The position numbers and the translations under genes were made by a program. From Prevotella sp. (GTDB taxonomy: Bacteria; Bacteroidota; Bacteroidia; Bacteroidales; Bacteroidaceae), in the NCBI GenBank assembly GCA_017619275.1, contig JAFZSR010000118.1, forward strand, positions 1-53,091: a stretch of DNA of 53,091 bases. Reading direction: 5' to 3'. The notes below the pieces were generated by a model. The model was given only the letters and a program-made list of their open reading frames with translations, made no database searches and had not been told where the DNA came from. Positions 1-53,091 of the stretch are shown here, piece by piece. The stretch's first letter is position 1. Every line of letters begins with the position of its first letter.

Positions 1-2
1 AA

Positions 3-74
3 CCGAAGAGTTTTATCCTGCAAATTGACCCATTGACGAATTATTACGGTCAATCTGGACGCCAAGCACCTTGA
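3..74 (+). pseudogene. Possible 3' tail of an upstream gene
   Basis: An open frame enters from the left window edge and stops with TGA at 72-74, giving about 23 residues with FILQIDP near its start. It is too short to assign. It includes the first copy of a 23-bp direct repeat whose second copy lies at the start of the TolC-like fragment, so it may be rearrangement debris and not a real gene end. Confidence 0.2.
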
Positions 75-135
75 TTGCTCAAAATGACTTTATACAAAGG
101 AGTTTTCAGAGATTTTATCCTGCAAATTGACCCAT
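11..135. repeat. 23-bp direct repeat pair flanking a truncated gene
   Basis: The same 23 bases (beginning ttttatcctgcaaattg and ending acccat) occur at 11-33 and 113-135, starts 102 bp apart. The second copy touches the point where similarity to a TolC-type protein begins. A short inverted repeat, ATTGACC / GGTCAAT, lies at about 25-31 and 48-54. This looks like the scar of a duplication or deletion. Confidence 0.6.
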
Positions 136-597
136 AGGTCAGATTTTGGCTCTCTTGACTACAATCTCAATGGTGAAGTCGATTGGAAACGGAAGAATTT
201 CCTCTCCGGCATTGTGGGACTGCAACTATCCATACCAATATTCAATGCTTTCGAAACAAAGGCCCGAATCCGCACCGCCAAGATCAACTTGGAGGATGCG
301 AAGCTAACCCATGACGATGCTCTGCAGCGTGTCCAGAAAGATATCAGCCAAGCTTGGCAGGGAGCTGTCACTGCCCACAAACGCTATGAGGCAGAGATCA
401 AGGCCGAGGAGTCCTGTGCGTTGGCCTATCACTATGTTCTAAAACGCTATGACGCCGGCATGGCCACTCTCTTCGACCTCAGCCAGAGCCGCCAGCAGTG
501 GTTCACTGCCTCTGAAAACGCCTTGCGTATGAAGTACGAATTTTTGATAAGAAAAAAAATATTAGATATAGAGACTCAATTCGTCACACAGGAATAA
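127..597 (+). pseudogene. TolC/OprM-type outer-membrane efflux protein, C-terminal fragment
   Basis: The 156-residue frame resembles the last third of TolC-family outer-membrane channel proteins: the LQLSIPIFNAFETKARI strand/turn motif, then two long helical stretches, then GMATLFDLSQSRQQWF, a form of the usual 'G..sllevl.aq..l' segment. Intact members are about 430-500 residues with a signal peptide. Here the signal peptide and the first channel repeat are missing and the only start is a TTG at 127, inside a 23-bp direct repeat. I read it as a 5'-truncated remnant. No fusion or permease subunit of a pump is visible in the window, although one could lie to the left. Confidence 0.7.
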
Positions 598-638
598 CAA
601 GATGGACTTTCCTGTCTCCAACCGTCGCCAAGCCCTCT

Positions 639-646
639 TATTTTTG
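639..646 (+). promoter_or_regulatory. Putative Bacteroidetes -7 box (TATTTTTG)
   Basis: The box matches TAnnTTTG and lies 27 nt before the ATG of the CDP-alcohol phosphatidyltransferase. No clear -33 TTTG was found at the expected distance. Confidence 0.4.
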
Positions 647-672
647 TGCCATTTTCCTGGCCTTAAAAGTCA

Positions 673-1239
673 ATGAAGCGAATCCCAAATCTCCTGTCTA
701 TGTCGCGGATCGTATTGTGTCTGCCTTTGCTTTTGGTGGATGCAATGACTGTGCCTTTCTGGGTACTTTACCTGATAGCAGGTACGACTGACATCCTCGA
801 CGGATTTCTGGCAAAGCGATGGGGCGTAGAGAGTGAGTTTGGGGCCAGATTGGATAGCTTGGCAGACTTCGTGTTTGTATTGGTAGTAGGATATAAGTTG
901 TTCCCGTGGCTGAAACTGCCTGCTACGCTGTGGATGATGATAGGGCTTATCGCGCTGGTAAAAACAGTCAATGCCATCAGTGCGTATGTGGTAAAACATA
1001 GGATAGAATGCCTGGAGCAGCGAGAGTCGCCAAACTTGTTTGGATGGCCGAGTCGTGACAGGCAAAGACCAAGTCAATTCCTACACACCAAAGCCAACAA
1101 ATTGACCGGTTTCCTGCTCTTTGTCTGCATGATGGCTATTGGACAGTCATACTTCGTCCCGGTGGCATGGGCAATTGCTTGCATCGCTCTCTTCGCCGCC
1201 ATACAGGAAGGACATTTTATTCGAAGCAAGAAGACATGA
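673..1239 (+). CDS. CDP-alcohol phosphatidyltransferase family protein
   Basis: This is a 188-residue integral membrane enzyme that would transfer a phosphatidyl group from a CDP-alcohol to an alcohol acceptor in phospholipid synthesis (the phosphatidylglycerophosphate-synthase-like fold). The family signature is intact near residues 39-64: D-x2-DG-x2-A-K-R-x7-G-x3-D-x3-D, seen as TDILDGFLAKR followed by FGARLDSLADF. Hydrophobic segments before and after the motif fit the usual six-helix bundle. The length is normal. The start is the ATG at 673, with a plausible -7 box 27 nt upstream. Its stop overlaps the next small frame by ATGA, suggesting translational coupling. The actual acceptor cannot be read from sequence, so no gene symbol is given. 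Confidence 0.85.
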   Translation: MKRIPNLLSMSRIVLCLPLLLVDAMTVPFWVLYLIAGTTDILDGFLAKRWGVESEFGARLDSLADFVFVLVVGYKLFPWLKLPATLWMMIGLIALVKTVNAISAYVVKHRIECLEQRESPNLFGWPSRDRQRPSQFLHTKANKLTGFLLFVCMMAIGQSYFVPVAWAIACIALFAAIQEGHFIRSKKT

Positions 1240-1421
1240 AACTAACCAGAGCAACAATTGAAGAATTACATTTTTATAATGGTGTCTGGGAAAAGCAGCC
1301 TTCGCCAGGATTTATGCTCCAGACACGCAGACATTCTTCAGCCCACGTCGCAGTTTTTATAAACTACGTCGTAGTATATAAAAACCGCGTCACGGTTTAT
1401 ATAATTCGTGACGCGGTTTAA
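1236..1421 (+). pseudogene. Small frame overwritten by repeat element
   Basis: The ATG overlaps the stop of the phosphatidyltransferase (ATGA), as in a real operon. Only the first 22 or so residues look like unique protein (MKLTRATIEELHFYNGVWEK). From about residue 23 to the end the codons are supplied by the palindromic repeat at 1302-1424, giving an odd Tyr/Val/Arg-rich tail. I read it as the remnant of a downstream operon gene whose 3' part was replaced by the repeat. A genuine tiny protein is the alternative. Confidence 0.4.
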
Positions 1422-1424
1422 ACA
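1302..1424 (-). repeat. Palindromic ~21-bp-period repeat (R1), copy 1
   Basis: This copy is inverted relative to those at 7312-7405 and 40137-40263. It has four imperfect palindromic units about 21 bp apart, with cores such as ACTACGACGTAGT, plus a conserved flank (TCTTCAGCCCACG and GGATTTATGCTCCAGAC). One perfect 13-bp stem is present: AAACCGCGTCACG at 1382-1394 pairs with 1407-1419. This is the best-preserved stem of the three copies. Confidence 0.85.
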
Positions 1425-1506
1425 ATTAAAAGGCTGATTGATGTTTGTGGAAAGCGGCTACCTCTCAACCCCATATTCTCCAGTTCTTTCAACACCAAAT
1501 AAACAA

Positions 1507-1541
1507 GTTTCTCCCATGCCTTTGAGAGGCATGGGAGAAAC
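1507..1541 (-). terminator. Rho-independent-like hairpin after the Omp28-like gene
   Basis: A perfect 15-bp stem (GTTTCTCCCATGCCT at 1507-1521 with 1527-1541) and a 5-nt loop lie 58 bp past the stop of the minus-strand gene. On that strand the stem is followed by TTGTTTATTT. The rest of 1425-1598 holds no gene that I can see. Confidence 0.65.
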
Positions 1542-1598
1542 ATTATTGGATAAGCGGACTTATAGATTCATGTAGTGGGGAAGAGGCCCCCCCATTCC

Positions 1599-4500
1599 CT
1601 ACCGGCGGATGATTTTGCGACCATTGACAATGTTCACGCCCTTCTGGACCTTGTTCAGGCGTTGGCCGTGCAGGTTGTAGAAAGACGTCGGGGATTGCAA
1701 ATTTCCTTCCTCAGACACCGAGTGGATGCCCACGACACTGGCTGAAGTGACGGGCACCTTCACGGCGTTGGTCACGATGCCGTTACTCTTGTCAATGAGC
1801 ATGGCCACGACGAAAAGCTTAGTCTTGTCCTGGATGATGGGCTCCCATGCTGTGTTGAAGCACCAGTCGGGATAGAAGGTGTAGGTGTGCTCCACGGGCA
1901 CATCGGCCTGCACGCTCTGCGGGATACTCTCGCTGATGCCACCTATCTCAGAGATGCCCACTGCCACGTCGTTGAACTCGAGGTTGGAGATGACCTCGCC
2001 CATCTCGCTCAGCGGCTTCAGGTCTGGGCTGGAGAGGTCTGCTCCGGCGTAGTAGTTGTTCTGGTCCCAGTCGGTGCCCGCCGGACCAGTCATGCCGTCC
2101 TCCACGAGCACGTACTCTATGGCGTAGTTGGCTTTGTCGTCGCTATAGGGGAAGATGACGCTGGTCGTGACGTTGATCTCGTCTTCCGTCTCGTTGAGAA
2201 CAGCCTTCAGGTCGATGTCAGCGTTGGCAAACATGGCGTTGCGCCACTGCAGGACGTCGAGCGTGCTGAAGCGAGAGTCGTCATAGCCGCCTTCGCCACC
2301 GCCGTAGGGGTCAACGCTCATGCCTCTGTCAATCCAGGCGTCGGGGAATCCCGAGACAGGCGAGGGGAAGTCGGTGGTAATCTCCATCGGGTCGTCATTG
2401 TGATAGCTGATGGTAACGAAGTCGTCGGGATAGTTGTTCTTCAGCAGCTCCAGTGCCACGAAGCCGCGTGTGCACCATCCGCACCATGTGCCGGTGTACT
2501 CCTCAAAGAGCGTGCGCTTCTTAGGCACGACGTTGAGCACATTGACGGGCGTCACGGCCACGGGTGCCTGGTCCATGTTGTCCTGTCCGTTCACATTCAC
2601 CACGCGCATGATAAGGTCGTAGGTGCCGGCCTCGCTGGGAGCGGGCAGCGTGAAGTTGTAGTAGGTGCTGAGTCCGAACTGTCCTTTCACGTTGGTGGTT
2701 ATATGCTCGGTGTATGTCTTTCCGTCGAGCTGGTATTCTACATCCATGGTCTGTATGCCGGCAGCTCCGTGGTTGACGAACTGCTGGGTGACGGTGAACT
2801 CGTCGCCGCTCTTCACGAAGACGTTGTCGTCTGCTACGGGAGCCACGGCATTTTCGGCAATGTTGCTGCCGCTGACAGTGACCTCGATGACGGCCGACAT
2901 AGCGGCAGCCTCGCTCAGGTCGGTCCACTTCAGCAGGTTGCGGCTCATGTGAATGTACATACCGCTCTCCTTCACCTGCTCGATGGTGGTGACGGGGCCG
3001 CCAGTACTGTTACTTTCATCGTCGATGGTCACTGAATAGCCCACATAGACGCCTTCGGCGGGGATGAGGTAGGGCCTGGGCAGTGCGACGGTGCAGTTGC
3101 CGGTTTTGGTGGGCGTCACGTCGATGCAGACGAGGTCGGGCATGTTCACATTGTCTTCGACGCGCAGCTGGCTGGACAGCCACACCTTGTAGCCGCTGGT
3201 ACCTGCCATCTTCTTCACGGGGAAGGTAATCTCGTCGATATGACTGCCTGTAAGGGCATCGTTCTGCAGATGAATGGCCACGTCGTAGGTCTGCGGTTTC
3301 CATTTACCGAAGGAGGTGAGATCCTCGTCGCCAGTGTAGGGGCTGAAGGTGATGCTGTTGCCCTGGTTGCTGGGGTCGATGTCGGGATATTCGGGTGTGG
3401 CGGCCTCCGGCTGTATGTCGGTGAAGAGCTCCTGCATCTCACGCCATGCTATGTCTGAGCGCTTCTCTTCGCCACCGCCTCGGTAGATGGCCTGCAAACC
3501 GTAAGCCTCGGCTCCGCCGATGTAGAAGTAGATGGTGTGGGTTGTGCCGTTGATGGTGAAGTCCCATCCGTCAGTGTAGCCGAAGGGAATCTCGGTCATG
3601 GTGGGCTCTGCCAGGTAGATGTGGTCGAAGGCCGAGAACTCATAGACCTTCTCCTCGCCGTTTACGCGGGTATAGACAAGATATGACAGTTTGTCGGGTA
3701 TGATATAATTGCCATTGGTGTCCTCAGTGAAGATTTCGAATTCGAAGACACCCCATCCGTAACCGTATTTGTAGAAGTAGTCGAAGCCATATTCCGTGAT
3801 TTCGGTCCATTTAGGAGTCTTCGGCGTAGCGGCCACCTCGGTGAAGGGCTTCATCGATGCCTTGTTGAATATGGCGGCATAGCTGACGGCTTCTGTGCCA
3901 GCGTTGACAAGGAAACACGAGCTGTTGGTGAATTCATGGTTTGTGGCATCATAGTCGAAGGTGATGTCGGCATCGCTCAGACTGTAATCCGTGTAGGTTA
4001 TGTCGAAATCTTCGTAATAGACCTCCTCGACAGTGGCCGAAACGATGTACTGGAAGCTGCCGCTTACCAGGTCGGCTCCCAAATACTGTCCGTTAGGGAA
4101 CGTGGCCTTGTTGCCGTCGATGGTGCCGTGAATCCAGGCGTCGGGCATGTTGTTGTAGATTCCTTTCACCCACACGTCGTTGCCTTGGAATCCCACCTGC
4201 ACTTGCGACCCCAGTATGCCGGGTGCAGTGATGGCATAGTTGGCGGTCACGAGACCGTCGGGGGCTTCTGCGGGCTGCTCGGTGACGGTCTGCATGGTCA
4301 TGTTCCAGTCGGCAAAGCCCGTCCAGCCACCCTCCTCGCTGGCCAAGCCCACCACGAGGTTGCCACTGGCCAGGCTGTTGACAGAGGTGATGGTGCCATT
4401 CTCCTGGTCGTAGTTGAACTTCAGTTCCTGGTTGCTGGCTTTCACGTAAGTGTCGCCCGACAGCTGCATCATCATGGCGTAGTAGGTGTCGCCAAACTCC

Positions 4501-4961
4501 TCATAGATGGGCTGCGGCAGTTGGAAATTGATGGTGCTTCCACTGAGCGTACCCTCTATCCATCCGCCAGTGTCGAACTGCGAGATGATGTTCTTCATGT
4601 AGACCTTATTGTCGGCACCGAATACCACTTCGCATACCTTGCCACTCACTTCAACATAAAACACGCCAAAGAGCGATGCACCGTATGCTTCGCCGCTACG
4701 GCTCATCAGCACATACTCGCCCTCAGGCTGGTTGGTGACCATGGCGGCCCTGCGAGGCACACGACGCTGGCTTTGCAGCACTTCGCCCAGTGTCGTCGCG
4801 GCATTGCGCTGCAAGGTGGTGCGTGCTGTAGTCTTGCTGTCTTGAAGTCCTGAAATCTGGTGAGTCGTCTTCAGGGCTGTCAGTTTCGTTGGCCTGTCCT
4901 TCGCCAGGCTTACCGTCGCCACGAAGAGTGCGACGAGTGTCAATAGTGTAATTCTTTTCAT
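1599..4961 (-). CDS. Large secreted protein with Omp28-like redox domain and C-terminal secretion-type tail
   Basis: The protein has about 1120 residues. The start chosen is the ATG at 4961, which opens a clean signal peptide (MKRITLLTLVALFVATVSLA); the frame stays open 24 codons upstream but those residues are not signal-like. The N-terminal two thirds consist of repeated beta-rich segments (DAWIHGTIDGNKATF, GGWIEGTLSGSTINF), suggesting tandem related domains. A CARDB/Ig-like segment follows at roughly 690-800. Then comes an Omp28/thioredoxin-like module with EEYTGTWCGWCTRG near residue 820, a CxxC pair. The last 28 residues (YNLHGQRL, GVNIVNGRKIIRR) match the Por-type secretion tail pattern common in Prevotella. 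It is probably surface-exposed or released. It follows the PAP2 gene by 72 nt and may be co-transcribed with it. Substrate and partners are unknown. Confidence 0.75.
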   Translation of the reverse strand: MKRITLLTLVALFVATVSLAKDRPTKLTALKTTHQISGLQDSKTTARTTLQRNAATTLGEVLQSQRRVPRRAAMVTNQPEGEYVLMSRSGEAYGASLFGVFYVEVSGKVCEVVFGADNKVYMKNIISQFDTGGWIEGTLSGSTINFQLPQPIYEEFGDTYYAMMMQLSGDTYVKASNQELKFNYDQENGTITSVNSLASGNLVVGLASEEGGWTGFADWNMTMQTVTEQPAEAPDGLVTANYAITAPGILGSQVQVGFQGNDVWVKGIYNNMPDAWIHGTIDGNKATFPNGQYLGADLVSGSFQYIVSATVEEVYYEDFDITYTDYSLSDADITFDYDATNHEFTNSSCFLVNAGTEAVSYAAIFNKASMKPFTEVAATPKTPKWTEITEYGFDYFYKYGYGWGVFEFEIFTEDTNGNYIIPDKLSYLVYTRVNGEEKVYEFSAFDHIYLAEPTMTEIPFGYTDGWDFTINGTTHTIYFYIGGAEAYGLQAIYRGGGEEKRSDIAWREMQELFTDIQPEAATPEYPDIDPSNQGNSITFSPYTGDEDLTSFGKWKPQTYDVAIHLQNDALTGSHIDEITFPVKKMAGTSGYKVWLSSQLRVEDNVNMPDLVCIDVTPTKTGNCTVALPRPYLIPAEGVYVGYSVTIDDESNSTGGPVTTIEQVKESGMYIHMSRNLLKWTDLSEAAAMSAVIEVTVSGSNIAENAVAPVADDNVFVKSGDEFTVTQQFVNHGAAGIQTMDVEYQLDGKTYTEHITTNVKGQFGLSTYYNFTLPAPSEAGTYDLIMRVVNVNGQDNMDQAPVAVTPVNVLNVVPKKRTLFEEYTGTWCGWCTRGFVALELLKNNYPDDFVTISYHNDDPMEITTDFPSPVSGFPDAWIDRGMSVDPYGGGEGGYDDSRFSTLDVLQWRNAMFANADIDLKAVLNETEDEINVTTSVIFPYSDDKANYAIEYVLVEDGMTGPAGTDWDQNNYYAGADLSSPDLKPLSEMGEVISNLEFNDVAVGISEIGGISESIPQSVQADVPVEHTYTFYPDWCFNTAWEPIIQDKTKLFVVAMLIDKSNGIVTNAVKVPVTSASVVGIHSVSEEGNLQSPTSFYNLHGQRLNKVQKGVNIVNGRKIIRR

Positions 4962-5033
4962 GTTGTTTGTTTTTTTTGTTGTTATATGATGAATGTTTAT
5001 CAGATTCAAGGAATCCATCCGGCCATCAACCAT

Positions 5034-6551
5034 TTATCGCCTGAAAATCTTTTGCTGGTTTTCAATGATGATGCCGCGCGTATCGTCGGTAGCAGGGGTG
5101 CCGTCGAGGCGATAGGCTCGGATTGAGGAAGGCTGGGTGACAGGGCTTTCTGGTGCGATGCCAGTGGTGACGACGCCTTCATACTCGGCACGTGCGGCAG
5201 CAAGCATGTCGAGGAAGGCGGGGTCGGCATGCAGGCGTGCCACGAGGGCGGAAGCGAGCTGGCGGCTGGCCTCGATGTCGGTGTGCCAATGATAGCCCAC
5301 GATGAGTCGGTTATGACCATATTCATAGCCACGTCGCAGTATCTCGTCCTGATGCTCGGGGGCCACCTCGGCCATGACCAGTGCCTCCGACCATCCCAGG
5401 TTGGTGTGGCCCGATGGGAAGCTGCTCTTGCCACGCTCTTTCTCCTCGTCGCCAGCCACGGCCGAAGGCTCGCCCAGCTGCACGAAGGGACGCTTGCGGA
5501 AGCGGATGGGTTTCAGGCGGTCGGCGGTCTCGCTGGCTTTTTCGAGCACGTAGCCTAGCAGTTGGGTGATGGCGGGTGTCGCCTCGTCGCTGATGGTGAT
5601 GCCGATGGCCTCGCCCATCACCTTCTGCATCATGGCCACGCTATATTCGGCTTCCACGCTTGCCGTGTCGCCGCGCTGGGTGCCACGTAGCGGCTTGTTG
5701 TTCCAATAGAGCATGATGTCGGCCATGAAACGTGGTGAGACGGTGTCTACGGGGTTGTTCAGGAAGCGTTCACCGTGGGGCACGTCGGCTTCGGCGGCAG
5801 GGTTGTAGTCCTCGGGCAGTCCCTTCAATCGCGCATACTCGGCGCGTGCAGCGCAGATGTCCTGCTCAAATGCGGGCTCGCTGTGTGCGCGGGCAATGGC
5901 GGCTGCAGCACAGAGGTAGCCTGCCGTGACGTCGCTCTGCCAATGGGCATCGACGATGATGCGGTTCTCGCCATACTCAAAGCCACGGCGCAAGATGGTG
6001 TCCTGCAGCTCGGGCCACATCTCGGCAAAGGCCAAGGCCGTCGCCCATCCAGAGGCCGTGTGCCCCGACGGGTAGGAACCGTTGGCGACCAATTCCTCCA
6101 CATTGTCATACTGTCCCCATGGCATTTCGTTCATCACCATAAAGGGACGCTTGCGCTGGTATTGCAACTTGGGTTTTTTCGTGGATGTAACACCCGTGAC
6201 CAACGATTTCAACAACAGACGGCAGAGGGCGGGCGTCTCTTCGGCGCTGATGGTGTCGATTTCCAGCACCTGGGCCATGATCGAGGCCAAAGCTTCCAGC
6301 CCCATGCGCGACTCCACGCTGGCGCGTGCGCCACGCTCGGTCTGGGCCATGCTCTTGCTCCACTGCCACTGTGCCACATCGTCGAGAAACGCTGCACTCG
6401 ACGAGTCGGGCGGTGCGGGTAGGAAATGGACGGCGTCTGGCAACAGTTCGGCGACGACATAAATGCTGTCGCTACTCGTTTGTGCGCCAGTGTTCATTGC
6501 ACCGCAGAGTGTAAGGATGGCGGTGAGCATCCAAAGTTTCATTTTTTTCAT
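5034..6551 (-). CDS. Secreted phosphatase with two tandem PAP2 / class A acid phosphatase domains
   Basis: The protein has 505 residues, with a signal peptide ending near GAMNTGAQ. It carries two full copies of the acid phosphatase signature. Copy one has KRKRPF near residue 132, YPSGHTASGWA near 157 and ENRIIVDAHWQSD. Copy two has RKRPF near 355, FPSGHTNLGW near 378 and HNRLIVGYHWHTD. In each, the K-x6-RP, PSGH and R-x5-H-x3-D catalytic elements are present, so both domains could hydrolyse phosphomonoesters in the periplasm or outside the cell. Class A phosphatases are normally single-domain proteins of about 250 residues, so this is a fused duplication. The C-terminus (IRAYRLDGTPA, GIIIENQQKIFRR) again looks like a secretion tail. 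Its start is 2 nt from the PPTase stop, which points to one operon. Confidence 0.88.
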   Translation of the reverse strand: MKKMKLWMLTAILTLCGAMNTGAQTSSDSIYVVAELLPDAVHFLPAPPDSSSAAFLDDVAQWQWSKSMAQTERGARASVESRMGLEALASIMAQVLEIDTISAEETPALCRLLLKSLVTGVTSTKKPKLQYQRKRPFMVMNEMPWGQYDNVEELVANGSYPSGHTASGWATALAFAEMWPELQDTILRRGFEYGENRIIVDAHWQSDVTAGYLCAAAAIARAHSEPAFEQDICAARAEYARLKGLPEDYNPAAEADVPHGERFLNNPVDTVSPRFMADIMLYWNNKPLRGTQRGDTASVEAEYSVAMMQKVMGEAIGITISDEATPAITQLLGYVLEKASETADRLKPIRFRKRPFVQLGEPSAVAGDEEKERGKSSFPSGHTNLGWSEALVMAEVAPEHQDEILRRGYEYGHNRLIVGYHWHTDIEASRQLASALVARLHADPAFLDMLAAARAEYEGVVTTGIAPESPVTQPSSIRAYRLDGTPATDDTRGIIIENQQKIFRR

Positions 6552-6553
6552 TG

Positions 6554-7156
6554 TTATAATTGAGTGTTTTGTTGGCTTATGTCACAATTTGTGCAGAGTG
6601 TCACCACCACTCCGTTCTCCTTGGCTATTTTTGTTGAAAAACGGGCTTTTCCCATATCCAGCTCTTTCATGTTGTCGAGCAGGCCACAGCCCAGCATCTT
6701 CAGATAGCTTTCTTTCTCTGTCCATTTCTTTGTGAACGATTCGGCTTTGTTGGCGGATGCGGTTACTTCCCTATATTCCTCTTCACTTAGTATGTACCTT
6801 GCCACATCGTCGTCGTAAAGGATTTCTTCTATGTCTATTCCTACCGGACTGTTTGATATGGCGCAGGCAACGCCTTTCTTGCAATGGCTTAAGTTAAAAT
6901 GTATCTCTGGATGATTGGCAAGGAAGGGTTTCCCCTCACGATTGAACGAAAAGCGTATCTCGTCGTTCACCCCGTAGTCACTTGCCAGCCCTTCTCGCAG
7001 CAGCATAAAAGCTTTGGCGCACAGATATCTGTCTATGTCATTTTTATACGACAGCACTTTCTCTTTGCGCCAGAGTGGTATTTTTTCCAGAATCACATTG
7101 AGTTGATTCCTTATATCCTTCTCATCAACAATAGCTATATACACATTGACAGCCAT
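6554..7156 (-). CDS. 4'-phosphopantetheinyl transferase (Sfp type)
   Basis: The protein has 200 residues. It would move the phosphopantetheine arm of coenzyme A onto a serine of an acyl or peptidyl carrier protein. The two magnesium and CoA-binding motifs are intact: VGIDIEE at 105-111 and WTEKESYLK at 145-153. The upstream FNLSHCKKGVA segment near 87-97 is also typical. The length fits the shorter Sfp-like enzymes. The ATG at 7156 follows a good promoter (7179-7210). Downstream genes begin 2 nt after its stop, so it appears to head a PPTase, PAP2, Omp28-like operon. There is no carrier protein or synthase in the window, so its target (fatty-acid ACP or a specialised pathway) is not identified. 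Confidence 0.92.
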   Translation of the reverse strand: MAVNVYIAIVDEKDIRNQLNVILEKIPLWRKEKVLSYKNDIDRYLCAKAFMLLREGLASDYGVNDEIRFSFNREGKPFLANHPEIHFNLSHCKKGVACAISNSPVGIDIEEILYDDDVARYILSEEEYREVTASANKAESFTKKWTEKESYLKMLGCGLLDNMKELDMGKARFSTKIAKENGVVVTLCTNCDISQQNTQL

Positions 7157-7178
7157 GGCTCACTGCTGAATGACGATG

Positions 7179-7210
7179 CAAAGGTAACACCTTTTGGGCA
7201 AATAGACAAA
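7179..7210 (-). promoter_or_regulatory. Promoter of the PPTase operon
   Basis: Read on the minus strand, a -33 TTTG (7207-7210) and a -7 TACCTTTG (7179-7186) are separated by 20 bp, the spacing expected for Bacteroidetes promoters. The box lies 22 nt before the PPTase ATG. Confidence 0.6.
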
Positions 7211-7311
7211 TGCTAAGCGCAAAAAATAAGTGACGGGGCTTGCCGCGGCGATTATCTATTTAGTAAAAAAAAGCGTTAATTCGTCATGGGATTCGCGGAA
7301 AAAGCCTTTAT

Positions 7312-7405
7312 TTGTTTAAACTGCGTCACGAATTAAATAAACCGTGACGCGGTTTATATAGACTACGACGTAGTTTATAAAAACTGCGACGTGGGCTGAA
7401 GAATA
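7312..7405 (+). repeat. Palindromic ~21-bp-period repeat (R1), copy 2
   Basis: The four units begin near 7318, 7339, 7361 and 7381. The first two pair as a 13-bp stem (AAACTGCGTCACG with CGTGACGCGGTTT, 7318-7330 and 7343-7355) with one T-G position. The third is itself nearly palindromic (ACTACGACGTAGT). The copy ends at CTGAAGAAT and lacks the extra GCTCCAGAC-type flank of copies 1 and 3. Confidence 0.85.
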
Positions 7406-7632
7406 TCTATATTCGGCGTGACCATCCAACGTAGGATTCTTCAAAAGATGTTGCATCTAAACAAGTAATCAATGCCTACGCCCTTGCAAACCACGTCGTT
7501 TACCGGCGCAAATGCCTACATTCCCGCCAAAAGCGAGCCGTTTCCAGCTGCAATCGCGCAAAAATCATGGAGGCGCGAAGAGGTGCTATCCTTTCTCCCG
7601 TTCTGTCTGTGGTTTTCTGTACGCTTTAGTGC

Positions 7633-7817
7633 AAGTTAGGTTGCAAAATTGCAAATTGCATGCACTCTCATGCAGGTGCAGGGAGGGTAAAATATATGGA
7701 ATATTAATGTAATATATTGTATATTAGTTATTTATATAAATTATTATACATAATTTAACACTTTCTTTTCCTTCACCAAAAAAAATAAATGCAATTTGCA
7801 ATTTTGCAACCTAACTT
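7633..7817. repeat. 185-bp element with perfect 29-bp terminal inverted repeats
   Basis: The left end 7633-7661 (starting AAGTTAGGTTGCAAAATTG) is the exact reverse complement of 7789-7817. The 127-bp interior is very AT-rich (many TATAT/AATAT runs) after a short GC-rich start, and encodes nothing. The size, exact inverted ends and lack of coding suggest a MITE-like or structured-RNA element. No target-site duplication was evident. Confidence 0.7.
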
Positions 7818-7846
7818 TATTTTGGTATGTTCTTGTGTCATAAAAA

Positions 7847-7875
7847 ATACTGCCGTCTATCGCAGACGGCAGTAT
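7847..7875 (-). terminator. Rho-independent terminator of the SusCD/DUF4843 operon
   Basis: A perfect 12-bp stem (ATACTGCCGTCT with AGACGGCAGTAT) and a 5-nt loop lie 25 bp after the stop of the minus-strand gene. On that strand the stem runs into six T residues. Confidence 0.88.
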
Positions 7876-7900
7876 GCTCTTTCCTTATGGATGAAATAGT

Positions 7901-9523
7901 TTAGCGGTTCACCACTTTACGCATGGTGCCGTCGGCCTGGCGCTGGATGCTGATGCCCTTGCCGGGTGCCGACAGCTGGATGCCATTCAGGCTGTAGCGG
8001 GTGCTCGTAGCTGCGTTGCTGTGGACGCTGTTGATGCCCGTGACGGTGGAGTAGTGAGTGTCGAGGGTGGCATTGGCCAACTCGCTCGACGCTGCAAATA
8101 CTGCGGTAATGATGGAGGCCTGAGACAGTGTGAGCACGACGACGGGCGAGGCCTCGTCGGACTCCTGTGTTCCATTGATCGATGCGATGTAGTTCATCGC
8201 CATCAGTCCGAGGTAGATGCTCACCACGGTGTTGCTGGCCTCGTAGGAGGTGGAACCGTCGGCATTCTTGGTTACGGTGACGGGGATGGTGAGCTCGCCC
8301 GTGGGTGTGCCGAGCATGGGCAGGGCGAATCCCGAGAAGGTGATGAAGGCCTGACCTTCGGCGTCGGGAGCACTGATGGTGAGGGTCTGCTCCTCTTCAG
8401 CTTTCAAGATTGGAGTGCCTGGCGCATCAGGCATGGCGATGCCCGAGGCGATGACACCGTTGTAGACCTGCCCGTTCTGGCCGTTGATATAAGCAGCGTA
8501 GTCCTCCTGGCTGACGAAGTGGAGGGTGGCGTCAATGCGCACCATACGCTTGTTGGCTACGATGGCGAAGCTGGCCTTGTAGTCCTGCCCCTCGTCGGTG
8601 CGATAGAAACGGGTGTAGGTAGTGGTGGTTCCGTCGCCGTTGTCCCATTCCCAGAGGATGGAGTGATAGGAGGTCTCGGGTGCCCTGTTGCTGCGGCTCT
8701 GCACGCCAGTACCACCCATGCTGTCGGGATCGTCGGGGTTATACAGTTTCCAATAGTCGTAGAAATAGTAGTAGATGGAGTCGGCCTGCGGGTTGATCTT
8801 GATGCAGTAGACAGCGGGATAGGCATTATGGCCTGCATAGGTGTTGTATCCGCCGTTCCAGGTGGTGTACTCGCCGTCGGCATCACGCCATCCATCGTAG
8901 TAGTCGGCATGATGGATGTTGTAGGAACCGTTGAGGTTGAGTCCATAGATCTGTGCCTGGCTGATGTCGTCGATGCCCAGTGCCTGTGTAATGTCGTTCG
9001 GGTCGAGGAGCGAATAGGTGAGCTGTGCATTCTGGTCGACGATGGTGAGTGCCATTGTGCCTTCCACCTCGATGGTCTTCACGAGCTCGGGACCCTGTAC
9101 GACGAAGCTGATGGTGTAGGGCGTGTCGTCGGTGGCCAACGTGTCGGTAGACTGGGTGGCAATGTTGACCTGTGCCAGGTGTGCGGCTGTGGTCTGGATT
9201 TTGTAGCTGTGTCCCTCCACATAGCTGTAGTCGAAGACCACTGTCGTGCTGCCCTGTGCTGTTGCTACGGCCTTGACGGGCTCGGTGGCATCGTCGATAT
9301 AGAGGTCGTAGTCAACCACAAGCACGTTGAAGAAGGTGAGCGCGTAGTTGGCCGGGTTGGGGTAGGTGAGTACAATGCCCTCAGCATTGAGCGCCTCGAC
9401 GCCGTCGAAGACTGCGCCGTCCTGAATGTTCCATGTGGCCGTGCCCCACTCGAAGGTCTGGGCACTGGCTCCTCCCACCAAGAAAAGCAACGAGGTGGTA
9501 AGTGCAAGTAAATGTTTTCTCAT
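7901..9523 (-). CDS. Secreted protein of unknown function with C-terminal secretion-type tail
   Basis: The protein has 540 residues. I chose the ATG at 9523 because it opens a standard signal peptide (MRKHLLALTTSLLFLVGGASA); the 19 upstream codons have no signal character. The mature part is beta-rich and repetitive, with aromatic stretches (DYYDGWRDADGEY, YNGGYNTYAGHNAYP-like) and alternating hydrophobic strands. No enzyme motif was recognised. The end (RYSLNGIQLSAPGKG, then a basic RKVVNR) has the shape of a Por-type tail, so export to the surface or medium is likely. It is the last gene of the operon from 17924. A TAAATTTG box at 9563-9570, 40 nt upstream, could give it its own promoter. 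A strong terminator follows. Confidence 0.65.
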   Translation of the reverse strand: MRKHLLALTTSLLFLVGGASAQTFEWGTATWNIQDGAVFDGVEALNAEGIVLTYPNPANYALTFFNVLVVDYDLYIDDATEPVKAVATAQGSTTVVFDYSYVEGHSYKIQTTAAHLAQVNIATQSTDTLATDDTPYTISFVVQGPELVKTIEVEGTMALTIVDQNAQLTYSLLDPNDITQALGIDDISQAQIYGLNLNGSYNIHHADYYDGWRDADGEYTTWNGGYNTYAGHNAYPAVYCIKINPQADSIYYYFYDYWKLYNPDDPDSMGGTGVQSRSNRAPETSYHSILWEWDNGDGTTTTYTRFYRTDEGQDYKASFAIVANKRMVRIDATLHFVSQEDYAAYINGQNGQVYNGVIASGIAMPDAPGTPILKAEEEQTLTISAPDAEGQAFITFSGFALPMLGTPTGELTIPVTVTKNADGSTSYEASNTVVSIYLGLMAMNYIASINGTQESDEASPVVVLTLSQASIITAVFAASSELANATLDTHYSTVTGINSVHSNAATSTRYSLNGIQLSAPGKGISIQRQADGTMRKVVNR

Positions 9524-9596
9524 AATGTTGAAATTTAAAAAGTTAATGAATAAGTACTTGTTCAAATTTAGTTTATACAAATGATTTTTTTTCCAA

Positions 9597-9712
9597 CAAC
9601 GGATTGCACGGATTTTACGGATTGGCTGCGCATAGCCCTCATCCGTTTAATCCGTTTTAATCTGTTGCCGATAGATATGGTGTTCATCCGTTTAATCCGT
9701 ATTAATCCGTTG
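9597..9712. repeat. 9-bp-period array with inverted arms, core ACGGAT/ATCCGT
   Basis: Three exact 9-nt units ACGGATnnn occupy 9599-9625. An inverted arm of three units with core ATCCG follows at 9641-9667 and can pair symmetrically with the first arm around position 9631-9632. A second copy of the right arm lies at 9685-9712. It sits between two genes of the minus-strand operon. The spurious frame it creates is not a gene. Confidence 0.75.
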
Positions 9713-9718
9713 TCGAGA

Positions 9719-10873
9719 TTACCGCTGGGGCATCTTTCCGTCCAACGCATCGATGAGCATGCGGAGCAGGTCGTCGGTGGGGCGTGAGAGCCGCATGTTG
9801 CCTACGGTGGTCTGTGGCTTGCGCTTGCCGGCACTGATGTCGGCCAAACGCTGACGGAGGATGTCCTTCATCTGTTCCTTCAGCTGCGGGTCGGTGCCAG
9901 GTGTGAAGGGCTTCACCCAGTTGGCCAGCTGCATATCGTCGGCATCGAGGGATGGGTTGGCCAGATACTCCTTCACGTAGCCCAGGTAGGTGGTGAGGTC
10001 CTTCTGCTTCTCGGCCAGCGTGATCAGCGTGCTTAGGCGGTAGTGCTCGGCATTGGGCACGTTGAGTTCCTTGAGCAGTGCCAGGAAGCGGTCGAAGCGC
10101 TGCTGGTCGAAGCTGACGCTACCGTCCTCCTGCTCTGTGATGAGCTGTCGCTGGTAGTTGTTCAGCACGTTGTCCAGCTTCATCTGTACGTTCCTCTCAC
10201 CCATTTTGGCTGCCAGTGCCTCGGGGTGCTTCGCCGTGTAGACGAAAGCCTTGGCGAAGGGGTTGGTGATGTTGCGGAAGAAGATCATACGCAGCGTGCT
10301 GTCGGCAGCGAACGTCTGTTCCTTTCCTTCCAGGAGCGCCTCTGCCACGAGGTTGGCATCATCGCCCTTGTACGAGGCGCTGAGGGTCTGCAGATACTGA
10401 AGGAGGAACTGCGGGTCGCGGTCGCCGCTCTCCCACCGCTTCTGGAGGTCGGCCGAGCTGTTGTCGCGGCTCTTCTCCTTGACGTTTTTCAGAAACTCAT
10501 CGGCTATGCTGCCTCCTACGAAGCGCCCTATCTCCTTCGCGTCGGCATTGAAGATGACGAACGTGGGGAAGGCCTGCACCTGAAGCTTCTTGGCCAGCGG
10601 TGCCCCATATTCGCTTTCCATATCAATCTGCAGGCAGACGAAGTTTGGATTCATGTAAGCGCCCACCTTCTCCTGTGGGAACACATCGCGGTCCATCTTC
10701 TTGCACGGTCCGCACCATGTGGTGAAGCAGTCGAGGAAGATGAGCTTGCCTTCGGCCTTTGCCTTGACAGAAGCCTGCTCGAGGGTGGTGCCTTTGGGCT
10801 CGAATTTCATACCCTGCGCCATCATGGCTACGACAGCCACGAGCGCAAAGATTGTTGTTGAGAGTCTTTTCAT
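9719..10873 (-). CDS. Periplasmic thioredoxin-fold protein
   Basis: The protein has 384 residues, with a signal peptide ending near VAMMAQG. A thioredoxin-like domain follows directly, with LIFLDCFTTWCGPCKK placing the catalytic CGPC at residues 54-57. It continues with the cis-proline region QAFPTFVIFNADA and a GRFVGGS turn. The C-terminal 230 residues are helical and not recognised. Such proteins act as thiol:disulfide oxidoreductases or chaperones in the periplasm. It is 13 nt downstream of the PKD-like gene and so co-transcribed with the SusC/SusD cluster. A role in folding or reducing disulfides of the cluster's secreted products is possible but is inference. Confidence 0.85.
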   Translation of the reverse strand: MKRLSTTIFALVAVVAMMAQGMKFEPKGTTLEQASVKAKAEGKLIFLDCFTTWCGPCKKMDRDVFPQEKVGAYMNPNFVCLQIDMESEYGAPLAKKLQVQAFPTFVIFNADAKEIGRFVGGSIADEFLKNVKEKSRDNSSADLQKRWESGDRDPQFLLQYLQTLSASYKGDDANLVAEALLEGKEQTFAADSTLRMIFFRNITNPFAKAFVYTAKHPEALAAKMGERNVQMKLDNVLNNYQRQLITEQEDGSVSFDQQRFDRFLALLKELNVPNAEHYRLSTLITLAEKQKDLTTYLGYVKEYLANPSLDADDMQLANWVKPFTPGTDPQLKEQMKDILRQRLADISAGKRKPQTTVGNMRLSRPTDDLLRMLIDALDGKMPQR

Positions 10874-10886
10874 TGTTTTCTTATTG

Positions 10887-12545
10887 TTATTGCATTGAGA
10901 ATTTCCAAGCCATATCCTTCACCCGCCCGGGAATAGGATATTCGTAGCATTGCTCCTTGTTGAGGATGCCGCTGGCGGGATTGATGAGATACTGATAGAG
11001 ACGGCCCTGACGGGTATTTTCGTTCCAAGTGGCGATGTGGACAAGGTTGTCGGAGCGTGGCACAAGTCCATAGCCGTAGATGGTGCCATGATAGTATTTC
11101 ATGATGCGCACGCAGGTGATGGTCTCATCCTCCGTGGGAGCCTGCCAAGCGGGTGTGGCAGCCAGCTGACTGTCGTAGGCGAAGTTATAGAGCGTGCGCC
11201 CTGCTCCATAGTACACAAAGCTTCCCACGTGGCTGGATGCCAGCGTGGTAGCCTTGTCGATGTCGGGACAAAGACCGTTGAGGGGATAGAGCGCGATACC
11301 GATATTGGCGTCGGAGGCTGTTGTCGTAGCAAAGTTGGTCACAGCCAGGAAATAGCCCTCTGCGCCCTTCATGAGCAGATAGTCGTAGGGGCGAATGCTG
11401 ACACCCATGCTGGCTCCCCGGCCCCAGTCGGCCATCAACAGGGTCATGCCTGTATGGTTCACGTCGAACGCTGCCACCGACAGATCCTGCTCGGCGAAGG
11501 TTTCCAACTGCGGCTCGTTGTAGGCGGCATAGCGGAAACGCTGGTAGGTCTGGTCGTAGACCACGATGCCATAGTTCAGCGTATTGGGCACCTCGGCGTT
11601 CCATGCTGCCAGCTGTCCGATGCCCTCGTCGAACTTAGGCACTCCGAAGCGGGTGTTGCGGCCCTCGGTGGCGCTGAAGGAATAGGTGTTGGTATAGACG
11701 TGGTTGTCGTTGATGAGCACCTCGGAACTTTGTCCCGACATGACGCCCGAACCGTGCTGACCGTACCAGGTGGGAGCCTCAACCGACGGTGCCTCATGGA
11801 AGAAATCGTTGAAATCGAGCGCTTTCTCTATGCCGTTCTCGCTCACGCCCACCAGCGTCTTGTCGGTGCAGAGGCCCACATAGTTGTTGCCCGATGCCAA
11901 CGAGACGGCTATGTCGAGACAACGGATGGGGCTTCCCTCGAGCTTCTGGCCGTTGGTGGTCTCATAAAGATTGGTATAGTAGCGGTTGTAGTTCACATTG
12001 AGCTTCGTCCAGGGGTTGTAGACGAGTGCCAGGTCGGCATAGCCTGGTTCATCGGCACGCTCGTAGAACACCATCCACCCTCCGTCGAACACCTCGCTCA
12101 CGGCGACAGGCAAACGGAAGAACTGTCGGATGCCGTCGTTGCGATTGGTCACAACCAACTGCACCAGGTAGTTGCCTCCTGTCCTGCCAATGACAGCTTC
12201 CAGGTTGCGCTCGTGCGAGAGGGTATCGGTCACTTGGTTGGCACCTGCGCCCGTCGTTGCGCTGTAGATGGTCCAGAGATAGTCCAACGGCGCGTCCGCG
12301 TCGTTAGCTACGCGCTTCCCGTTGAAGAAGATGTTGGGCTGCAGGCGCAGGGTGTCGAAACGCATGATGGCATATTGCGGCTGTATGTTGGCGCCGACCG
12401 TATCGATCACCACCTCATCCAGCTCGTGGTAGTCGTAGTTGCCCTCGTCATCGTAGCAGGCTCCCATCGCCATCGTCGTCAGGACAACGATAGAAATGCT
12501 AAATGTTTTGCGGACTATGGATATGGGACTTCGCATATTCTTCAT
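10887..12545 (-). CDS. PKD-like family lipoprotein
   Basis: The protein has 552 residues. The signal peptide ends at MAMGACYDDEG, where the cysteine near residue 30 would be lipidated. An N-terminal Ig/PKD-like region (LDYLWTIYSATTG, NYLVQLVVTNRNDGI) is followed by a long beta-rich part that may form a propeller. This is the lipoprotein type regularly found beside DUF4843 and SusC/SusD genes in Bacteroidetes. It probably sits on the cell surface and helps to bind the cargo of the transporter. It begins 9 nt after the DUF4843 stop. The substrate is unknown. Confidence 0.75.
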   Translation of the reverse strand: MKNMRSPISIVRKTFSISIVVLTTMAMGACYDDEGNYDYHELDEVVIDTVGANIQPQYAIMRFDTLRLQPNIFFNGKRVANDADAPLDYLWTIYSATTGAGANQVTDTLSHERNLEAVIGRTGGNYLVQLVVTNRNDGIRQFFRLPVAVSEVFDGGWMVFYERADEPGYADLALVYNPWTKLNVNYNRYYTNLYETTNGQKLEGSPIRCLDIAVSLASGNNYVGLCTDKTLVGVSENGIEKALDFNDFFHEAPSVEAPTWYGQHGSGVMSGQSSEVLINDNHVYTNTYSFSATEGRNTRFGVPKFDEGIGQLAAWNAEVPNTLNYGIVVYDQTYQRFRYAAYNEPQLETFAEQDLSVAAFDVNHTGMTLLMADWGRGASMGVSIRPYDYLLMKGAEGYFLAVTNFATTTASDANIGIALYPLNGLCPDIDKATTLASSHVGSFVYYGAGRTLYNFAYDSQLAATPAWQAPTEDETITCVRIMKYYHGTIYGYGLVPRSDNLVHIATWNENTRQGRLYQYLINPASGILNKEQCYEYPIPGRVKDMAWKFSMQ

Positions 12546-12554
12546 TCTTCATTT

Positions 12555-13334
12555 TTAAAACAGCACTGGCGTGCCCAGTTCGTCGGTAAGGGGCGTGTCG
12601 TGTGTCTCGTTATATTCGTTGAGGGCGCGCTGCATCACCTGTCGGAGATAGACTGCATAAGAGGCCGACACCACGTTGGTCTCTTCGTCGTAGGAGGTCT
12701 GCGCGTTGTAGTTGATTTCGAAGTCGATGAGTCCGAGATGCTCAATCATGAACTGATATTTCACACGGCTGTAGGTGCCAAAGTATTTCGACAGTGGGAT
12801 GCGCGGATAGTTGGCCGTGTCCCAGTTGTCGGGCTTGGCCAGATAGTTTCTCAGCACGACAGTGAACTGCTGGTGCCCCTCTGTGCCGATGTCGAAGACG
12901 TCGCTGGGCACCACTCGGAAATTGATGCTGCCCTCGCGGTTGGCGAAGAGTGTGGCATCGGTCAACTTCTGCGTATTGAAGTACACCTGATAAGTACCTC
13001 CGATGGCTCCTGCGGGAATGACATAGTCTTCGGTGCGCACGGTACTGGCCATCAGGGCCGAGTCGCCACCAAAAGGTTCGAGGCGGAAGGTACGGTCGGC
13101 GTCGGCGGGCATACCGCTCAGTTGGGCGTAGAAGGTGACGCTGCCCTCCTCGTAGGCGTACGAATAATTATAGGTGGCATGGTCATACACAGCCCCCGCC
13201 TGATTGCCCACCCAAATGTTGAGTGCTGTTCGCTGCGTGTCGTAGAGCGACACCTCCTCGTGGCTGCAGGCCGCCAACAGCAGGAGTAGCATTACTCCAC
13301 AGAAATAAATTTTTTTTATCTCTTTTGACTCCAT
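12555..13334 (-). CDS. DUF4843 family surface lipoprotein
   Basis: The protein has about 259 residues from the ATG at 13334, giving MESKEIKKIYF and then a hydrophobic core ending in the lipobox LLAAC. An alternative GTG at 13358 would add eight residues and abut the susD stop. The sequence after the lipid anchor (SLYDTQRTALNIWVG, FRLEPFGGDSALM, AGAIGGTYQVYF) fits the DUF4843 family, which is known only from SusC/SusD neighbourhoods. No biochemical function is established. The order susC, susD, DUF4843, PKD-like is the usual one. Confidence 0.8.
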   Translation of the reverse strand: MESKEIKKIYFCGVMLLLLLAACSHEEVSLYDTQRTALNIWVGNQAGAVYDHATYNYSYAYEEGSVTFYAQLSGMPADADRTFRLEPFGGDSALMASTVRTEDYVIPAGAIGGTYQVYFNTQKLTDATLFANREGSINFRVVPSDVFDIGTEGHQQFTVVLRNYLAKPDNWDTANYPRIPLSKYFGTYSRVKYQFMIEHLGLIDFEINYNAQTSYDEETNVVSASYAVYLRQVMQRALNEYNETHDTPLTDELGTPVLF

Positions 13335-13358
13335 ACCCTTTCGATTTAGATTCTTCAC

Positions 13359-14795
13359 TTACTTGTTCTCTTCCCTTTCCGTTGCCTCCGTTTCGGTGAT
13401 GGGCAGTGGGAAGGTATAGACCTTTTCCGCTACAGCATCGATGTTGGCATAGCTGATGACGGAACTGTTCAGGCGCTTATAGAGGAAGAACAGCTGTCCC
13501 TCGCCCATGAACTCCCTTCTGTATTCGCGTGCCAGCTCCTGGTAATAGTCGGCGGGCAACTCAGCCAGCGTGGGCAGGTTGCGAGCCTGGCGCAACGTGT
13601 TCAGCGTGTTGCGGGCAGCTTCCTTGTTGCCATTCCGATACTCCGTCTCACTCTTCACAAGATACATCTCCGACAGCCTAATCAGCGGCATCCTGTAGCT
13701 ATAGCGGGCGTTGCCGCCGCTGGGTGTGTCGTACTTCGTCAGATAGCGGTTGTTGGAGTGCGTGGCTGTGCCTGCCTTGAAGAGGAAGGTGTAGCGGTAG
13801 TCCTGCGTAGCGTTGTCGTAGTAGTCGAGCAGACGGTCGCGAGTGACGGCGAAGGCATACTGCGAATCGTCGGAGAAATAGGTGTTGGCCACGTCAGCCT
13901 CCAGCGTCAAGTTGTTGAGAGCGAAGAGATGTTCGTCGGCCAGACAGCGGTCAGAACCTGCCTGGAGGTTGGCCACTTTAGCCCACTCGAACTGTCCGGA
14001 GTTGATAACGCTCTCAGCCTCCTGCTGTGCCTCGCCATATTTCCCCATCCAGAGGTAGACGCGCGCCTTGAGCGCCTTCACAGCATAGTAGTTCAGGTGC
14101 AGCTGGCGGTTGAGCAAGTAGCCGTTGTCGGTGCTCTCGGTGATTTCTCGCCCCGTGACGATAGGGTCGGCAGCCAGCAGCAATTGCTCGGCTTCCTGCA
14201 AATCGGAAACGACAGCTTCTGCCACCTGTCGCACCGTGAGCTGTGGGAAGACGCGATAGGTGAGCGCCGTGCAGTAGGGAATGGCGGGCTGCTCGGGGTT
14301 CACGGCGTAGCTCACGCCAAAGCAGCGCAGCAGGTCGAAGTGCAGGAAAGCCCTCAGCGCCAGTGCCTCGCCCTTAATTACCTGATAGTTGTCGGTGGTG
14401 AAGAGCCCTGCATCGTCGTCGATGTGTGCCAGCAGGTTGTTGGCGTTGGCAATGCTGTTGTAGTTGGCCGACCAGATATTGCGTATGTAGCCGGTGGTCA
14501 GCGAGGCGTCATAGTCGTAGGCGGCAGCATCGTCATACTGGGCGGCATAGAAGTAGTCCCACTCCTGTCCCAGCACGCCAATGAATCCATAGGTCATCTC
14601 CTTGGTGTAGGTTTTCGACGAGGCCATCGACGAGTAGATGCCTGAGAGCGCTTCCTTGTAGCCGCTCTCGGTGCTGAACAGCTCTGTGTCCTCCACCTGC
14701 GAGCGCGGCTGCACGTCGAGCCAGTCGTTGCACGAGGCCAGCATCAGCGTTGCAGCCAGGATGATGTATTGACTGATGTATCGGTATTGCTTCAT
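13359..14795 (-). CDS. SusD/RagB-family nutrient-binding lipoprotein
   Basis: The protein has 478 residues. The lipobox is LMLASC, followed by NDWLDVQPRSQV, the classic start of a SusD protein. Further marks are the helical TPR-like core (ALALRAFLHFDLLRCFG), RLYLW-type helices (ALKARVYLWMGKYGEAQQEA) and the C-terminal EYRREFMGEGQLFFLYKR segment. It would form the lid on the SusC barrel encoded 6 nt upstream and capture substrate at the surface. No carbohydrate-active enzyme is in the same operon, so the ligand may be a peptide or another non-glycan molecule; this is inference. Confidence 0.93.
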   Translation of the reverse strand: MKQYRYISQYIILAATLMLASCNDWLDVQPRSQVEDTELFSTESGYKEALSGIYSSMASSKTYTKEMTYGFIGVLGQEWDYFYAAQYDDAAAYDYDASLTTGYIRNIWSANYNSIANANNLLAHIDDDAGLFTTDNYQVIKGEALALRAFLHFDLLRCFGVSYAVNPEQPAIPYCTALTYRVFPQLTVRQVAEAVVSDLQEAEQLLLAADPIVTGREITESTDNGYLLNRQLHLNYYAVKALKARVYLWMGKYGEAQQEAESVINSGQFEWAKVANLQAGSDRCLADEHLFALNNLTLEADVANTYFSDDSQYAFAVTRDRLLDYYDNATQDYRYTFLFKAGTATHSNNRYLTKYDTPSGGNARYSYRMPLIRLSEMYLVKSETEYRNGNKEAARNTLNTLRQARNLPTLAELPADYYQELAREYRREFMGEGQLFFLYKRLNSSVISYANIDAVAEKVYTFPLPITETEATEREENK

Positions 14796-14801
14796 GGCTG
14801 T

Positions 14802-17800
14802 TCAGAATGTTGCGGTGACAGAGAATGAGTAGGTATGCGCATAGGGATAGCTCAGTCCTCGCTCGGCCTTGACCGAGGAGAGGTGGAACACGTCGTTGAC
14901 ATAGAGCGTCAGACGCAGCCGCTCGAGCCACGACCGCCGCATCCAGCTCCGGTGCTTAAAGTCATAATAGAGCGAGAGGGTGGTCAGGTCGAGCATGTTG
15001 TTGCGCTGCACGAAGCGCGTCGAGGCGTATGTGGTGGTGGGCGTGTCGGAAATGTGCTTGTACTTCGCCACATCGCCGGGGTTGTTCCAAGTGTCGCTGA
15101 ACACGCGGCGGTCTACGTTGTAGGCAATGTTCACGTTCTCCACCCTGTCCACGAGGGTCTGGTTGTAGTAGTCGCCACCCATCTGGTAGCTGAACAGCAG
15201 GCTTAAGCCCGCCCCCTGATATTCACCGTTCAGTCCCAGCGTGCCGTGCACCTTCGGATTGGTGTCGCCGCTCGCCACATAGTCGTCGGTGGTGTAGTCG
15301 TAGGTTGTGGTGGTGCCGTCTTTCTTCAGAAACAGCTCGCGCCCCGTGGCGGGGTCGATGCCCAGCGAGCGGACGGCCCAGATTACGCTCATCGACTGTC
15401 CTTCCTCATAGCGGATGATGGGCGAGGTGGTGCCAGCTGCATCCTGCTCGCGATTGAAGCTGCTCAGGGCGTCGCTGATCTTCGTCACGCGGTTCTCGTT
15501 GTGGGCAATGCTGGCGGTGAGACTCATAAACGACTGTCCGCGCTGCAGGAAGCGCCAGCTGGCGGTGGCCTCCACGCCCCTGTTCTCCACGTTGCCCAGG
15601 TTCTCCATATACGAGGTGAAGCCTGTCGAGGTGGGTATCGTCATCGCTATCAGGGCGTCGCGTGTGCGGCTGTCGTAATAGTCGAATCGCATGTTCAGGC
15701 GGTTCCGGATGCCCAGGTCGAGGCCCACCGTGAAGTCGCCCGTCTGCTGCCATTTCAGGTTGTCGTTGGGCATGCCCATAAGGTAGGCGCCAGCAATGTT
15801 GTCGTAGACGATGTTGTCATAGAACTTATACGTGGCCTTCGCCTGATAGGGCGAAAAGTTCTGGTTGCCCGTCAGACCGTAGGTGATGCGCAGCTTGCAC
15901 AGCGTCAGCCATTTGGCTTCGTCCATGAAATGCTCTTTGTGCAGGTTCCATCCCAGGCCCGCGCTCCAGAATGTTCCCCAGCGGTTGTCGCTTCCAAACA
16001 CCGACGAGCCGTTGAAGCGCAGACTGAGGTCGAGCAGGTAGCGCTCGTCGTAGGAATAGTTCACCGCACCCGTCAGACCCAGCGAGCGGGTGGTGCTCTC
16101 CGACCCTGACGGCTTTCCTCCCTCCGCATACTGTTTGGCGAAGGTGATGTGGTCGACGTGGCTGTTGAGAAAGCCCCACGCTGTCATTCCCTCCGCCGTC
16201 GAAGTGGCGGTCTGCAGCGAGTAGGCGGCATTCGTCAGCAGCAGGTGTTTGTCCCAGCGGTGCGAGTAGTGGGCGGTGGCATCTAGGCTCAGGCTCTCGC
16301 TTTCGCCGTTGTTGATGTAGTAGCTGCCCCGCTGGAAGTAGCGGTCGCCCGTCCAGTCGTAGAAGCGGGTGTGCTCGCCCGGGTAGAAGTCCTCGCGCTT
16401 GTTGTTCTGATGGGTGTAGCCTAGGCGGGCCGTCAGGCGCAGGTCGTCGTTGGGGCGGTATTCCAGGTAGAAGTTCTCCGTCAGGCTGTTGTACTTCGAG
16501 AAGTTCTTCGTCCCGATGGTGGCGTTGTAGAGCGGGTTGTAATACGTGGTGGTGCTGCCGTTGGCTCCCGGCCAGGTGTATGTGCCCAGCACCTTCTGTG
16601 CCTTCCCGCTCTCGTCCGTAGGGCGGAAATAGGGGTTCACCGAGGTATAGTCCGAGAATGAGCCGTAGGGGCTGTCGTCGGCCCTGTTGCCAGCGATGGA
16701 CAGCGAGTTGCGAAACATCCACTTCTTGTATCGGTACGACAGGTTGATGTTGCCCGAGACGGTCCTGCGGTCCGACTTCTTCATCACGCCCGTCACTTGG
16801 TTGTAGGCCAAACTGGCCGAGTAGCGCATTTCGGGCGTGCCGCCCTCCATATAGGCTGTGTGCTTGTGGCCCACGCCCGTGCGCAGTGGCTGCGACAGCC
16901 AGTAGGTGTCAACGCCTCGTGCTATGTCGGCGGCGATGGCGTTGCGCTGCTCGTCGAGCAGGGCCTGATAGTAAGGCACCGTCGAGGTGTAGCGCCCTGC
17001 GTTCTGCTCCACCTGCAGTTTCTCCTCGGCGTTGCAGAGGTCATAGGTGGTCAGGTCGGGAGCCTCGATGTTCATGTCGCCGGTGTAGGTGATGCGCAGA
17101 CGACCAGCCTCGGGCTGGATGGTCTCCACCACGATGACGCCATTGCTGGCCTTCGAACCGTAGATGGCCTTAGCGGCACCGTCCTTCAGGATGGTGACCG
17201 ACTTCACGCGGTTGATGTCCAGGTCGAACACCTGCTCTTGCGTCGTCTCAAAGCCGTCGAGGATGAACAGCGGGGCATTGGGGTTGCCCGTGTAGTCGCC
17301 CTGCAGCCCGCCGAACGAGGCATTGCCGCGGATGGTGATGTCCTGCATGTAGTTGGGGTTCGAGCCGTTGATGTTGTTCATGTCAATCACGAACGAGGGG
17401 TCGAGCGACTGCACGCTCTTCAGCAGGTTGCTGCTGCTTACCAGCTTCAGGTCTTCCTGCGAGTACGACGCCGTGGAGCCAGTGAACGTCGACGACTTAT
17501 AGTCGAACAGACCCGTCACCACCACCTCGTCAATCTCGGTGTTCTCCTGCATCACGATGCGCTGGCCCGTATAGCTGCGGTTGCCTTCGTAGCGGCGCGT
17601 CCCCGTTTTCATGCCCACGAACGTGAAGTCGACCGTCGACACTTTCCCGCGTGGGATGCTCAGCGTGAAGCGGCCTTCGTCGTCGGCTGTGCTGCCTCCT
17701 TTTGTCTCGCGAACGCGAATGGCGGTGCCAGGCAGCGCGTTGCCCTGAGTGTCGCTGACGGTGCCTTCCACCAGCACTATGTCGCCTTTCTCCTCTTGTG

Positions 17801-17924
17801 GCGTCACGCGTTGCATCGGCACGGATTTAGGCTTCTCGCCGTCGTCCTGTGCCGTTGCCGTCAGGTTCACTGCCAGCGCCGTCAGCATCAATATGATGAT
17901 TCTCTTCATAAGTTTTTGCTTCAT
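14802..17924 (-). CDS. SusC/RagA-family TonB-dependent outer-membrane transporter
   Basis: The protein has 1040 residues. A signal peptide is followed by an acidic/charged stretch and a carboxypeptidase-regulatory-like domain (GTVSDTQGNALPGTAIRVRE). The plug domain comes next (SLDPSFVIDMNNINGSNPN, APLFILDGFETT, VTILKDGAAKAIYGSKASNG) and then the 22-strand barrel ending in SFSVTATF. It would import the cargo handed over by SusD using TonB energy. Two starts are possible, ATG at 17924 or 17909; both keep the signal peptide. A promoter lies 20 nt upstream, and this is the first gene of a six-gene minus-strand operon. No anti-sigma or hybrid two-component regulator is adjacent. Confidence 0.93.
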   Translation of the reverse strand: MKQKLMKRIIILMLTALAVNLTATAQDDGEKPKSVPMQRVTPQEEKGDIVLVEGTVSDTQGNALPGTAIRVRETKGGSTADDEGRFTLSIPRGKVSTVDFTFVGMKTGTRRYEGNRSYTGQRIVMQENTEIDEVVVTGLFDYKSSTFTGSTASYSQEDLKLVSSSNLLKSVQSLDPSFVIDMNNINGSNPNYMQDITIRGNASFGGLQGDYTGNPNAPLFILDGFETTQEQVFDLDINRVKSVTILKDGAAKAIYGSKASNGVIVVETIQPEAGRLRITYTGDMNIEAPDLTTYDLCNAEEKLQVEQNAGRYTSTVPYYQALLDEQRNAIAADIARGVDTYWLSQPLRTGVGHKHTAYMEGGTPEMRYSASLAYNQVTGVMKKSDRRTVSGNINLSYRYKKWMFRNSLSIAGNRADDSPYGSFSDYTSVNPYFRPTDESGKAQKVLGTYTWPGANGSTTTYYNPLYNATIGTKNFSKYNSLTENFYLEYRPNDDLRLTARLGYTHQNNKREDFYPGEHTRFYDWTGDRYFQRGSYYINNGESESLSLDATAHYSHRWDKHLLLTNAAYSLQTATSTAEGMTAWGFLNSHVDHITFAKQYAEGGKPSGSESTTRSLGLTGAVNYSYDERYLLDLSLRFNGSSVFGSDNRWGTFWSAGLGWNLHKEHFMDEAKWLTLCKLRITYGLTGNQNFSPYQAKATYKFYDNIVYDNIAGAYLMGMPNDNLKWQQTGDFTVGLDLGIRNRLNMRFDYYDSRTRDALIAMTIPTSTGFTSYMENLGNVENRGVEATASWRFLQRGQSFMSLTASIAHNENRVTKISDALSSFNREQDAAGTTSPIIRYEEGQSMSVIWAVRSLGIDPATGRELFLKKDGTTTTYDYTTDDYVASGDTNPKVHGTLGLNGEYQGAGLSLLFSYQMGGDYYNQTLVDRVENVNIAYNVDRRVFSDTWNNPGDVAKYKHISDTPTTTYASTRFVQRNNMLDLTTLSLYYDFKHRSWMRRSWLERLRLTLYVNDVFHLSSVKAERGLSYPYAHTYSFSVTATF

Positions 17925-17943
17925 AAAAGCATGAATATGGGTG

Positions 17944-17973
17944 CAAAATTACACATTTTTCGCGAAAAAACAA
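17944..17973 (-). promoter_or_regulatory. Promoter of the first SusCD operon
   Basis: On the minus strand, a -7 TAATTTTG (17944-17951) is separated by 19 bp from a -33 TTG (17971-17973, within TTTGCTTG). The distance to the ATG at 17924 is 19 nt. Confidence 0.65.
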
Positions 17974-18017
17974 GCAAAATGGCAAAAAAGACCAGTAGCC
18001 GCTATGAAAGATGTAAG

Positions 18018-18800
18018 TCAGGGGCATTTCTTCTCCTCAATAATTTCACCAGATGGCGTAATCAAAAAGGCCTTACGGCAATCCAGGTCTGCAAAAGACT
18101 TTTTTATGACAGCCTTCTTTTTCTGCTTTGTATGGCCAAAGACTTGATAGATTCCGTTGAATGATTTCGACTTTTTGTGTTCGTCCAAGTCTGCCCACAG
18201 ACATGACCCTGCCTCCGCTTCACCTCCACGCCGCTTGGTAACTTCCATCAGTGCATCATCTATAAAGGCTCCAAATGTTTCCATATCGCTCATCTTGGCG
18301 TTTAGGGCATTACATACGGACACGATATCAGTAGGCGTATCTGGAAAAAATTTCTTCCACCAAGACTCAACTATTCCTGCATGAGTGAAGATGAAGGCTT
18401 TTCCGTTCATCTCTGCTTGTGAAGCCATTGAGAACAGAGGCAGATTGTCGACGAGTAGCTGGTGAATGTATTCAGCATGGAGTGTGTCTTTTCTACTGAA
18501 CTTATAGAAATTGTCAAGATAATGAATCTCGTGATTGCCTATAAGTAGTGTGACCCTATCCCTGTTTGTCTGTTTGAAAGCTATGATGTCTTTGAAATTA
18601 GCCAAGGCTTCGTCTGGCGTGATATTCTCACTGGCGTATGGATCCAGGTAATCTCCTAGGAAAACGACGGGCAAGGAAGGATGCTTGTCTACTGCCTCTT
18701 TCCAGTACGTCCGTCCGTGTATGTCAGGGATTACAAGTATCTGTGCTGATATACATAAGGCAAACAGCAGCGCATAGCTTATTGTAATGATCTTCTTCAT
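18018..18800 (-). CDS. Periplasmic metallophosphoesterase (calcineurin-like)
   Basis: The protein has 260 residues. The signal peptide ends near ALCISAQ, so it acts outside the cytoplasm. The metal-binding motifs of calcineurin-like phosphoesterases occur in order: PDIHG (DxH) near residue 25, FLGDYLD (GDxxD) near 47, IGNHEIHYLD (GNHE) near 87, FTHAG near 135 and FGHT near 222. This arrangement resembles bacterial Ser/Thr-phosphatase-like or nucleotide phosphatases. The true substrate is unknown. It lies 36 nt after the SDR gene on the same strand and probably shares its transcript. Confidence 0.88.
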   Translation of the reverse strand: MKKIITISYALLFALCISAQILVIPDIHGRTYWKEAVDKHPSLPVVFLGDYLDPYASENITPDEALANFKDIIAFKQTNRDRVTLLIGNHEIHYLDNFYKFSRKDTLHAEYIHQLLVDNLPLFSMASQAEMNGKAFIFTHAGIVESWWKKFFPDTPTDIVSVCNALNAKMSDMETFGAFIDDALMEVTKRRGGEAEAGSCLWADLDEHKKSKSFNGIYQVFGHTKQKKKAVIKKSFADLDCRKAFLITPSGEIIEEKKCP

Positions 18801-18836
18801 ACCATGATTAATTTGGCAATTAAATGTCGATGGCTG

Positions 18837-19649
18837 TTAGAGCGCATGGCCGCCTGATACCTTTATAACCTGCCCTGTCAGCATCTTTGCCTTATCGCTG
18901 GCCAGAAACAGGATGGTTTCAGCAATGTCCTGTGGTTGGATCAATTTGCCCATCGGAATCAACGGTATGACTTCTTTTGCAAAGTCATCATCAATCCATC
19001 CGGTCTGAGTCGGACCAGGAGCCACACAGTTCACAGTAATACCATACTTAGCCACTTCAAGGGCGATGCTGCGGGTGAGTGCTTCCAAGGTAGCTTTGCT
19101 GGCTCCGTAGGTAATCTGTCCTGCAAAGACCTGTGCTGCATCGGTGGAAAGATTGATAATTCTGCCGTAATCGCCATGATGCTTGATGAATTCATGTGTC
19201 ATCAGAATACTTCCACGAACATTTACGGCAAAGGTATCGTCAATCACATTCTGAGTGATTTTCTCGATGGTGTCAAGTCCATCCATATCGCCATCTGCCG
19301 CATTGTTGACGAGAATATCAATTCTTCCGAATCGTTCCAGGACTGTGGAATAGATATCCCTTACAGATTGCTCATTGGAAATGTCGCTCTCGATAATCAG
19401 ATAGTCAGCATTCATGTCGTTGAGTTTGCTTTCCACGACATCTGCATTCCCTGCATTTGCCTGGAAGTATCTGTCAGCCCCGTTCCTGTCAGTCTTTGTC
19501 TCGTCGAAGGTCCTTGGGATTCTCTTATAAACCAAGACCACCTTAGCCCCTTCACGAGCAAATGCAAAAGCTGTGGCAGCTCCAATTCCCTGTGGGTTGT
19601 TCGCTCCCGTAATCAGGGCGACTTTGTCCTTTATTCCGTAATCAACCAT
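18837..19649 (-). CDS. SDR-family NAD(P)-dependent oxidoreductase
   Basis: The protein has 270 residues from the ATG at 19649; a TTG at 19658 would add three. It has the Rossmann motif TGANNPQGIGAA near residue 15, the NNAADG segment in place of NNAG, a catalytic serine in NLSTDAAQ, and the YGASK active site (Tyr-x3-Lys). The C-terminus (MLTGQVIKVSGGHAL) matches 3-oxoacyl-ACP-reductase-like SDRs. The TGANNPQGIG spelling is seen in SDRs of Firmicutes and Bacteroidetes with unassigned substrates. It sits between GNAT and metallophosphatase genes in a compact minus-strand set. Confidence 0.9.
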   Translation of the reverse strand: MVDYGIKDKVALITGANNPQGIGAATAFAFAREGAKVVLVYKRIPRTFDETKTDRNGADRYFQANAGNADVVESKLNDMNADYLIIESDISNEQSVRDIYSTVLERFGRIDILVNNAADGDMDGLDTIEKITQNVIDDTFAVNVRGSILMTHEFIKHHGDYGRIINLSTDAAQVFAGQITYGASKATLEALTRSIALEVAKYGITVNCVAPGPTQTGWIDDDFAKEVIPLIPMGKLIQPQDIAETILFLASDKAKMLTGQVIKVSGGHAL

Positions 19650-19677
19650 ATCATTCAACTCGATATTTGAGGTAGTC

Positions 19678-20169
19678 TTACTTCAATTCAATATAGTGAG
19701 GGACAATGTCCTCATAATGCCCATCATTCATGCGGAAACCGCAAGGGATGGTGCCAAGCCGATGGAATCCCACTCGCTCATAGAGGTGCAAGGCATGGGT
19801 GTTGGTGGCAACAACGGCATTGAACTGAAGGATGCTGAATCCATGCGCTGCTCCTTGTTTCAGAGAGTCCTTTACCAGCTTTTCGCCGATGTGCAGCCCT
19901 CTTTGTCCTTCCTTCACGGCATAGCTTGTATTGCAGATATGACCGCAACGCCCAATATTGTTCGGATGAAGGATGTACAGGCCGACAATTTCGGAATTCT
20001 CTGTATCGACAGCAATCCCGGTGTACGTCTGAATAGTAAAAAAGTCATTGGCAGTTTCCTCCGTCAATTCCTCTTCTTGTGGGAATGCGACACCCTCGCG
20101 GACTACAGTATTCCATATCTCCATTGCTTCTGGCATATCTGCCAAAGTATATTTCCTAACAATTATCAT
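19678..20169 (-). CDS. GNAT-family N-acetyltransferase
   Basis: The protein has 163 residues. The start is the ATG at 20169 (MIIVRKYTLADMPEAMEIW), a typical GNAT opening; the frame extends further upstream but those codons overlap the end of GH115 and look unlike protein. Acetyl-CoA binding is suggested by the EGQRGLHIGEKLVKDSL segment (Q/RxxGxG/A type) and by NTHALHLYERVGFHRLG near the end. It resembles acetyltransferases of the phosphinothricin/amino-acid type. The substrate is unknown. It is followed 28 nt later by the SDR. Confidence 0.85.
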   Translation of the reverse strand: MIIVRKYTLADMPEAMEIWNTVVREGVAFPQEEELTEETANDFFTIQTYTGIAVDTENSEIVGLYILHPNNIGRCGHICNTSYAVKEGQRGLHIGEKLVKDSLKQGAAHGFSILQFNAVVATNTHALHLYERVGFHRLGTIPCGFRMNDGHYEDIVPHYIELK

Positions 20170-20248
20170 TTTAGAAAAGTTTGAAAGTCCCTCGGTAACG
20201 ATTAAAAACGTTGGGCAGTAGCCGCCATCTTTCTCTTCGCCCCTTGGG

Positions 20249-22666
20249 TTATTGATATGTAATCTTCTGAATGATTTGGCCAGGGTCGACGATGGTGATG
20301 GTGATGGTGTGCTGTGGCCGAGCGGTGTCGAGTGGCAGTGTGAGCAAGAACTCTTTACGGTTTTCGAGCACTTGCAGCTTCCACTCAGGTCCCCATTCCT
20401 TGAATTTGTTCTCGCAGATGGTGGGTGTGCCACCATCCACGCTCACGGCGAAGCGGTTGCTGAGGTCGGTGGCGACGGGCCACAGGGGAACTACGGAGAT
20501 GCAGAGCGAGATGGACTCAGCATTCTTGGGCAGTGTGCCGGCAGGGATGGCGATGTCGATGCTGGCAGGTTTGTTCAAGTCGAGCGGCTGCCCCAACTGC
20601 AGGGCTTTCCAATCGGTGCCAATACCGTCGAGCAGACGGAAAGGCGCTCCGACGGTGAGCGACGCCAAGTCGATTTGGTGTCGCAGCTCGGGATGCCTCT
20701 GGCTGTCGGGCAAACGATAAGCCTTGGTGGGCTTGTCGGTGTATTCCGGCATCTGGTGGTAGCGAGCCGTATAGCCTGGTGGCACTTGCGAAATCATTTG
20801 GTTCCACTTGCCATCCAATTGTGTGTTGTAGCGCTCCATCAGCCGTTCTATCTGTCGGCAGGCTTCTTTCGACAGCTCGGCATAGACGGCGTTGCCCGTT
20901 TCGTGGTTCCTCTGAGCATAGAGGAACTTGCGGTTCATCTGGTAGGCGGAATGCACGGCATAGCCCAGCATCTCGAAGAGGGCGGGGCGCTGCTCGGATG
21001 TCAATTGGCACTCGATGGCGTCGTAGGCGTCGCAGATGTTTTGGTAGTCGGTGAGCCGCTGCTGCGCCGTACCCGTCAGGAACGAGAAGTCGGTGTCGTG
21101 CAGACGGTTGTTCTCGTTGCTGTCCCACTCCATCTCATAACCCATGAATTCGGGCTTGCGTTGCCAAGCCAGCCGATAGTAGTTGTCGAGGATGAACTGG
21201 AACGTTAGCAGGTGCTCCTGTCCGAAGAGCTTGGCCAGCCATTGGGCTTGACAGGTGTTTGCGTTGTCGTAGCCGAACGATTGGAAGTCGTAGGCCATGT
21301 CGAAGAACATCTGCATCTCTATCTCCATGGGCTTAATGTCGCCCACGTTGAGCAGCCAGTAGCGGTCGGCACCGGCGGAATATGCCTTCAGCAGCTCTTC
21401 GTACATGAGCATGGGGGCGGTGGTGGCAATCCACAGGTTGTCGTGGGGTGTGCCCAGATAGGAGATGTGATAGTACACACCGCTGTGACCGCTACGCCGC
21501 TGCTCTGCCGCATTGCTCACGCGCTTCATGTAGCCGTAGTTGTCGTCGGGCCACACCAGGGTGATGTCGTCGGGCACGCGCAGCCCGGCGTCGTAGATGT
21601 CGAGCGTCTCTTTGTAGGGTACGAAGATTTGTGGCAGTTTGGTGGCTTTTCGGCCTTTGTATTTTTCCAGTATTTCGCGCTGGTTGGCAAACACCTTTTC
21701 CAGCGTGCGAGCGCGGTCGGTGGGGTCGGTGCTTCCCTTCATTGCCTCGTCGTGCAGTCCGCGCATGCCCATGGTGTAGATGTTGTCGAAGGCGGCGGTC
21801 TCGCGTATGCGGTCGTCGAGCTTCTTCAGGATAGTAGCGCTGTTGGTCTCGTAGTTCCACTCTCCGTCGCGGTCTTTGTTCCACTCCGACGGCGCGGCGT
21901 TGTTGAAGAGCAGTGGCTCGCAGTGGCTGGTGGTGATCATGATGCCCCACTTGTCGGCCATCAGCTGGCTCTCTGGGTGGCTGTAGAAGGCGCCTGTGCA
22001 GCTGTGCATGGCAGGAGCCAGCATGTTTCCTTTCAGGCGCAGGATGAGTTCGCACACGCGGTCGTAGGTCTTGGGGCCTATGTCGCCCAGCTCTTTCTCG
22101 AAGTTCTGCGCCGCCCACGTTTTCAATCCCCAGTCTTCGTCGTTGATGAAGATGCCGCGATACTTCACGCTGGGCGAGGGGCTGACGCAGTTCTCGGCAT
22201 AGTGGAAGACGCTGCTGTTGGTCTTGTCTATGGGCACGTCGGCAAACCAGTACCAGGGATTCACGCCTATGGCCTCGCTGACGTGCAGCGTGCCGTAGGC
22301 CAGTCCACGGGCATCCGAGCCGGTGATGTAGAGGTTGCCGCCGCTGGTGTCGATGGCATAGCGCTCCCAGGTGTTGCGCAGTTCGCGGTGGCGGCCCGTC
22401 TGCTTCACCGTGCCCAGGTAGACGCTAGGGGTGCCCACCTTCCGCGTACCGATGGGTGGCCTTGTCCCTGTCACGCGCTCAATGTCGTCGGCCAGCACTT
22501 GCGCCATCTGCTTCACCAGCGGTGCGTCACTTTCGTTGTAAACGATGGTAGCCTTTGTCAGGTCTACGGTGGCATTGCGCTCTTGGCCGATGGCCCATGC
22601 AGCCATCAGGAGCCATACCATGCAAAGGGTCAATCTCCTTTGAACTGTGAATATCTGTCTGTCCAT
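20249..22666 (-). CDS. GH115 alpha-glucuronidase
   Basis: The protein has 805 residues from the ATG at 22666; two earlier ATGs in frame precede a non-signal sequence. The signal peptide ends near WAIGQ. The family-typical blocks are present: GSDARGLAYGTLHVSEAIGV, WYWFADVP, KYRGIFINDEDWGL, RLKGNMLAPAMH, LVWPDDNYGYMKR, GVYYHISYLGTPHDNLWI, YWLLNVGDIKPMEIE, and a C-terminal beta-sandwich. GH115 enzymes remove (4-O-methyl-)glucuronic acid from glucuronoxylan side chains, including internal ones. The length is typical. I did not pinpoint the catalytic acids. It is not in an operon with the SusC/SusD pairs, but together with CE8 and the beta-helix lipoprotein it points to plant cell-wall use. Confidence 0.88.
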   Translation of the reverse strand: MDRQIFTVQRRLTLCMVWLLMAAWAIGQERNATVDLTKATIVYNESDAPLVKQMAQVLADDIERVTGTRPPIGTRKVGTPSVYLGTVKQTGRHRELRNTWERYAIDTSGGNLYITGSDARGLAYGTLHVSEAIGVNPWYWFADVPIDKTNSSVFHYAENCVSPSPSVKYRGIFINDEDWGLKTWAAQNFEKELGDIGPKTYDRVCELILRLKGNMLAPAMHSCTGAFYSHPESQLMADKWGIMITTSHCEPLLFNNAAPSEWNKDRDGEWNYETNSATILKKLDDRIRETAAFDNIYTMGMRGLHDEAMKGSTDPTDRARTLEKVFANQREILEKYKGRKATKLPQIFVPYKETLDIYDAGLRVPDDITLVWPDDNYGYMKRVSNAAEQRRSGHSGVYYHISYLGTPHDNLWIATTAPMLMYEELLKAYSAGADRYWLLNVGDIKPMEIEMQMFFDMAYDFQSFGYDNANTCQAQWLAKLFGQEHLLTFQFILDNYYRLAWQRKPEFMGYEMEWDSNENNRLHDTDFSFLTGTAQQRLTDYQNICDAYDAIECQLTSEQRPALFEMLGYAVHSAYQMNRKFLYAQRNHETGNAVYAELSKEACRQIERLMERYNTQLDGKWNQMISQVPPGYTARYHQMPEYTDKPTKAYRLPDSQRHPELRHQIDLASLTVGAPFRLLDGIGTDWKALQLGQPLDLNKPASIDIAIPAGTLPKNAESISLCISVVPLWPVATDLSNRFAVSVDGGTPTICENKFKEWGPEWKLQVLENRKEFLLTLPLDTARPQHTITITIVDPGQIIQKITYQ

Positions 22667-22677
22667 ATTTTTGGCTA

Positions 22678-22685
22678 CAAAGATA
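22678..22685 (-). promoter_or_regulatory. Putative -7 box (TATCTTTG) of GH115
   Basis: The box matches TAnnTTTG on the minus strand but lies only 11 nt before the chosen ATG. The transcript would then have a leader of only a few nucleotides. No clear -33 element was seen. Confidence 0.35.
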
Positions 22686-22781
22686 CTCATTTTTCGGTAG
22701 AAAAAAGTGATGAATATCAACTTTTTAATTGGTGAGCATCAGCTTTCTTGCCCAAATAGCACAAAATTTCCTTCCAGATGG

Positions 22782-22810
22782 TTGTTTTTGAACGTTTTTT
22801 ACTATTTTTG
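22782..22810 (+). promoter_or_regulatory. Promoter of the GH3 gene
   Basis: A -33 TTG (22782-22784) and a -7 TATTTTTG (22803-22810) are 18 bp apart. They lie 42 nt before the ATG at 22853 that opens the interrupted lipoprotein signal. Confidence 0.5.
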
Positions 22811-22852
22811 CGGCGTTTTTTAAAGATTGTTCAGATTGATTCAGCCATTAAA

Positions 22853-22990
22853 ATGAGAGTTAAGAAACAGACATTGTTGGCCGACGCCGTGGTTCGCTAA
22901 CTCATTACCGCAGTCATTTTTACCAGTGGCCTCATACTGGCCTCATGTAGCGATGATAATGATGATTCGGGGGCATCAAGCACCGTCAAG
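22853..22990 (+). pseudogene. Lipoprotein signal of GH3 interrupted by an in-frame TAA
   Basis: In frame with the GH3 domain, the ATG at 22853 gives MRVKKQTLLADAVVR and then a TAA stop at 22898-22900. After the stop the same frame continues LITAVIFTSGLILASCSDDND, a perfect hydrophobic core and lipobox (LASC) followed by the acidic linker typical of surface lipoproteins. No ATG, GTG or TTG lies between the stop and the lipobox. Either this strain has lost normal export of the enzyme, or the base is a sequencing error, or a rare start such as ATT is used. Confidence 0.75.
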
Positions 22991-24079
22991 GTGGAAGCGC
23001 AGTTGCAGAAGATGACGCTGCGCGAAAAGGTGGGACAACTGTTCTTCGTACGTCCCGAGGTGCTTGACACCACCATCCATTATGGCCATACAGGCGGAAT
23101 AGATTCCAGTACCGTAGACCTCACACAGATCAGGCTACATGCTGTGAACGCCACGATGCTGGCCGTGAACGAGAAATACCCCGTGGGCGGCATCATCCTC
23201 TACGCCCACAATATTGAAGACGAGGCGCAGCTGGCGACCTTCATCCCTCAAATCCGTCATCTGAAAGGCTCGCCCTTGCTCTGCATCGACGAAGAGGGAG
23301 GACGTGTGGCACGCATCGGCAACAATCCTAATTTCAACGTGGAGAAATTTGTGTCGATGGATTCCATCGGCCAGACAGGCGACCCTGCCAATGCCTACCA
23401 CTGTGGCAACACCATTGGCGCCTATCTCAAGCGGTATGGCTTCGACATCGACTTCGCCCCAGTGGCCGATGCGAACACCAATCCCGAGAACATCGTCATA
23501 GGCAAGCGAGCCTTTAACGACGATCCTGCCGTGGCCGCCCCGATGGTGACCAACTACTTGCAGGGCTTGAAGGATGCCGGCATCACCGGCTGTATCAAGC
23601 ACTTCCCTGGTCATGGCGATACCAAGGCCGACACCCACTACGGCTACGCCCAGAGCTTGAAGACTTGGGATGAGATGATGAACTGCGAGATGATTACCTT
23701 CAAAGCAGGCATAGAGTGGGGGTGCCAGCTCGTTATGACCGCCCATATCGGTACGCCTAATGTTACTGGAACGGATATTCCGGCCACCATGTCGTCGGTC
23801 ATCTTGCAGGACCTGCTGCGCGGTGCGCTGGGCTATCAGAACATCATCATCACCGATGCTATGGAGATGGGGGCCATTACGCAGCAGTACACCAGCGCCG
23901 AGGCCGCTGTGGGCTGTATAGTAGCCGGTGCCGACATCGTTCTTGGTCCGCAGAATTTCATCGAAGCTTTCGATGCCGTGGTGAAGGCTGTAGAGAATGG
24001 CGTCATCACCAAGGAACGATTAGACCAAAGTGTCCGCCGCATACTGAGACTCAAAGAAGGAAAAGGGGAGATTTTCTGA
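22991..24079 (+). CDS. GH3 beta-N-acetylhexosaminidase-like (NagZ-type)
   Basis: The intact GH3 catalytic domain has 362 residues from the GTG at 22991, but the natural gene almost certainly began at 22853 (see the interrupted signal). Seen motifs are LREKVGQLFFV at the start, GGIILYAHNI, LLCIDEEGGRVARI, DFAPVADANTNP, IGKRAFNDDP, then KHFPGHGDTKADTHYG, the loop carrying the His/Asp general acid/base pair of NagZ-type enzymes, and IITDAMEMGAI, which contains the nucleophile aspartate. These enzymes release N-acetylglucosamine from peptidoglycan fragments or chitin-like glycans. As it stands, translation from 22991 would give a cytoplasmic protein without a lipid anchor. It stands alone on the plus strand between minus-strand genes. 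Confidence 0.85.
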   Translation: MEAQLQKMTLREKVGQLFFVRPEVLDTTIHYGHTGGIDSSTVDLTQIRLHAVNATMLAVNEKYPVGGIILYAHNIEDEAQLATFIPQIRHLKGSPLLCIDEEGGRVARIGNNPNFNVEKFVSMDSIGQTGDPANAYHCGNTIGAYLKRYGFDIDFAPVADANTNPENIVIGKRAFNDDPAVAAPMVTNYLQGLKDAGITGCIKHFPGHGDTKADTHYGYAQSLKTWDEMMNCEMITFKAGIEWGCQLVMTAHIGTPNVTGTDIPATMSSVILQDLLRGALGYQNIIITDAMEMGAITQQYTSAEAAVGCIVAGADIVLGPQNFIEAFDAVVKAVENGVITKERLDQSVRRILRLKEGKGEIF

Positions 24080-24120
24080 AGCTTTCAGTAGGCTCTCTGT
24101 AAGGGGGTTACGCCTTTCTG

Positions 24121-24178
24121 AATTTTGGTAACGACTTTTTGAAAAACGGTAACGACTTTTGAAAAAATCTCGTACGAC
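24121..24178 (+). repeat. Repeat R2, copy A
   Basis: About 58 bp are the reverse complement, with few differences, of 30417-30474. The repeat contains the 17-19-nt unit GGTAACGACTTTTTGAAAAA twice in tandem and ends in AATCTCGTACG. It encodes a Lys/Val/Phe-rich peptide on the minus strand only by virtue of the repeat. Confidence 0.8.
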
Positions 24179-24239
24179 ATTTTTTTGCACCTGACAGAGG
24201 TCAGAATCGTCGCACCCTGAATGGCTGTCTTGTTGTATT

Positions 24240-24271
24240 GCTGTCCGCTAAAAATCGGTTTAGCGGACAGC
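24240..24271. other. Perfect 13-bp hairpin
   Basis: GCTGTCCGCTAAA at 24240-24252 pairs exactly with 24259-24271 around a 6-nt loop (AATCGG). No T-run follows on either strand, so it is not a classical terminator. It could be a bidirectional RNA-stabilising hairpin between the convergent GH3 and lipoprotein genes, or a protein-binding site. Confidence 0.6.
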
Positions 24272-24334
24272 ATTTCGACTCAGAGCGAAACACCTTCAGT
24301 CAAGGGCACAAGAAAATCGGCAGCGAGAACAAAA

Positions 24335-24368
24335 AAGAGGTGAACACCACGGATGGTGTCCACCTCTT
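24335..24368 (-). terminator. Rho-independent terminator of the acidic lipoprotein gene
   Basis: The stem AAGAGGTG-x-ACACCA pairs with TGGTGT-x-CACCTCTT (one mismatch, 4-nt loop) and runs into six T residues on the minus strand. It lies 26 bp after the stop at 24395. Confidence 0.85.
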
Positions 24369-24394
24369 ACTCTTATTAAAAAGGGTAGGCGGAA

Positions 24395-24769
24395 TTACTC
24401 CTCAACCTCTTCTTCCACTTCCTCAGCGGCCTCTTCGAGAGCCTCCTCAACCTGAGCCTGAATCAGGGCAGCAGCCTTCTCGCAGGTCTCGTTGAACTTG
24501 TTGGTCATGGTGGTCAAGCTGTCAGCAATCTCCTTTGAGTACTGATCCTGATACTTGGTCATCTCCTGAACAGCAGCCTGGAAATCCTGAACGGCAGCCT
24601 TGTAATCCTCAACAGACTCGAACTCGTCAACGGCCTCAATGGTGCAAACGCCAGCAGCCTTCTCCTTAACGACATTCCATGCCTTCTGAGCCTCGGGACT
24701 CATTGACTTACCACAAGAAGCAAAAATCATAGAACCGGCAACAATTGCCATGAAAAACATTTTTTTCAT
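24395..24769 (-). CDS. Small lipoprotein with Glu-rich C-terminal tail (paralogue A)
   Basis: The protein has 124 residues. The lipobox IFASC at residues 15-19 would leave a lipid-anchored protein of about 105 residues. The body is helical (MSPEAQKAWNVVKEKAAGV, then FESVEDYKAAVQDFQAAVQ) and the last 20 residues are almost all Glu with a few Ala and Val. It is clearly related to the next gene upstream in sequence order and domain layout, so a tandem duplication took place. No family function was recognised. It is separated from its paralogue by 64 bp and followed by a strong terminator. Confidence 0.8.
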   Translation of the reverse strand: MKKMFFMAIVAGSMIFASCGKSMSPEAQKAWNVVKEKAAGVCTIEAVDEFESVEDYKAAVQDFQAAVQEMTKYQDQYSKEIADSLTTMTNKFNETCEKAAALIQAQVEEALEEAAEEVEEEVEE

Positions 24770-24833
24770 TTTTGTAAAAATATTAAATTAGTGATACAAT
24801 AAAAATTTCGTGATATGATAAGCGGGTAAAGGA

Positions 24834-25199
24834 TTACTCCTCAACCTCTTCGCCTTCAACTTCTTCTTCCTCGGCAAGCTCCTCTTCCACGCTGGCCTTG
24901 ATCTTCTTGTCCATCTCAATCATGGTCCGAGTCATTGCAGCAAAGCTGTCGGCAACTTCCTGAGTGACCTTTCCGTCAAAGTCTTTGCCGAACGCCGTAC
25001 CAGCATTCATAGCAGCGTCGAAAGCAGCCTCGTATTCCTCAAGGCTCTCAAACTTCTCAACAGCCTCATCGGTAGAAACGGCGGCAGCCTTCTCCTTGAA
25101 GTCATTCCAAGCACTGGTAGCCTCGGGGCTCATCTTAAAGCCACAAGAAGCAAACACCATTGAACCGGCAACAAATGCCATGAAAAACAGTTTCTTCAT
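24834..25199 (-). CDS. Small lipoprotein with Glu-rich C-terminal tail (paralogue B)
   Basis: The protein has 121 residues from the ATG at 25199; the frame is open for 33 more codons but the signal peptide (MKKLFFMAFVAGSMVFASC) starts here. It shares with paralogue A the FASCG lipobox, the MSPEA-x3-AW-x3-KEKAA block and the FES-x-E-x-Y-x-AA block, and it too ends in a poly-Glu tail. The upstream region holds a 26-nt hairpin and a TAnnTTTG box about 140 nt away, so it appears to have a long 5' leader. Function is unknown; the high acidity suggests cation or surface interactions, which is speculation. Confidence 0.8.
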   Translation of the reverse strand: MKKLFFMAFVAGSMVFASCGFKMSPEATSAWNDFKEKAAAVSTDEAVEKFESLEEYEAAFDAAMNAGTAFGKDFDGKVTQEVADSFAAMTRTMIEMDKKIKASVEEELAEEEEVEGEEVEE

Positions 25200-25268
25200 T
25201 GTTTCAAAAACTTGATTAATTCTTTGGATTAAAACTATGCTTTTATATATGCTTTCTCTCTCTTTAAA

Positions 25269-25294
25269 ACTATGAACCCTCACGGGCTCATAGT
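25269..25294 (-). promoter_or_regulatory. Hairpin in the 5' leader of paralogue B
   Basis: ACTATGA-x-CCC pairs with GGG-x-TCATAGT (one mismatch, 4-nt loop) between the putative promoter at 25338 and the ATG at 25199. It could stabilise the leader RNA or modulate translation. No known riboswitch class was recognised. Confidence 0.4.
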
Positions 25295-25337
25295 CCATTA
25301 TTGTTTCCAGATCACTGAAAATCTTTCATTCGGGGTG

Positions 25338-25345
25338 CAAAGGTA
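25338..25345 (-). promoter_or_regulatory. Putative -7 box (TACCTTTG) for the acidic lipoprotein pair
   Basis: The box matches TAnnTTTG on the minus strand, with TTTG (25368-25371) 22 bp further upstream as a possible -33 element. The rest of 25200-25505 holds only the leader hairpin and two short copies of CCTACGCAAAA near 25461 and 25481; I see no gene there. Confidence 0.5.
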
Positions 25346-25505
25346 CGGCTTTTGTTACATATAACCCCAAAAAAACATTAAAAAATCAAAAAATAATGTG
25401 AAAGTATCAAAAATACACTTTTTCGTTACATTTTTAGACCCCATTTTCTACCATTTGAGCCTACGCAAAACACCTTGCGGGCCTACGCAAAATGGAATCC
25501 ATTGT

Positions 25506-25871
25506 TTAGTTTTTGTTTTCCTTCCCTAAATAGTCGAAAATATCGATGGTTCCTGTTTCTTCTTTGATGTCAAGCGATGGAACATGCTCGACAATCCTTG
25601 TGGTGCCGCTGGCTTTGTCAACATAAAAGTTCACCAATGCACCTGTATAGCTACGGAATACCACTTGATAGGCAGAATCGGTCTCTTCTCCCATTTTCAG
25701 GCCCATGATGGAAGAATTCTCTTTGGCTATGCTCCAGTCATACGCACTATGGCAGTAGTTGTTCACTGCTTCATAGGCCATTTCAGCGGTTATCTTGCTC
25801 TTTGACTCATTGCTGCCACATGAGCATAAAAACAAAAATGACGATAACAATAAGATCGAAAGGTGTTTCAT
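25506..25871 (-). CDS. Small hypothetical lipoprotein
   Basis: The protein has 121 residues. The lipobox FLCSC followed by GSNES marks a lipid-anchored periplasmic or surface protein. The mature part alternates helix (ITAEMAYEAVNNYCHSAYDW) and strands (AYQVVFRSYTGALVNFYVDKASGTTRIVEH), which resembles a PepSY-like or cystatin-like fold, but I cannot assign it. It begins 6 nt after the carbonic anhydrase stop and so shares its transcript. Confidence 0.7.
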   Translation of the reverse strand: MKHLSILLLSSFLFLCSCGSNESKSKITAEMAYEAVNNYCHSAYDWSIAKENSSIMGLKMGEETDSAYQVVFRSYTGALVNFYVDKASGTTRIVEHVPSLDIKEETGTIDIFDYLGKENKN

Positions 25872-25877
25872 AAAAAG

Positions 25878-26420
25878 TTATCTTACTTCTTCTAATTTTC
25901 CTGTTTCAGAATCAATAATGAATCCACGAACTATAATGTCCTTGGGCACAAGTGGATGGGTCTTGATGGTCCCAACGGTCTTGCGGACAGATTCAGGTGT
26001 GTCCTTGAATCCCTCCAGCCAGTGATGCAGGTCGATTCCGCATTTCTGGATGGTGTCAAGCGTTTCGTCCGTTACGCCACGGGCTATCATCTCGTGGTGG
26101 AAGTGGTCGAAACTCATGTGGCAGGCTCCACAATGAGAGTGGGCTACCACCATAATTTCCTCTACGCCCAGCTCGTAGATAGCGACGATGAGACTGCGCA
26201 TGGCTGAGTCGAAAGCCGAAATCACCAAGCCTCCTGCGTTCTTGATAATCTTCGCATCACCGTTCTTCAAACCAAGTGCTGCAGGGAGCAGTTCGGTCAG
26301 TCGGGTGTCCATACACGACAGCACTGCCAACTTCTTGTCGGGGTACTTGCTGGTCAAATACTTCTCGTAGCCCTTTTGTTCTACGAAAGTCTGGTTGTAG
26401 GCAATAATCTGGTCAATCAT
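25878..26420 (-). CDS. Beta-class carbonic anhydrase
   Basis: The protein has 180 residues. It interconverts carbon dioxide and bicarbonate in the cytoplasm. The zinc site is complete: Cys36 with the catalytic Asp38-Arg40 pair in SCMDTR, and His94 and Cys97 in AHSHCGA. The length and the CMDTRLTELLPAALG spelling fit the short beta-carbonic-anhydrase clade common in Bacteroidetes and Firmicutes. A TAATTTTG box lies 37 nt upstream, divergent from the small-protein/pectinesterase promoter. It supports carboxylation reactions such as the PEP-to-oxaloacetate route used by Prevotella; the link is inference. Confidence 0.92.
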   Translation of the reverse strand: MIDQIIAYNQTFVEQKGYEKYLTSKYPDKKLAVLSCMDTRLTELLPAALGLKNGDAKIIKNAGGLVISAFDSAMRSLIVAIYELGVEEIMVVAHSHCGACHMSFDHFHHEMIARGVTDETLDTIQKCGIDLHHWLEGFKDTPESVRKTVGTIKTHPLVPKDIIVRGFIIDSETGKLEEVR

Positions 26421-26456
26421 AAGCCAATTATCTTAAACAATGTTGTAATAACAGGG

Positions 26457-26464
26457 CAAAATTA
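26457..26464 (-). promoter_or_regulatory. -7 box (TAATTTTG) of carbonic anhydrase
   Basis: The box matches TAnnTTTG and lies 37 nt before the ATG at 26420. No -33 motif is clear. Confidence 0.5.
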
Positions 26465-26485
26465 CAAAATTTGCTGCAGATTTAT

Positions 26486-26493
26486 TAAATTTG
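26486..26493 (+). promoter_or_regulatory. -7 box (TAAATTTG) of the small gene and pectinesterase
   Basis: The box matches TAnnTTTG and lies 28 nt before the ATG at 26521. It is divergent from the carbonic anhydrase box 22 bp to the left. Confidence 0.45.
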
Positions 26494-26520
26494 CACCACA
26501 GATTTAGGATTGTTTATAAA

Positions 26521-26706
26521 ATGATACAAGGAAAAGACTTAGCAAGCAAAGCGTCTCGGTGGGCCGAGCGCGGACAGTCGGAGGAATATCGGCGCGAAGA
26601 GCTGGTACGGAAGATAGAACATGCGGTAGAGAGCCTGACTCTTCAGGAACTCGAGGCTTTGTATTATGACCTTTCAACGAAAAACTACATAAACGACCAA
26701 TATTAG
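26521..26706 (+). CDS. Small helical protein of unknown function
   Basis: The protein has 61 residues from the ATG at 26521; an upstream start at 26491 would fall inside the promoter box. The composition is highly charged and helical (RREELVRKIEHAVESLTLQELEALYYDLS) with no signal peptide. Its stop is 1 nt from the pectinesterase ATG, so the two are translated from one message. No family was recognised. It may be a small regulator or partner protein, but nothing in the sequence decides this. Confidence 0.6.
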   Translation: MIQGKDLASKASRWAERGQSEEYRREELVRKIEHAVESLTLQELEALYYDLSTKNYINDQY

Positions 26707-26707
26707 C

Positions 26708-28252
26708 ATGAGCTTAGCATTGTTGCGGAACAGTTGGAGACCTGCCCTCCCCTTAGTCCTACTGAAGATATTTGTTCTGGCTATACTTATAGGCACGACG
26801 ATCTTTTGCCACGCTAAAAACGTGGTGGCAATGATGCCGCAGAATGGTGCAACAGACGTGAACATCGATACCCATCTGGTATTGTATATGGAAGAGGAGG
26901 CAACCGTTGGGAACTGCGGCTTCATATCGGTCTACGACCGCAAGACGGGAAAACTGGTCGACCGTCTCGACATGAGCATCCCCGCAGGGCCCGCAAAACC
27001 CCAGCCCAGCAATCCGAATGCCGTCTACACGCCCATACCCTATAAATATAAGGTGCAGCGCATCACCAACCGCAACACCAAGGCGGGAACACCGTCGGGA
27101 GTGAACGCCTGGGACAAGGGCAACTATCAACTCGACATCATAGGAGGCTTCTCCGACGGTTTCCATTTCTATCCCGTTATTGCGCACGCCAAGCAGTTGA
27201 CCATCTACCTGCACCATAACATGCTGGAGTATGGCCACGAATACTACGTCACCATCGAGAAAGGCGTGATTGAGGGCTTCGACGGCATAAAAGGGAAGAA
27301 CGCCTGGACGTTCCGCACGAAGGACAAGGCTCCCGACTCCACGTTGCGGCGGCTGACGGTGGCGGCAGACGGCACTGGCGACTTCTCCACCATCCAAGGA
27401 GCGATGGACTTCATCCCCGACTCGTTGACATCGGAGCAAGAACGCTATACAGTATTTGTCAGAAACGGCGACTACGAGGAGCTGGTGTACTTCCGCAACA
27501 AGCGCTTCGTCACCATCGAAGGCGAGAGTCGCGACGGCGTGCTGATTCACTATCCCAACAACGAAGTGTTCAACCCGCATCCCGCCGACATCAAGACCAA
27601 CGAGGTGCGCGGCACCTTCCCATCACGGCGTGCCGCCTTTGCCGCCGATAACTGCAGCGACCTCATCTTCCGTAACCTTACAGTGAAGACCGACTGCAAA
27701 GGACAGGCCGAGGGGCTGCTGGTCAACGGCGAGCGCAACTTCTTCGACAATATTCACATCATCGGCGACGGCGACGCGCTGCAAGCCAACGGCAGCTGCT
27801 ATTGGCAGAACTGCCGCATCGACGGCGGCGGCGACACCGTGCTGGGGCGCGGCCCCTCGTTCTTCAACCATTGCACCATCACCAGCCACGGCGCGTTCAT
27901 GTGGATTCGCAACACGGAGGAGAACCACGGCAACATCTTCGTGGACTGCCATTTCAAGGGACTCGGCAACTATGCAGAACTGGGTCGACTGCCCAACAAC
28001 AAAGGCAAGAACTACCCACATGCCGAGTGCGTGCTGCTGAACTGTACGCTGGAGAACATCCCTGTCGCAGGATGGGGCGTCGTGCACGAGGATGCCAGGA
28101 CGGCAACCCTCCTGGAGTTCAACAGCCACGACGCAGAGGGGAATCCTGTTGACCTGAGCAAACGCAACCCGCTGATGCGCCAGCTCGATCCCATCCGCGA
28201 CGCAGAGCTGATAGGACGCTATTCCGACAGCCGCTGGGTGCTGGGGTGGTGA
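26708..28252 (+). CDS. Pectinesterase (CE8) with N-terminal Ig-like domain
   Basis: The protein has 514 residues. A hydrophobic N-terminal segment ending near FCHAKN should act as a signal peptide. Residues of about 40-205 look like an Ig-like domain of the SbsA type (MMPQNGATDVNIDTHLVLYM, TIEKGVIEGFDG, NAWTFRTKD). The CE8 beta-helix starts at LTVAADGTGDFSTIQGAMDFIP. The catalytic region is recognisable: GDGDALQ (usually GxQDTL), GGGDTVLGRG (usually GTVDFIFG, holding the nucleophile Asp) and ELGRLP (usually LGRPW; the Arg is kept and the Trp is lost). CE8 removes methyl esters from pectin before lyases act. The substitutions suggest a divergent subfamily. Confidence 0.87.
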   Translation: MSLALLRNSWRPALPLVLLKIFVLAILIGTTIFCHAKNVVAMMPQNGATDVNIDTHLVLYMEEEATVGNCGFISVYDRKTGKLVDRLDMSIPAGPAKPQPSNPNAVYTPIPYKYKVQRITNRNTKAGTPSGVNAWDKGNYQLDIIGGFSDGFHFYPVIAHAKQLTIYLHHNMLEYGHEYYVTIEKGVIEGFDGIKGKNAWTFRTKDKAPDSTLRRLTVAADGTGDFSTIQGAMDFIPDSLTSEQERYTVFVRNGDYEELVYFRNKRFVTIEGESRDGVLIHYPNNEVFNPHPADIKTNEVRGTFPSRRAAFAADNCSDLIFRNLTVKTDCKGQAEGLLVNGERNFFDNIHIIGDGDALQANGSCYWQNCRIDGGGDTVLGRGPSFFNHCTITSHGAFMWIRNTEENHGNIFVDCHFKGLGNYAELGRLPNNKGKNYPHAECVLLNCTLENIPVAGWGVVHEDARTATLLEFNSHDAEGNPVDLSKRNPLMRQLDPIRDAELIGRYSDSRWVLGW

Positions 28253-28288
28253 CAAAAAATCATCTTTAGACTGGTATTCTTATTTGTT

Positions 28289-30130
28289 TCATTCCAAAGC
28301 AGTCTTTAAGATATTCTTTAAAAGATAGGTGGCATTCTGGTTTTGGGCTACACCCTCGGAGAGCCGATAGGTATAGGTGATTTCGTCTGACAATTGGATT
28401 TCAAAGCAGTAATTGTGGAAGCGGTCGGTAGGCTCTTGCTCCATCTTGGAAAGTTCTTGCGTCCCGCTGGTGGCAATCGGCTGAAGGCCGAGCTCGAGGT
28501 CGTGGGTGGCGATAATACCCGTAATGGGGAGTTCTGAAATGGACTGGAGGAACAGCCGGGAACCATTGAGTTTATCGAGCGAGTTTGTGCCCTTCAGTAT
28601 CTCGTCAAGGATGATAAGCGTGTGACGGTTTTGTCTGCATGTCTCTATGAGCTGTTGCAACCGTAGCAGTTCGGCATTGAAATAGCTGATGCCATGGGCG
28701 AGGTCGTCGGTGGTGCGCATACTACTGAACAGCGAGAAGAGCGAAACACGAAGTCTTTCTGCAAAGACTGGCATACCGCAACAGGCCAGCACATAGTTGA
28801 TTCCGATGGAGCGAAGGAATGTACTCTTGCCCGCCATGTTTGCGCCCGTAATGATGTAATAGTGCTGGTCGGAAATGGCGAAGTCGTTGCGCACAGCCTT
28901 CTGGCCAAGGAAAGGATGATAAAGTCCGTGAGCCTCATAGACCACCTCGTCGGTATCCACCAATTCCGCATCCGTGGTCTCAGGCTCGTTGTAGCGGAAC
29001 GTGGCCATCGACACCAGCGCGTCGAAATGGCTGACAGCATCAATCCAGTCCTCTATGCGCATCATGTAGCGATCTTGCCAAAGCAGGAACCGTCGCACAA
29101 TGAAATAGTCTGCCAGATAGAGAGCATTGGATATGGGAACCCAAACCTCGTTACGCTGGTCAAGGTCGCTGATGATGCCCTTCAACAGCCGGAAAGACTT
29201 TAGGGCATCCTGCTCGTCGGCAGACAACTTTCCGATGACGTCACGCCCTTCCCGGCTCTTCAAATCGGACGTGACAATCTGCATAATCATACTGACGTAT
29301 GTCCCTAATCGTGGAAGGATGATGTTGATGCTTTGATAGATACGTTTCAGGGTACGACCAAAAAGAAGATAGACGACCATAATCTGCAACAGCACCCAAA
29401 GCATGGGGAGCGAACCCGACAGCGGGCCAAATATGGCTCCAGCCAACAAACCATAAAAGACAATGATACTGCCTACCGCTGCAATATAGGTGAGCTGATG
29501 AGCAGCCAGATGAGAGACATGCAACTGCTGCACCTCATGCAGCGCCTCCTTAATGGCAGTAGTATTTATCTTTTTGCCTCTGCCTTGCGCAAGAAATGCC
29601 GTACGCAACGACTCTTTTTCCGTTAATTCACGGATAGCCTCCCGACGTCTCTCTATCTCGCCGATACTCCGCACCCGTGTCTCAGCCAACTCTTTTGCCA
29701 GAAAATCGCTGCCGCCAGTTGTGACAGTTCGGTTCATACGGTTGAACAGCGACTGCGGCCCAAAAATGTCGAGGTCGAGCGTAAACTCATGGCGTGGATC
29801 CACATATTGCTCGCCCGAAGGGAATTCCGAGAAGTCGCCGTTGAGATTGGCCACCTCTTTCTGATAGACACTGCGGATGCTCTCCTTCTGTTCCGACAAA
29901 CGACTATTGATGCTGTCTTTCCAACGGATTGCCACGTATGCGGCAACGAACAATGCTGCCACCACCAACGCAACAATGCTGCTCCACATTGTAAAAGCCA
30001 CAATGCAACCAATGGCCAAGGCGATGGTCGACAATTCTAGAATTACTACCAGTCGGTTATGCTTGTTCAACTGAATGATTTCGTCCGTCAGCGTCTTGAT
30101 ACGCTCCGTATATAGTTCCTTTGGATTCAT
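28289..30130 (-). CDS. Membrane-anchored MutS-like ATPase
   Basis: The protein has 613 residues. It has the MutS ATPase domain at the C-terminus: GANMAGKSTFLRSIG (Walker A) near residue 430, SLFSSMRTTDDLAHGISYFNAELLRL (the MutS signature loop), TLIILDEILKGTNS (Walker B) near 503 and the THDLELG switch. Unlike repair MutS it lacks the mismatch-recognition and connector domains. Two pairs of hydrophobic helices instead lie near residues 27-70 and 215-260, so it is a membrane protein. Such MutS homologues are widespread in Bacteroidetes but have no proven role in mismatch repair. A TAnnTTTG box lies 24 nt upstream. It is convergent with the pectinesterase. Confidence 0.85.
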   Translation of the reverse strand: MNPKELYTERIKTLTDEIIQLNKHNRLVVILELSTIALAIGCIVAFTMWSSIVALVVAALFVAAYVAIRWKDSINSRLSEQKESIRSVYQKEVANLNGDFSEFPSGEQYVDPRHEFTLDLDIFGPQSLFNRMNRTVTTGGSDFLAKELAETRVRSIGEIERRREAIRELTEKESLRTAFLAQGRGKKINTTAIKEALHEVQQLHVSHLAAHQLTYIAAVGSIIVFYGLLAGAIFGPLSGSLPMLWVLLQIMVVYLLFGRTLKRIYQSINIILPRLGTYVSMIMQIVTSDLKSREGRDVIGKLSADEQDALKSFRLLKGIISDLDQRNEVWVPISNALYLADYFIVRRFLLWQDRYMMRIEDWIDAVSHFDALVSMATFRYNEPETTDAELVDTDEVVYEAHGLYHPFLGQKAVRNDFAISDQHYYIITGANMAGKSTFLRSIGINYVLACCGMPVFAERLRVSLFSLFSSMRTTDDLAHGISYFNAELLRLQQLIETCRQNRHTLIILDEILKGTNSLDKLNGSRLFLQSISELPITGIIATHDLELGLQPIATSGTQELSKMEQEPTDRFHNYCFEIQLSDEITYTYRLSEGVAQNQNATYLLKNILKTALE

Positions 30131-30153
30131 ACTTATTTGTCACTAAACCGCCA

Positions 30154-30161
30154 CAAAGTTA
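30154..30161 (-). promoter_or_regulatory. Putative -7 box (TAACTTTG) of the MutS-like gene
   Basis: The box matches TAnnTTTG 24 nt before the ATG at 30130. A -33 TTTG at the expected spacing was not found. Confidence 0.4.
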
Positions 30162-30180
30162 CAAAAAGCCACACAAAGAA

Positions 30181-30215
30181 ACCCTCGGCAAACCCGAAAA
30201 TCGGATGCCGAGGGT
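30181..30215. terminator. Possible terminator hairpin
   Basis: ACCCTCGGCA (30181-30190) pairs exactly with 30206-30215, with an inner CCGA/TCGG pairing. On the minus strand TTCTTTG follows, so it might end the vWA transcript or attenuate readthrough into the MutS-like gene. The T-run is weak. Confidence 0.35.
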
Positions 30216-30285
30216 GAAAGTTTTAACCCAGGTAAATAGTTTTTTGTAAATTTTGTGGCTAATCTTTGCCGAAAGAACTATAATT

Positions 30286-30336
30286 TACGGACTCATTGGA
30301 CTATAAGGACCGTCCTTCCAGTCCGCAAAGTCCGTA
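30286..30336. repeat. 9-bp-period symmetric hairpin, core GGACT/AGTCC
   Basis: The left arm has TACGGACT, GGACT and AGGAC at a 9-nt phase. The right arm has GTCCT, AGTCC and AGTCCGTA as their exact reverse complements. The structure is symmetric about position 30311, with 3-4-nt unpaired spacers between paired cores. It is located 190 bp downstream of the vWA stop. Confidence 0.75.
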
Positions 30337-30416
30337 GAAAAACACGGGCGGATTCCTGCGTTATTGGGCGCGGGCGCCACCCCTTTTTTCCTATTCAACG
30401 GCACAGCAAAAAAAAC

Positions 30417-30474
30417 CGTACGAGATTTTTTCAAAAGTCGTTGACTTTTTTCAAAAAATCGTTACCAAAATTTT
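30417..30474 (-). repeat. Repeat R2, copy B
   Basis: This is the reverse complement of 24121-24178 with a handful of changes. It contains CGTACGAGATTTTTTCAAAAG and the twice-repeated TCGTTnnC-TTTTTTCAAAAA-type unit. It lies 51 bp after the stop of the vWA gene. Confidence 0.8.
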
Positions 30475-30525
30475 GGGTAGTGGCTACCGCTTTCAGTCAA
30501 CGGTTAAAAACATGCCTATATACGG

Positions 30526-31179
30526 TCAGTCTTCATTGAAGAACGTGCCAATAGGCATGGCGGTTTCCTCGGCTATACAGCAATTGAAGCGCTCACGGCT
30601 GCAGTGTTCGCGGGCAAACATGGCCTTGGTGCCTGCCTCCGTCTGCTGGAACTCCAGATGTTCGTCGATGGCAAAGGAATGGGCCATCGTCTCAACATCC
30701 AGGTTGTCCGTGCCAATGAGCGTGAACGTCCAGTTCTGTTTTTTCAGCTTCTCAATCATCGTGCGGATCATTTTCAGTGTCCATTCCTCACTGCTGTTCT
30801 CCTCGCCGTCGGTAATGATTGTCACCAGCACGTTGTCGCCGTCCTCTATCTGGGCATTGACCTTCGAGATGGCCTTTCCCATCGCATCGTAAAGGGGAGT
30901 GCCTCCACCAGGATTATAGGCTTTCCAGTCGAGGTCCTTGGTTTGCGAGGCAGGAGCGTTGTCGTAGTGCCATGTGGTGTGCCCAGTGTCGAAGGTGACA
31001 AGTGTCACTCGTTGCTCTTGGTCGGGAAACTTCTCCTGCATTTGACGGACGGTCTGGAGGGTTTCGTTCATGCCCATAAAGGCCTGTTTGTGGATGATGG
31101 ACATAGAACCACTCTCGTCCACAATAATAAGGTTGAACACGCGCTTGGCTTGTGACTTGGTTTCATCCTGCTTCTTCAT
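30526..31179 (-). CDS. von Willebrand factor A (vWA) domain protein
   Basis: The protein has 217 residues and is a single cytoplasmic vWA domain without signal peptide or membrane segment. The metal-ion-dependent adhesion site is complete: DESGSM at 21-26, the threonine in NPGGGTPLYDAM near 92, and TDGEENSS near 123. Stand-alone vWA proteins of this size resemble TerY/YegL-like factors, which act with chaperone or kinase partners in stress and phage-related loci. It is divergent from the sigma/A1S_2505 fusion gene, with 129 bp between the two starts, which hints at co-regulation. Its partner is not known. Confidence 0.87.
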   Translation of the reverse strand: MKKQDETKSQAKRVFNLIIVDESGSMSIIHKQAFMGMNETLQTVRQMQEKFPDQEQRVTLVTFDTGHTTWHYDNAPASQTKDLDWKAYNPGGGTPLYDAMGKAISKVNAQIEDGDNVLVTIITDGEENSSEEWTLKMIRTMIEKLKKQNWTFTLIGTDNLDVETMAHSFAIDEHLEFQQTEAGTKAMFAREHCSRERFNCCIAEETAMPIGTFFNED

Positions 31180-31283
31180 AATGGCTACTTTTTTTTGATG
31201 GTGAATACGCTTGTTTTAGACATGTCTTTATCTTTTAAAAGAAGCTTTTCGGAAAAAATTAAGCTCATCTCAAATTATTTTCG

Positions 31284-31291
31284 TATTTTTG
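31284..31291 (+). promoter_or_regulatory. -7 box (TATTTTTG) of the sigma/A1S_2505 fusion
   Basis: The box matches TAnnTTTG 17 nt before the ATG at 31309. No unambiguous -33 element is visible. Confidence 0.45.
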
Positions 31292-31308
31292 CAAAAAAAT
31301 AATAGAGG

Positions 31309-32397
31309 ATGTACCACAAGCTATCTGATGACGATATTCTAAAAGGTTTTCGCAAGGGTAATGCCGACATTATCCGTGAGTATTTCTATGGGTACTGCTT
31401 GGCGGGCTACAACATCTTCGACCAGCGTTATCAGCTCAGGGGGAAAGAGAACCTGGACTTTATGTCACTGGCTCACCAGTATGCCATCTACTTGATGGAA
31501 CACGACTGGAAACCACTGGAAGACCATTCGCCAGAGGTGAGTCTGAAGACCTGGCTCATCGGCGGGTTCCGCTATATAGTGCTCGATGCACTGAAATGGT
31601 ATCGCAAGGAGTACGGCAGCATCTCCTTCGAAGATTACCTGCAGTCGTTCGACATGGCTAGTGACAACCTGCGCCTTCAATTTAACCGCACGGTGGAGGA
31701 CATCTGTGACCATACACCACTGAGCCGACAGGACAGGCTCATCATCACCATGATGCTGCTGCGAGGGTTCAAGGGCAAGGAGGTGGCAACGCAAGCTGGT
31801 ATTACAGCTTCGGCTGTCTCGCAACGATACAAGAAGCTGAAGAAGGATGTGATTATTCCTTACTTCCGCAAGAATTTCGACATGGACCTGGATATGACGG
31901 AGGTGATGGACGAGCGGGCCATTGCCTACGGAAAAATGGAAGAGGCTGCGATGTCCATGCCAGCATCGAGGGAAAGCGGGATTTACCTGGAAAAGGACTA
32001 TATGGAAAAAGAAGAAACATATATGGAAAAGAAGAGAACAACACCAGCGTTTATCACAGAACTGCAGTCCGACGAGATATTCGTGTTCGGCAGCAATCTC
32101 AGAGGTATGCACGGCGGAGGGGCAGCCTACATCGCCTACCGCAAATTTGGGGCCATTATGGGGCAGGGCGTGGGTCTGCAAGGCCAGAGCTATGCCATCC
32201 CAACGATGCAGGGTGGGGTAGAAACCATCCGTCCGTATGTAGACGAGTTCATCCAGTTCGCCAAAGAGCATCCCGAACTGACATTCCTCGTCACCCGCAT
32301 CGGCTGTGGCATCGCAGGATTCACCGACGATGATATCTCTCCACTGTTCGTGGAGGCTCACAACGTGGATAATATCGTTCTGCCACCGAATTGGTGA
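31309..32397 (+). CDS. Sigma-factor-like protein fused to an A1S_2505-type (phage/macro-like) domain
   Basis: The protein has 362 residues. Residues 1-190 look like a divergent sigma-70/ECF-type factor: a helical region-2-like part (SLKTWLIGGFRYIVLDALKW) and a clear region-4 helix-turn-helix (LSRQDRLIITMMLLRGFKGK, then EVATQAGITASAVSQRYKKL). A charged linker runs to about 240. Residues 241-362 match the A1S_2505 family of phage-associated proteins: DEIFVFGSNLRGMHGGGAA, FGAIMGQGVGLQGQSYAIPT and TRIGCGIAGF, a glycine-rich macro-domain-like signature. That domain is normally a separate protein. Met232 and Met239 follow purine-rich sequence and could allow separate translation of the second domain. 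The molecular function is unknown. Confidence 0.75.
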   Translation: MYHKLSDDDILKGFRKGNADIIREYFYGYCLAGYNIFDQRYQLRGKENLDFMSLAHQYAIYLMEHDWKPLEDHSPEVSLKTWLIGGFRYIVLDALKWYRKEYGSISFEDYLQSFDMASDNLRLQFNRTVEDICDHTPLSRQDRLIITMMLLRGFKGKEVATQAGITASAVSQRYKKLKKDVIIPYFRKNFDMDLDMTEVMDERAIAYGKMEEAAMSMPASRESGIYLEKDYMEKEETYMEKKRTTPAFITELQSDEIFVFGSNLRGMHGGGAAYIAYRKFGAIMGQGVGLQGQSYAIPTMQGGVETIRPYVDEFIQFAKEHPELTFLVTRIGCGIAGFTDDDISPLFVEAHNVDNIVLPPNW

Positions 32398-32485
32398 CCG
32401 CGATGTAATGTCTTGGCGGTGCTGACATGTTTCATCTTTGAAAGATTTGCAGGATTATTTGCAAAAGGAATCAATAACAAGACCA

Positions 32486-33232
32486 ATGAACATTGACGGT
32501 CAAAACATTTTTCTTCGAGCTATTCGTAATGAACATGTACCATCAGAGGATGACTCATATCCATTCAATCTCCCCATCGTACGCAACTTGAAGACCTTAG
32601 TTTTTTCAAAGAGCGTTACTTATATCGTGGGAGAAAATGGCTCGGGAAAATCTACTCTCCTCGAAGCTATTGCTACTCTACTTGGATTGAATGCTGAAGG
32701 TGGAAGCCGAAACTTCAACTTCAGGACGCAGGAAACTCACTCTTCCCTCTATAAAGAGTTGCGTGCTGTCAGAGCAGACTTAAACTACAGAAACGCATTC
32801 TTCTTCCGTGCTGAGAGTTTCTATAACGTAGCCTCTGAAGTGGATAGAATTGCTCAAGATGATAGGCGGATGTTGGATAGCTATGGAGGCTTCAGTCTTC
32901 ATGAACAATCACATGGCGAAAGTTTTATGGCCCTATTTACGAACAGACTTAAGAATAAAGGGCTATACATTTTTGATGAACCAGAAGCAGCTTTATCCTA
33001 TATGAACCAGCTTAGATTCTTGGTCTGGATGAAAGATGCTGTATCCGAAGGCTCACAAATCATTATCTCAACCCACTCTCCCGTAATTCTCGCATATCCA
33101 GATGCGGAGATATACGTTGCAGAAGATGGTGTACTGAATAGTACCTCTTACAATGACTGTTATATCTTTCGTGACATGTTGGCATTCGTAACAAACAAAG
33201 ACTTGGTAATAAAAGAATTGTTGTCCAAGTAA
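32486..33232 (+). CDS. AAA/ABC-type predicted ATPase
   Basis: The protein has 248 residues from the ATG at 32486; a TTG at 32438 would add 16. It has an ABC-like ATP-binding fold without a transporter domain: YIVGENGSGKSTLLEA (Walker A), SHGESF as signature motif, GLYIFDEPEAALS (Walker B and D-loop) and IISTHSPVI (H-switch). This is the small COG3910-like predicted ATPase type, often a stand-alone gene or part of toxin or defence modules. Its codons look more AT-rich than the neighbouring genes, which suggests recent transfer. It follows the sigma fusion by 88 bp on the same strand. The partner is unknown. Confidence 0.82.
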   Translation: MNIDGQNIFLRAIRNEHVPSEDDSYPFNLPIVRNLKTLVFSKSVTYIVGENGSGKSTLLEAIATLLGLNAEGGSRNFNFRTQETHSSLYKELRAVRADLNYRNAFFFRAESFYNVASEVDRIAQDDRRMLDSYGGFSLHEQSHGESFMALFTNRLKNKGLYIFDEPEAALSYMNQLRFLVWMKDAVSEGSQIIISTHSPVILAYPDAEIYVAEDGVLNSTSYNDCYIFRDMLAFVTNKDLVIKELLSK

Positions 33233-33249
33233 ACTGTGGGGGAAAAGCA

Positions 33250-33283
33250 GAAGACACGGGAATGCTTGATTTCCCGTGTCTTC
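33250..33283. terminator. Bidirectional terminator-like hairpin
   Basis: GAAGACACGGGAA (33250-33262) pairs exactly with 33271-33283 around an 8-nt loop, between the convergent ATPase and beta-helix genes. T-runs are short on both sides (TGCTTTTCC on the minus strand). Confidence 0.65.
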
Positions 33284-33305
33284 CGAGGAGATTTTGTGTA
33301 GCTTG

Positions 33306-34895
33306 TTACATCCAGCGGGGAGCGCCGGCCTTGGTGTCCTTCACGTTGTCGTTCTGCACAGTGAAGTCGCCCTTGGCGGCATCCTTGAACTGCGGGTCGA
33401 GATTCTTTCCCTTTTCGTCGAACCAAGAGATGGAGGCGTCGGCAGTGGCGCCAGCTTCGATGAGGTTCTCGGTGTTGAAGTAGACGTTGTTCTCGAGCGT
33501 AGGCTCCTGGTCGGTCTTGCTCTGGTTGGCAAAGCCGCGCTTGTAGTTGGTGCCCACCATGATGTTGTTGGTGTAGGTGATCTTGTTGCCTACGAAGCGG
33601 ATGTAGAACACGCGGTAGTTGGCACCGCCGCTACCCACGTTGTAGAAAGTGTTGTGGTCGACGGTGATGACGGGCGTGGCGCTGACAGCCTCGGAAGCAT
33701 CGTCCATGCGGAAGATGTCGCGTTCCTTGGCACACTCGTAGATCGTGCTGTTCTTCAGGTTGAAGGTGTTGTAGCCACCCTTGCGGCTATCGAAGAAGTC
33801 GCCGCCCGAGCACTCGATGTTGCTGATGACGCAGTTGTCGATGTTGATGGTGTTGACAACGATGGCCACGTTCAGGTAGAAGAATCCCTTGGTGTAGTTG
33901 CTGATTTCACTGTTCGTGATGTTCAGGTGGTCGAGGTTGGTCTCGCCATTGAAGTTGAAGCACTGTCCACCATCGGTGCCCGTGCCGTCGAAGCTAACTT
34001 GGTCGATGTCGAGGTCTGCCTGCACTTCCACGCGTCCCTTGATGATGGGATGCTCGTTCTGGCGCAGTCCCTTGATGGCAATCTTCTTGGTAATCTTCAG
34101 TGCTCCACCGAAATCGGCCGGCTCGTCGCCACCCTTCGTCACACCATATTCGCCAGGCTCCAGGATGAGGCGGTAGCCCTCGGGGGCATTAGCCACAGCG
34201 GTGGCGATGTCCTCGCCAGCCTTCACTAGGATGTCGGTGTCGGCGAGGTCGATGCCAGTCTTGAAGCTAATCTTGCCGCGCGTCTTGCCACTGGCACGTG
34301 TCATCACGGCGGTGTAGTCGGTCTCAGGCGTCAGGCCTGTGATGGTGGCTGCTCCGGCAGCGATGTCGGCAGGGGTGATGTTGTATTCGATGTTGCCGGG
34401 GTTGAGGGTAATCTTGGCAGCTTCCTCGCCGGCAGGCCAGCGCAGCGTGACGGATGTACCCTTGATGTCTTCCTCAGCTACGGTCTTCAGGATTTGTTCT
34501 GAATCGGTCTTGGCGTAGGCCGTGCTCCACTTGGAATTGCGACTCTCGTTGCCATCGAGTGCTTGCACGCGGAAGGAGTAGGCGGTCTCGCCCTCCAGTC
34601 CCTTAATGGTGACTGGCACCTGGTCGGGGCCTACGGTGAACGACTGTACGGGGCTTCCGCTGAATGTAAGGCTGTCGTTGGCGAATACCTCGACATTGTA
34701 GGTGGTGATGCCCGGCAGCACGGTCCACGACAGTTCCACGTTGGTGCGGTTGCGCACGCTGGCTTTCATGTCGGTGGGCGAGAAGTTTCGGCCGTAGTTG
34801 ATGCTGGTGATCTCGTCGTCGGGCTCACCGCAGGCAGCGAGCGTCAGCACTGCCACCCCAGCCATGATAAACTTGCTAAATATGTTCTTTTTCAT
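33306..34895 (-). CDS. Surface lipoprotein with FN3-like and beta-helix domains (DUF4957/DUF5123 type)
   Basis: The protein has 529 residues from the ATG at 34895; a TTG three codons earlier is less likely. The lipobox is TLAAC. A fibronectin-III-like domain (NVELSWTVLPGITTYNVEVF) and a second similar one come first. From about residue 220 a right-handed beta-helix follows (LILEPGEYGV, QVSFDGTGTDGG, NCVISNIECSGGDFFDSR), ending with NLDPQFKDAAKGDFTVQ, the usual DUF5123 ending. Related lipoproteins accompany SusC/SusD in pectin-utilisation loci and resemble pectate lyases, but I cannot identify catalytic residues, so it may be binding only. It is last in the operon and 33 nt after susD. Confidence 0.78.
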   Translation of the reverse strand: MKKNIFSKFIMAGVAVLTLAACGEPDDEITSINYGRNFSPTDMKASVRNRTNVELSWTVLPGITTYNVEVFANDSLTFSGSPVQSFTVGPDQVPVTIKGLEGETAYSFRVQALDGNESRNSKWSTAYAKTDSEQILKTVAEEDIKGTSVTLRWPAGEEAAKITLNPGNIEYNITPADIAAGAATITGLTPETDYTAVMTRASGKTRGKISFKTGIDLADTDILVKAGEDIATAVANAPEGYRLILEPGEYGVTKGGDEPADFGGALKITKKIAIKGLRQNEHPIIKGRVEVQADLDIDQVSFDGTGTDGGQCFNFNGETNLDHLNITNSEISNYTKGFFYLNVAIVVNTINIDNCVISNIECSGGDFFDSRKGGYNTFNLKNSTIYECAKERDIFRMDDASEAVSATPVITVDHNTFYNVGSGGANYRVFYIRFVGNKITYTNNIMVGTNYKRGFANQSKTDQEPTLENNVYFNTENLIEAGATADASISWFDEKGKNLDPQFKDAAKGDFTVQNDNVKDTKAGAPRWM

Positions 34896-34928
34896 AATGG
34901 TCAATTAATATTGTTCAATGTTCAACGT

Positions 34929-36737
34929 TCAATCCGACAGCTGGCCGTAGATGCCATCATTGTTGAGCATGTTGTTGCTACTGTTGATGAAGGTTTGCCA
35001 GATGGGCCACAGGCAGTGGGTGCTGGGCTGCACGGTGTAGAGTCCGTCGATGTAGGCGTCGGTGAGCACGTACTTGTCGCTGCTGACAAACCAGTTCTTC
35101 GACTCCCAGTCGGCCTTGATGAGGTCGGAGGGGCTATCTTCGCCCTTGTTCAGACCGTAAATCTGGATGGCGTTGGCGTCCTCGGCGTTGTTGATGTATG
35201 CCTTGTCGGGCAGTCCCTCGTAGGCTCCGGTGCGCTGCTGCAGTGCGCGCAGCTTGCTCTTGGCCTCCTCCATCTTCTTGTCGATGTTGCCCCAGCGCAC
35301 CAGGTCGGGCTTGCGCAGTGCCTCACCGGCAAACTCCAGTGCACGCTGGTCGTAGATGCCCTCGCGGAAAGCTTCCTTGCTGGCAGTGTACTTTGCCTGA
35401 AGGGCGCTCACCTTTGCGGCGGGCAGGACACGGTCGAGCACGGGCTTCATGTAACCCCATGCCACCGATGTGTTGCCCAGTTCGTTCTCGGCCTCGGCAG
35501 CCATCAGGTAGACGTCGGCCAAGCGCATGTACTGGAAGTTCACACCGTCGTCGTTGGTCGAGGTGACGATGCGGTTCATCCACTCGTAGCGCAGCTTGCC
35601 GAAGCACCACTTGTTGATGGCGCGGAAGGTGACGTGTGCATTACCGTTGTTCAGCTCCTTGCTCCACTCGTAGGGCACGCAGGTGATGTCGCGGCGGATG
35701 TCGTCGGCATCGTAGTCGTAGTAGAGGTAGGCGATGGGTCCGTTCACGCCGCCCTGTGCCTGCTGGGTGTACTGGTCCTTGGAGTTGTGCTTCACGCCCC
35801 AGGTGTAGAGCACGCGTCCGCGGCCTGCCGAGAAGGGAATCTCCCAGAGGCTCTCGCCGCCGGCGGCGACGTTGTCCTGACAGAGCTTGATGAAGTTGTC
35901 CTTGAAGGCGCCGAGCGTGTTGCAGCCCTGCTTGATGATGTCCTCGCACTCCTGGCGGGCAATCTCGTACATCAGTTGCGGTGCCAGCTCAGGATCTTTC
36001 GACAGACGGTAGCCGTCGCCACGCAGTCCGTAGCCACCGGCATAGAGTGCCAGACGGGCACGCAGTGCCTTCACGAAGGCCTTGCTCACGCGCTCGGTGC
36101 TCTGCGTGATTTTGTTTTCGTTGGGCCAGTAGCAATAGTTCTCGGCCTCCAACAGGTCGGCCAGCAGCTGCTTGTAGATGACGTCGCGATTGGTGCGCGG
36201 CAGGTACATGTTGTCCGAGTTGTTGGGCTCGAAGCGTGCGGGCACGTCGCCCCATGCCTTGATGAGGTCGTTGTAGATGACGGCGCGCAGCGTCAGTGCT
36301 TCGCCTAAAAGCTGAGCCATGTCCTTGTTGGTCTCGATGTTGCCGAAGCGGCGCAGTCCCTCGATGGCGAGGTTGGCGCGCTCGATGCCCTCGTAGAACT
36401 TGGCATAGGCGTTGTTGTCGGTGTTCATCTGTCCGTTGGTGGGCGATGTGTTATAGTCCCACAGGTCGTTCTTGTTGTCGTCGCCGGCTTTGGTGACGTC
36501 GGGCGAGTTGCCCACCTCCACGTCGGTGTTCACGCCATAGTAGGGCAGGAATCGTCCGCGGTAGGAGTTGGTCTCACCGAAAGAGACGTGAATGGACATG
36601 ACCTCGGCTTCGGCCAGGGAGTAGGTGGAGTAGACCGTCTCACCGTCGAGCGAGGAAATGCTGGGGGCGTCCATGTCGCACGAGGTGAACGCAACGAGCG
36701 ACAGGGCCATCATGGAAAGTTTTATCTTGTTTTTCAT
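34929..36737 (-). CDS. SusD/RagB-family glycan-binding lipoprotein
   Basis: The protein has 602 residues. The lipobox VAFTSC is followed by DMDAPSISSLDGETVYSTY. Typical SusD helices are seen: FYEGIERANLAIEGLRRF, LLGEALTLRAVIYNDLIKAW with GDVPARFEP, AFVKALRARLALYAGGYGLR, and the C-terminal FREGIYDQRALEFAGEALRKPDLVRWG. It works as the lid of the adjacent SusC barrel (22 nt upstream). The beta-helix lipoprotein downstream, together with CE8 and GH115 elsewhere in the window, makes a pectic or xylan oligosaccharide the likeliest ligand; this is inference. It is distinct from the 478-residue SusD at 13359, and the two operons are not recent duplicates. Confidence 0.94.
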   Translation of the reverse strand: MKNKIKLSMMALSLVAFTSCDMDAPSISSLDGETVYSTYSLAEAEVMSIHVSFGETNSYRGRFLPYYGVNTDVEVGNSPDVTKAGDDNKNDLWDYNTSPTNGQMNTDNNAYAKFYEGIERANLAIEGLRRFGNIETNKDMAQLLGEALTLRAVIYNDLIKAWGDVPARFEPNNSDNMYLPRTNRDVIYKQLLADLLEAENYCYWPNENKITQSTERVSKAFVKALRARLALYAGGYGLRGDGYRLSKDPELAPQLMYEIARQECEDIIKQGCNTLGAFKDNFIKLCQDNVAAGGESLWEIPFSAGRGRVLYTWGVKHNSKDQYTQQAQGGVNGPIAYLYYDYDADDIRRDITCVPYEWSKELNNGNAHVTFRAINKWCFGKLRYEWMNRIVTSTNDDGVNFQYMRLADVYLMAAEAENELGNTSVAWGYMKPVLDRVLPAAKVSALQAKYTASKEAFREGIYDQRALEFAGEALRKPDLVRWGNIDKKMEEAKSKLRALQQRTGAYEGLPDKAYINNAEDANAIQIYGLNKGEDSPSDLIKADWESKNWFVSSDKYVLTDAYIDGLYTVQPSTHCLWPIWQTFINSSNNMLNNDGIYGQLSD

Positions 36738-36758
36738 CTTATGTTTCCTCCTTTAAGT

Positions 36759-39700
36759 TTAGAAATTCAAATTCAGTCCAACGACGAATGAGCGGCTGCG
36801 GGGATAGCCCGAGTAGTCCACATTGGGAGTGAGCTGGTCGCGGCGTATGCAATCGGCTTCGGGGTCGTAGCCCTCATAGCCGGTGATGGTGAACACGTTG
36901 TAGGCAGTGACGTAGCATCGCAGACTGTTGATGCCAGCGCGTTTGGTCAGCTTGGCGGGGATGGTGTAGCCCAGCGACAGGGTGTTCAGGCGCAGGAACG
37001 AGGCGTCTTCCACAGCCCAATCCGTAAGAATCATCTTGCTGGTGTAGGGGCTCCACATGGTGGTGTTGCGGTTCAGTTCGGCCAGACGGTCGGGGTCGTT
37101 GCTCAGCAGTCCGGTCACAGGGTCAAGGTTGGTCCAGCGCTTGCCAGCTTCCATGTCGCTGATCATGTTGCGATATTGGTACTTACCTGTCTGTGTGTAC
37201 ATGATCTTGTTGGCGTTGTACTCCTTGTTGCCCACGCTGTAGTTGAAGTTGGCCACGAGGTCGAAGCCGTAGGCGCGGCCGGTGAGGCTGAATCCGCCGA
37301 AGAAGTCGGGCTTCACGTTGCCGATGGTGGTGATGTCCTCATTGCCAATCTTGTTGGTCTCGCCTTCGTTGTCGGCAATGTTCTTGATCTTCAGCGAGCC
37401 AGGACGCACCTTGCCCACCACGGAGCTGGCGTCGGCCACGCCGTCTTTCAGCGTCCAGGTATCGGTAGCCTCGTTGTAGCCCGTGAAGTCGCTCACCTCA
37501 TAGCGGCCGTCGGCCTTGAAGCCGTAGATCTCGCCCACGGCACCGCCCACTGCAATCCAGTAGTCGTTGCCAATCTCGGTCGATGCCCAGCGCGAGTCCT
37601 TGCCGAAGTCCTCCATGATGCCGAGGCTCTTGATCTTCGACTTGTTCAGGCCCCAGTTGGCGCTGAAGTCCAGTCCGTAGTCCTTCTTATTAATAATATG
37701 GTAGGTGAAGCTCACTTCCACACCCTTGTTCTCGGTCTTACCCAGGTTGCGGTACTGGTTGTCGTAGCCTGTTCCCTGCGTGGGGAATTGGATGAGCAGG
37801 TCCTTCGTAGTGTTGATGTAGCCTTCGATGGTACCGTTCAACTTGCCTCCAAAGAGGGTGAAGTCGATACCCATGTTGCGGGTGATGGTGGTCTCCCACT
37901 TCAGGTCGGGGTTGGCCATGGTCTTCGAGGGTGCCCAGTAGTTGCTGATGCCGTTCACCCACGAGGTGGCCTTGTTCTCATACATCTGCACCAGCTGTCC
38001 GGTGGGGATGTTGTTGTTACCGGCGGTACCGTAGCTCACACGCAGCTTCAAGTCGTCGAGCCAGTTCTCGGTGCTCTTCATGAAGGGCTCTGAGCTGACG
38101 CGCCATGCCAGTGCTGCCGAGGGGAAGTAGCCCCAGCGGTTCTGCTTGGCAAACTTCGACGAGGCGTCGGCACGGAAGGTGGCGCTCACGAGGTACTTGT
38201 CTTGGTAGTTGTAGTTCATACGGCCGAACCAGGAGAGCAGCTTGTCGTCGGCGGCATACGAGTCGTCGACAGTGAAGGGCACGCCCTGCGAGGTGAGCTT
38301 CCAGGCGGTGTCGGAGTCGTAGTCCACGGGGAATCCATGCACCGTGTTGGTGTTGGCATGCTTCTTGGTGATGACATACTCGTGTCCTACAAGCAGGTTG
38401 AGCGAGTGGTCTTCGCTGTTCAGCAGCTTCTTGAAATCGTAGTTGGCGGTGTTGGTGTTGCGGAAGCGGTGGCGGCTGGTGTTCACCAGGTTGATGGCCG
38501 GGTGGTTCTGGTTCTCGTTGGCCGGCACATTCTTAATATAATAGGTGGTAAGTCCCCAGAAGCGCTGGTCGTACTCCGTGTAGTCGTCGTAGCCGAACTC
38601 GGTCTTCAGCTTCAGGTCGTCGATGACCTCCCATCCGAAGGCGCCGCCCAGATTCAGGTTCTTGCGCTCCTTCTTGCGGTCGTTGTCGGCAGCGGCTTGC
38701 ACGGGGTTGTAGAGATTGCCCAGGTCGTCGTCGGTGCCGGCGGTGGGATCGAGGTTAGCCAGGGGGATGGGGGTGTAGATGACCGAGTAGGCCAGACGGC
38801 GGTCGGTGTCGTAGGCACCCGTGGCCTCGTTGGCGCCGCCACCACGGATGTCGGTGATGGCATAGCGGGCCTGCAGGTCGAAGGTGGTGCGCTTCGAGGG
38901 CTTGGTGTTCAGCTTCAGGCTGAAGTTGTCGCGCTTGAAGCTGGAGCCAATCATGATGGCCTTGTCGTTCATGTGGGCATAGCTGAAGGCATACTTGATG
39001 CTCTCCGTACCGCCGTTCACGTTCACGTTGTGGTTGAAGGTGTGACCGGTGCGCCCGAAGGTGATGTCCTGCCAGTCGTTCTCCTCAATGTTCTTATAGA
39101 GGTCTATGTCCTGGTAGTTGCCGAAGTAGTCGGTGTACGACGAAAGCTTCTCCGGGTTGTTGCCGTTCTTCAGCAGGGCCAGCTCATACTGCCAGTTGGC
39201 ATAGTCGTAGGCGCTGAGCACGTCCATCGTCTTGGCAATCTTTTTCCAGCTGTAGTAAGCGTTGTAGCTCACTTTGGTCTGTCCGGCCTTACCGCTCTTG
39301 GTGGTGACGAGGATGACGCCATTGGCGCCTCGGCTACCGTAGATGGCGGTGCTGGAGGCATCCTTCAGCACGGTGATGTCCTCGATGTCGTTGGCGGGGA
39401 TGTCGCTGATGCCGTCCACGGGGAATCCGTCGACGATGTAGAGCGGGTCGTTGCTCTGTGTGATAGAGCCGCCGCCACGCACGCGAATCTTCACCTCTGC
39501 GTCGGGCGAGCCTTCGGTCGAGGTGATTTGCACGCCGGGCATCTTACCCGTCAGTGCCTCAGAGGCGTTGGCTACGGGCACTGCCTGCAGCTGCTCGCTG
39601 TTCACAGTGGCCACCGAACCCGTCAGGTCCTTCTTGCGCACCGAGCCGTATCCAATGACCACCACATCGTTCAGCGTGGTGTTGTCGTCTTCCAACACCA

Positions 39701-40004
39701 CCTTCAGCGTGCTCTTGCCCTTCACGCTCAGTGTCTGGCTCTTCATGCCCACGTAGGAGATGACGATGGGGTTGTTGGTCTTCACGGTAATGGTGTAGTT
39801 ACCGTCCAGGTCGGTCACGCCGCCGTTGCGGGTGCCCTTCTCAATGACGCTGGCTCCAATCACGGCCTCGCCAGTGGCGTCCACGACTGTCACCTTTGTC
39901 TGCGCATGCGTCAGCAGCGTGCCGCACATGGGGAGCACTGCCAACAACATCATCCGCCGGGCGGTGTCGCCCAGCCGGATCAAGCTTTTCAGTTTGAAAG
40001 ACAT
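36759..40004 (-). CDS. SusC/RagA-family TonB-dependent outer-membrane transporter
   Basis: The protein has 1081 residues. The signal peptide ends near LLTHAQ. The N-terminal beta-sandwich domain (VVDATGEAVIGASVIEKGT) is followed by the TonB-box-like stretch NDVVVIGYGSVRKKDLTGSV. The plug carries LQAVPVANASEALTGKMPG, PLYIVDGFPV and ITVLKDASSTAIYGSRGANG, all textbook SusC signatures, and the barrel ends in SFVVGLNLNF. It imports the oligosaccharide bound by the SusD next to it. It is the first gene of a three-gene operon whose promoter lies 45 nt upstream. No dedicated regulator is next to it in this window. Confidence 0.95.
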   Translation of the reverse strand: MSFKLKSLIRLGDTARRMMLLAVLPMCGTLLTHAQTKVTVVDATGEAVIGASVIEKGTRNGGVTDLDGNYTITVKTNNPIVISYVGMKSQTLSVKGKSTLKVVLEDDNTTLNDVVVIGYGSVRKKDLTGSVATVNSEQLQAVPVANASEALTGKMPGVQITSTEGSPDAEVKIRVRGGGSITQSNDPLYIVDGFPVDGISDIPANDIEDITVLKDASSTAIYGSRGANGVILVTTKSGKAGQTKVSYNAYYSWKKIAKTMDVLSAYDYANWQYELALLKNGNNPEKLSSYTDYFGNYQDIDLYKNIEENDWQDITFGRTGHTFNHNVNVNGGTESIKYAFSYAHMNDKAIMIGSSFKRDNFSLKLNTKPSKRTTFDLQARYAITDIRGGGANEATGAYDTDRRLAYSVIYTPIPLANLDPTAGTDDDLGNLYNPVQAAADNDRKKERKNLNLGGAFGWEVIDDLKLKTEFGYDDYTEYDQRFWGLTTYYIKNVPANENQNHPAINLVNTSRHRFRNTNTANYDFKKLLNSEDHSLNLLVGHEYVITKKHANTNTVHGFPVDYDSDTAWKLTSQGVPFTVDDSYAADDKLLSWFGRMNYNYQDKYLVSATFRADASSKFAKQNRWGYFPSAALAWRVSSEPFMKSTENWLDDLKLRVSYGTAGNNNIPTGQLVQMYENKATSWVNGISNYWAPSKTMANPDLKWETTITRNMGIDFTLFGGKLNGTIEGYINTTKDLLIQFPTQGTGYDNQYRNLGKTENKGVEVSFTYHIINKKDYGLDFSANWGLNKSKIKSLGIMEDFGKDSRWASTEIGNDYWIAVGGAVGEIYGFKADGRYEVSDFTGYNEATDTWTLKDGVADASSVVGKVRPGSLKIKNIADNEGETNKIGNEDITTIGNVKPDFFGGFSLTGRAYGFDLVANFNYSVGNKEYNANKIMYTQTGKYQYRNMISDMEAGKRWTNLDPVTGLLSNDPDRLAELNRNTTMWSPYTSKMILTDWAVEDASFLRLNTLSLGYTIPAKLTKRAGINSLRCYVTAYNVFTITGYEGYDPEADCIRRDQLTPNVDYSGYPRSRSFVVGLNLNF

Positions 40005-40048
40005 AGAATAAGATTAGTTTTATGAATAAAATAGTTAGTTTCGGTTGG

Positions 40049-40080
40049 CAAAGGTAAACATTTTCTTGCAAACTGCCAAA
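40049..40080 (-). promoter_or_regulatory. Promoter of the second SusCD operon
   Basis: On the minus strand, a -7 TACCTTTG (40049-40056) and a -33 TTTG (40077-40080) are separated by 20 bp. The distance to the ATG is 44 nt. Confidence 0.65.
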
Positions 40081-40136
40081 TGTTTCCCAAGAAATCCTTC
40101 ACGGAGCAGGGAAACAACTCTATTGCTGCCTTTTAT

Positions 40137-40263
40137 TTGTTTAAACTGCGATGTGATCTATATAAACCGTGACGTGGTTTTTATAAACTACGTCGTAATC
40201 TATAAAAACCACGACGTAGTCTGAAGAATAACTGCATGTCTGGAGCATAAGTTCTGGCGCAGA
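40137..40263 (+). repeat. Palindromic ~21-bp-period repeat (R1), copy 3
   Basis: This copy has the same orientation as copy 2 and the reverse of copy 1. It starts TTTGTTTAAACTGCG and ends in the CTGGAGCATAAGTTCTGGCG flank shared with copy 1. The first stem is degraded (CGATGTGATC against CCGTGACGTGG) while the third unit is kept (ACTACGTCGTAAT). Confidence 0.82.
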
Positions 40264-40306
40264 CAATTTTTCCTTGGACACCTGTTTTTTTTACAGGGTA
40301 TTGCTT

Positions 40307-40408
40307 ATGGGGTTAATGGGGTTAATGGGGCTAATGGGCTTAATGGGGTGAGGTTTTTTCTGTGAAAATGCGCAGCTGCCCATGATGCCCATTGAGCCCA
40401 TTAAACCC
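40307..40408. repeat. 9-bp-period array with inverted arms, core ATGGG/CCCAT
   Basis: Five 9-nt units starting ATGGG lie at 40307, 40316, 40325, 40334 and 40343. Three inverted units starting CCCAT follow at 40379, 40388 and 40397. The arms are symmetric about 40363, so the cores pair while the 4-nt spacers do not. It lies 55 bp before the promoter of the four-helix-bundle gene. Confidence 0.78.
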
Positions 40409-40462
40409 AGTAAAAGCTGCCAGAATGGTTAAAATCCTGTTAATTCCCTTTGAAATGGCTGT

Positions 40463-40489
40463 TGTTTCAAGAAAAATGTGTATTTTTGC
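40463..40489 (+). promoter_or_regulatory. Promoter of the four-helix-bundle gene
   Basis: A -33 TTG (40463-40465) and a -7 TATTTTTG (40482-40489) lie 16 nt before the ATG at 40506. The spacing is close to the Bacteroidetes consensus. Confidence 0.5.
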
Positions 40490-40505
40490 CATAACATATT
40501 TTTTT

Positions 40506-41105
40506 ATGATGGACGAGGACAAAAACTTCCTGCGACAAGACAACAACTACCGGACGTTGAAGGCATTCCAGAAAGCGGAGTGCATTTACGACGTAACGTT
40601 CTACTTTGCCCACAAGTTCCTTGCTCTTGGCGACCGTACTATTGACCAGATGATTCAGGCCGCCCGTTCAGGCAAGCAGAACTTGGCTGAAGGCAACATC
40701 GATGGCATCACATCACGCGAGATGGAACTGAAGCTGACGAATGTGAATCGCGCCTCGCTCCATGAACTGCTCCTTGATTACGAGGATTACCTCCGCGTGC
40801 GTGGCTTGGAGCAGTGGAAATATGATGACCCGCGTTGCCGCCAGACCCGTTCTTTCTGTAAGGCCCATCTCGATTCTGCCGTTTATCGCGAGAAGATACG
40901 TGAACGTTCAGATGAGACCATTGCCAACATCGCTATCACACTCATCCATCAGTGCGATGTCCTCATCCGCGGTCTCATCGAGTGGAAGAAGCAAGATTTC
41001 ATCGAGAAGGGTGGCATCAAGGAGGAAATGTACCGCGCCCGCAATGATTGGCAGAAGCGCAACGGTGCCTATGGGGCGATTCCTTATACTGGGAATGGGC
41101 GTTGA
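40506..41105 (+). CDS. Four-helix-bundle protein with suffix domain (rRNA-intervening-sequence-like)
   Basis: The protein has 199 residues from the ATG at 40506 (or 40509); the frame is open further left, but those codons overlap the promoter and the repeat. Family marks are the opening YRTLKAFQKAECIYDVTFYF, GDRTIDQMIQAARSGKQNLAEG and NRASLHELLLDYEDYLRVRG. Such proteins share a four-helix bundle with 23S rRNA-intervening-sequence proteins and carry an extra C-terminal 'suffix' (DVLIRGLIEWKKQDFIEKGG and beyond). They are widespread in Bacteroidetes and often found near other repeats. No biochemical role is proven. It has its own promoter and is followed by the sigma-54 activator on the same strand. 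Confidence 0.88.
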   Translation: MMDEDKNFLRQDNNYRTLKAFQKAECIYDVTFYFAHKFLALGDRTIDQMIQAARSGKQNLAEGNIDGITSREMELKLTNVNRASLHELLLDYEDYLRVRGLEQWKYDDPRCRQTRSFCKAHLDSAVYREKIRERSDETIANIAITLIHQCDVLIRGLIEWKKQDFIEKGGIKEEMYRARNDWQKRNGAYGAIPYTGNGR

Positions 41106-41187
41106 TAGGGTTAACTGCACCTGGCTGCCTTCAGGTTAAAGTCGGTTAATTTTCCGCAAAATTGATGATGTTTCAGGAAATAATGTG

Positions 41188-41195
41188 TAATTTTG
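41188..41195 (+). promoter_or_regulatory. -7 box (TAATTTTG) of the sigma-54-activator operon
   Basis: The box matches TAnnTTTG 9 nt before the ATG at 41205. The implied leader is very short. Confidence 0.4.
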
Positions 41196-41204
41196 TCAGC
41201 TGAT

Positions 41205-42413
41205 ATGAAAATCGACGAGCTGCAAGGCATCAAGCAGAGGTATAATATCGTGGGCAACTGCGAGGCTCTGAACAATGCGCTGTCGGACGCCCTGAAGGTG
41301 GCTCCGATAGACATCAGTGTGCTCATTATCGGCGAGAGCGGCGTGGGAAAGGACATCCTGCCCCGACTTATCCACGACAACTCGCCCCGCCGCCGCGAAA
41401 AATACTTTGCCATCAACTGTGGCGCCATCCCCCAAGGCACTATCGACAGCGAGCTTTTCGGCCATGTGAAAGGTTCGTTCACTGGGGCCATCAACGACTC
41501 ACTGGGTTATTTTGGTGCGGCCAACAAGGGCACGCTGTTTCTCGACGAGGTGGGCGAGCTGCCTATGGCTACCCAGGCTCGACTGCTGCGCGTGCTGGAA
41601 AATGGCGAGTATATCCCCGTGGGAGGTACCGAGGTGCGCCGCACCGACGTGCGTGTGGTGGCCGCCACCAACGTGAACCTTGAGCAGGCCATCAGCGAGA
41701 GCCGCTTCCGTAGCGACCTCTACTACCGACTGAACCGCGTGAACATCCAGATGCCCCCGCTGCGCGAGCGTGGCGAGGATGTGGTGATGCTCTTCAGGCT
41801 CTTCGCTTTGGAGATGTCGCAGAAATATAAGATGGAGCGTGTGCAGCTCACCGAAGAGGCCAAGCAGATGTTGATGCGCTACAAGTGGCCGGGCAACATC
41901 CGTCAGCTGAAGAGCGTTACCGAGCAGATTTCCATCTTCAGTCAGGAACGCGTCATCACGCCCGAGGTGCTGGGGAAATTCATCCCGCAGGACCGCGAGA
42001 GCACACAGCTCACGGTGTTGCCCAGGCAGGGGGGCGACCACTCGTTTGAGAACGAGCGCGAGATATTATATAAGATATTGTTCGAGCTGCGCGGAAACGT
42101 GAACGACATGCGCCGCGAGATGAGCCAGCTGAAAAAGCAGCTGGAGGACGTGCAGGCCAAGCCCACCATCATCGGCTCCGCTTCATCGTTGCAACCGCTC
42201 GCACCTGTGCCAGCCGTTGAGGATGCCGAGGCCGAGGAATACATTGAGCCTGCCACAGAGCAGGAAAACCTGAACCTGAACGACATCAGCCGACAGATGT
42301 TGGAGAAGGCGCTGGAGCGTAACGGTGGCAACCGCAAGAAAGCCGCCACGGAGCTGGGCATCAGCGACCGAACCCTCTACCGCCGCCTGAAACAATACGG
42401 AATGGAGAAGTGA
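41205..42413 (+). CDS. Sigma-54-dependent transcriptional activator (AAA+)
   Basis: The protein has 402 residues from the ATG at 41205. It is a bacterial enhancer-binding protein without an N-terminal receiver domain: the AAA+ core starts almost at residue 1. Seen features are Walker A GESGVGK at 43-49, the sigma-54-contact loop GSFTGA at 90-95 (GAFTGA in most proteins), Walker B LFLDEV at 111-116, the arginine-finger region RFRSDLYYRLN, and a Fis-type helix-turn-helix at the end (NRKKAATELGISDRTLYRRL). It would remodel RNA polymerase with sigma-54. With no sensor domain, its control is probably by expression or a partner. It starts a conserved-looking operon with lptE, a TPR-like gene and secG. 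Confidence 0.93.
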   Translation: MKIDELQGIKQRYNIVGNCEALNNALSDALKVAPIDISVLIIGESGVGKDILPRLIHDNSPRRREKYFAINCGAIPQGTIDSELFGHVKGSFTGAINDSLGYFGAANKGTLFLDEVGELPMATQARLLRVLENGEYIPVGGTEVRRTDVRVVAATNVNLEQAISESRFRSDLYYRLNRVNIQMPPLRERGEDVVMLFRLFALEMSQKYKMERVQLTEEAKQMLMRYKWPGNIRQLKSVTEQISIFSQERVITPEVLGKFIPQDRESTQLTVLPRQGGDHSFENEREILYKILFELRGNVNDMRREMSQLKKQLEDVQAKPTIIGSASSLQPLAPVPAVEDAEAEEYIEPATEQENLNLNDISRQMLEKALERNGGNRKKAATELGISDRTLYRRLKQYGMEK

Positions 42414-42427
42414 TAACGGGGATTTGT

Positions 42428-42958
42428 ATGAGGGTGATAAAAAAATCGTTTAGGGCGATGCTTGTTTCGGTCGCAGTGATGGTTCTAGCGACAGTGACAT
42501 CGTGCAAGGTGAGCTACACCTTCAACGGCGCCAGCATCAACTACACCAAGGTGAAATCCATCCAGATAGCCGATTTCCCCATACGCTCCAACTATGTGTG
42601 GGGCCCCATGTCCAGCATCTTCAACAACCAGCTGAAAGACCAGTATGCCAACCACACCAAGCTGCAGCAGGTGAAGCGCAATGGCGACCTGAAGCTGGAG
42701 GGCGAAATCACCCGCTATGAGCAGCGCAACAAGTCGGTGTCGGCCGAAGGCAGCTCGGCACAGGTGGAGCTGTCTATCACGGTCAACGTGCGCTTCACCA
42801 ACAACACGGACCACAAAGCCGACTTTGAAAAGACCTTCACGGCCAACCAAAGCTACGACTCGAAGCTGAGCCTCAACTCGGTGCAGGAAGAACTGGTGAC
42901 GCAGATGGTGAAGGACATCACCGACCAGATATTCAACGCCACCGTGGCCGATTGGTAA
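42428..42958 (+). CDS. lptE: LPS-assembly lipoprotein LptE
   Basis: The protein has 176 residues from the ATG at 42428; an earlier ATG at 42410 gives a poorer signal peptide. The lipobox VTSC places the lipidated cysteine at 26. The mature part (YTFNGASINYTKVKSIQIADFP, then a helix and beta-strands, with ADFEKTFTANQSYDSKLSLNSVQEELV) matches the Bacteroidetes LptE family. LptE plugs the LptD barrel in the outer membrane and helps to insert lipopolysaccharide. The gene begins 14 nt after the sigma-54 activator stop and is followed by the TPR-like gene after 13 nt. This placement between the activator and secG is, to my knowledge, common in Bacteroidales. Confidence 0.88.
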   Translation: MRVIKKSFRAMLVSVAVMVLATVTSCKVSYTFNGASINYTKVKSIQIADFPIRSNYVWGPMSSIFNNQLKDQYANHTKLQQVKRNGDLKLEGEITRYEQRNKSVSAEGSSAQVELSITVNVRFTNNTDHKADFEKTFTANQSYDSKLSLNSVQEELVTQMVKDITDQIFNATVADW

Positions 42959-42971
42959 AGAACGGAATAGT

Positions 42972-43742
42972 ATGGACATAGCAGAACTCATCAAATATCC
43001 AGAGCAGATGGACCGCGACACGCTCTATGAGTTGCGGTCGGTGCTGGCACTGTATCCGTATTTCCAGAGTGCACGTCTGCTACTGTTGCAAAATCTTTTC
43101 CTGCTGCACGACCCGTCGTTCGACGAAGAGTTGCGCCGTGCCGCCATCTATATCGGCGATCGTCGTGTGCTTTTCCAGATGATCGAGGCTGCTCACTATC
43201 AGCTGGTGCAGGGAAAGAACACATCCAAGGACGTTCAGCCCCAGCAACAACGAGCCGACGACAGCCGCACGCTGTCGCTCATCGACGACTTCCTGGATTC
43301 GCTGCCAAAGGAGGAGGAAGAAGTCGACAAGAAGAAGGGACGGAAACCCACGCCCGCCGATGCCGCTATGGACTATGTGGCCTATCTGCTCGAAACCGAA
43401 ACCGACGAGGAGCGTCGGCAGGCCGCACAGGCTCCACAACTCATCGGACAACAGCTCATCGACAGCTTCATTCAGAACGACAAGGGAAAGATTGTGCTCA
43501 ACCAAAATCCCACCCTCAAGCCCGAAGTGGAACCCGAACACGTGGAAAACACCAATAAGGCCGAAAATGGCGTTTTTACCGAGACTTTGGCACGGATTTA
43601 CATCAAACAGGGCAATTATTTGCGGGCTTTGGAAATAATTAAGCAATTAAATTTGGATTTTCCAAAAAAAAGTGCTTACTTTGCAGACCAAATTCGATTT
43701 TTGGAAAAATTGATCATAAATAACAACAAAATTAACAAATAA
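42972..43742 (+). CDS. TPR-like protein of unknown function
   Basis: The protein has 256 residues, without signal peptide. The N-terminal part is helical (LIKYPEQMDRDTLYELRSVLALYPYFQSARLL-like). The middle is charged and low-complexity (PKEEEEVDKKKGRK). The C-terminus has one tetratricopeptide-like pair (TETLARIYIKQGNYLRALEI, then NLDFPKKSAYFADQIRFLEKL). It resembles the uncharacterised cytoplasmic protein found upstream of secG in Bacteroidales. A link to protein export or envelope biogenesis is suggested only by position. It starts 13 nt after lptE and ends 3 nt before secG. Confidence 0.75.
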   Translation: MDIAELIKYPEQMDRDTLYELRSVLALYPYFQSARLLLLQNLFLLHDPSFDEELRRAAIYIGDRRVLFQMIEAAHYQLVQGKNTSKDVQPQQQRADDSRTLSLIDDFLDSLPKEEEEVDKKKGRKPTPADAAMDYVAYLLETETDEERRQAAQAPQLIGQQLIDSFIQNDKGKIVLNQNPTLKPEVEPEHVENTNKAENGVFTETLARIYIKQGNYLRALEIIKQLNLDFPKKSAYFADQIRFLEKLIINNNKINK

Positions 43743-43745
43743 AAA

Positions 43746-44120
43746 ATGTATCCAGTTTTATTGATTATCATTGTGATTGCTGCCATCCTCATGGTTGGCA
43801 TTGTCTTGATTCAGGAGTCGAAAGGCGGTGGCCTGGCTTCCAATTTTTCTACCTACAACCAGATTGGTGGCGTTCGCAAGACTACCGATTTCATCGAGAA
43901 GACCACATGGAGCTTGGCTGCTGCCATGGTCATCATCAGCGTGCTTTGCGCCTATACCGCTCCCAAGAGCGGCCAGCGTGGTGCCATCGTGAACGAGATT
44001 CAGGCTCCGGCCGTCAACCCCAACAATGCCCAGGGCATTGAGGCTGCTCCCATCGAGACACCTGCTGGTGCCGAAGAGGCTGCACCCGCCGCTCCTGCAC
44101 AGGAGGCCACTCAGGAGTAA
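43746..44120 (+). CDS. secG: Preprotein translocase subunit SecG
   Basis: The protein has 124 residues. It has two transmembrane helices (residues about 2-21 and 56-73) joined by the conserved SKGGGLASNFS cytoplasmic loop, which is the SecG hallmark. A Bacteroidetes-type acidic, Ala/Pro-rich extension follows (APAQEATQE). SecG helps SecYE move unfolded proteins across the inner membrane. The gene is 3 nt after the TPR-like gene and is followed by a terminator-like hairpin, so it closes the operon that began at 41205. Confidence 0.95.
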   Translation: MYPVLLIIIVIAAILMVGIVLIQESKGGGLASNFSTYNQIGGVRKTTDFIEKTTWSLAAAMVIISVLCAYTAPKSGQRGAIVNEIQAPAVNPNNAQGIEAAPIETPAGAEEAAPAAPAQEATQE

Positions 44121-44162
44121 ACAAGAGATAGCTTAATCACAATCTTTTGGGAATATGCATTT

Positions 44163-44206
44163 CCGCTTCCGTGCAGTTAATGGACGGATGCGGATTTGTT
44201 TGTTTT
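44163..44206 (+). terminator. Terminator after secG
   Basis: CCGC-x-TCCGT (44163-44172) pairs with ACGGA-x-GCGG (44184-44193) with one internal mismatch. It is followed by TTTGTTTGTTTT. Confidence 0.6.
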
Positions 44207-44245
44207 CCCCCCCATTATTCCATCATTCATCAGTAAATTGTTGCC

Positions 44246-46051
44246 ATGAATATAGAAACATTGATCAGCCAGGCTGCTGGCGAGGCCGTGAAGACACTCT
44301 ACGGCATGGAAGCCAATGAAAAGATGTTGCAGCTGCAGAAGACACGCAGCGAGTTTGAAGGAAACCTCACACTGGTGGTGTTCCCCTTTGTGAAGGCTGC
44401 CCGAAAGAGTCCGGAGCAGACGGCCAACGAGATAGGACAGTATCTGGTGGAGCACTGCCCGGCCGTGGAGAAATTCAACGTAGTGAAGGGATTCCTCAAC
44501 CTCAGCGTGGGGCAGGGGGCATGGCTGCAGTTGCTGGAAGCCATCGACCAGGACGAGCACTTCGGGTGCAAGCCTGTGCAAGAGGGCTCGCCTCTCGTGA
44601 TGATAGAATATTCATCGCCCAACACCAATAAACCCCTGCATCTGGGCCATGTGCGCAACAATCTGCTGGGTTGGAGCTTGGCGCAGATAATGGAGGCCAA
44701 CGGCAACCACGTGGTGAAGACCAATATCGTGAACGACCGTGGCATTCACATCTGTAAGTCGATGTTGGCTTGGCAGAAGTGGGGCAATGGCGAAACGCCT
44801 GAATCGTCGGGCAAGAAGGGCGACCATCTTATCGGCGACTACTACGTGCTTTTCGACAAGCACTATCGTGAGGAGATTAAAGAACTCGTGTCGCAAGGCA
44901 TGGACGAGGAGAAAGCCAAGCAGGAGGCGCCACTCATCAAAGAGGCGCACGAGATGCTGGTGAAGTGGGAGCAGGGCGATGCCGAGGTGCGCGCCCTGTG
45001 GGAGAAGATGAACAGCTGGGTGTATGCTGGCTTCGACGAGACCTATCAGAAGATGGGCGTGAAGTTCGACAAGATCTATTACGAAAGCCAGACCTATCTG
45101 CGCGGAAAAGCAAAGGTGGAAGAGGGACTGTCCAAGGGCCTCTTCTTCCGCAAAGACGACGGCAGCGTGTGGGCCGACCTCACCGATGCCGGTCTCGACC
45201 AGAAGCTGTTGCTGCGTAGCGACGGCACCAGCGTTTATATGACCCAAGACATCGGCACCGCCGAAATGCGCTTCCACGACTATCCCATCGACAAGATGAT
45301 TTATGTCGTTGGCAACGAGCAGAACTACCACTTCCAGGTGCTCTCGCTGTTGCTCGATAGGCTGGGCTTCAGCTGGGGTAAGGACTTGGTGCACTTCAGC
45401 TACGGCATGGTGGAGCTGCCCAATGGCAAGATGAAGAGCCGCGAAGGAACGGTGGTGGATGCCGACGACCTGATGCAGCTCATGGTGGACGATGCCTACC
45501 AGACGTCGATGGAGCTGGGCAAGTTTGCCGACATGACCGAGGAAGAGCGCCGCGAAATTGCACGCATCGTGGGCATGGGCGCCCTGAAGTACTTCATCCT
45601 GAAGGTCGACGCCCGCAAGAACATGCTCTTCAATCCCGAGGAATCAATCGACTTCAACGGCAACACAGGGCCTTTCATCCAGTACACCCACGCCCGCATT
45701 CGCTCTATTTTGAGGAAAGCTGCTAGCAACTCTAGCCTGTCTAGTACTTCTAGTATATCTAGTCTGTCTAGCCCATCTAGTTTATCTAGCAAGGAAGTGG
45801 AGCTCATCCAGAAGATGAATGAGTTCACGGCCGTTGTGGAGCAGGCCGGCAACGACTATTCGCCCAGCGGCATTGCCAACTACTGCTACGAACTCACCAA
45901 GCTCTTCAATCAGTTCTATCACGACTACAGCATCCTCAACGAGCCCGACGAGCAAAAGCGCTTCGTACGCCTGATGATTGCTCGCAACGTGGCCAAGATT
46001 CTGAAGAGTGGCATGGCCCTGCTCGGCATTGAGGTGCCTGAGAGAATGTAA
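44246..46051 (+). CDS. argS: Arginyl-tRNA synthetase
   Basis: The protein has 601 residues. It charges tRNA-Arg with arginine in the cytoplasm. Class I signatures are present: the N-terminal additional domain, SSPNTNKPLHLGHVRNN with the HIGH-like motif HLGH near residue 133, VNDRGIHICKSM, and KMKSREGTVVDADDL in the KMSKS position, then the anticodon-binding helical domain (HARIRSILRKAA, NEFTAVVEQAG, FNQFYHDYSIL). The C-terminus LLGIEVPERM is standard. At residues 493-516, between helices of the anticodon-binding domain, lies a Ser-Ser-x repeat encoded by an array of 9-bp TCTAG units, so an in-frame repeat has expanded in an essential gene. The stop overlaps the RNase H start by one base. Confidence 0.96.
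   Translation: MNIETLISQAAGEAVKTLYGMEANEKMLQLQKTRSEFEGNLTLVVFPFVKAARKSPEQTANEIGQYLVEHCPAVEKFNVVKGFLNLSVGQGAWLQLLEAIDQDEHFGCKPVQEGSPLVMIEYSSPNTNKPLHLGHVRNNLLGWSLAQIMEANGNHVVKTNIVNDRGIHICKSMLAWQKWGNGETPESSGKKGDHLIGDYYVLFDKHYREEIKELVSQGMDEEKAKQEAPLIKEAHEMLVKWEQGDAEVRALWEKMNSWVYAGFDETYQKMGVKFDKIYYESQTYLRGKAKVEEGLSKGLFFRKDDGSVWADLTDAGLDQKLLLRSDGTSVYMTQDIGTAEMRFHDYPIDKMIYVVGNEQNYHFQVLSLLLDRLGFSWGKDLVHFSYGMVELPNGKMKSREGTVVDADDLMQLMVDDAYQTSMELGKFADMTEEERREIARIVGMGALKYFILKVDARKNMLFNPEESIDFNGNTGPFIQYTHARIRSILRKAASNSSLSSTSSISSLSSPSSLSSKEVELIQKMNEFTAVVEQAGNDYSPSGIANYCYELTKLFNQFYHDYSILNEPDEQKRFVRLMIARNVAKILKSGMALLGIEVPERM
45722..45793 (+). repeat. 9-bp tandem array (TCTAGnnnn) inside argS
   Basis: CTAG recurs eight times at exact 9-nt spacing, from 45723 to 45786. 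The first is in GCTAGCAAC and the remaining seven in TCTAGnnnn. Each unit is three codons, Ser-Ser-x, so the frame is preserved. Because CTAG is self-complementary the array can fold on itself like the intergenic 9-bp arrays. Confidence 0.9.
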
Positions 46052-46515
46052 TGATGCAGAACCCTCCCGATTATAGGAACGACACGGTGCTGCCCCTTCC
46101 GCTCGAAGTGAAGGCCGATGCGTGGGCTGTAGATGCGGCGTGCAGTGGCAACCCCGGGCCGATGGAATATCAGGCCATCGACCTGGCCACTGGTGCCCGT
46201 GTCTTCCACTTTGGTCCTATGCACGGCACCAACAATATCGGGGAGTTCCTTGCCATTGTGCACGCCCTCGCCCTTTGCTGGCAGCAAGGACTTCACACCA
46301 AGACCATCTATAGCGACAGCTATAACGCCATACTGTGGGTGACTAAGCGGCAATGCAAAACCAAACTGGAGCGGACGCCGCAGACCGAGCAGCTATATAA
46401 TATTATTGTACGCGCGGAAACGTGGTTGCGCACGCACGACTATCGGAATCCCATCGTCAAGTGGGACACGGCTCGGTGGGGCGAGGTGCCCGCCGACTTT
46501 GGTAGGAAAAAATAA
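46051..46515 (+). CDS. RNase H-fold ribonuclease
   Basis: The protein has 154 residues. The start overlaps the argS stop (TAATG); a second ATG follows directly. It has the RNase H fold with acidic residues in order: Asp28 in AVDAACSGNPGP, Glu65 in NNIGEFLAIVHAL, Asp89 in IYSDSYNAI, and the final aspartate in VKWDTARWGEVPADFGRK (Asp139 or Asp149). The closing WGE-x-PADFGRK is typical of a Bacteroidetes type of ribonuclease H that lacks the extra viroplasmin domain. It would cleave RNA in RNA-DNA hybrids. It is convergent with ribD, with only 6 bp between the stops. Confidence 0.9.
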   Translation: MMQNPPDYRNDTVLPLPLEVKADAWAVDAACSGNPGPMEYQAIDLATGARVFHFGPMHGTNNIGEFLAIVHALALCWQQGLHTKTIYSDSYNAILWVTKRQCKTKLERTPQTEQLYNIIVRAETWLRTHDYRNPIVKWDTARWGEVPADFGRKK

Positions 46516-46521
46516 GGTGTG

Positions 46522-47466
46522 CTAAGAGACTTTTGTGTAGCTGATGATGATGTTGCCGTCGTAAACATCTCTCTTTCTGACGCAAGCATTCGAGGGTAGC
46601 TGCGGGGCGCGTGTGCCGCCAGCTACAGTGAGTTGCGTGTTTGTTTCCACCCGTATCTCATCCCACAAGCCTTGAACCAAAAACGATTCAAGCGTTTTCC
46701 GCCCGCCTTCAACGATGAGCGATTGCACGTTGTGGTGATAGAGGCTCTCCAAGTTGAGTGGATGTTGGCGGTCAACGATTAGTCGGCTGGGCGAGGCACC
46801 CACCCAGTGACGCACGTTGAGTTGAGGGTGCTCGCGCTCGTCGGTGACGCGCCCTACCAGGATGGCGTCTTCCTCAGCGCGCATCTTGTGGCTGAGCATC
46901 TGTGTGAAGGGTGTAGAGATTTCCAGCGCATGGCCTTCGGCATCAATGAAACCGTTGGCCGTCTGCGCCCATTTCAAAATAATGTAGGGCCGATGCTGGC
47001 TATGGAAGGTGAAGAAACGACGGTTCAGCCAGCGGCATTCCTGCTCCAACACGCCCACCGTCACGTCGATGCCAGCCTGTCGCAGCTTCTCGATGCCGCG
47101 TCCTTTCACCTCGGCAAACTCGTCGATGCAGCCTACCACCACTCTCTTCACTCCTTTACTGATAATCAGGTCGGCGCAGGGCGGCGTCTTGCCATAGTGG
47201 GAGCACGGCTCCAGCGAGACATACATCGTCGCCTCATGGAGCAACGGCTCGTCGTCGGCATTTACAGAGGCAAAGGCCATTACCTCGGCGTGGCCTTCGC
47301 CACAGCGCACATGGTAGCCTTCACCGATGATTCTACAACCTTCTCCTTGCGAAGGCGACAGGGGGAGGGTAAGCACCGCTCCCACCATTGGGTTGGGCTT
47401 GGCGTTCTGCCTTCCGCATAGAGCCAACTGTAGGCAGCGGCTCATGTAAATCTCGTCCTCACTCAT
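46522..47466 (-). CDS. ribD: Bifunctional riboflavin-synthesis deaminase/reductase RibD
   Basis: The protein has 314 residues from the ATG at 47466; an ATG at 47475 adds three. It deaminates the pyrimidine intermediate and reduces the ribosyl side chain in riboflavin synthesis. The deaminase zinc site is complete: GHAEV with its His and Glu, and EPCSHYGKTPPC with two cysteines. The reductase half follows from about residue 155 (RPYIILKWAQTANGFID, DAILVGRVTDEREHP, SLIVEGGRKTLESFL). The oddity is an 11-13-residue low-complexity insert, LTLPLSPSQGEGC, right after NPMVGAV, where family members have a short turn before RIIGEGYH. A TATTTTTG box lies 38 nt upstream. Confidence 0.94.
   Translation of the reverse strand: MSEDEIYMSRCLQLALCGRQNAKPNPMVGAVLTLPLSPSQGEGCRIIGEGYHVRCGEGHAEVMAFASVNADDEPLLHEATMYVSLEPCSHYGKTPPCADLIISKGVKRVVVGCIDEFAEVKGRGIEKLRQAGIDVTVGVLEQECRWLNRRFFTFHSQHRPYIILKWAQTANGFIDAEGHALEISTPFTQMLSHKMRAEEDAILVGRVTDEREHPQLNVRHWVGASPSRLIVDRQHPLNLESLYHHNVQSLIVEGGRKTLESFLVQGLWDEIRVETNTQLTVAGGTRAPQLPSNACVRKRDVYDGNIIISYTKVS
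47335..47373 (-). repeat. In-frame low-complexity insert in ribD
   Basis: About 36-39 bp, rich in CCCTCCCCCTGTCGCC and CTTCGCAAGGAGAAGG, encode LPLSPSQGEG at a loop that is normally short. The sequence has the look of a dispersed intergenic repeat. The exact edges are inferred from the family consensus and not from an alignment. Confidence 0.6.
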
Positions 47467-47503
47467 TTTTCCCATCAATGGACTGCTTTGGTTAAACTGG
47501 ATG

Positions 47504-47511
47504 CAAAAATA
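47504..47511 (-). promoter_or_regulatory. -7 box (TATTTTTG) of ribD
   Basis: The box matches TAnnTTTG on the minus strand 38 nt before the ribD ATG. Confidence 0.45.
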
Positions 47512-47594
47512 CACAAAATAAATGAAAAGAAGAAGGAAACGCGCTCATTTATCTTTTTTTGCATCAGAAATAGCGCAGTCCGAATATTTTTTCG

Positions 47595-47602
47595 TATCTT
47601 TG
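47595..47602 (+). promoter_or_regulatory. -7 box (TATCTTTG) of pepD
   Basis: The box matches TAnnTTTG 55 nt before the pepD ATG, divergent from the ribD box. Confidence 0.5.
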
Positions 47603-47657
47603 CGCCATCTTATCAAGAGAAATTTCATACTAACCACATTTAAAAACAAGACAAACG

Positions 47658-49118
47658 ATGAACGAAATCCAAAAACTGAACCCTGAGTGCATCTGGCGCA
47701 ACTTTTACAAGCTGACGCAAGTGCCCCGTCCCAGCGGACATTTAGAGAAAATCCAGCAGTTCCTGCTCGACTTCGGCCAGGAGTGCGGCGTCTATGCCGT
47801 GAAGGACCCTGCCGGCAACATCCACATGCGCAAGCCCGCCTCGCCAGGCATGGAAGACCGCAAGGGTATCATCCTGCAGGCCCACATGGACATGGTGCCG
47901 CAGAAGACGCCCGAGTCGACCCACAACTTCGAGACCGACCCCATTGAGCCGTGGATCGACGGCGAGTGGGTGAAGGCCAAGGGAACAACGCTTGGCGCCG
48001 ACAACGGACTGGGCGTGGCTGCCATCATGTCGGTCATGGAAGACAAGACGCTGGTGCACGGCCCCATCGACGCACTTATCACCGCCGACGAGGAGACGGG
48101 CATGTACGGTGCTAACGACCTGCCACAGGGCGAGTTGGAGGGCGACATCCTGCTCAACCTCGACTCGGAGCATTGGGGCAAGTTCGTCATCGGCAGTGCT
48201 GGTGGCATCAACGTCAGCGCCACGATGGAGTTTAAAGAGGTGGACACCGATCCCGATGACGCGGCCGTGCTGATTACCGTGAAGAACCTGCGCGGTGGCC
48301 ACAGCGGACTGGAAATCAACGAGGGACGCGGCAATGCCAATAAGCTGTTGGTGCAGGTGGTTCGCCAGGCCATCAGTGATTGCGAGGCCCGCTTGGCTTC
48401 GTGGCAGGGCGGCAACATGCGCAACGCCATCCCCTTCAAGGCCGAGGCTGTGCTCACTTTGCCGAAGGAGAACATCGCAGCACTAAAGGAAATCGTGGAA
48501 GATTGGAGCGAAACCTTCAACGACGAGTTCAAGCTCATTGAACCGCAGGGAATCGAAGTGCTCCTCGAAGAGGTGGAGGCTCCCAAGACCCAGATGCCGG
48601 AAGAGATTCAGGACAATATCGTCGATGCTATCTTCGCTTGTCACGACGGTGTCATCCGTTTCATTCCTGCCTATCCCGCTGTGGTGGAGACCAGCTCTAA
48701 CCTGGCCATCATCGACATTAAGGACGGCAAGGCCAGCATCAAGATTCTGGCACGTTCCAGCCGCGAGGACATGAAGGAGTATGTGGTGACGATGCTCGAG
48801 AGCTGCTTCTCGATGGCGGGCATGAAGGTGGAGACGGCTGGCAGCTACGGCGGCTGGGATCCCAATCCGCAGAGCGAGGTGCTGCACCTGCTGCTGAAGG
48901 AATACAAGGAACTGTTCGGTCAGGACGGCATCATCCAAGTGGACCACGCCGGACTGGAGTGCTCGGTTATCCTGGGCAAGTATCCCCACCTCGACGTCGT
49001 CAGCCTCGGCCCCACGATGAAGTCGCCCCACACCACTTCCGAGCGCGCCCTCATCGCCACGGTGGAGCCCTTCTGGCAGTTGCTGAAGAAGACGCTCGCC
49101 GATGTTCCCAAGCGATAA
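47658..49118 (+). CDS. pepD: Aminoacyl-histidine dipeptidase PepD (M20 family)
   Basis: The protein has 486 residues. It is a cytoplasmic zinc dipeptidase for Xaa-His and other dipeptides. The opening LNPECIWRNFYKLTQVPRPSGHLEKI is nearly diagnostic. Metal ligands and catalytic residues are seen in ILQAHMDMVPQK (His and the catalytic Asp), GTTLGADNGLGVA (bridging Asp), ITADEETGMYGA (Glu-Glu pair), NLDSEHWG (Asp) and the late SLGPTMKSPHTTSER (His). The dimerisation domain starts at LRGGHSGLEINEGRGNA. The length is normal. It has its own promoter and a strong terminator, so it is monocistronic. Confidence 0.96.
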   Translation: MNEIQKLNPECIWRNFYKLTQVPRPSGHLEKIQQFLLDFGQECGVYAVKDPAGNIHMRKPASPGMEDRKGIILQAHMDMVPQKTPESTHNFETDPIEPWIDGEWVKAKGTTLGADNGLGVAAIMSVMEDKTLVHGPIDALITADEETGMYGANDLPQGELEGDILLNLDSEHWGKFVIGSAGGINVSATMEFKEVDTDPDDAAVLITVKNLRGGHSGLEINEGRGNANKLLVQVVRQAISDCEARLASWQGGNMRNAIPFKAEAVLTLPKENIAALKEIVEDWSETFNDEFKLIEPQGIEVLLEEVEAPKTQMPEEIQDNIVDAIFACHDGVIRFIPAYPAVVETSSNLAIIDIKDGKASIKILARSSREDMKEYVVTMLESCFSMAGMKVETAGSYGGWDPNPQSEVLHLLLKEYKELFGQDGIIQVDHAGLECSVILGKYPHLDVVSLGPTMKSPHTTSERALIATVEPFWQLLKKTLADVPKR

Positions 49119-49148
49119 CCAAGTGAGGGAAGAACAAGCGCTAAATGA

Positions 49149-49192
49149 GTTAACCCACCCTTGACACGTGTTAAGGGTGGGTTAACTTTTTT
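49149..49192 (+). terminator. Rho-independent terminator of pepD
   Basis: A perfect 14-bp stem (GTTAACCCACCCTT with AAGGGTGGGTTAAC) and a 10-nt loop are followed by six T residues. It starts 30 bp after the stop. Confidence 0.93.
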
Positions 49193-49199
49193 AGACGAG

Positions 49200-50702
49200 C
49201 TATTCTTGGGGAGCGGTGAGATACTTTATTTTCGCTCCCGTCGTCTTGAGTGTTGCGGCAAACGTCTGCGGACTGATGGTGACAGGGCCGCTGATGAACT
49301 CGGGCACGTTGTAGCTCTTCATCAGCTGCAGGTGATAGTCGGGGTCGCTTGTGGGCAGTTCAAAGGGCTTGTCGGCATGTCCATCGGCATCGATGTGCAC
49401 GAAGAACGGGCGTGTGAACACACCGTCGTGGCGGCGCGACGAGAAGACAATCCATCGGCCGTTCGACGACCAGGAGTGGTAGCTCTCGGTGTCGGGAGAG
49501 TTGCACTCGTCAAGTGGCCTCGCCTCGCCTGTGGTGAGGTCCATCATCCACAGGTCGGCATCGTGGTGCCAGATGTGGAAGCATCCCCACTCGCCCATGG
49601 TGAACAGCAGCCATCGCCCGCAGGGTGAGATGCGTGGCAGGGTGGCGCTCATGCCCAGTGTGTCGGCGCAGAACACCATCTCGCGCTCGCCAAAATGCCT
49701 TGTCGCGGGGTCGAAGGAGCGGCGGTAGATGTTGTATTTCACCTCCTGGGCACGCATGATAATCTCCTCGCTGTTGGCGCTGCCATCCTGATAGTCGAAA
49801 TGTGCACTGCAGTAGTAGAGGCTGCGCCCGTCGGGTGCCCAGAAGGGAAACACCTCCAGCTCGTCGGCGGTCTTTTCAATGCTGCTCACCGTCAGCTTGT
49901 CGATGTCGAAGAGGATGAGGTCGCTCTCGGTGTCGAGCACTTCAATTTTGTTGTGATGGGCGGTGTGGAAGCTCTGCAGCGTTTTGTTGGTGGAGTAGGC
50001 AATGAGCTTCATGGTGGGATGCCAAGCGGGGTAGACACCAGCGGAGAGCAGCGAATCGTTGTTCATGTCGATTTTCGTCAGCTCGCCGTCGTAGGCAATA
50101 ATCGTTCCACCATGGTTTTGGCGGGCATGCAGCTGCATGCGCTGGGGGTTATAGTGCTGGTAGTTGTGGCAGTTGACGCACTGTCCTCCGAACTCGCTGG
50201 AACATAGCATGTTGTCAACGATGACCTGCTCGGTGAAGTCCTCTAAACAGCGCTGGTTGATGGTTAGTTCTTCGTAGGAAACGTAGGAGGGGGCAATCAT
50301 GCGGTAGCTCATCCAGGGGTCGATGCTGTCGGGCGACACATGAATGTTGAAAGGTGTGAAACGCGCCCAGCGCCCATTACTCTCGATAAACACCTCGGCG
50401 CTGATGGCTCCTCCCTTGGCAGCCGCCACTATCTGCTTCCATTCGTCGGCATCGATGCGCACCTTCCCTCCGCTGCTGACGATTTCCTCGTTCTTGGCCG
50501 ACAGGCGGACGATGACATTGCTGGCTTCGGCAAAGACCTCAAAGTTCAGTGGGGCAATGTTGGGGGCGATGGTGACGTCGGCATAGTCGGGATAGATGGG
50601 TGGCAGCACGTCGAGCTGCTGGTAGCTGTCGGGCACATGTTGCCGACAGGCTGCCATACATAGCGCGACGAGCAGCAGGAAGCTATATTTCAGCGTTTTC
50701 AC
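49200..50702 (-). CDS. PD40/TolB-like surface lipoprotein with a CxxCH motif
   Basis: The protein has 500 residues. The start is a GTG at 50702; the lipobox MAAC puts the lipid on Cys19. An N-terminal beta domain is followed by MLCSSEFGGQCVNCHNYQHY, with a c-type-heme-like CxxCH at 175-179. A beta-propeller of TolB/PD40 repeats comes next (VYPAWHPTMKLIAYST, VFPFWAPDGRSLYYCS, TLPRISPCGRWLLFT, SYHSWSSNGRWIVFSS). Relatives in Bacteroidetes are often annotated as cytochrome c biosynthesis proteins, but heme binding is not demonstrated. It lies 3 nt after the DUF6057 membrane protein, so the two probably act together at the envelope. Confidence 0.78.
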   Translation of the reverse strand: MKTLKYSFLLLVALCMAACRQHVPDSYQQLDVLPPIYPDYADVTIAPNIAPLNFEVFAEASNVIVRLSAKNEEIVSSGGKVRIDADEWKQIVAAAKGGAISAEVFIESNGRWARFTPFNIHVSPDSIDPWMSYRMIAPSYVSYEELTINQRCLEDFTEQVIVDNMLCSSEFGGQCVNCHNYQHYNPQRMQLHARQNHGGTIIAYDGELTKIDMNNDSLLSAGVYPAWHPTMKLIAYSTNKTLQSFHTAHHNKIEVLDTESDLILFDIDKLTVSSIEKTADELEVFPFWAPDGRSLYYCSAHFDYQDGSANSEEIIMRAQEVKYNIYRRSFDPATRHFGEREMVFCADTLGMSATLPRISPCGRWLLFTMGEWGCFHIWHHDADLWMMDLTTGEARPLDECNSPDTESYHSWSSNGRWIVFSSRRHDGVFTRPFFVHIDADGHADKPFELPTSDPDYHLQLMKSYNVPEFISGPVTISPQTFAATLKTTGAKIKYLTAPQE

Positions 50703-50705
50703 TTT

Positions 50706-52499
50706 TTAGTTCTCTATATAGTCGTAGGTGTCGAAATAGTAATGGTAGTAGTACGTCTGGTGGAAATGGTCGTACATGTTCTTGCGTATCTGCTCCATGC
50801 CGATGCCCCTCTGCCGAGCAGTGGCCAAGATGCTGTTGAAGCCCTCAAACTCTGCCTTCACCTGCCGGTCGAATGGCATGTGGCTGATGTCGAGCTGCCC
50901 AAGTTGGGCGAAGAGGCAGGCCGCCTCCTGATAGTGGCGGGGCATGGGGCGTTTGTCGAGCTTGTGCAGCTCGGTGTATTGGTAGAACTGCTGCCAGAAA
51001 AGGCGGGCGTCCTTTTTCTGCATGGCTGCAATGAGCACCTGCTCTTGCAGCAGCGGCTCGCGGGTCTGAGTAGTGGTGAGGTGCTCGAGCAGGAATCGTT
51101 CCATCTGCCCCTGGTCGGCAGTGAGGAAATTGTCGTGGCGCTGCAGCTGGCTGATGGCACGCAGTCCAGGGTGCTGCGCAATCAGCTGTGGCTGGTGAGC
51201 GATGCGTGTGTAGGTCGCCACCCATTCCTTTTGGAAGGCGCACTTCTTCAGCAGGCTCAGGTATTTCTGCGCTGCCGCCATCTCGCCATCGACGATGGCG
51301 CACTTCGCCATCAGCTTCAGCTTCTCCACGCTCCATCCATACTCCACACCATCTTCCATGCACCAACGGAAACAGTAGTTCGTGATGCCGTATTCCAAAT
51401 AGAGCATGCGCCCCATGGTGTCGACCAGACGGATGGGGAAAGGTGCGTCGGGCGGGCAGGCGCCATTAGGATAGCGGTACATCTCGTCGCCTTGTCGGCC
51501 CAGACGGGCAAGCGCCACGTTGCGCATGATGCAGATGGCGCGTGTGGGTTCGCCCTTCACAGCTGCCGATGTGGCCACGGCCTCTTCCCATTGTTGCTGC
51601 TCCAGCTGTCGATACATCGCCAGCTCACAGTGGAAGTTCGAGTCTTTATACCAGAAGAGGAACACGGCGGCCGCCGTCGCCGTCAGCACTGTGCCTTGCA
51701 TCCACATCCCTTTCTTTCCTGCACGTTCGGGAAGGCGTAGCAGCGCTAGCGCGGCGATGCTGACGAAAAGGAAGATGTAAGGCAGGTTGTAGATGAAGTA
51801 ACGCTGTCCAACGTGGCAGAAGTTGGGCAGTCCCGTCCAGTAGATGTTGACGATATTCGTCTCGTGGTAGACCAGATGGTAGCATAGCAGGGGCACCGCC
51901 ACCACGCTGAGCACGGCCACCAGGACGTCGACCATCCGTAAACGCTCTGCCGACAAGGCCATCAGCATCGCAGCAAACAATGCATAGAAACCGAAGAGTG
52001 GATAGCCTATGGCCGTGGCGACGACGATGAACAGTGGGCGTACCACCCTGTTCCCGGGCAGTTGCTTATAGGCGAGCACAAGCAGGAGCGCCACAAGGGT
52101 GCCTATCGTGGCGTCGAAGAAGACGCCGCGCAGCTTCAGGTAGTAAATCCAATAGCCAAGGGTGGTGATGGTAAGCAACAGACAGGCCACGGGCACCAGC
52201 GTCAGCGGCCGCCAAGGTCGAGGAATGTGGAACGTGTGTCCCAGTAGCCACATGATGGCTCCCCACAGCAGACAGAGCACACCTGCTCCCAGCAGGGGAT
52301 AGTAGAAGAGTTGTGTGAAGAAGGCTCCCGCCCACGTGAGCAGCCCCCCCGACGACACCATGCACTGCTTGAAAAACAAGCTCGTGCCAAGGAACAGGTT
52401 TTGTTCCTCGGCACGATACAAGTAGTCTTGTTCGAAGAGTGCCAGCGCCAAGAACGCCAGCAGCAACGCGGTGTATGGAAGCAGACTCTTGGCTTTCAT
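50706..52499 (-). CDS. DUF6057-type multi-pass membrane protein
   Basis: The protein has 597 residues. The first 290 hold about nine hydrophobic helices (ALLLAFLALALF, LLGAGVLCLLWGAIMWLLG, LVPVACLLLTITTLGYWIYYL, FLFVSIAALALLRL and others). The C-terminal 300 residues are soluble and helical with TPR-like regularity (AICIMRNVALARLGRQGD, EWVATYTRIAHQPQLIAQHP). I recognise it as the DUF6057 family, which has no known activity but repeatedly neighbours the CxxCH/PD40 lipoprotein. It follows metG by 19 nt on the same strand. Confidence 0.72.
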   Translation of the reverse strand: MKAKSLLPYTALLLAFLALALFEQDYLYRAEEQNLFLGTSLFFKQCMVSSGGLLTWAGAFFTQLFYYPLLGAGVLCLLWGAIMWLLGHTFHIPRPWRPLTLVPVACLLLTITTLGYWIYYLKLRGVFFDATIGTLVALLLVLAYKQLPGNRVVRPLFIVVATAIGYPLFGFYALFAAMLMALSAERLRMVDVLVAVLSVVAVPLLCYHLVYHETNIVNIYWTGLPNFCHVGQRYFIYNLPYIFLFVSIAALALLRLPERAGKKGMWMQGTVLTATAAAVFLFWYKDSNFHCELAMYRQLEQQQWEEAVATSAAVKGEPTRAICIMRNVALARLGRQGDEMYRYPNGACPPDAPFPIRLVDTMGRMLYLEYGITNYCFRWCMEDGVEYGWSVEKLKLMAKCAIVDGEMAAAQKYLSLLKKCAFQKEWVATYTRIAHQPQLIAQHPGLRAISQLQRHDNFLTADQGQMERFLLEHLTTTQTREPLLQEQVLIAAMQKKDARLFWQQFYQYTELHKLDKRPMPRHYQEAACLFAQLGQLDISHMPFDRQVKAEFEGFNSILATARQRGIGMEQIRKNMYDHFHQTYYYHYYFDTYDYIEN

Positions 52500-52518
52500 G
52501 GGCTGTTCGCTTCACCAA

Positions 52519-53091
52519 TCATCCCACCATGCAGCCGGGCTTCACGTCTTTCGTCGTGGTCACCACGCTCAGGCTCTCGTCGCTGTCCACGGCACTCAGA
52601 ATCATGCCCTGACTCTCGATGCCCATCATCTTGCGCGGTGCAAAGTTGGCCACGAAGAGGATGCGCTTGCCCACCAGCTCCTCAGGATGCTCATAGAACT
52701 GGGCGATGCCCGAGCAGATGGTTCGGTCGGTGCCCGTGCCGTCGTCGATGGTGAACTGCAGCAGTTTCTTCGATTTCTTCACCGGCTGGCAGTCCTTCAC
52801 CAGACCTACGCGGATGTCGAGCTTCTCAAAGTCGTCGAAGCTCACCGTGTCTTTGATGGCGGCGGGCTGCCACTGGGCGGCCTCGTTGGCTTTCTTCGTC
52901 GACTCCAATTTGTCCAGCTGGCGCTGAATGGTCTCGTCGTCAATCTTCTCGAAGAGCAGCTGCGGCTCGTTCAGGTGATGTCCGGCGGGCAGCAGGTCGA
53001 TGCTTCCCAGCTGCTCCCAGTCAAGGTAGTTGTCATTGATGAGCGAGCGCAGACGGTTCGACGAGAACGGCAGGAAGGGGTCGAAGGCGAT
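52519..53091 (-). CDS. metG: Methionyl-tRNA synthetase, C-terminal part (runs off the window)
   Basis: The last 190 residues of the protein are visible; the start lies beyond the right edge. The portion begins FDPFLPFSSNRLRSLI in the anticodon-binding domain and continues through LLPAGHHLNEPQLLFEKIDD. A linker leads to the C-terminal OB-fold tRNA-binding domain (SFDDFEKLDIRVGLVKDC, LLQFTIDDGTGTDRTICSGI, NFAPRKMMGIESQGMILSA), which promotes dimerisation and tRNA binding. This fused layout is standard for Bacteroidetes MetG. It is 19 nt upstream of the DUF6057 gene on the same strand. Confidence 0.93.
   Translation of the reverse strand: MAFDPFLPFSSNRLRSLINDNYLDWEQLGSIDLLPAGHHLNEPQLLFEKIDDETIQRQLDKLESTKKANEAAQWQPAAIKDTVSFDDFEKLDIRVGLVKDCQPVKKSKKLLQFTIDDGTGTDRTICSGIAQFYEHPEELVGKRILFVANFAPRKMMGIESQGMILSAVDSDESLSVVTTTKDVKPGCMVG

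Follow-up and report, generated by a model that had tools for sequence, protein, structure and literature searches.

A GGACT hairpin of a Prevotella genome among several families of short-period DNA arrays, some of them in frame in conserved enzymes

Introduction

The heptamer tandem repeats of cyanobacteria are known as STRR. Heptamer arrays, short direct repeats with many occurrences per genome, are found in Beggiatoaceae (TAACTGA), cyanobacteria and some Bacteroidetes (PMC4679880). The Rickettsia palindromic elements (RPE) comprise several short palindromic families, which lie in frame in unrelated metabolic genes (PMC10969869). In Porphyromonas gingivalis, an oral member of the Bacteroidetes, the minisatellite MITE BrickBuilt consists of tandem units in a small inverted-repeat element (PMC4596501).

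Here we examine a stretch of 53,091 nucleotides from Prevotella sp. (assembly GCA_017619275.1, contig JAFZSR010000118.1, positions 1 to 53,091 of the forward strand), hereafter the window, in which a hairpin with GGACT cores is accompanied by arrays with other cores. Set against these reports, the arrays resemble the heptamer repeats in that many arrays with a 7-nt period are found per genome (here 34 in 453 kb, versus 0 in one shuffle). They differ in that the hairpin of the window itself has a period of 9, and in that arrays with a 9-nt step and varying spacers, inverted arms, and positions in frame within conserved enzymes also occur. The resemblance to RPE lies in the in-frame insertion into unrelated conserved genes, which is seen here for CTAG arrays and CCCC hairpins. 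However, RPE measure about 150 bp, whereas the CTAG arrays measure roughly 20-85 nt and consist of tandem cores with free spacers, and here a single site is occupied by one family or another depending on the species. BrickBuilt differs by its 23-nt units without spacers and by being always intergenic. In the literature searched, we found no account of the present combination, in which the same loops of enzymes host several core families and CTAG cores stand at 9-nt steps with free spacers; this does not prove that none exists. In our best reading, the arrays would be several families of dispersed micro-arrays that resemble the Rickettsia palindromic elements and the heptamer repeats.

Results and Discussion

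The hairpin at 30286 looks like a copy of a dispersed element

The hairpin and its flank have the following extents:
30286..30341, no strand assigned: GGACT-core 9-nt hairpin, present in the genome in six full copies, this one included
30342..30392, no strand assigned: 3' flank common to three of the five other full copies, unaligned in the other two

Positions 30286-30336 read TACGGACT-CATT-GGACT-ATAA-GGAC-C-GTCC-TTCC-AGTCC-GCAA-AGTCCGTA, with the centre at 30311. The original prediction, that the cores recur every 9 nt on both arms around this centre, is exact by coordinates: GGAC stands at 30289, 30298 and 30307, and GTCC at 30312, 30321 and 30330. Its description of the spacers as unpaired is correct except for the inner ones, in which two of the four bases (AA/TT) pair. 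Folded as RNA, the stretch 30286-30336 reaches -26.4 kcal/mol, with a z of -7.35 against 200 shuffles; the hairpin is genuine and exceeds chance. A known structured RNA was rejected as a candidate, since Rfam models gave 0 matches in the window at the gathering threshold.

In the genome of the window (about 85% complete), a DNA search recovered five further full copies of the hairpin, a single partial copy and some weak, short matches. All five full copies align from query base 12, which corresponds to 30286; three of them continue to 30392, while two end at 30341-30342, just past the hairpin foot. Since all copies start at the same base and two of them stop at the foot, it is apparently the hairpin that forms the dispersed unit. 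The shared 3' flank follows it in four copies, the window copy included. Judged by sequence, the hairpin at 30286, which is intergenic in the window, looks like one copy of a dispersed, short palindromic element that has six full copies in this genome. The original view that such arrays are hard to explain by ordinary copying is not supported for a hairpin that is one of six dispersed full copies. In viral contigs, the hairpin had 0 matches. By eye, the hairpin and the upstream gene of the window are both missing from the three nearest genomes that contain the neighbouring gene. Terminal inverted repeats and a target-site duplication would mark a MITE; inverted arms are present, and a clean empty site was not found in these three genomes.

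Dispersed palindromes and inverted doublets are also described for REP/REPIN elements with RAYT transposases. Movement of REP-type elements by a RAYT/Y1 transposase would fit the dispersed palindromes, the inverted pairs and the presence of several families per genome, and a Y1 subclass of their own, characterised by atypical structures, is described for the Bacteroidetes (PMC6006769). We nevertheless consider this explanation very unlikely. The 5' GTAG/GTGG foot is absent from the GGACT hairpin, whose 5' foot is TTAC in the window copy and CTAC in the rest, with GTAG on the 3' side. Moreover, a search of this genome, at its completeness of about 85%, found no repeat-flanked cognate Y1/RAYT enzyme; there is a single, weak Y1-like gene (24.4 bits), which is flanked by a different repeat, and RAYT was for this reason rejected as the obvious mover in this genome. 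The Y1 transposase-like gene lies on L131 (G000:C62), and the repeat that flanks it is GCAGTGAGTATAAGGATTTGTAATCC, in both orientations.

Companion arrays within the window

Three companion loci with other cores had been predicted (9597-9712, 40307-40408 and 45722-45793), and all are present as described. Their extents, and that of the gene which hosts the last of them, are:
9599..9711, no strand assigned: ACGGAT/ATCCGT arms around a GGCTGCGC centre, and a second ATCCGT array; dispersed family with shared flanks
40307..40402, no strand assigned: ATGGG array (five copies) and inverted CCCAT array; relatives share the array, not visibly the flanks
44246..46051, plus strand: argS, host gene of the CTAG array
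45723..45789, plus strand: CTAG array, in frame in argS (loop after RSILRK), its eight cores spaced exactly 9 nt apart

With at most one mismatch, the ACGGAT family has 24 forward and 25 reverse matches in this genome (49 in total), against 0 for the reversed control. Many of its copies have flanks in common, and for this family too the doubt about ordinary copying is unsupported. Nine other places match the ATGGG array (E below 0.003), and by eye they have the array in common with it but not the flanks; on these matches, the array at 40307 is assigned to a third dispersed family.

Elsewhere in the window, 21-bp tandem units of the TTTATAAAAACTACGACGTA type, seemingly interrelated, were observed at 1343-1404, 7352-7392 and 40142-40217, and TTGCAAA-type 8-nt arrays form an inverted pair with an AT-rich loop between them at 7641-7809.

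Arrays with periods of 7 and 9 exceed shuffled sequence

Six period-9 arrays (5-mer core, at least three copies) were counted in the window, against 0.0 in ten shuffles. Four of them lie at the predicted loci (9599, 40307, 40378 and 45731) and one is poly-A; the core of the 30286 hairpin is too short to enter this count. A larger sample of the same genome, 453,091 bases made up of the window and 20 stretches, is non-random, as the 20 stretches come from 12 contigs surfaced by the ACGGAT pattern search. It contains 34 period-7 and 28 period-9 arrays, and the loci of 80 relatives contain 126 and 49, respectively, whereas single shuffles for these four counts gave 0, 0, 2 and 0. Merged inverted arm pairs with a period of 8-10 number 22 in our sample versus 2.6 in shuffles, though several of them are probably chance two-copy matches inside genes. 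Arrays with a fixed period are thus far above shuffled sequence, both in our sample and in the relatives, as are the inverted arm pairs in our sample. One strict 9-nt rule, as originally proposed, was rejected on the same counts, period-7 arrays being as frequent as period-9 arrays in our sample and in the relatives. The cores are many and different, as predicted, but they are not specific to their loci: each recurs at several to many places, and they represent genome-wide families.

The proposed symmetry of the arms was compared with a chance level given by the cores of other arrays. In this genome, an arm with a matching core accompanies 12 of the 34 period-7 arrays (1.6 expected), 7 of the 28 period-9 arrays (1.55 expected) and two of the five arrays with periods of 8, 10 or 11 (0.75 expected). 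The corresponding numbers in the relatives are 19 of 126 for period 7 (1.4 expected) and 11 of 39 for periods 8, 10 and 11 (1.15 expected), and none of their 49 period-9 arrays has a matched arm. Arm symmetry therefore stands above chance in this genome and, at periods other than 9, in the relatives, but it is not a general rule.

The CTAG core is constant while its spacers vary

CTAG is avoided about 7-fold in our sample (117 occurrences versus 814.5 expected), and yet, where two CTAG are neighbours at a distance of up to 40 nt, 37 of 38 distances are exactly 9. Among the distance peaks of palindromic tetramers, that of CTAG (37 versus 1.5) is followed by much weaker ones, for example ACGT at 7 (22 versus a mean of 5.3). 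Relatives with CTAG in argS have steps of 9 (24) or 10 (7), and in other near relatives the steps are foremost 10 (9) or 11 (4).

The spacers were compared in 17 arrays of at least four cores, drawn from sampled loci of this genome rather than from the whole of it. Two consecutive spacers were shared in 0 of 5270 comparisons between arrays, and copying of whole arrays thus looks unlikely for this family. The idea of something beyond ordinary copying of one repeat holds up in this respect for CTAG, and not for GGACT and ACGGAT. Spacer identity was 0.50 within arrays and 0.34 between them (identical spacers 11/215 and 64/7942, respectively), and this greater likeness within arrays is what would be expected if units duplicate and their spacers then drift. 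Target duplications of 9 bp were rejected as the source of the arrays, since they would give identical adjacent spacers, and the identical pairs within arrays are just these 11.

These data bear on two other explanations. The first is dedicated local writing, in which a core-specific factor would set short cores at 9-nt steps with free spacers, and arrays would arise independently. The lack of shared consecutive spacer pairs, the spacer identities, the avoidance of CTAG combined with its clustering at 9 nt, and the ATGGG arrays without visibly shared flanks all speak in its favour. We regard it as unlikely all the same, because the GGACT and ACGGAT families are plain copies with common spacers or flanks, and because the likeness of spacers inside arrays fits simple unit duplication too. 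To our knowledge, there is no enzyme for the local writing of arrays. The second explanation, ordinary microsatellite slippage without dispersal or selection, would account for the tandem units and for the two-unit duplications present in some arrays, such as the CTAG array of L227. It appears extremely improbable, given that the same cores occur at many places and that they are fixed where the spacers vary.

Among 19 CTAG arrays viewed in this genome, 14 lie in ORFs of at least 450 nt (four in one frame and ten in another), some of which may not be genes, and five lie outside. We take ORFs with such arrays to be lpd, ftcD, several glycoside hydrolases and an iron-sulfur protein. The absence of the third frame is uninformative, because TAG in that frame would stop the ORF. 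The presence of arrays in two reading frames and outside ORFs indicates that the core is not set by one peptide. In the loops, Ser-type dipeptides are encoded with CTAG in 67 of 76 cases, versus 50 of 1008 in the background, a contrast whose p-value is overstated because the genomes were picked for showing CTAG in their loops. From the sequences, the CTAG core seems to be kept as DNA and not as peptide.

Different families occupy one loop of argS

The argS sequences of 80 relatives were compared in the loop between RSILRK and KE(I/V)E, which was labelled by eye. Depending on the species, this loop contains CTAG at 9 nt, one of the heptamers CTCTNCA, AATGNAC, CAATTCT, GGAATTA and TGCTCCC, ACTCC arrays, CCCCTCC hairpins, or native sequence. 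A 9-nt reading of the CTCTTCA and AATGGAC arrays was rejected, as the CTCTNCA and AATGNAC matches step by 7, and the CAATTCT array reads as 7 by eye. As for the arms, L054 and L072 have both arms with one core, L056 and L058 have a single arm, and the arms of L057 have different cores.

The loop states were placed on a quick tree of argS proteins built without the loop, for which 51 of 81 sequences were used and 30 distant ones left out; it is weakly supported, with 10 of its 48 inner branches starred and 21 open. The nine states (eight array families and native) require 24 changes, the least possible being 8, while shuffled states required 27.0 on average and 24 or fewer in 8 of 200 shuffles. 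For array versus native, 10 changes are required, compared to a shuffled mean of 16.9, and values as low occurred in 0 of 500 shuffles. This indicates that the presence of an array follows kinship, and that the kind of array follows kinship weakly. The starred branches alone force three changes of CTAG, four of CCCCTCC, and one each of CTCTNCA and AATGNAC. Two further loops look array-like, yet entered these counts as native or not at all (L108, in the tree, and L129, left out of it).

Arrays and hairpins in other host genes

CTAG arrays and CCCC hairpins sit in frame in argS and in two further genes, which we take to be alaS and thrC from their sequences. The 28 alaS loops that were read include nine with an array or hairpin (five CTAG, one of which, L070, has two clear cores only, two CCCC hairpins and two other arrays) and 19 that are native or unclear. 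For thrC, eight of 30 loops have an array or hairpin (six CTAG and two hairpins), and 22 are native or unclear. A single ORF at L047:8254-11076, by its sequence presumably a glycoside hydrolase, combines a CTAG array with a CCCC-hairpin peptide that resembles the argS peptide of L065.

For two families, the array in argS correlates with the family's abundance in the genome

In 35 genomes, CTAG x4 was counted per strand, with overlapping windows and the argS array itself included: the 10 genomes with CTAG in argS have 29-114 matches, and the 25 others have 0-27 (Mann-Whitney p 2e-6). After removal of five matches per carrier on account of argS, the ranges overlap slightly and p is 3e-6; these statistics ignore kinship. 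A similar correlation was obtained for CTCTNCA: of 18 genomes, the four that carry it in argS have the highest counts (p 3e-4, or 0.004 after removal of four matches each, kinship again ignored); the reversed control for this pattern is non-empty, with up to 44 matches per genome, as it picks up another heptamer family. For two families, the array found in argS is thus correlated with the abundance of its family in the same genome. The link is weak for AATGNAC, since the three matches of L092 belong to a single array, which is apparently that of argS, and 12 matches occur in a genome that lacks AATGNAC in argS.

CTAG x4 is present in 25 of the 35 near relatives. In a thin sample of 198 genomes across the order, in which the family was represented by two further members and the genus by no further one, it was found in eight genomes, that of the window included; the other seven have 1-18 matches each, and in three of them these are perfect or nearly perfect repeats. 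The comparison of 25/35 with 8/198 indicates that the CTAG family is concentrated in this lineage. Viral contigs contain at least 120 stretches with CTAG x4, a raw count given without a chance expectation.

A probable model of dispersal and local growth

The explanation that we consider probable is that there are several dispersed families of micro-arrays, with units of 7-11 nt and often in inverted pairs, which land in frame, replace one another and grow locally, and of which the CTAG family has a recognised core. Each genome would hold its own set of families, and copies would land between genes and, frame permitting, in tolerant loops of conserved enzymes. One array family could replace another at a given site, and arrays would grow or shrink locally by duplication of units. 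The CTAG core would be preserved as DNA, with drifting spacers, most probably through a putative protein that recognises 9-nt CTAG steps. Dispersal and local growth account for most of the data. The means of spread may be mobility, and growth may proceed by slippage or duplication. The constancy of the CTAG core would ask for a recognising factor. The arrays may resemble TrpR-like or MetJ-like operators.

A bolder form of this model is possible, and we offer it tentatively. In rumen Prevotella, a putative factor would recognise the avoided CTAG at exact 9-nt steps, keep the cores, leave the spacers free, build or maintain arrays independently, and thereby feed in-frame peptides into essential enzymes; core and step would differ between species like dialects. 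A rare tetramer that is kept at an exact 9-nt step between free spacers suggests a putative DNA-binding or DNA-processing factor, which might be traced by contrasting genomes with many CTAG arrays and genomes with few. If the model of dispersed families is right, tiny repeat families rewrite housekeeping enzymes in frame in a major rumen genus, with different families in different species at the same loop. This would constitute a natural experiment on the origin of new protein segments.

The GGCTGCGC motif and the CCCC element

A larger palindromic element with CCCCTCC hairpins at both ends was observed at L044:17630-17737, with similar ones in L033, L037, L042, L048 and L050. It has GTGGGGTCT...AGACCCCAC inside and the ends GCGCAGCC/GGCTGCGC, and it is repeated in many contigs. 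GGCTGCGC or its core is found at these ends and also at the centre of arms of different families, namely at 9624 in the window and in the ACGGAT loops of L012, L016 and L026, and ATGCGCAGC lies in the loop of 40307-40402 in the window. Of the 51 occurrences of GGCTGCGC in our sample of this genome, about 16 adjoin an array or hairpin, a raw count by eye.
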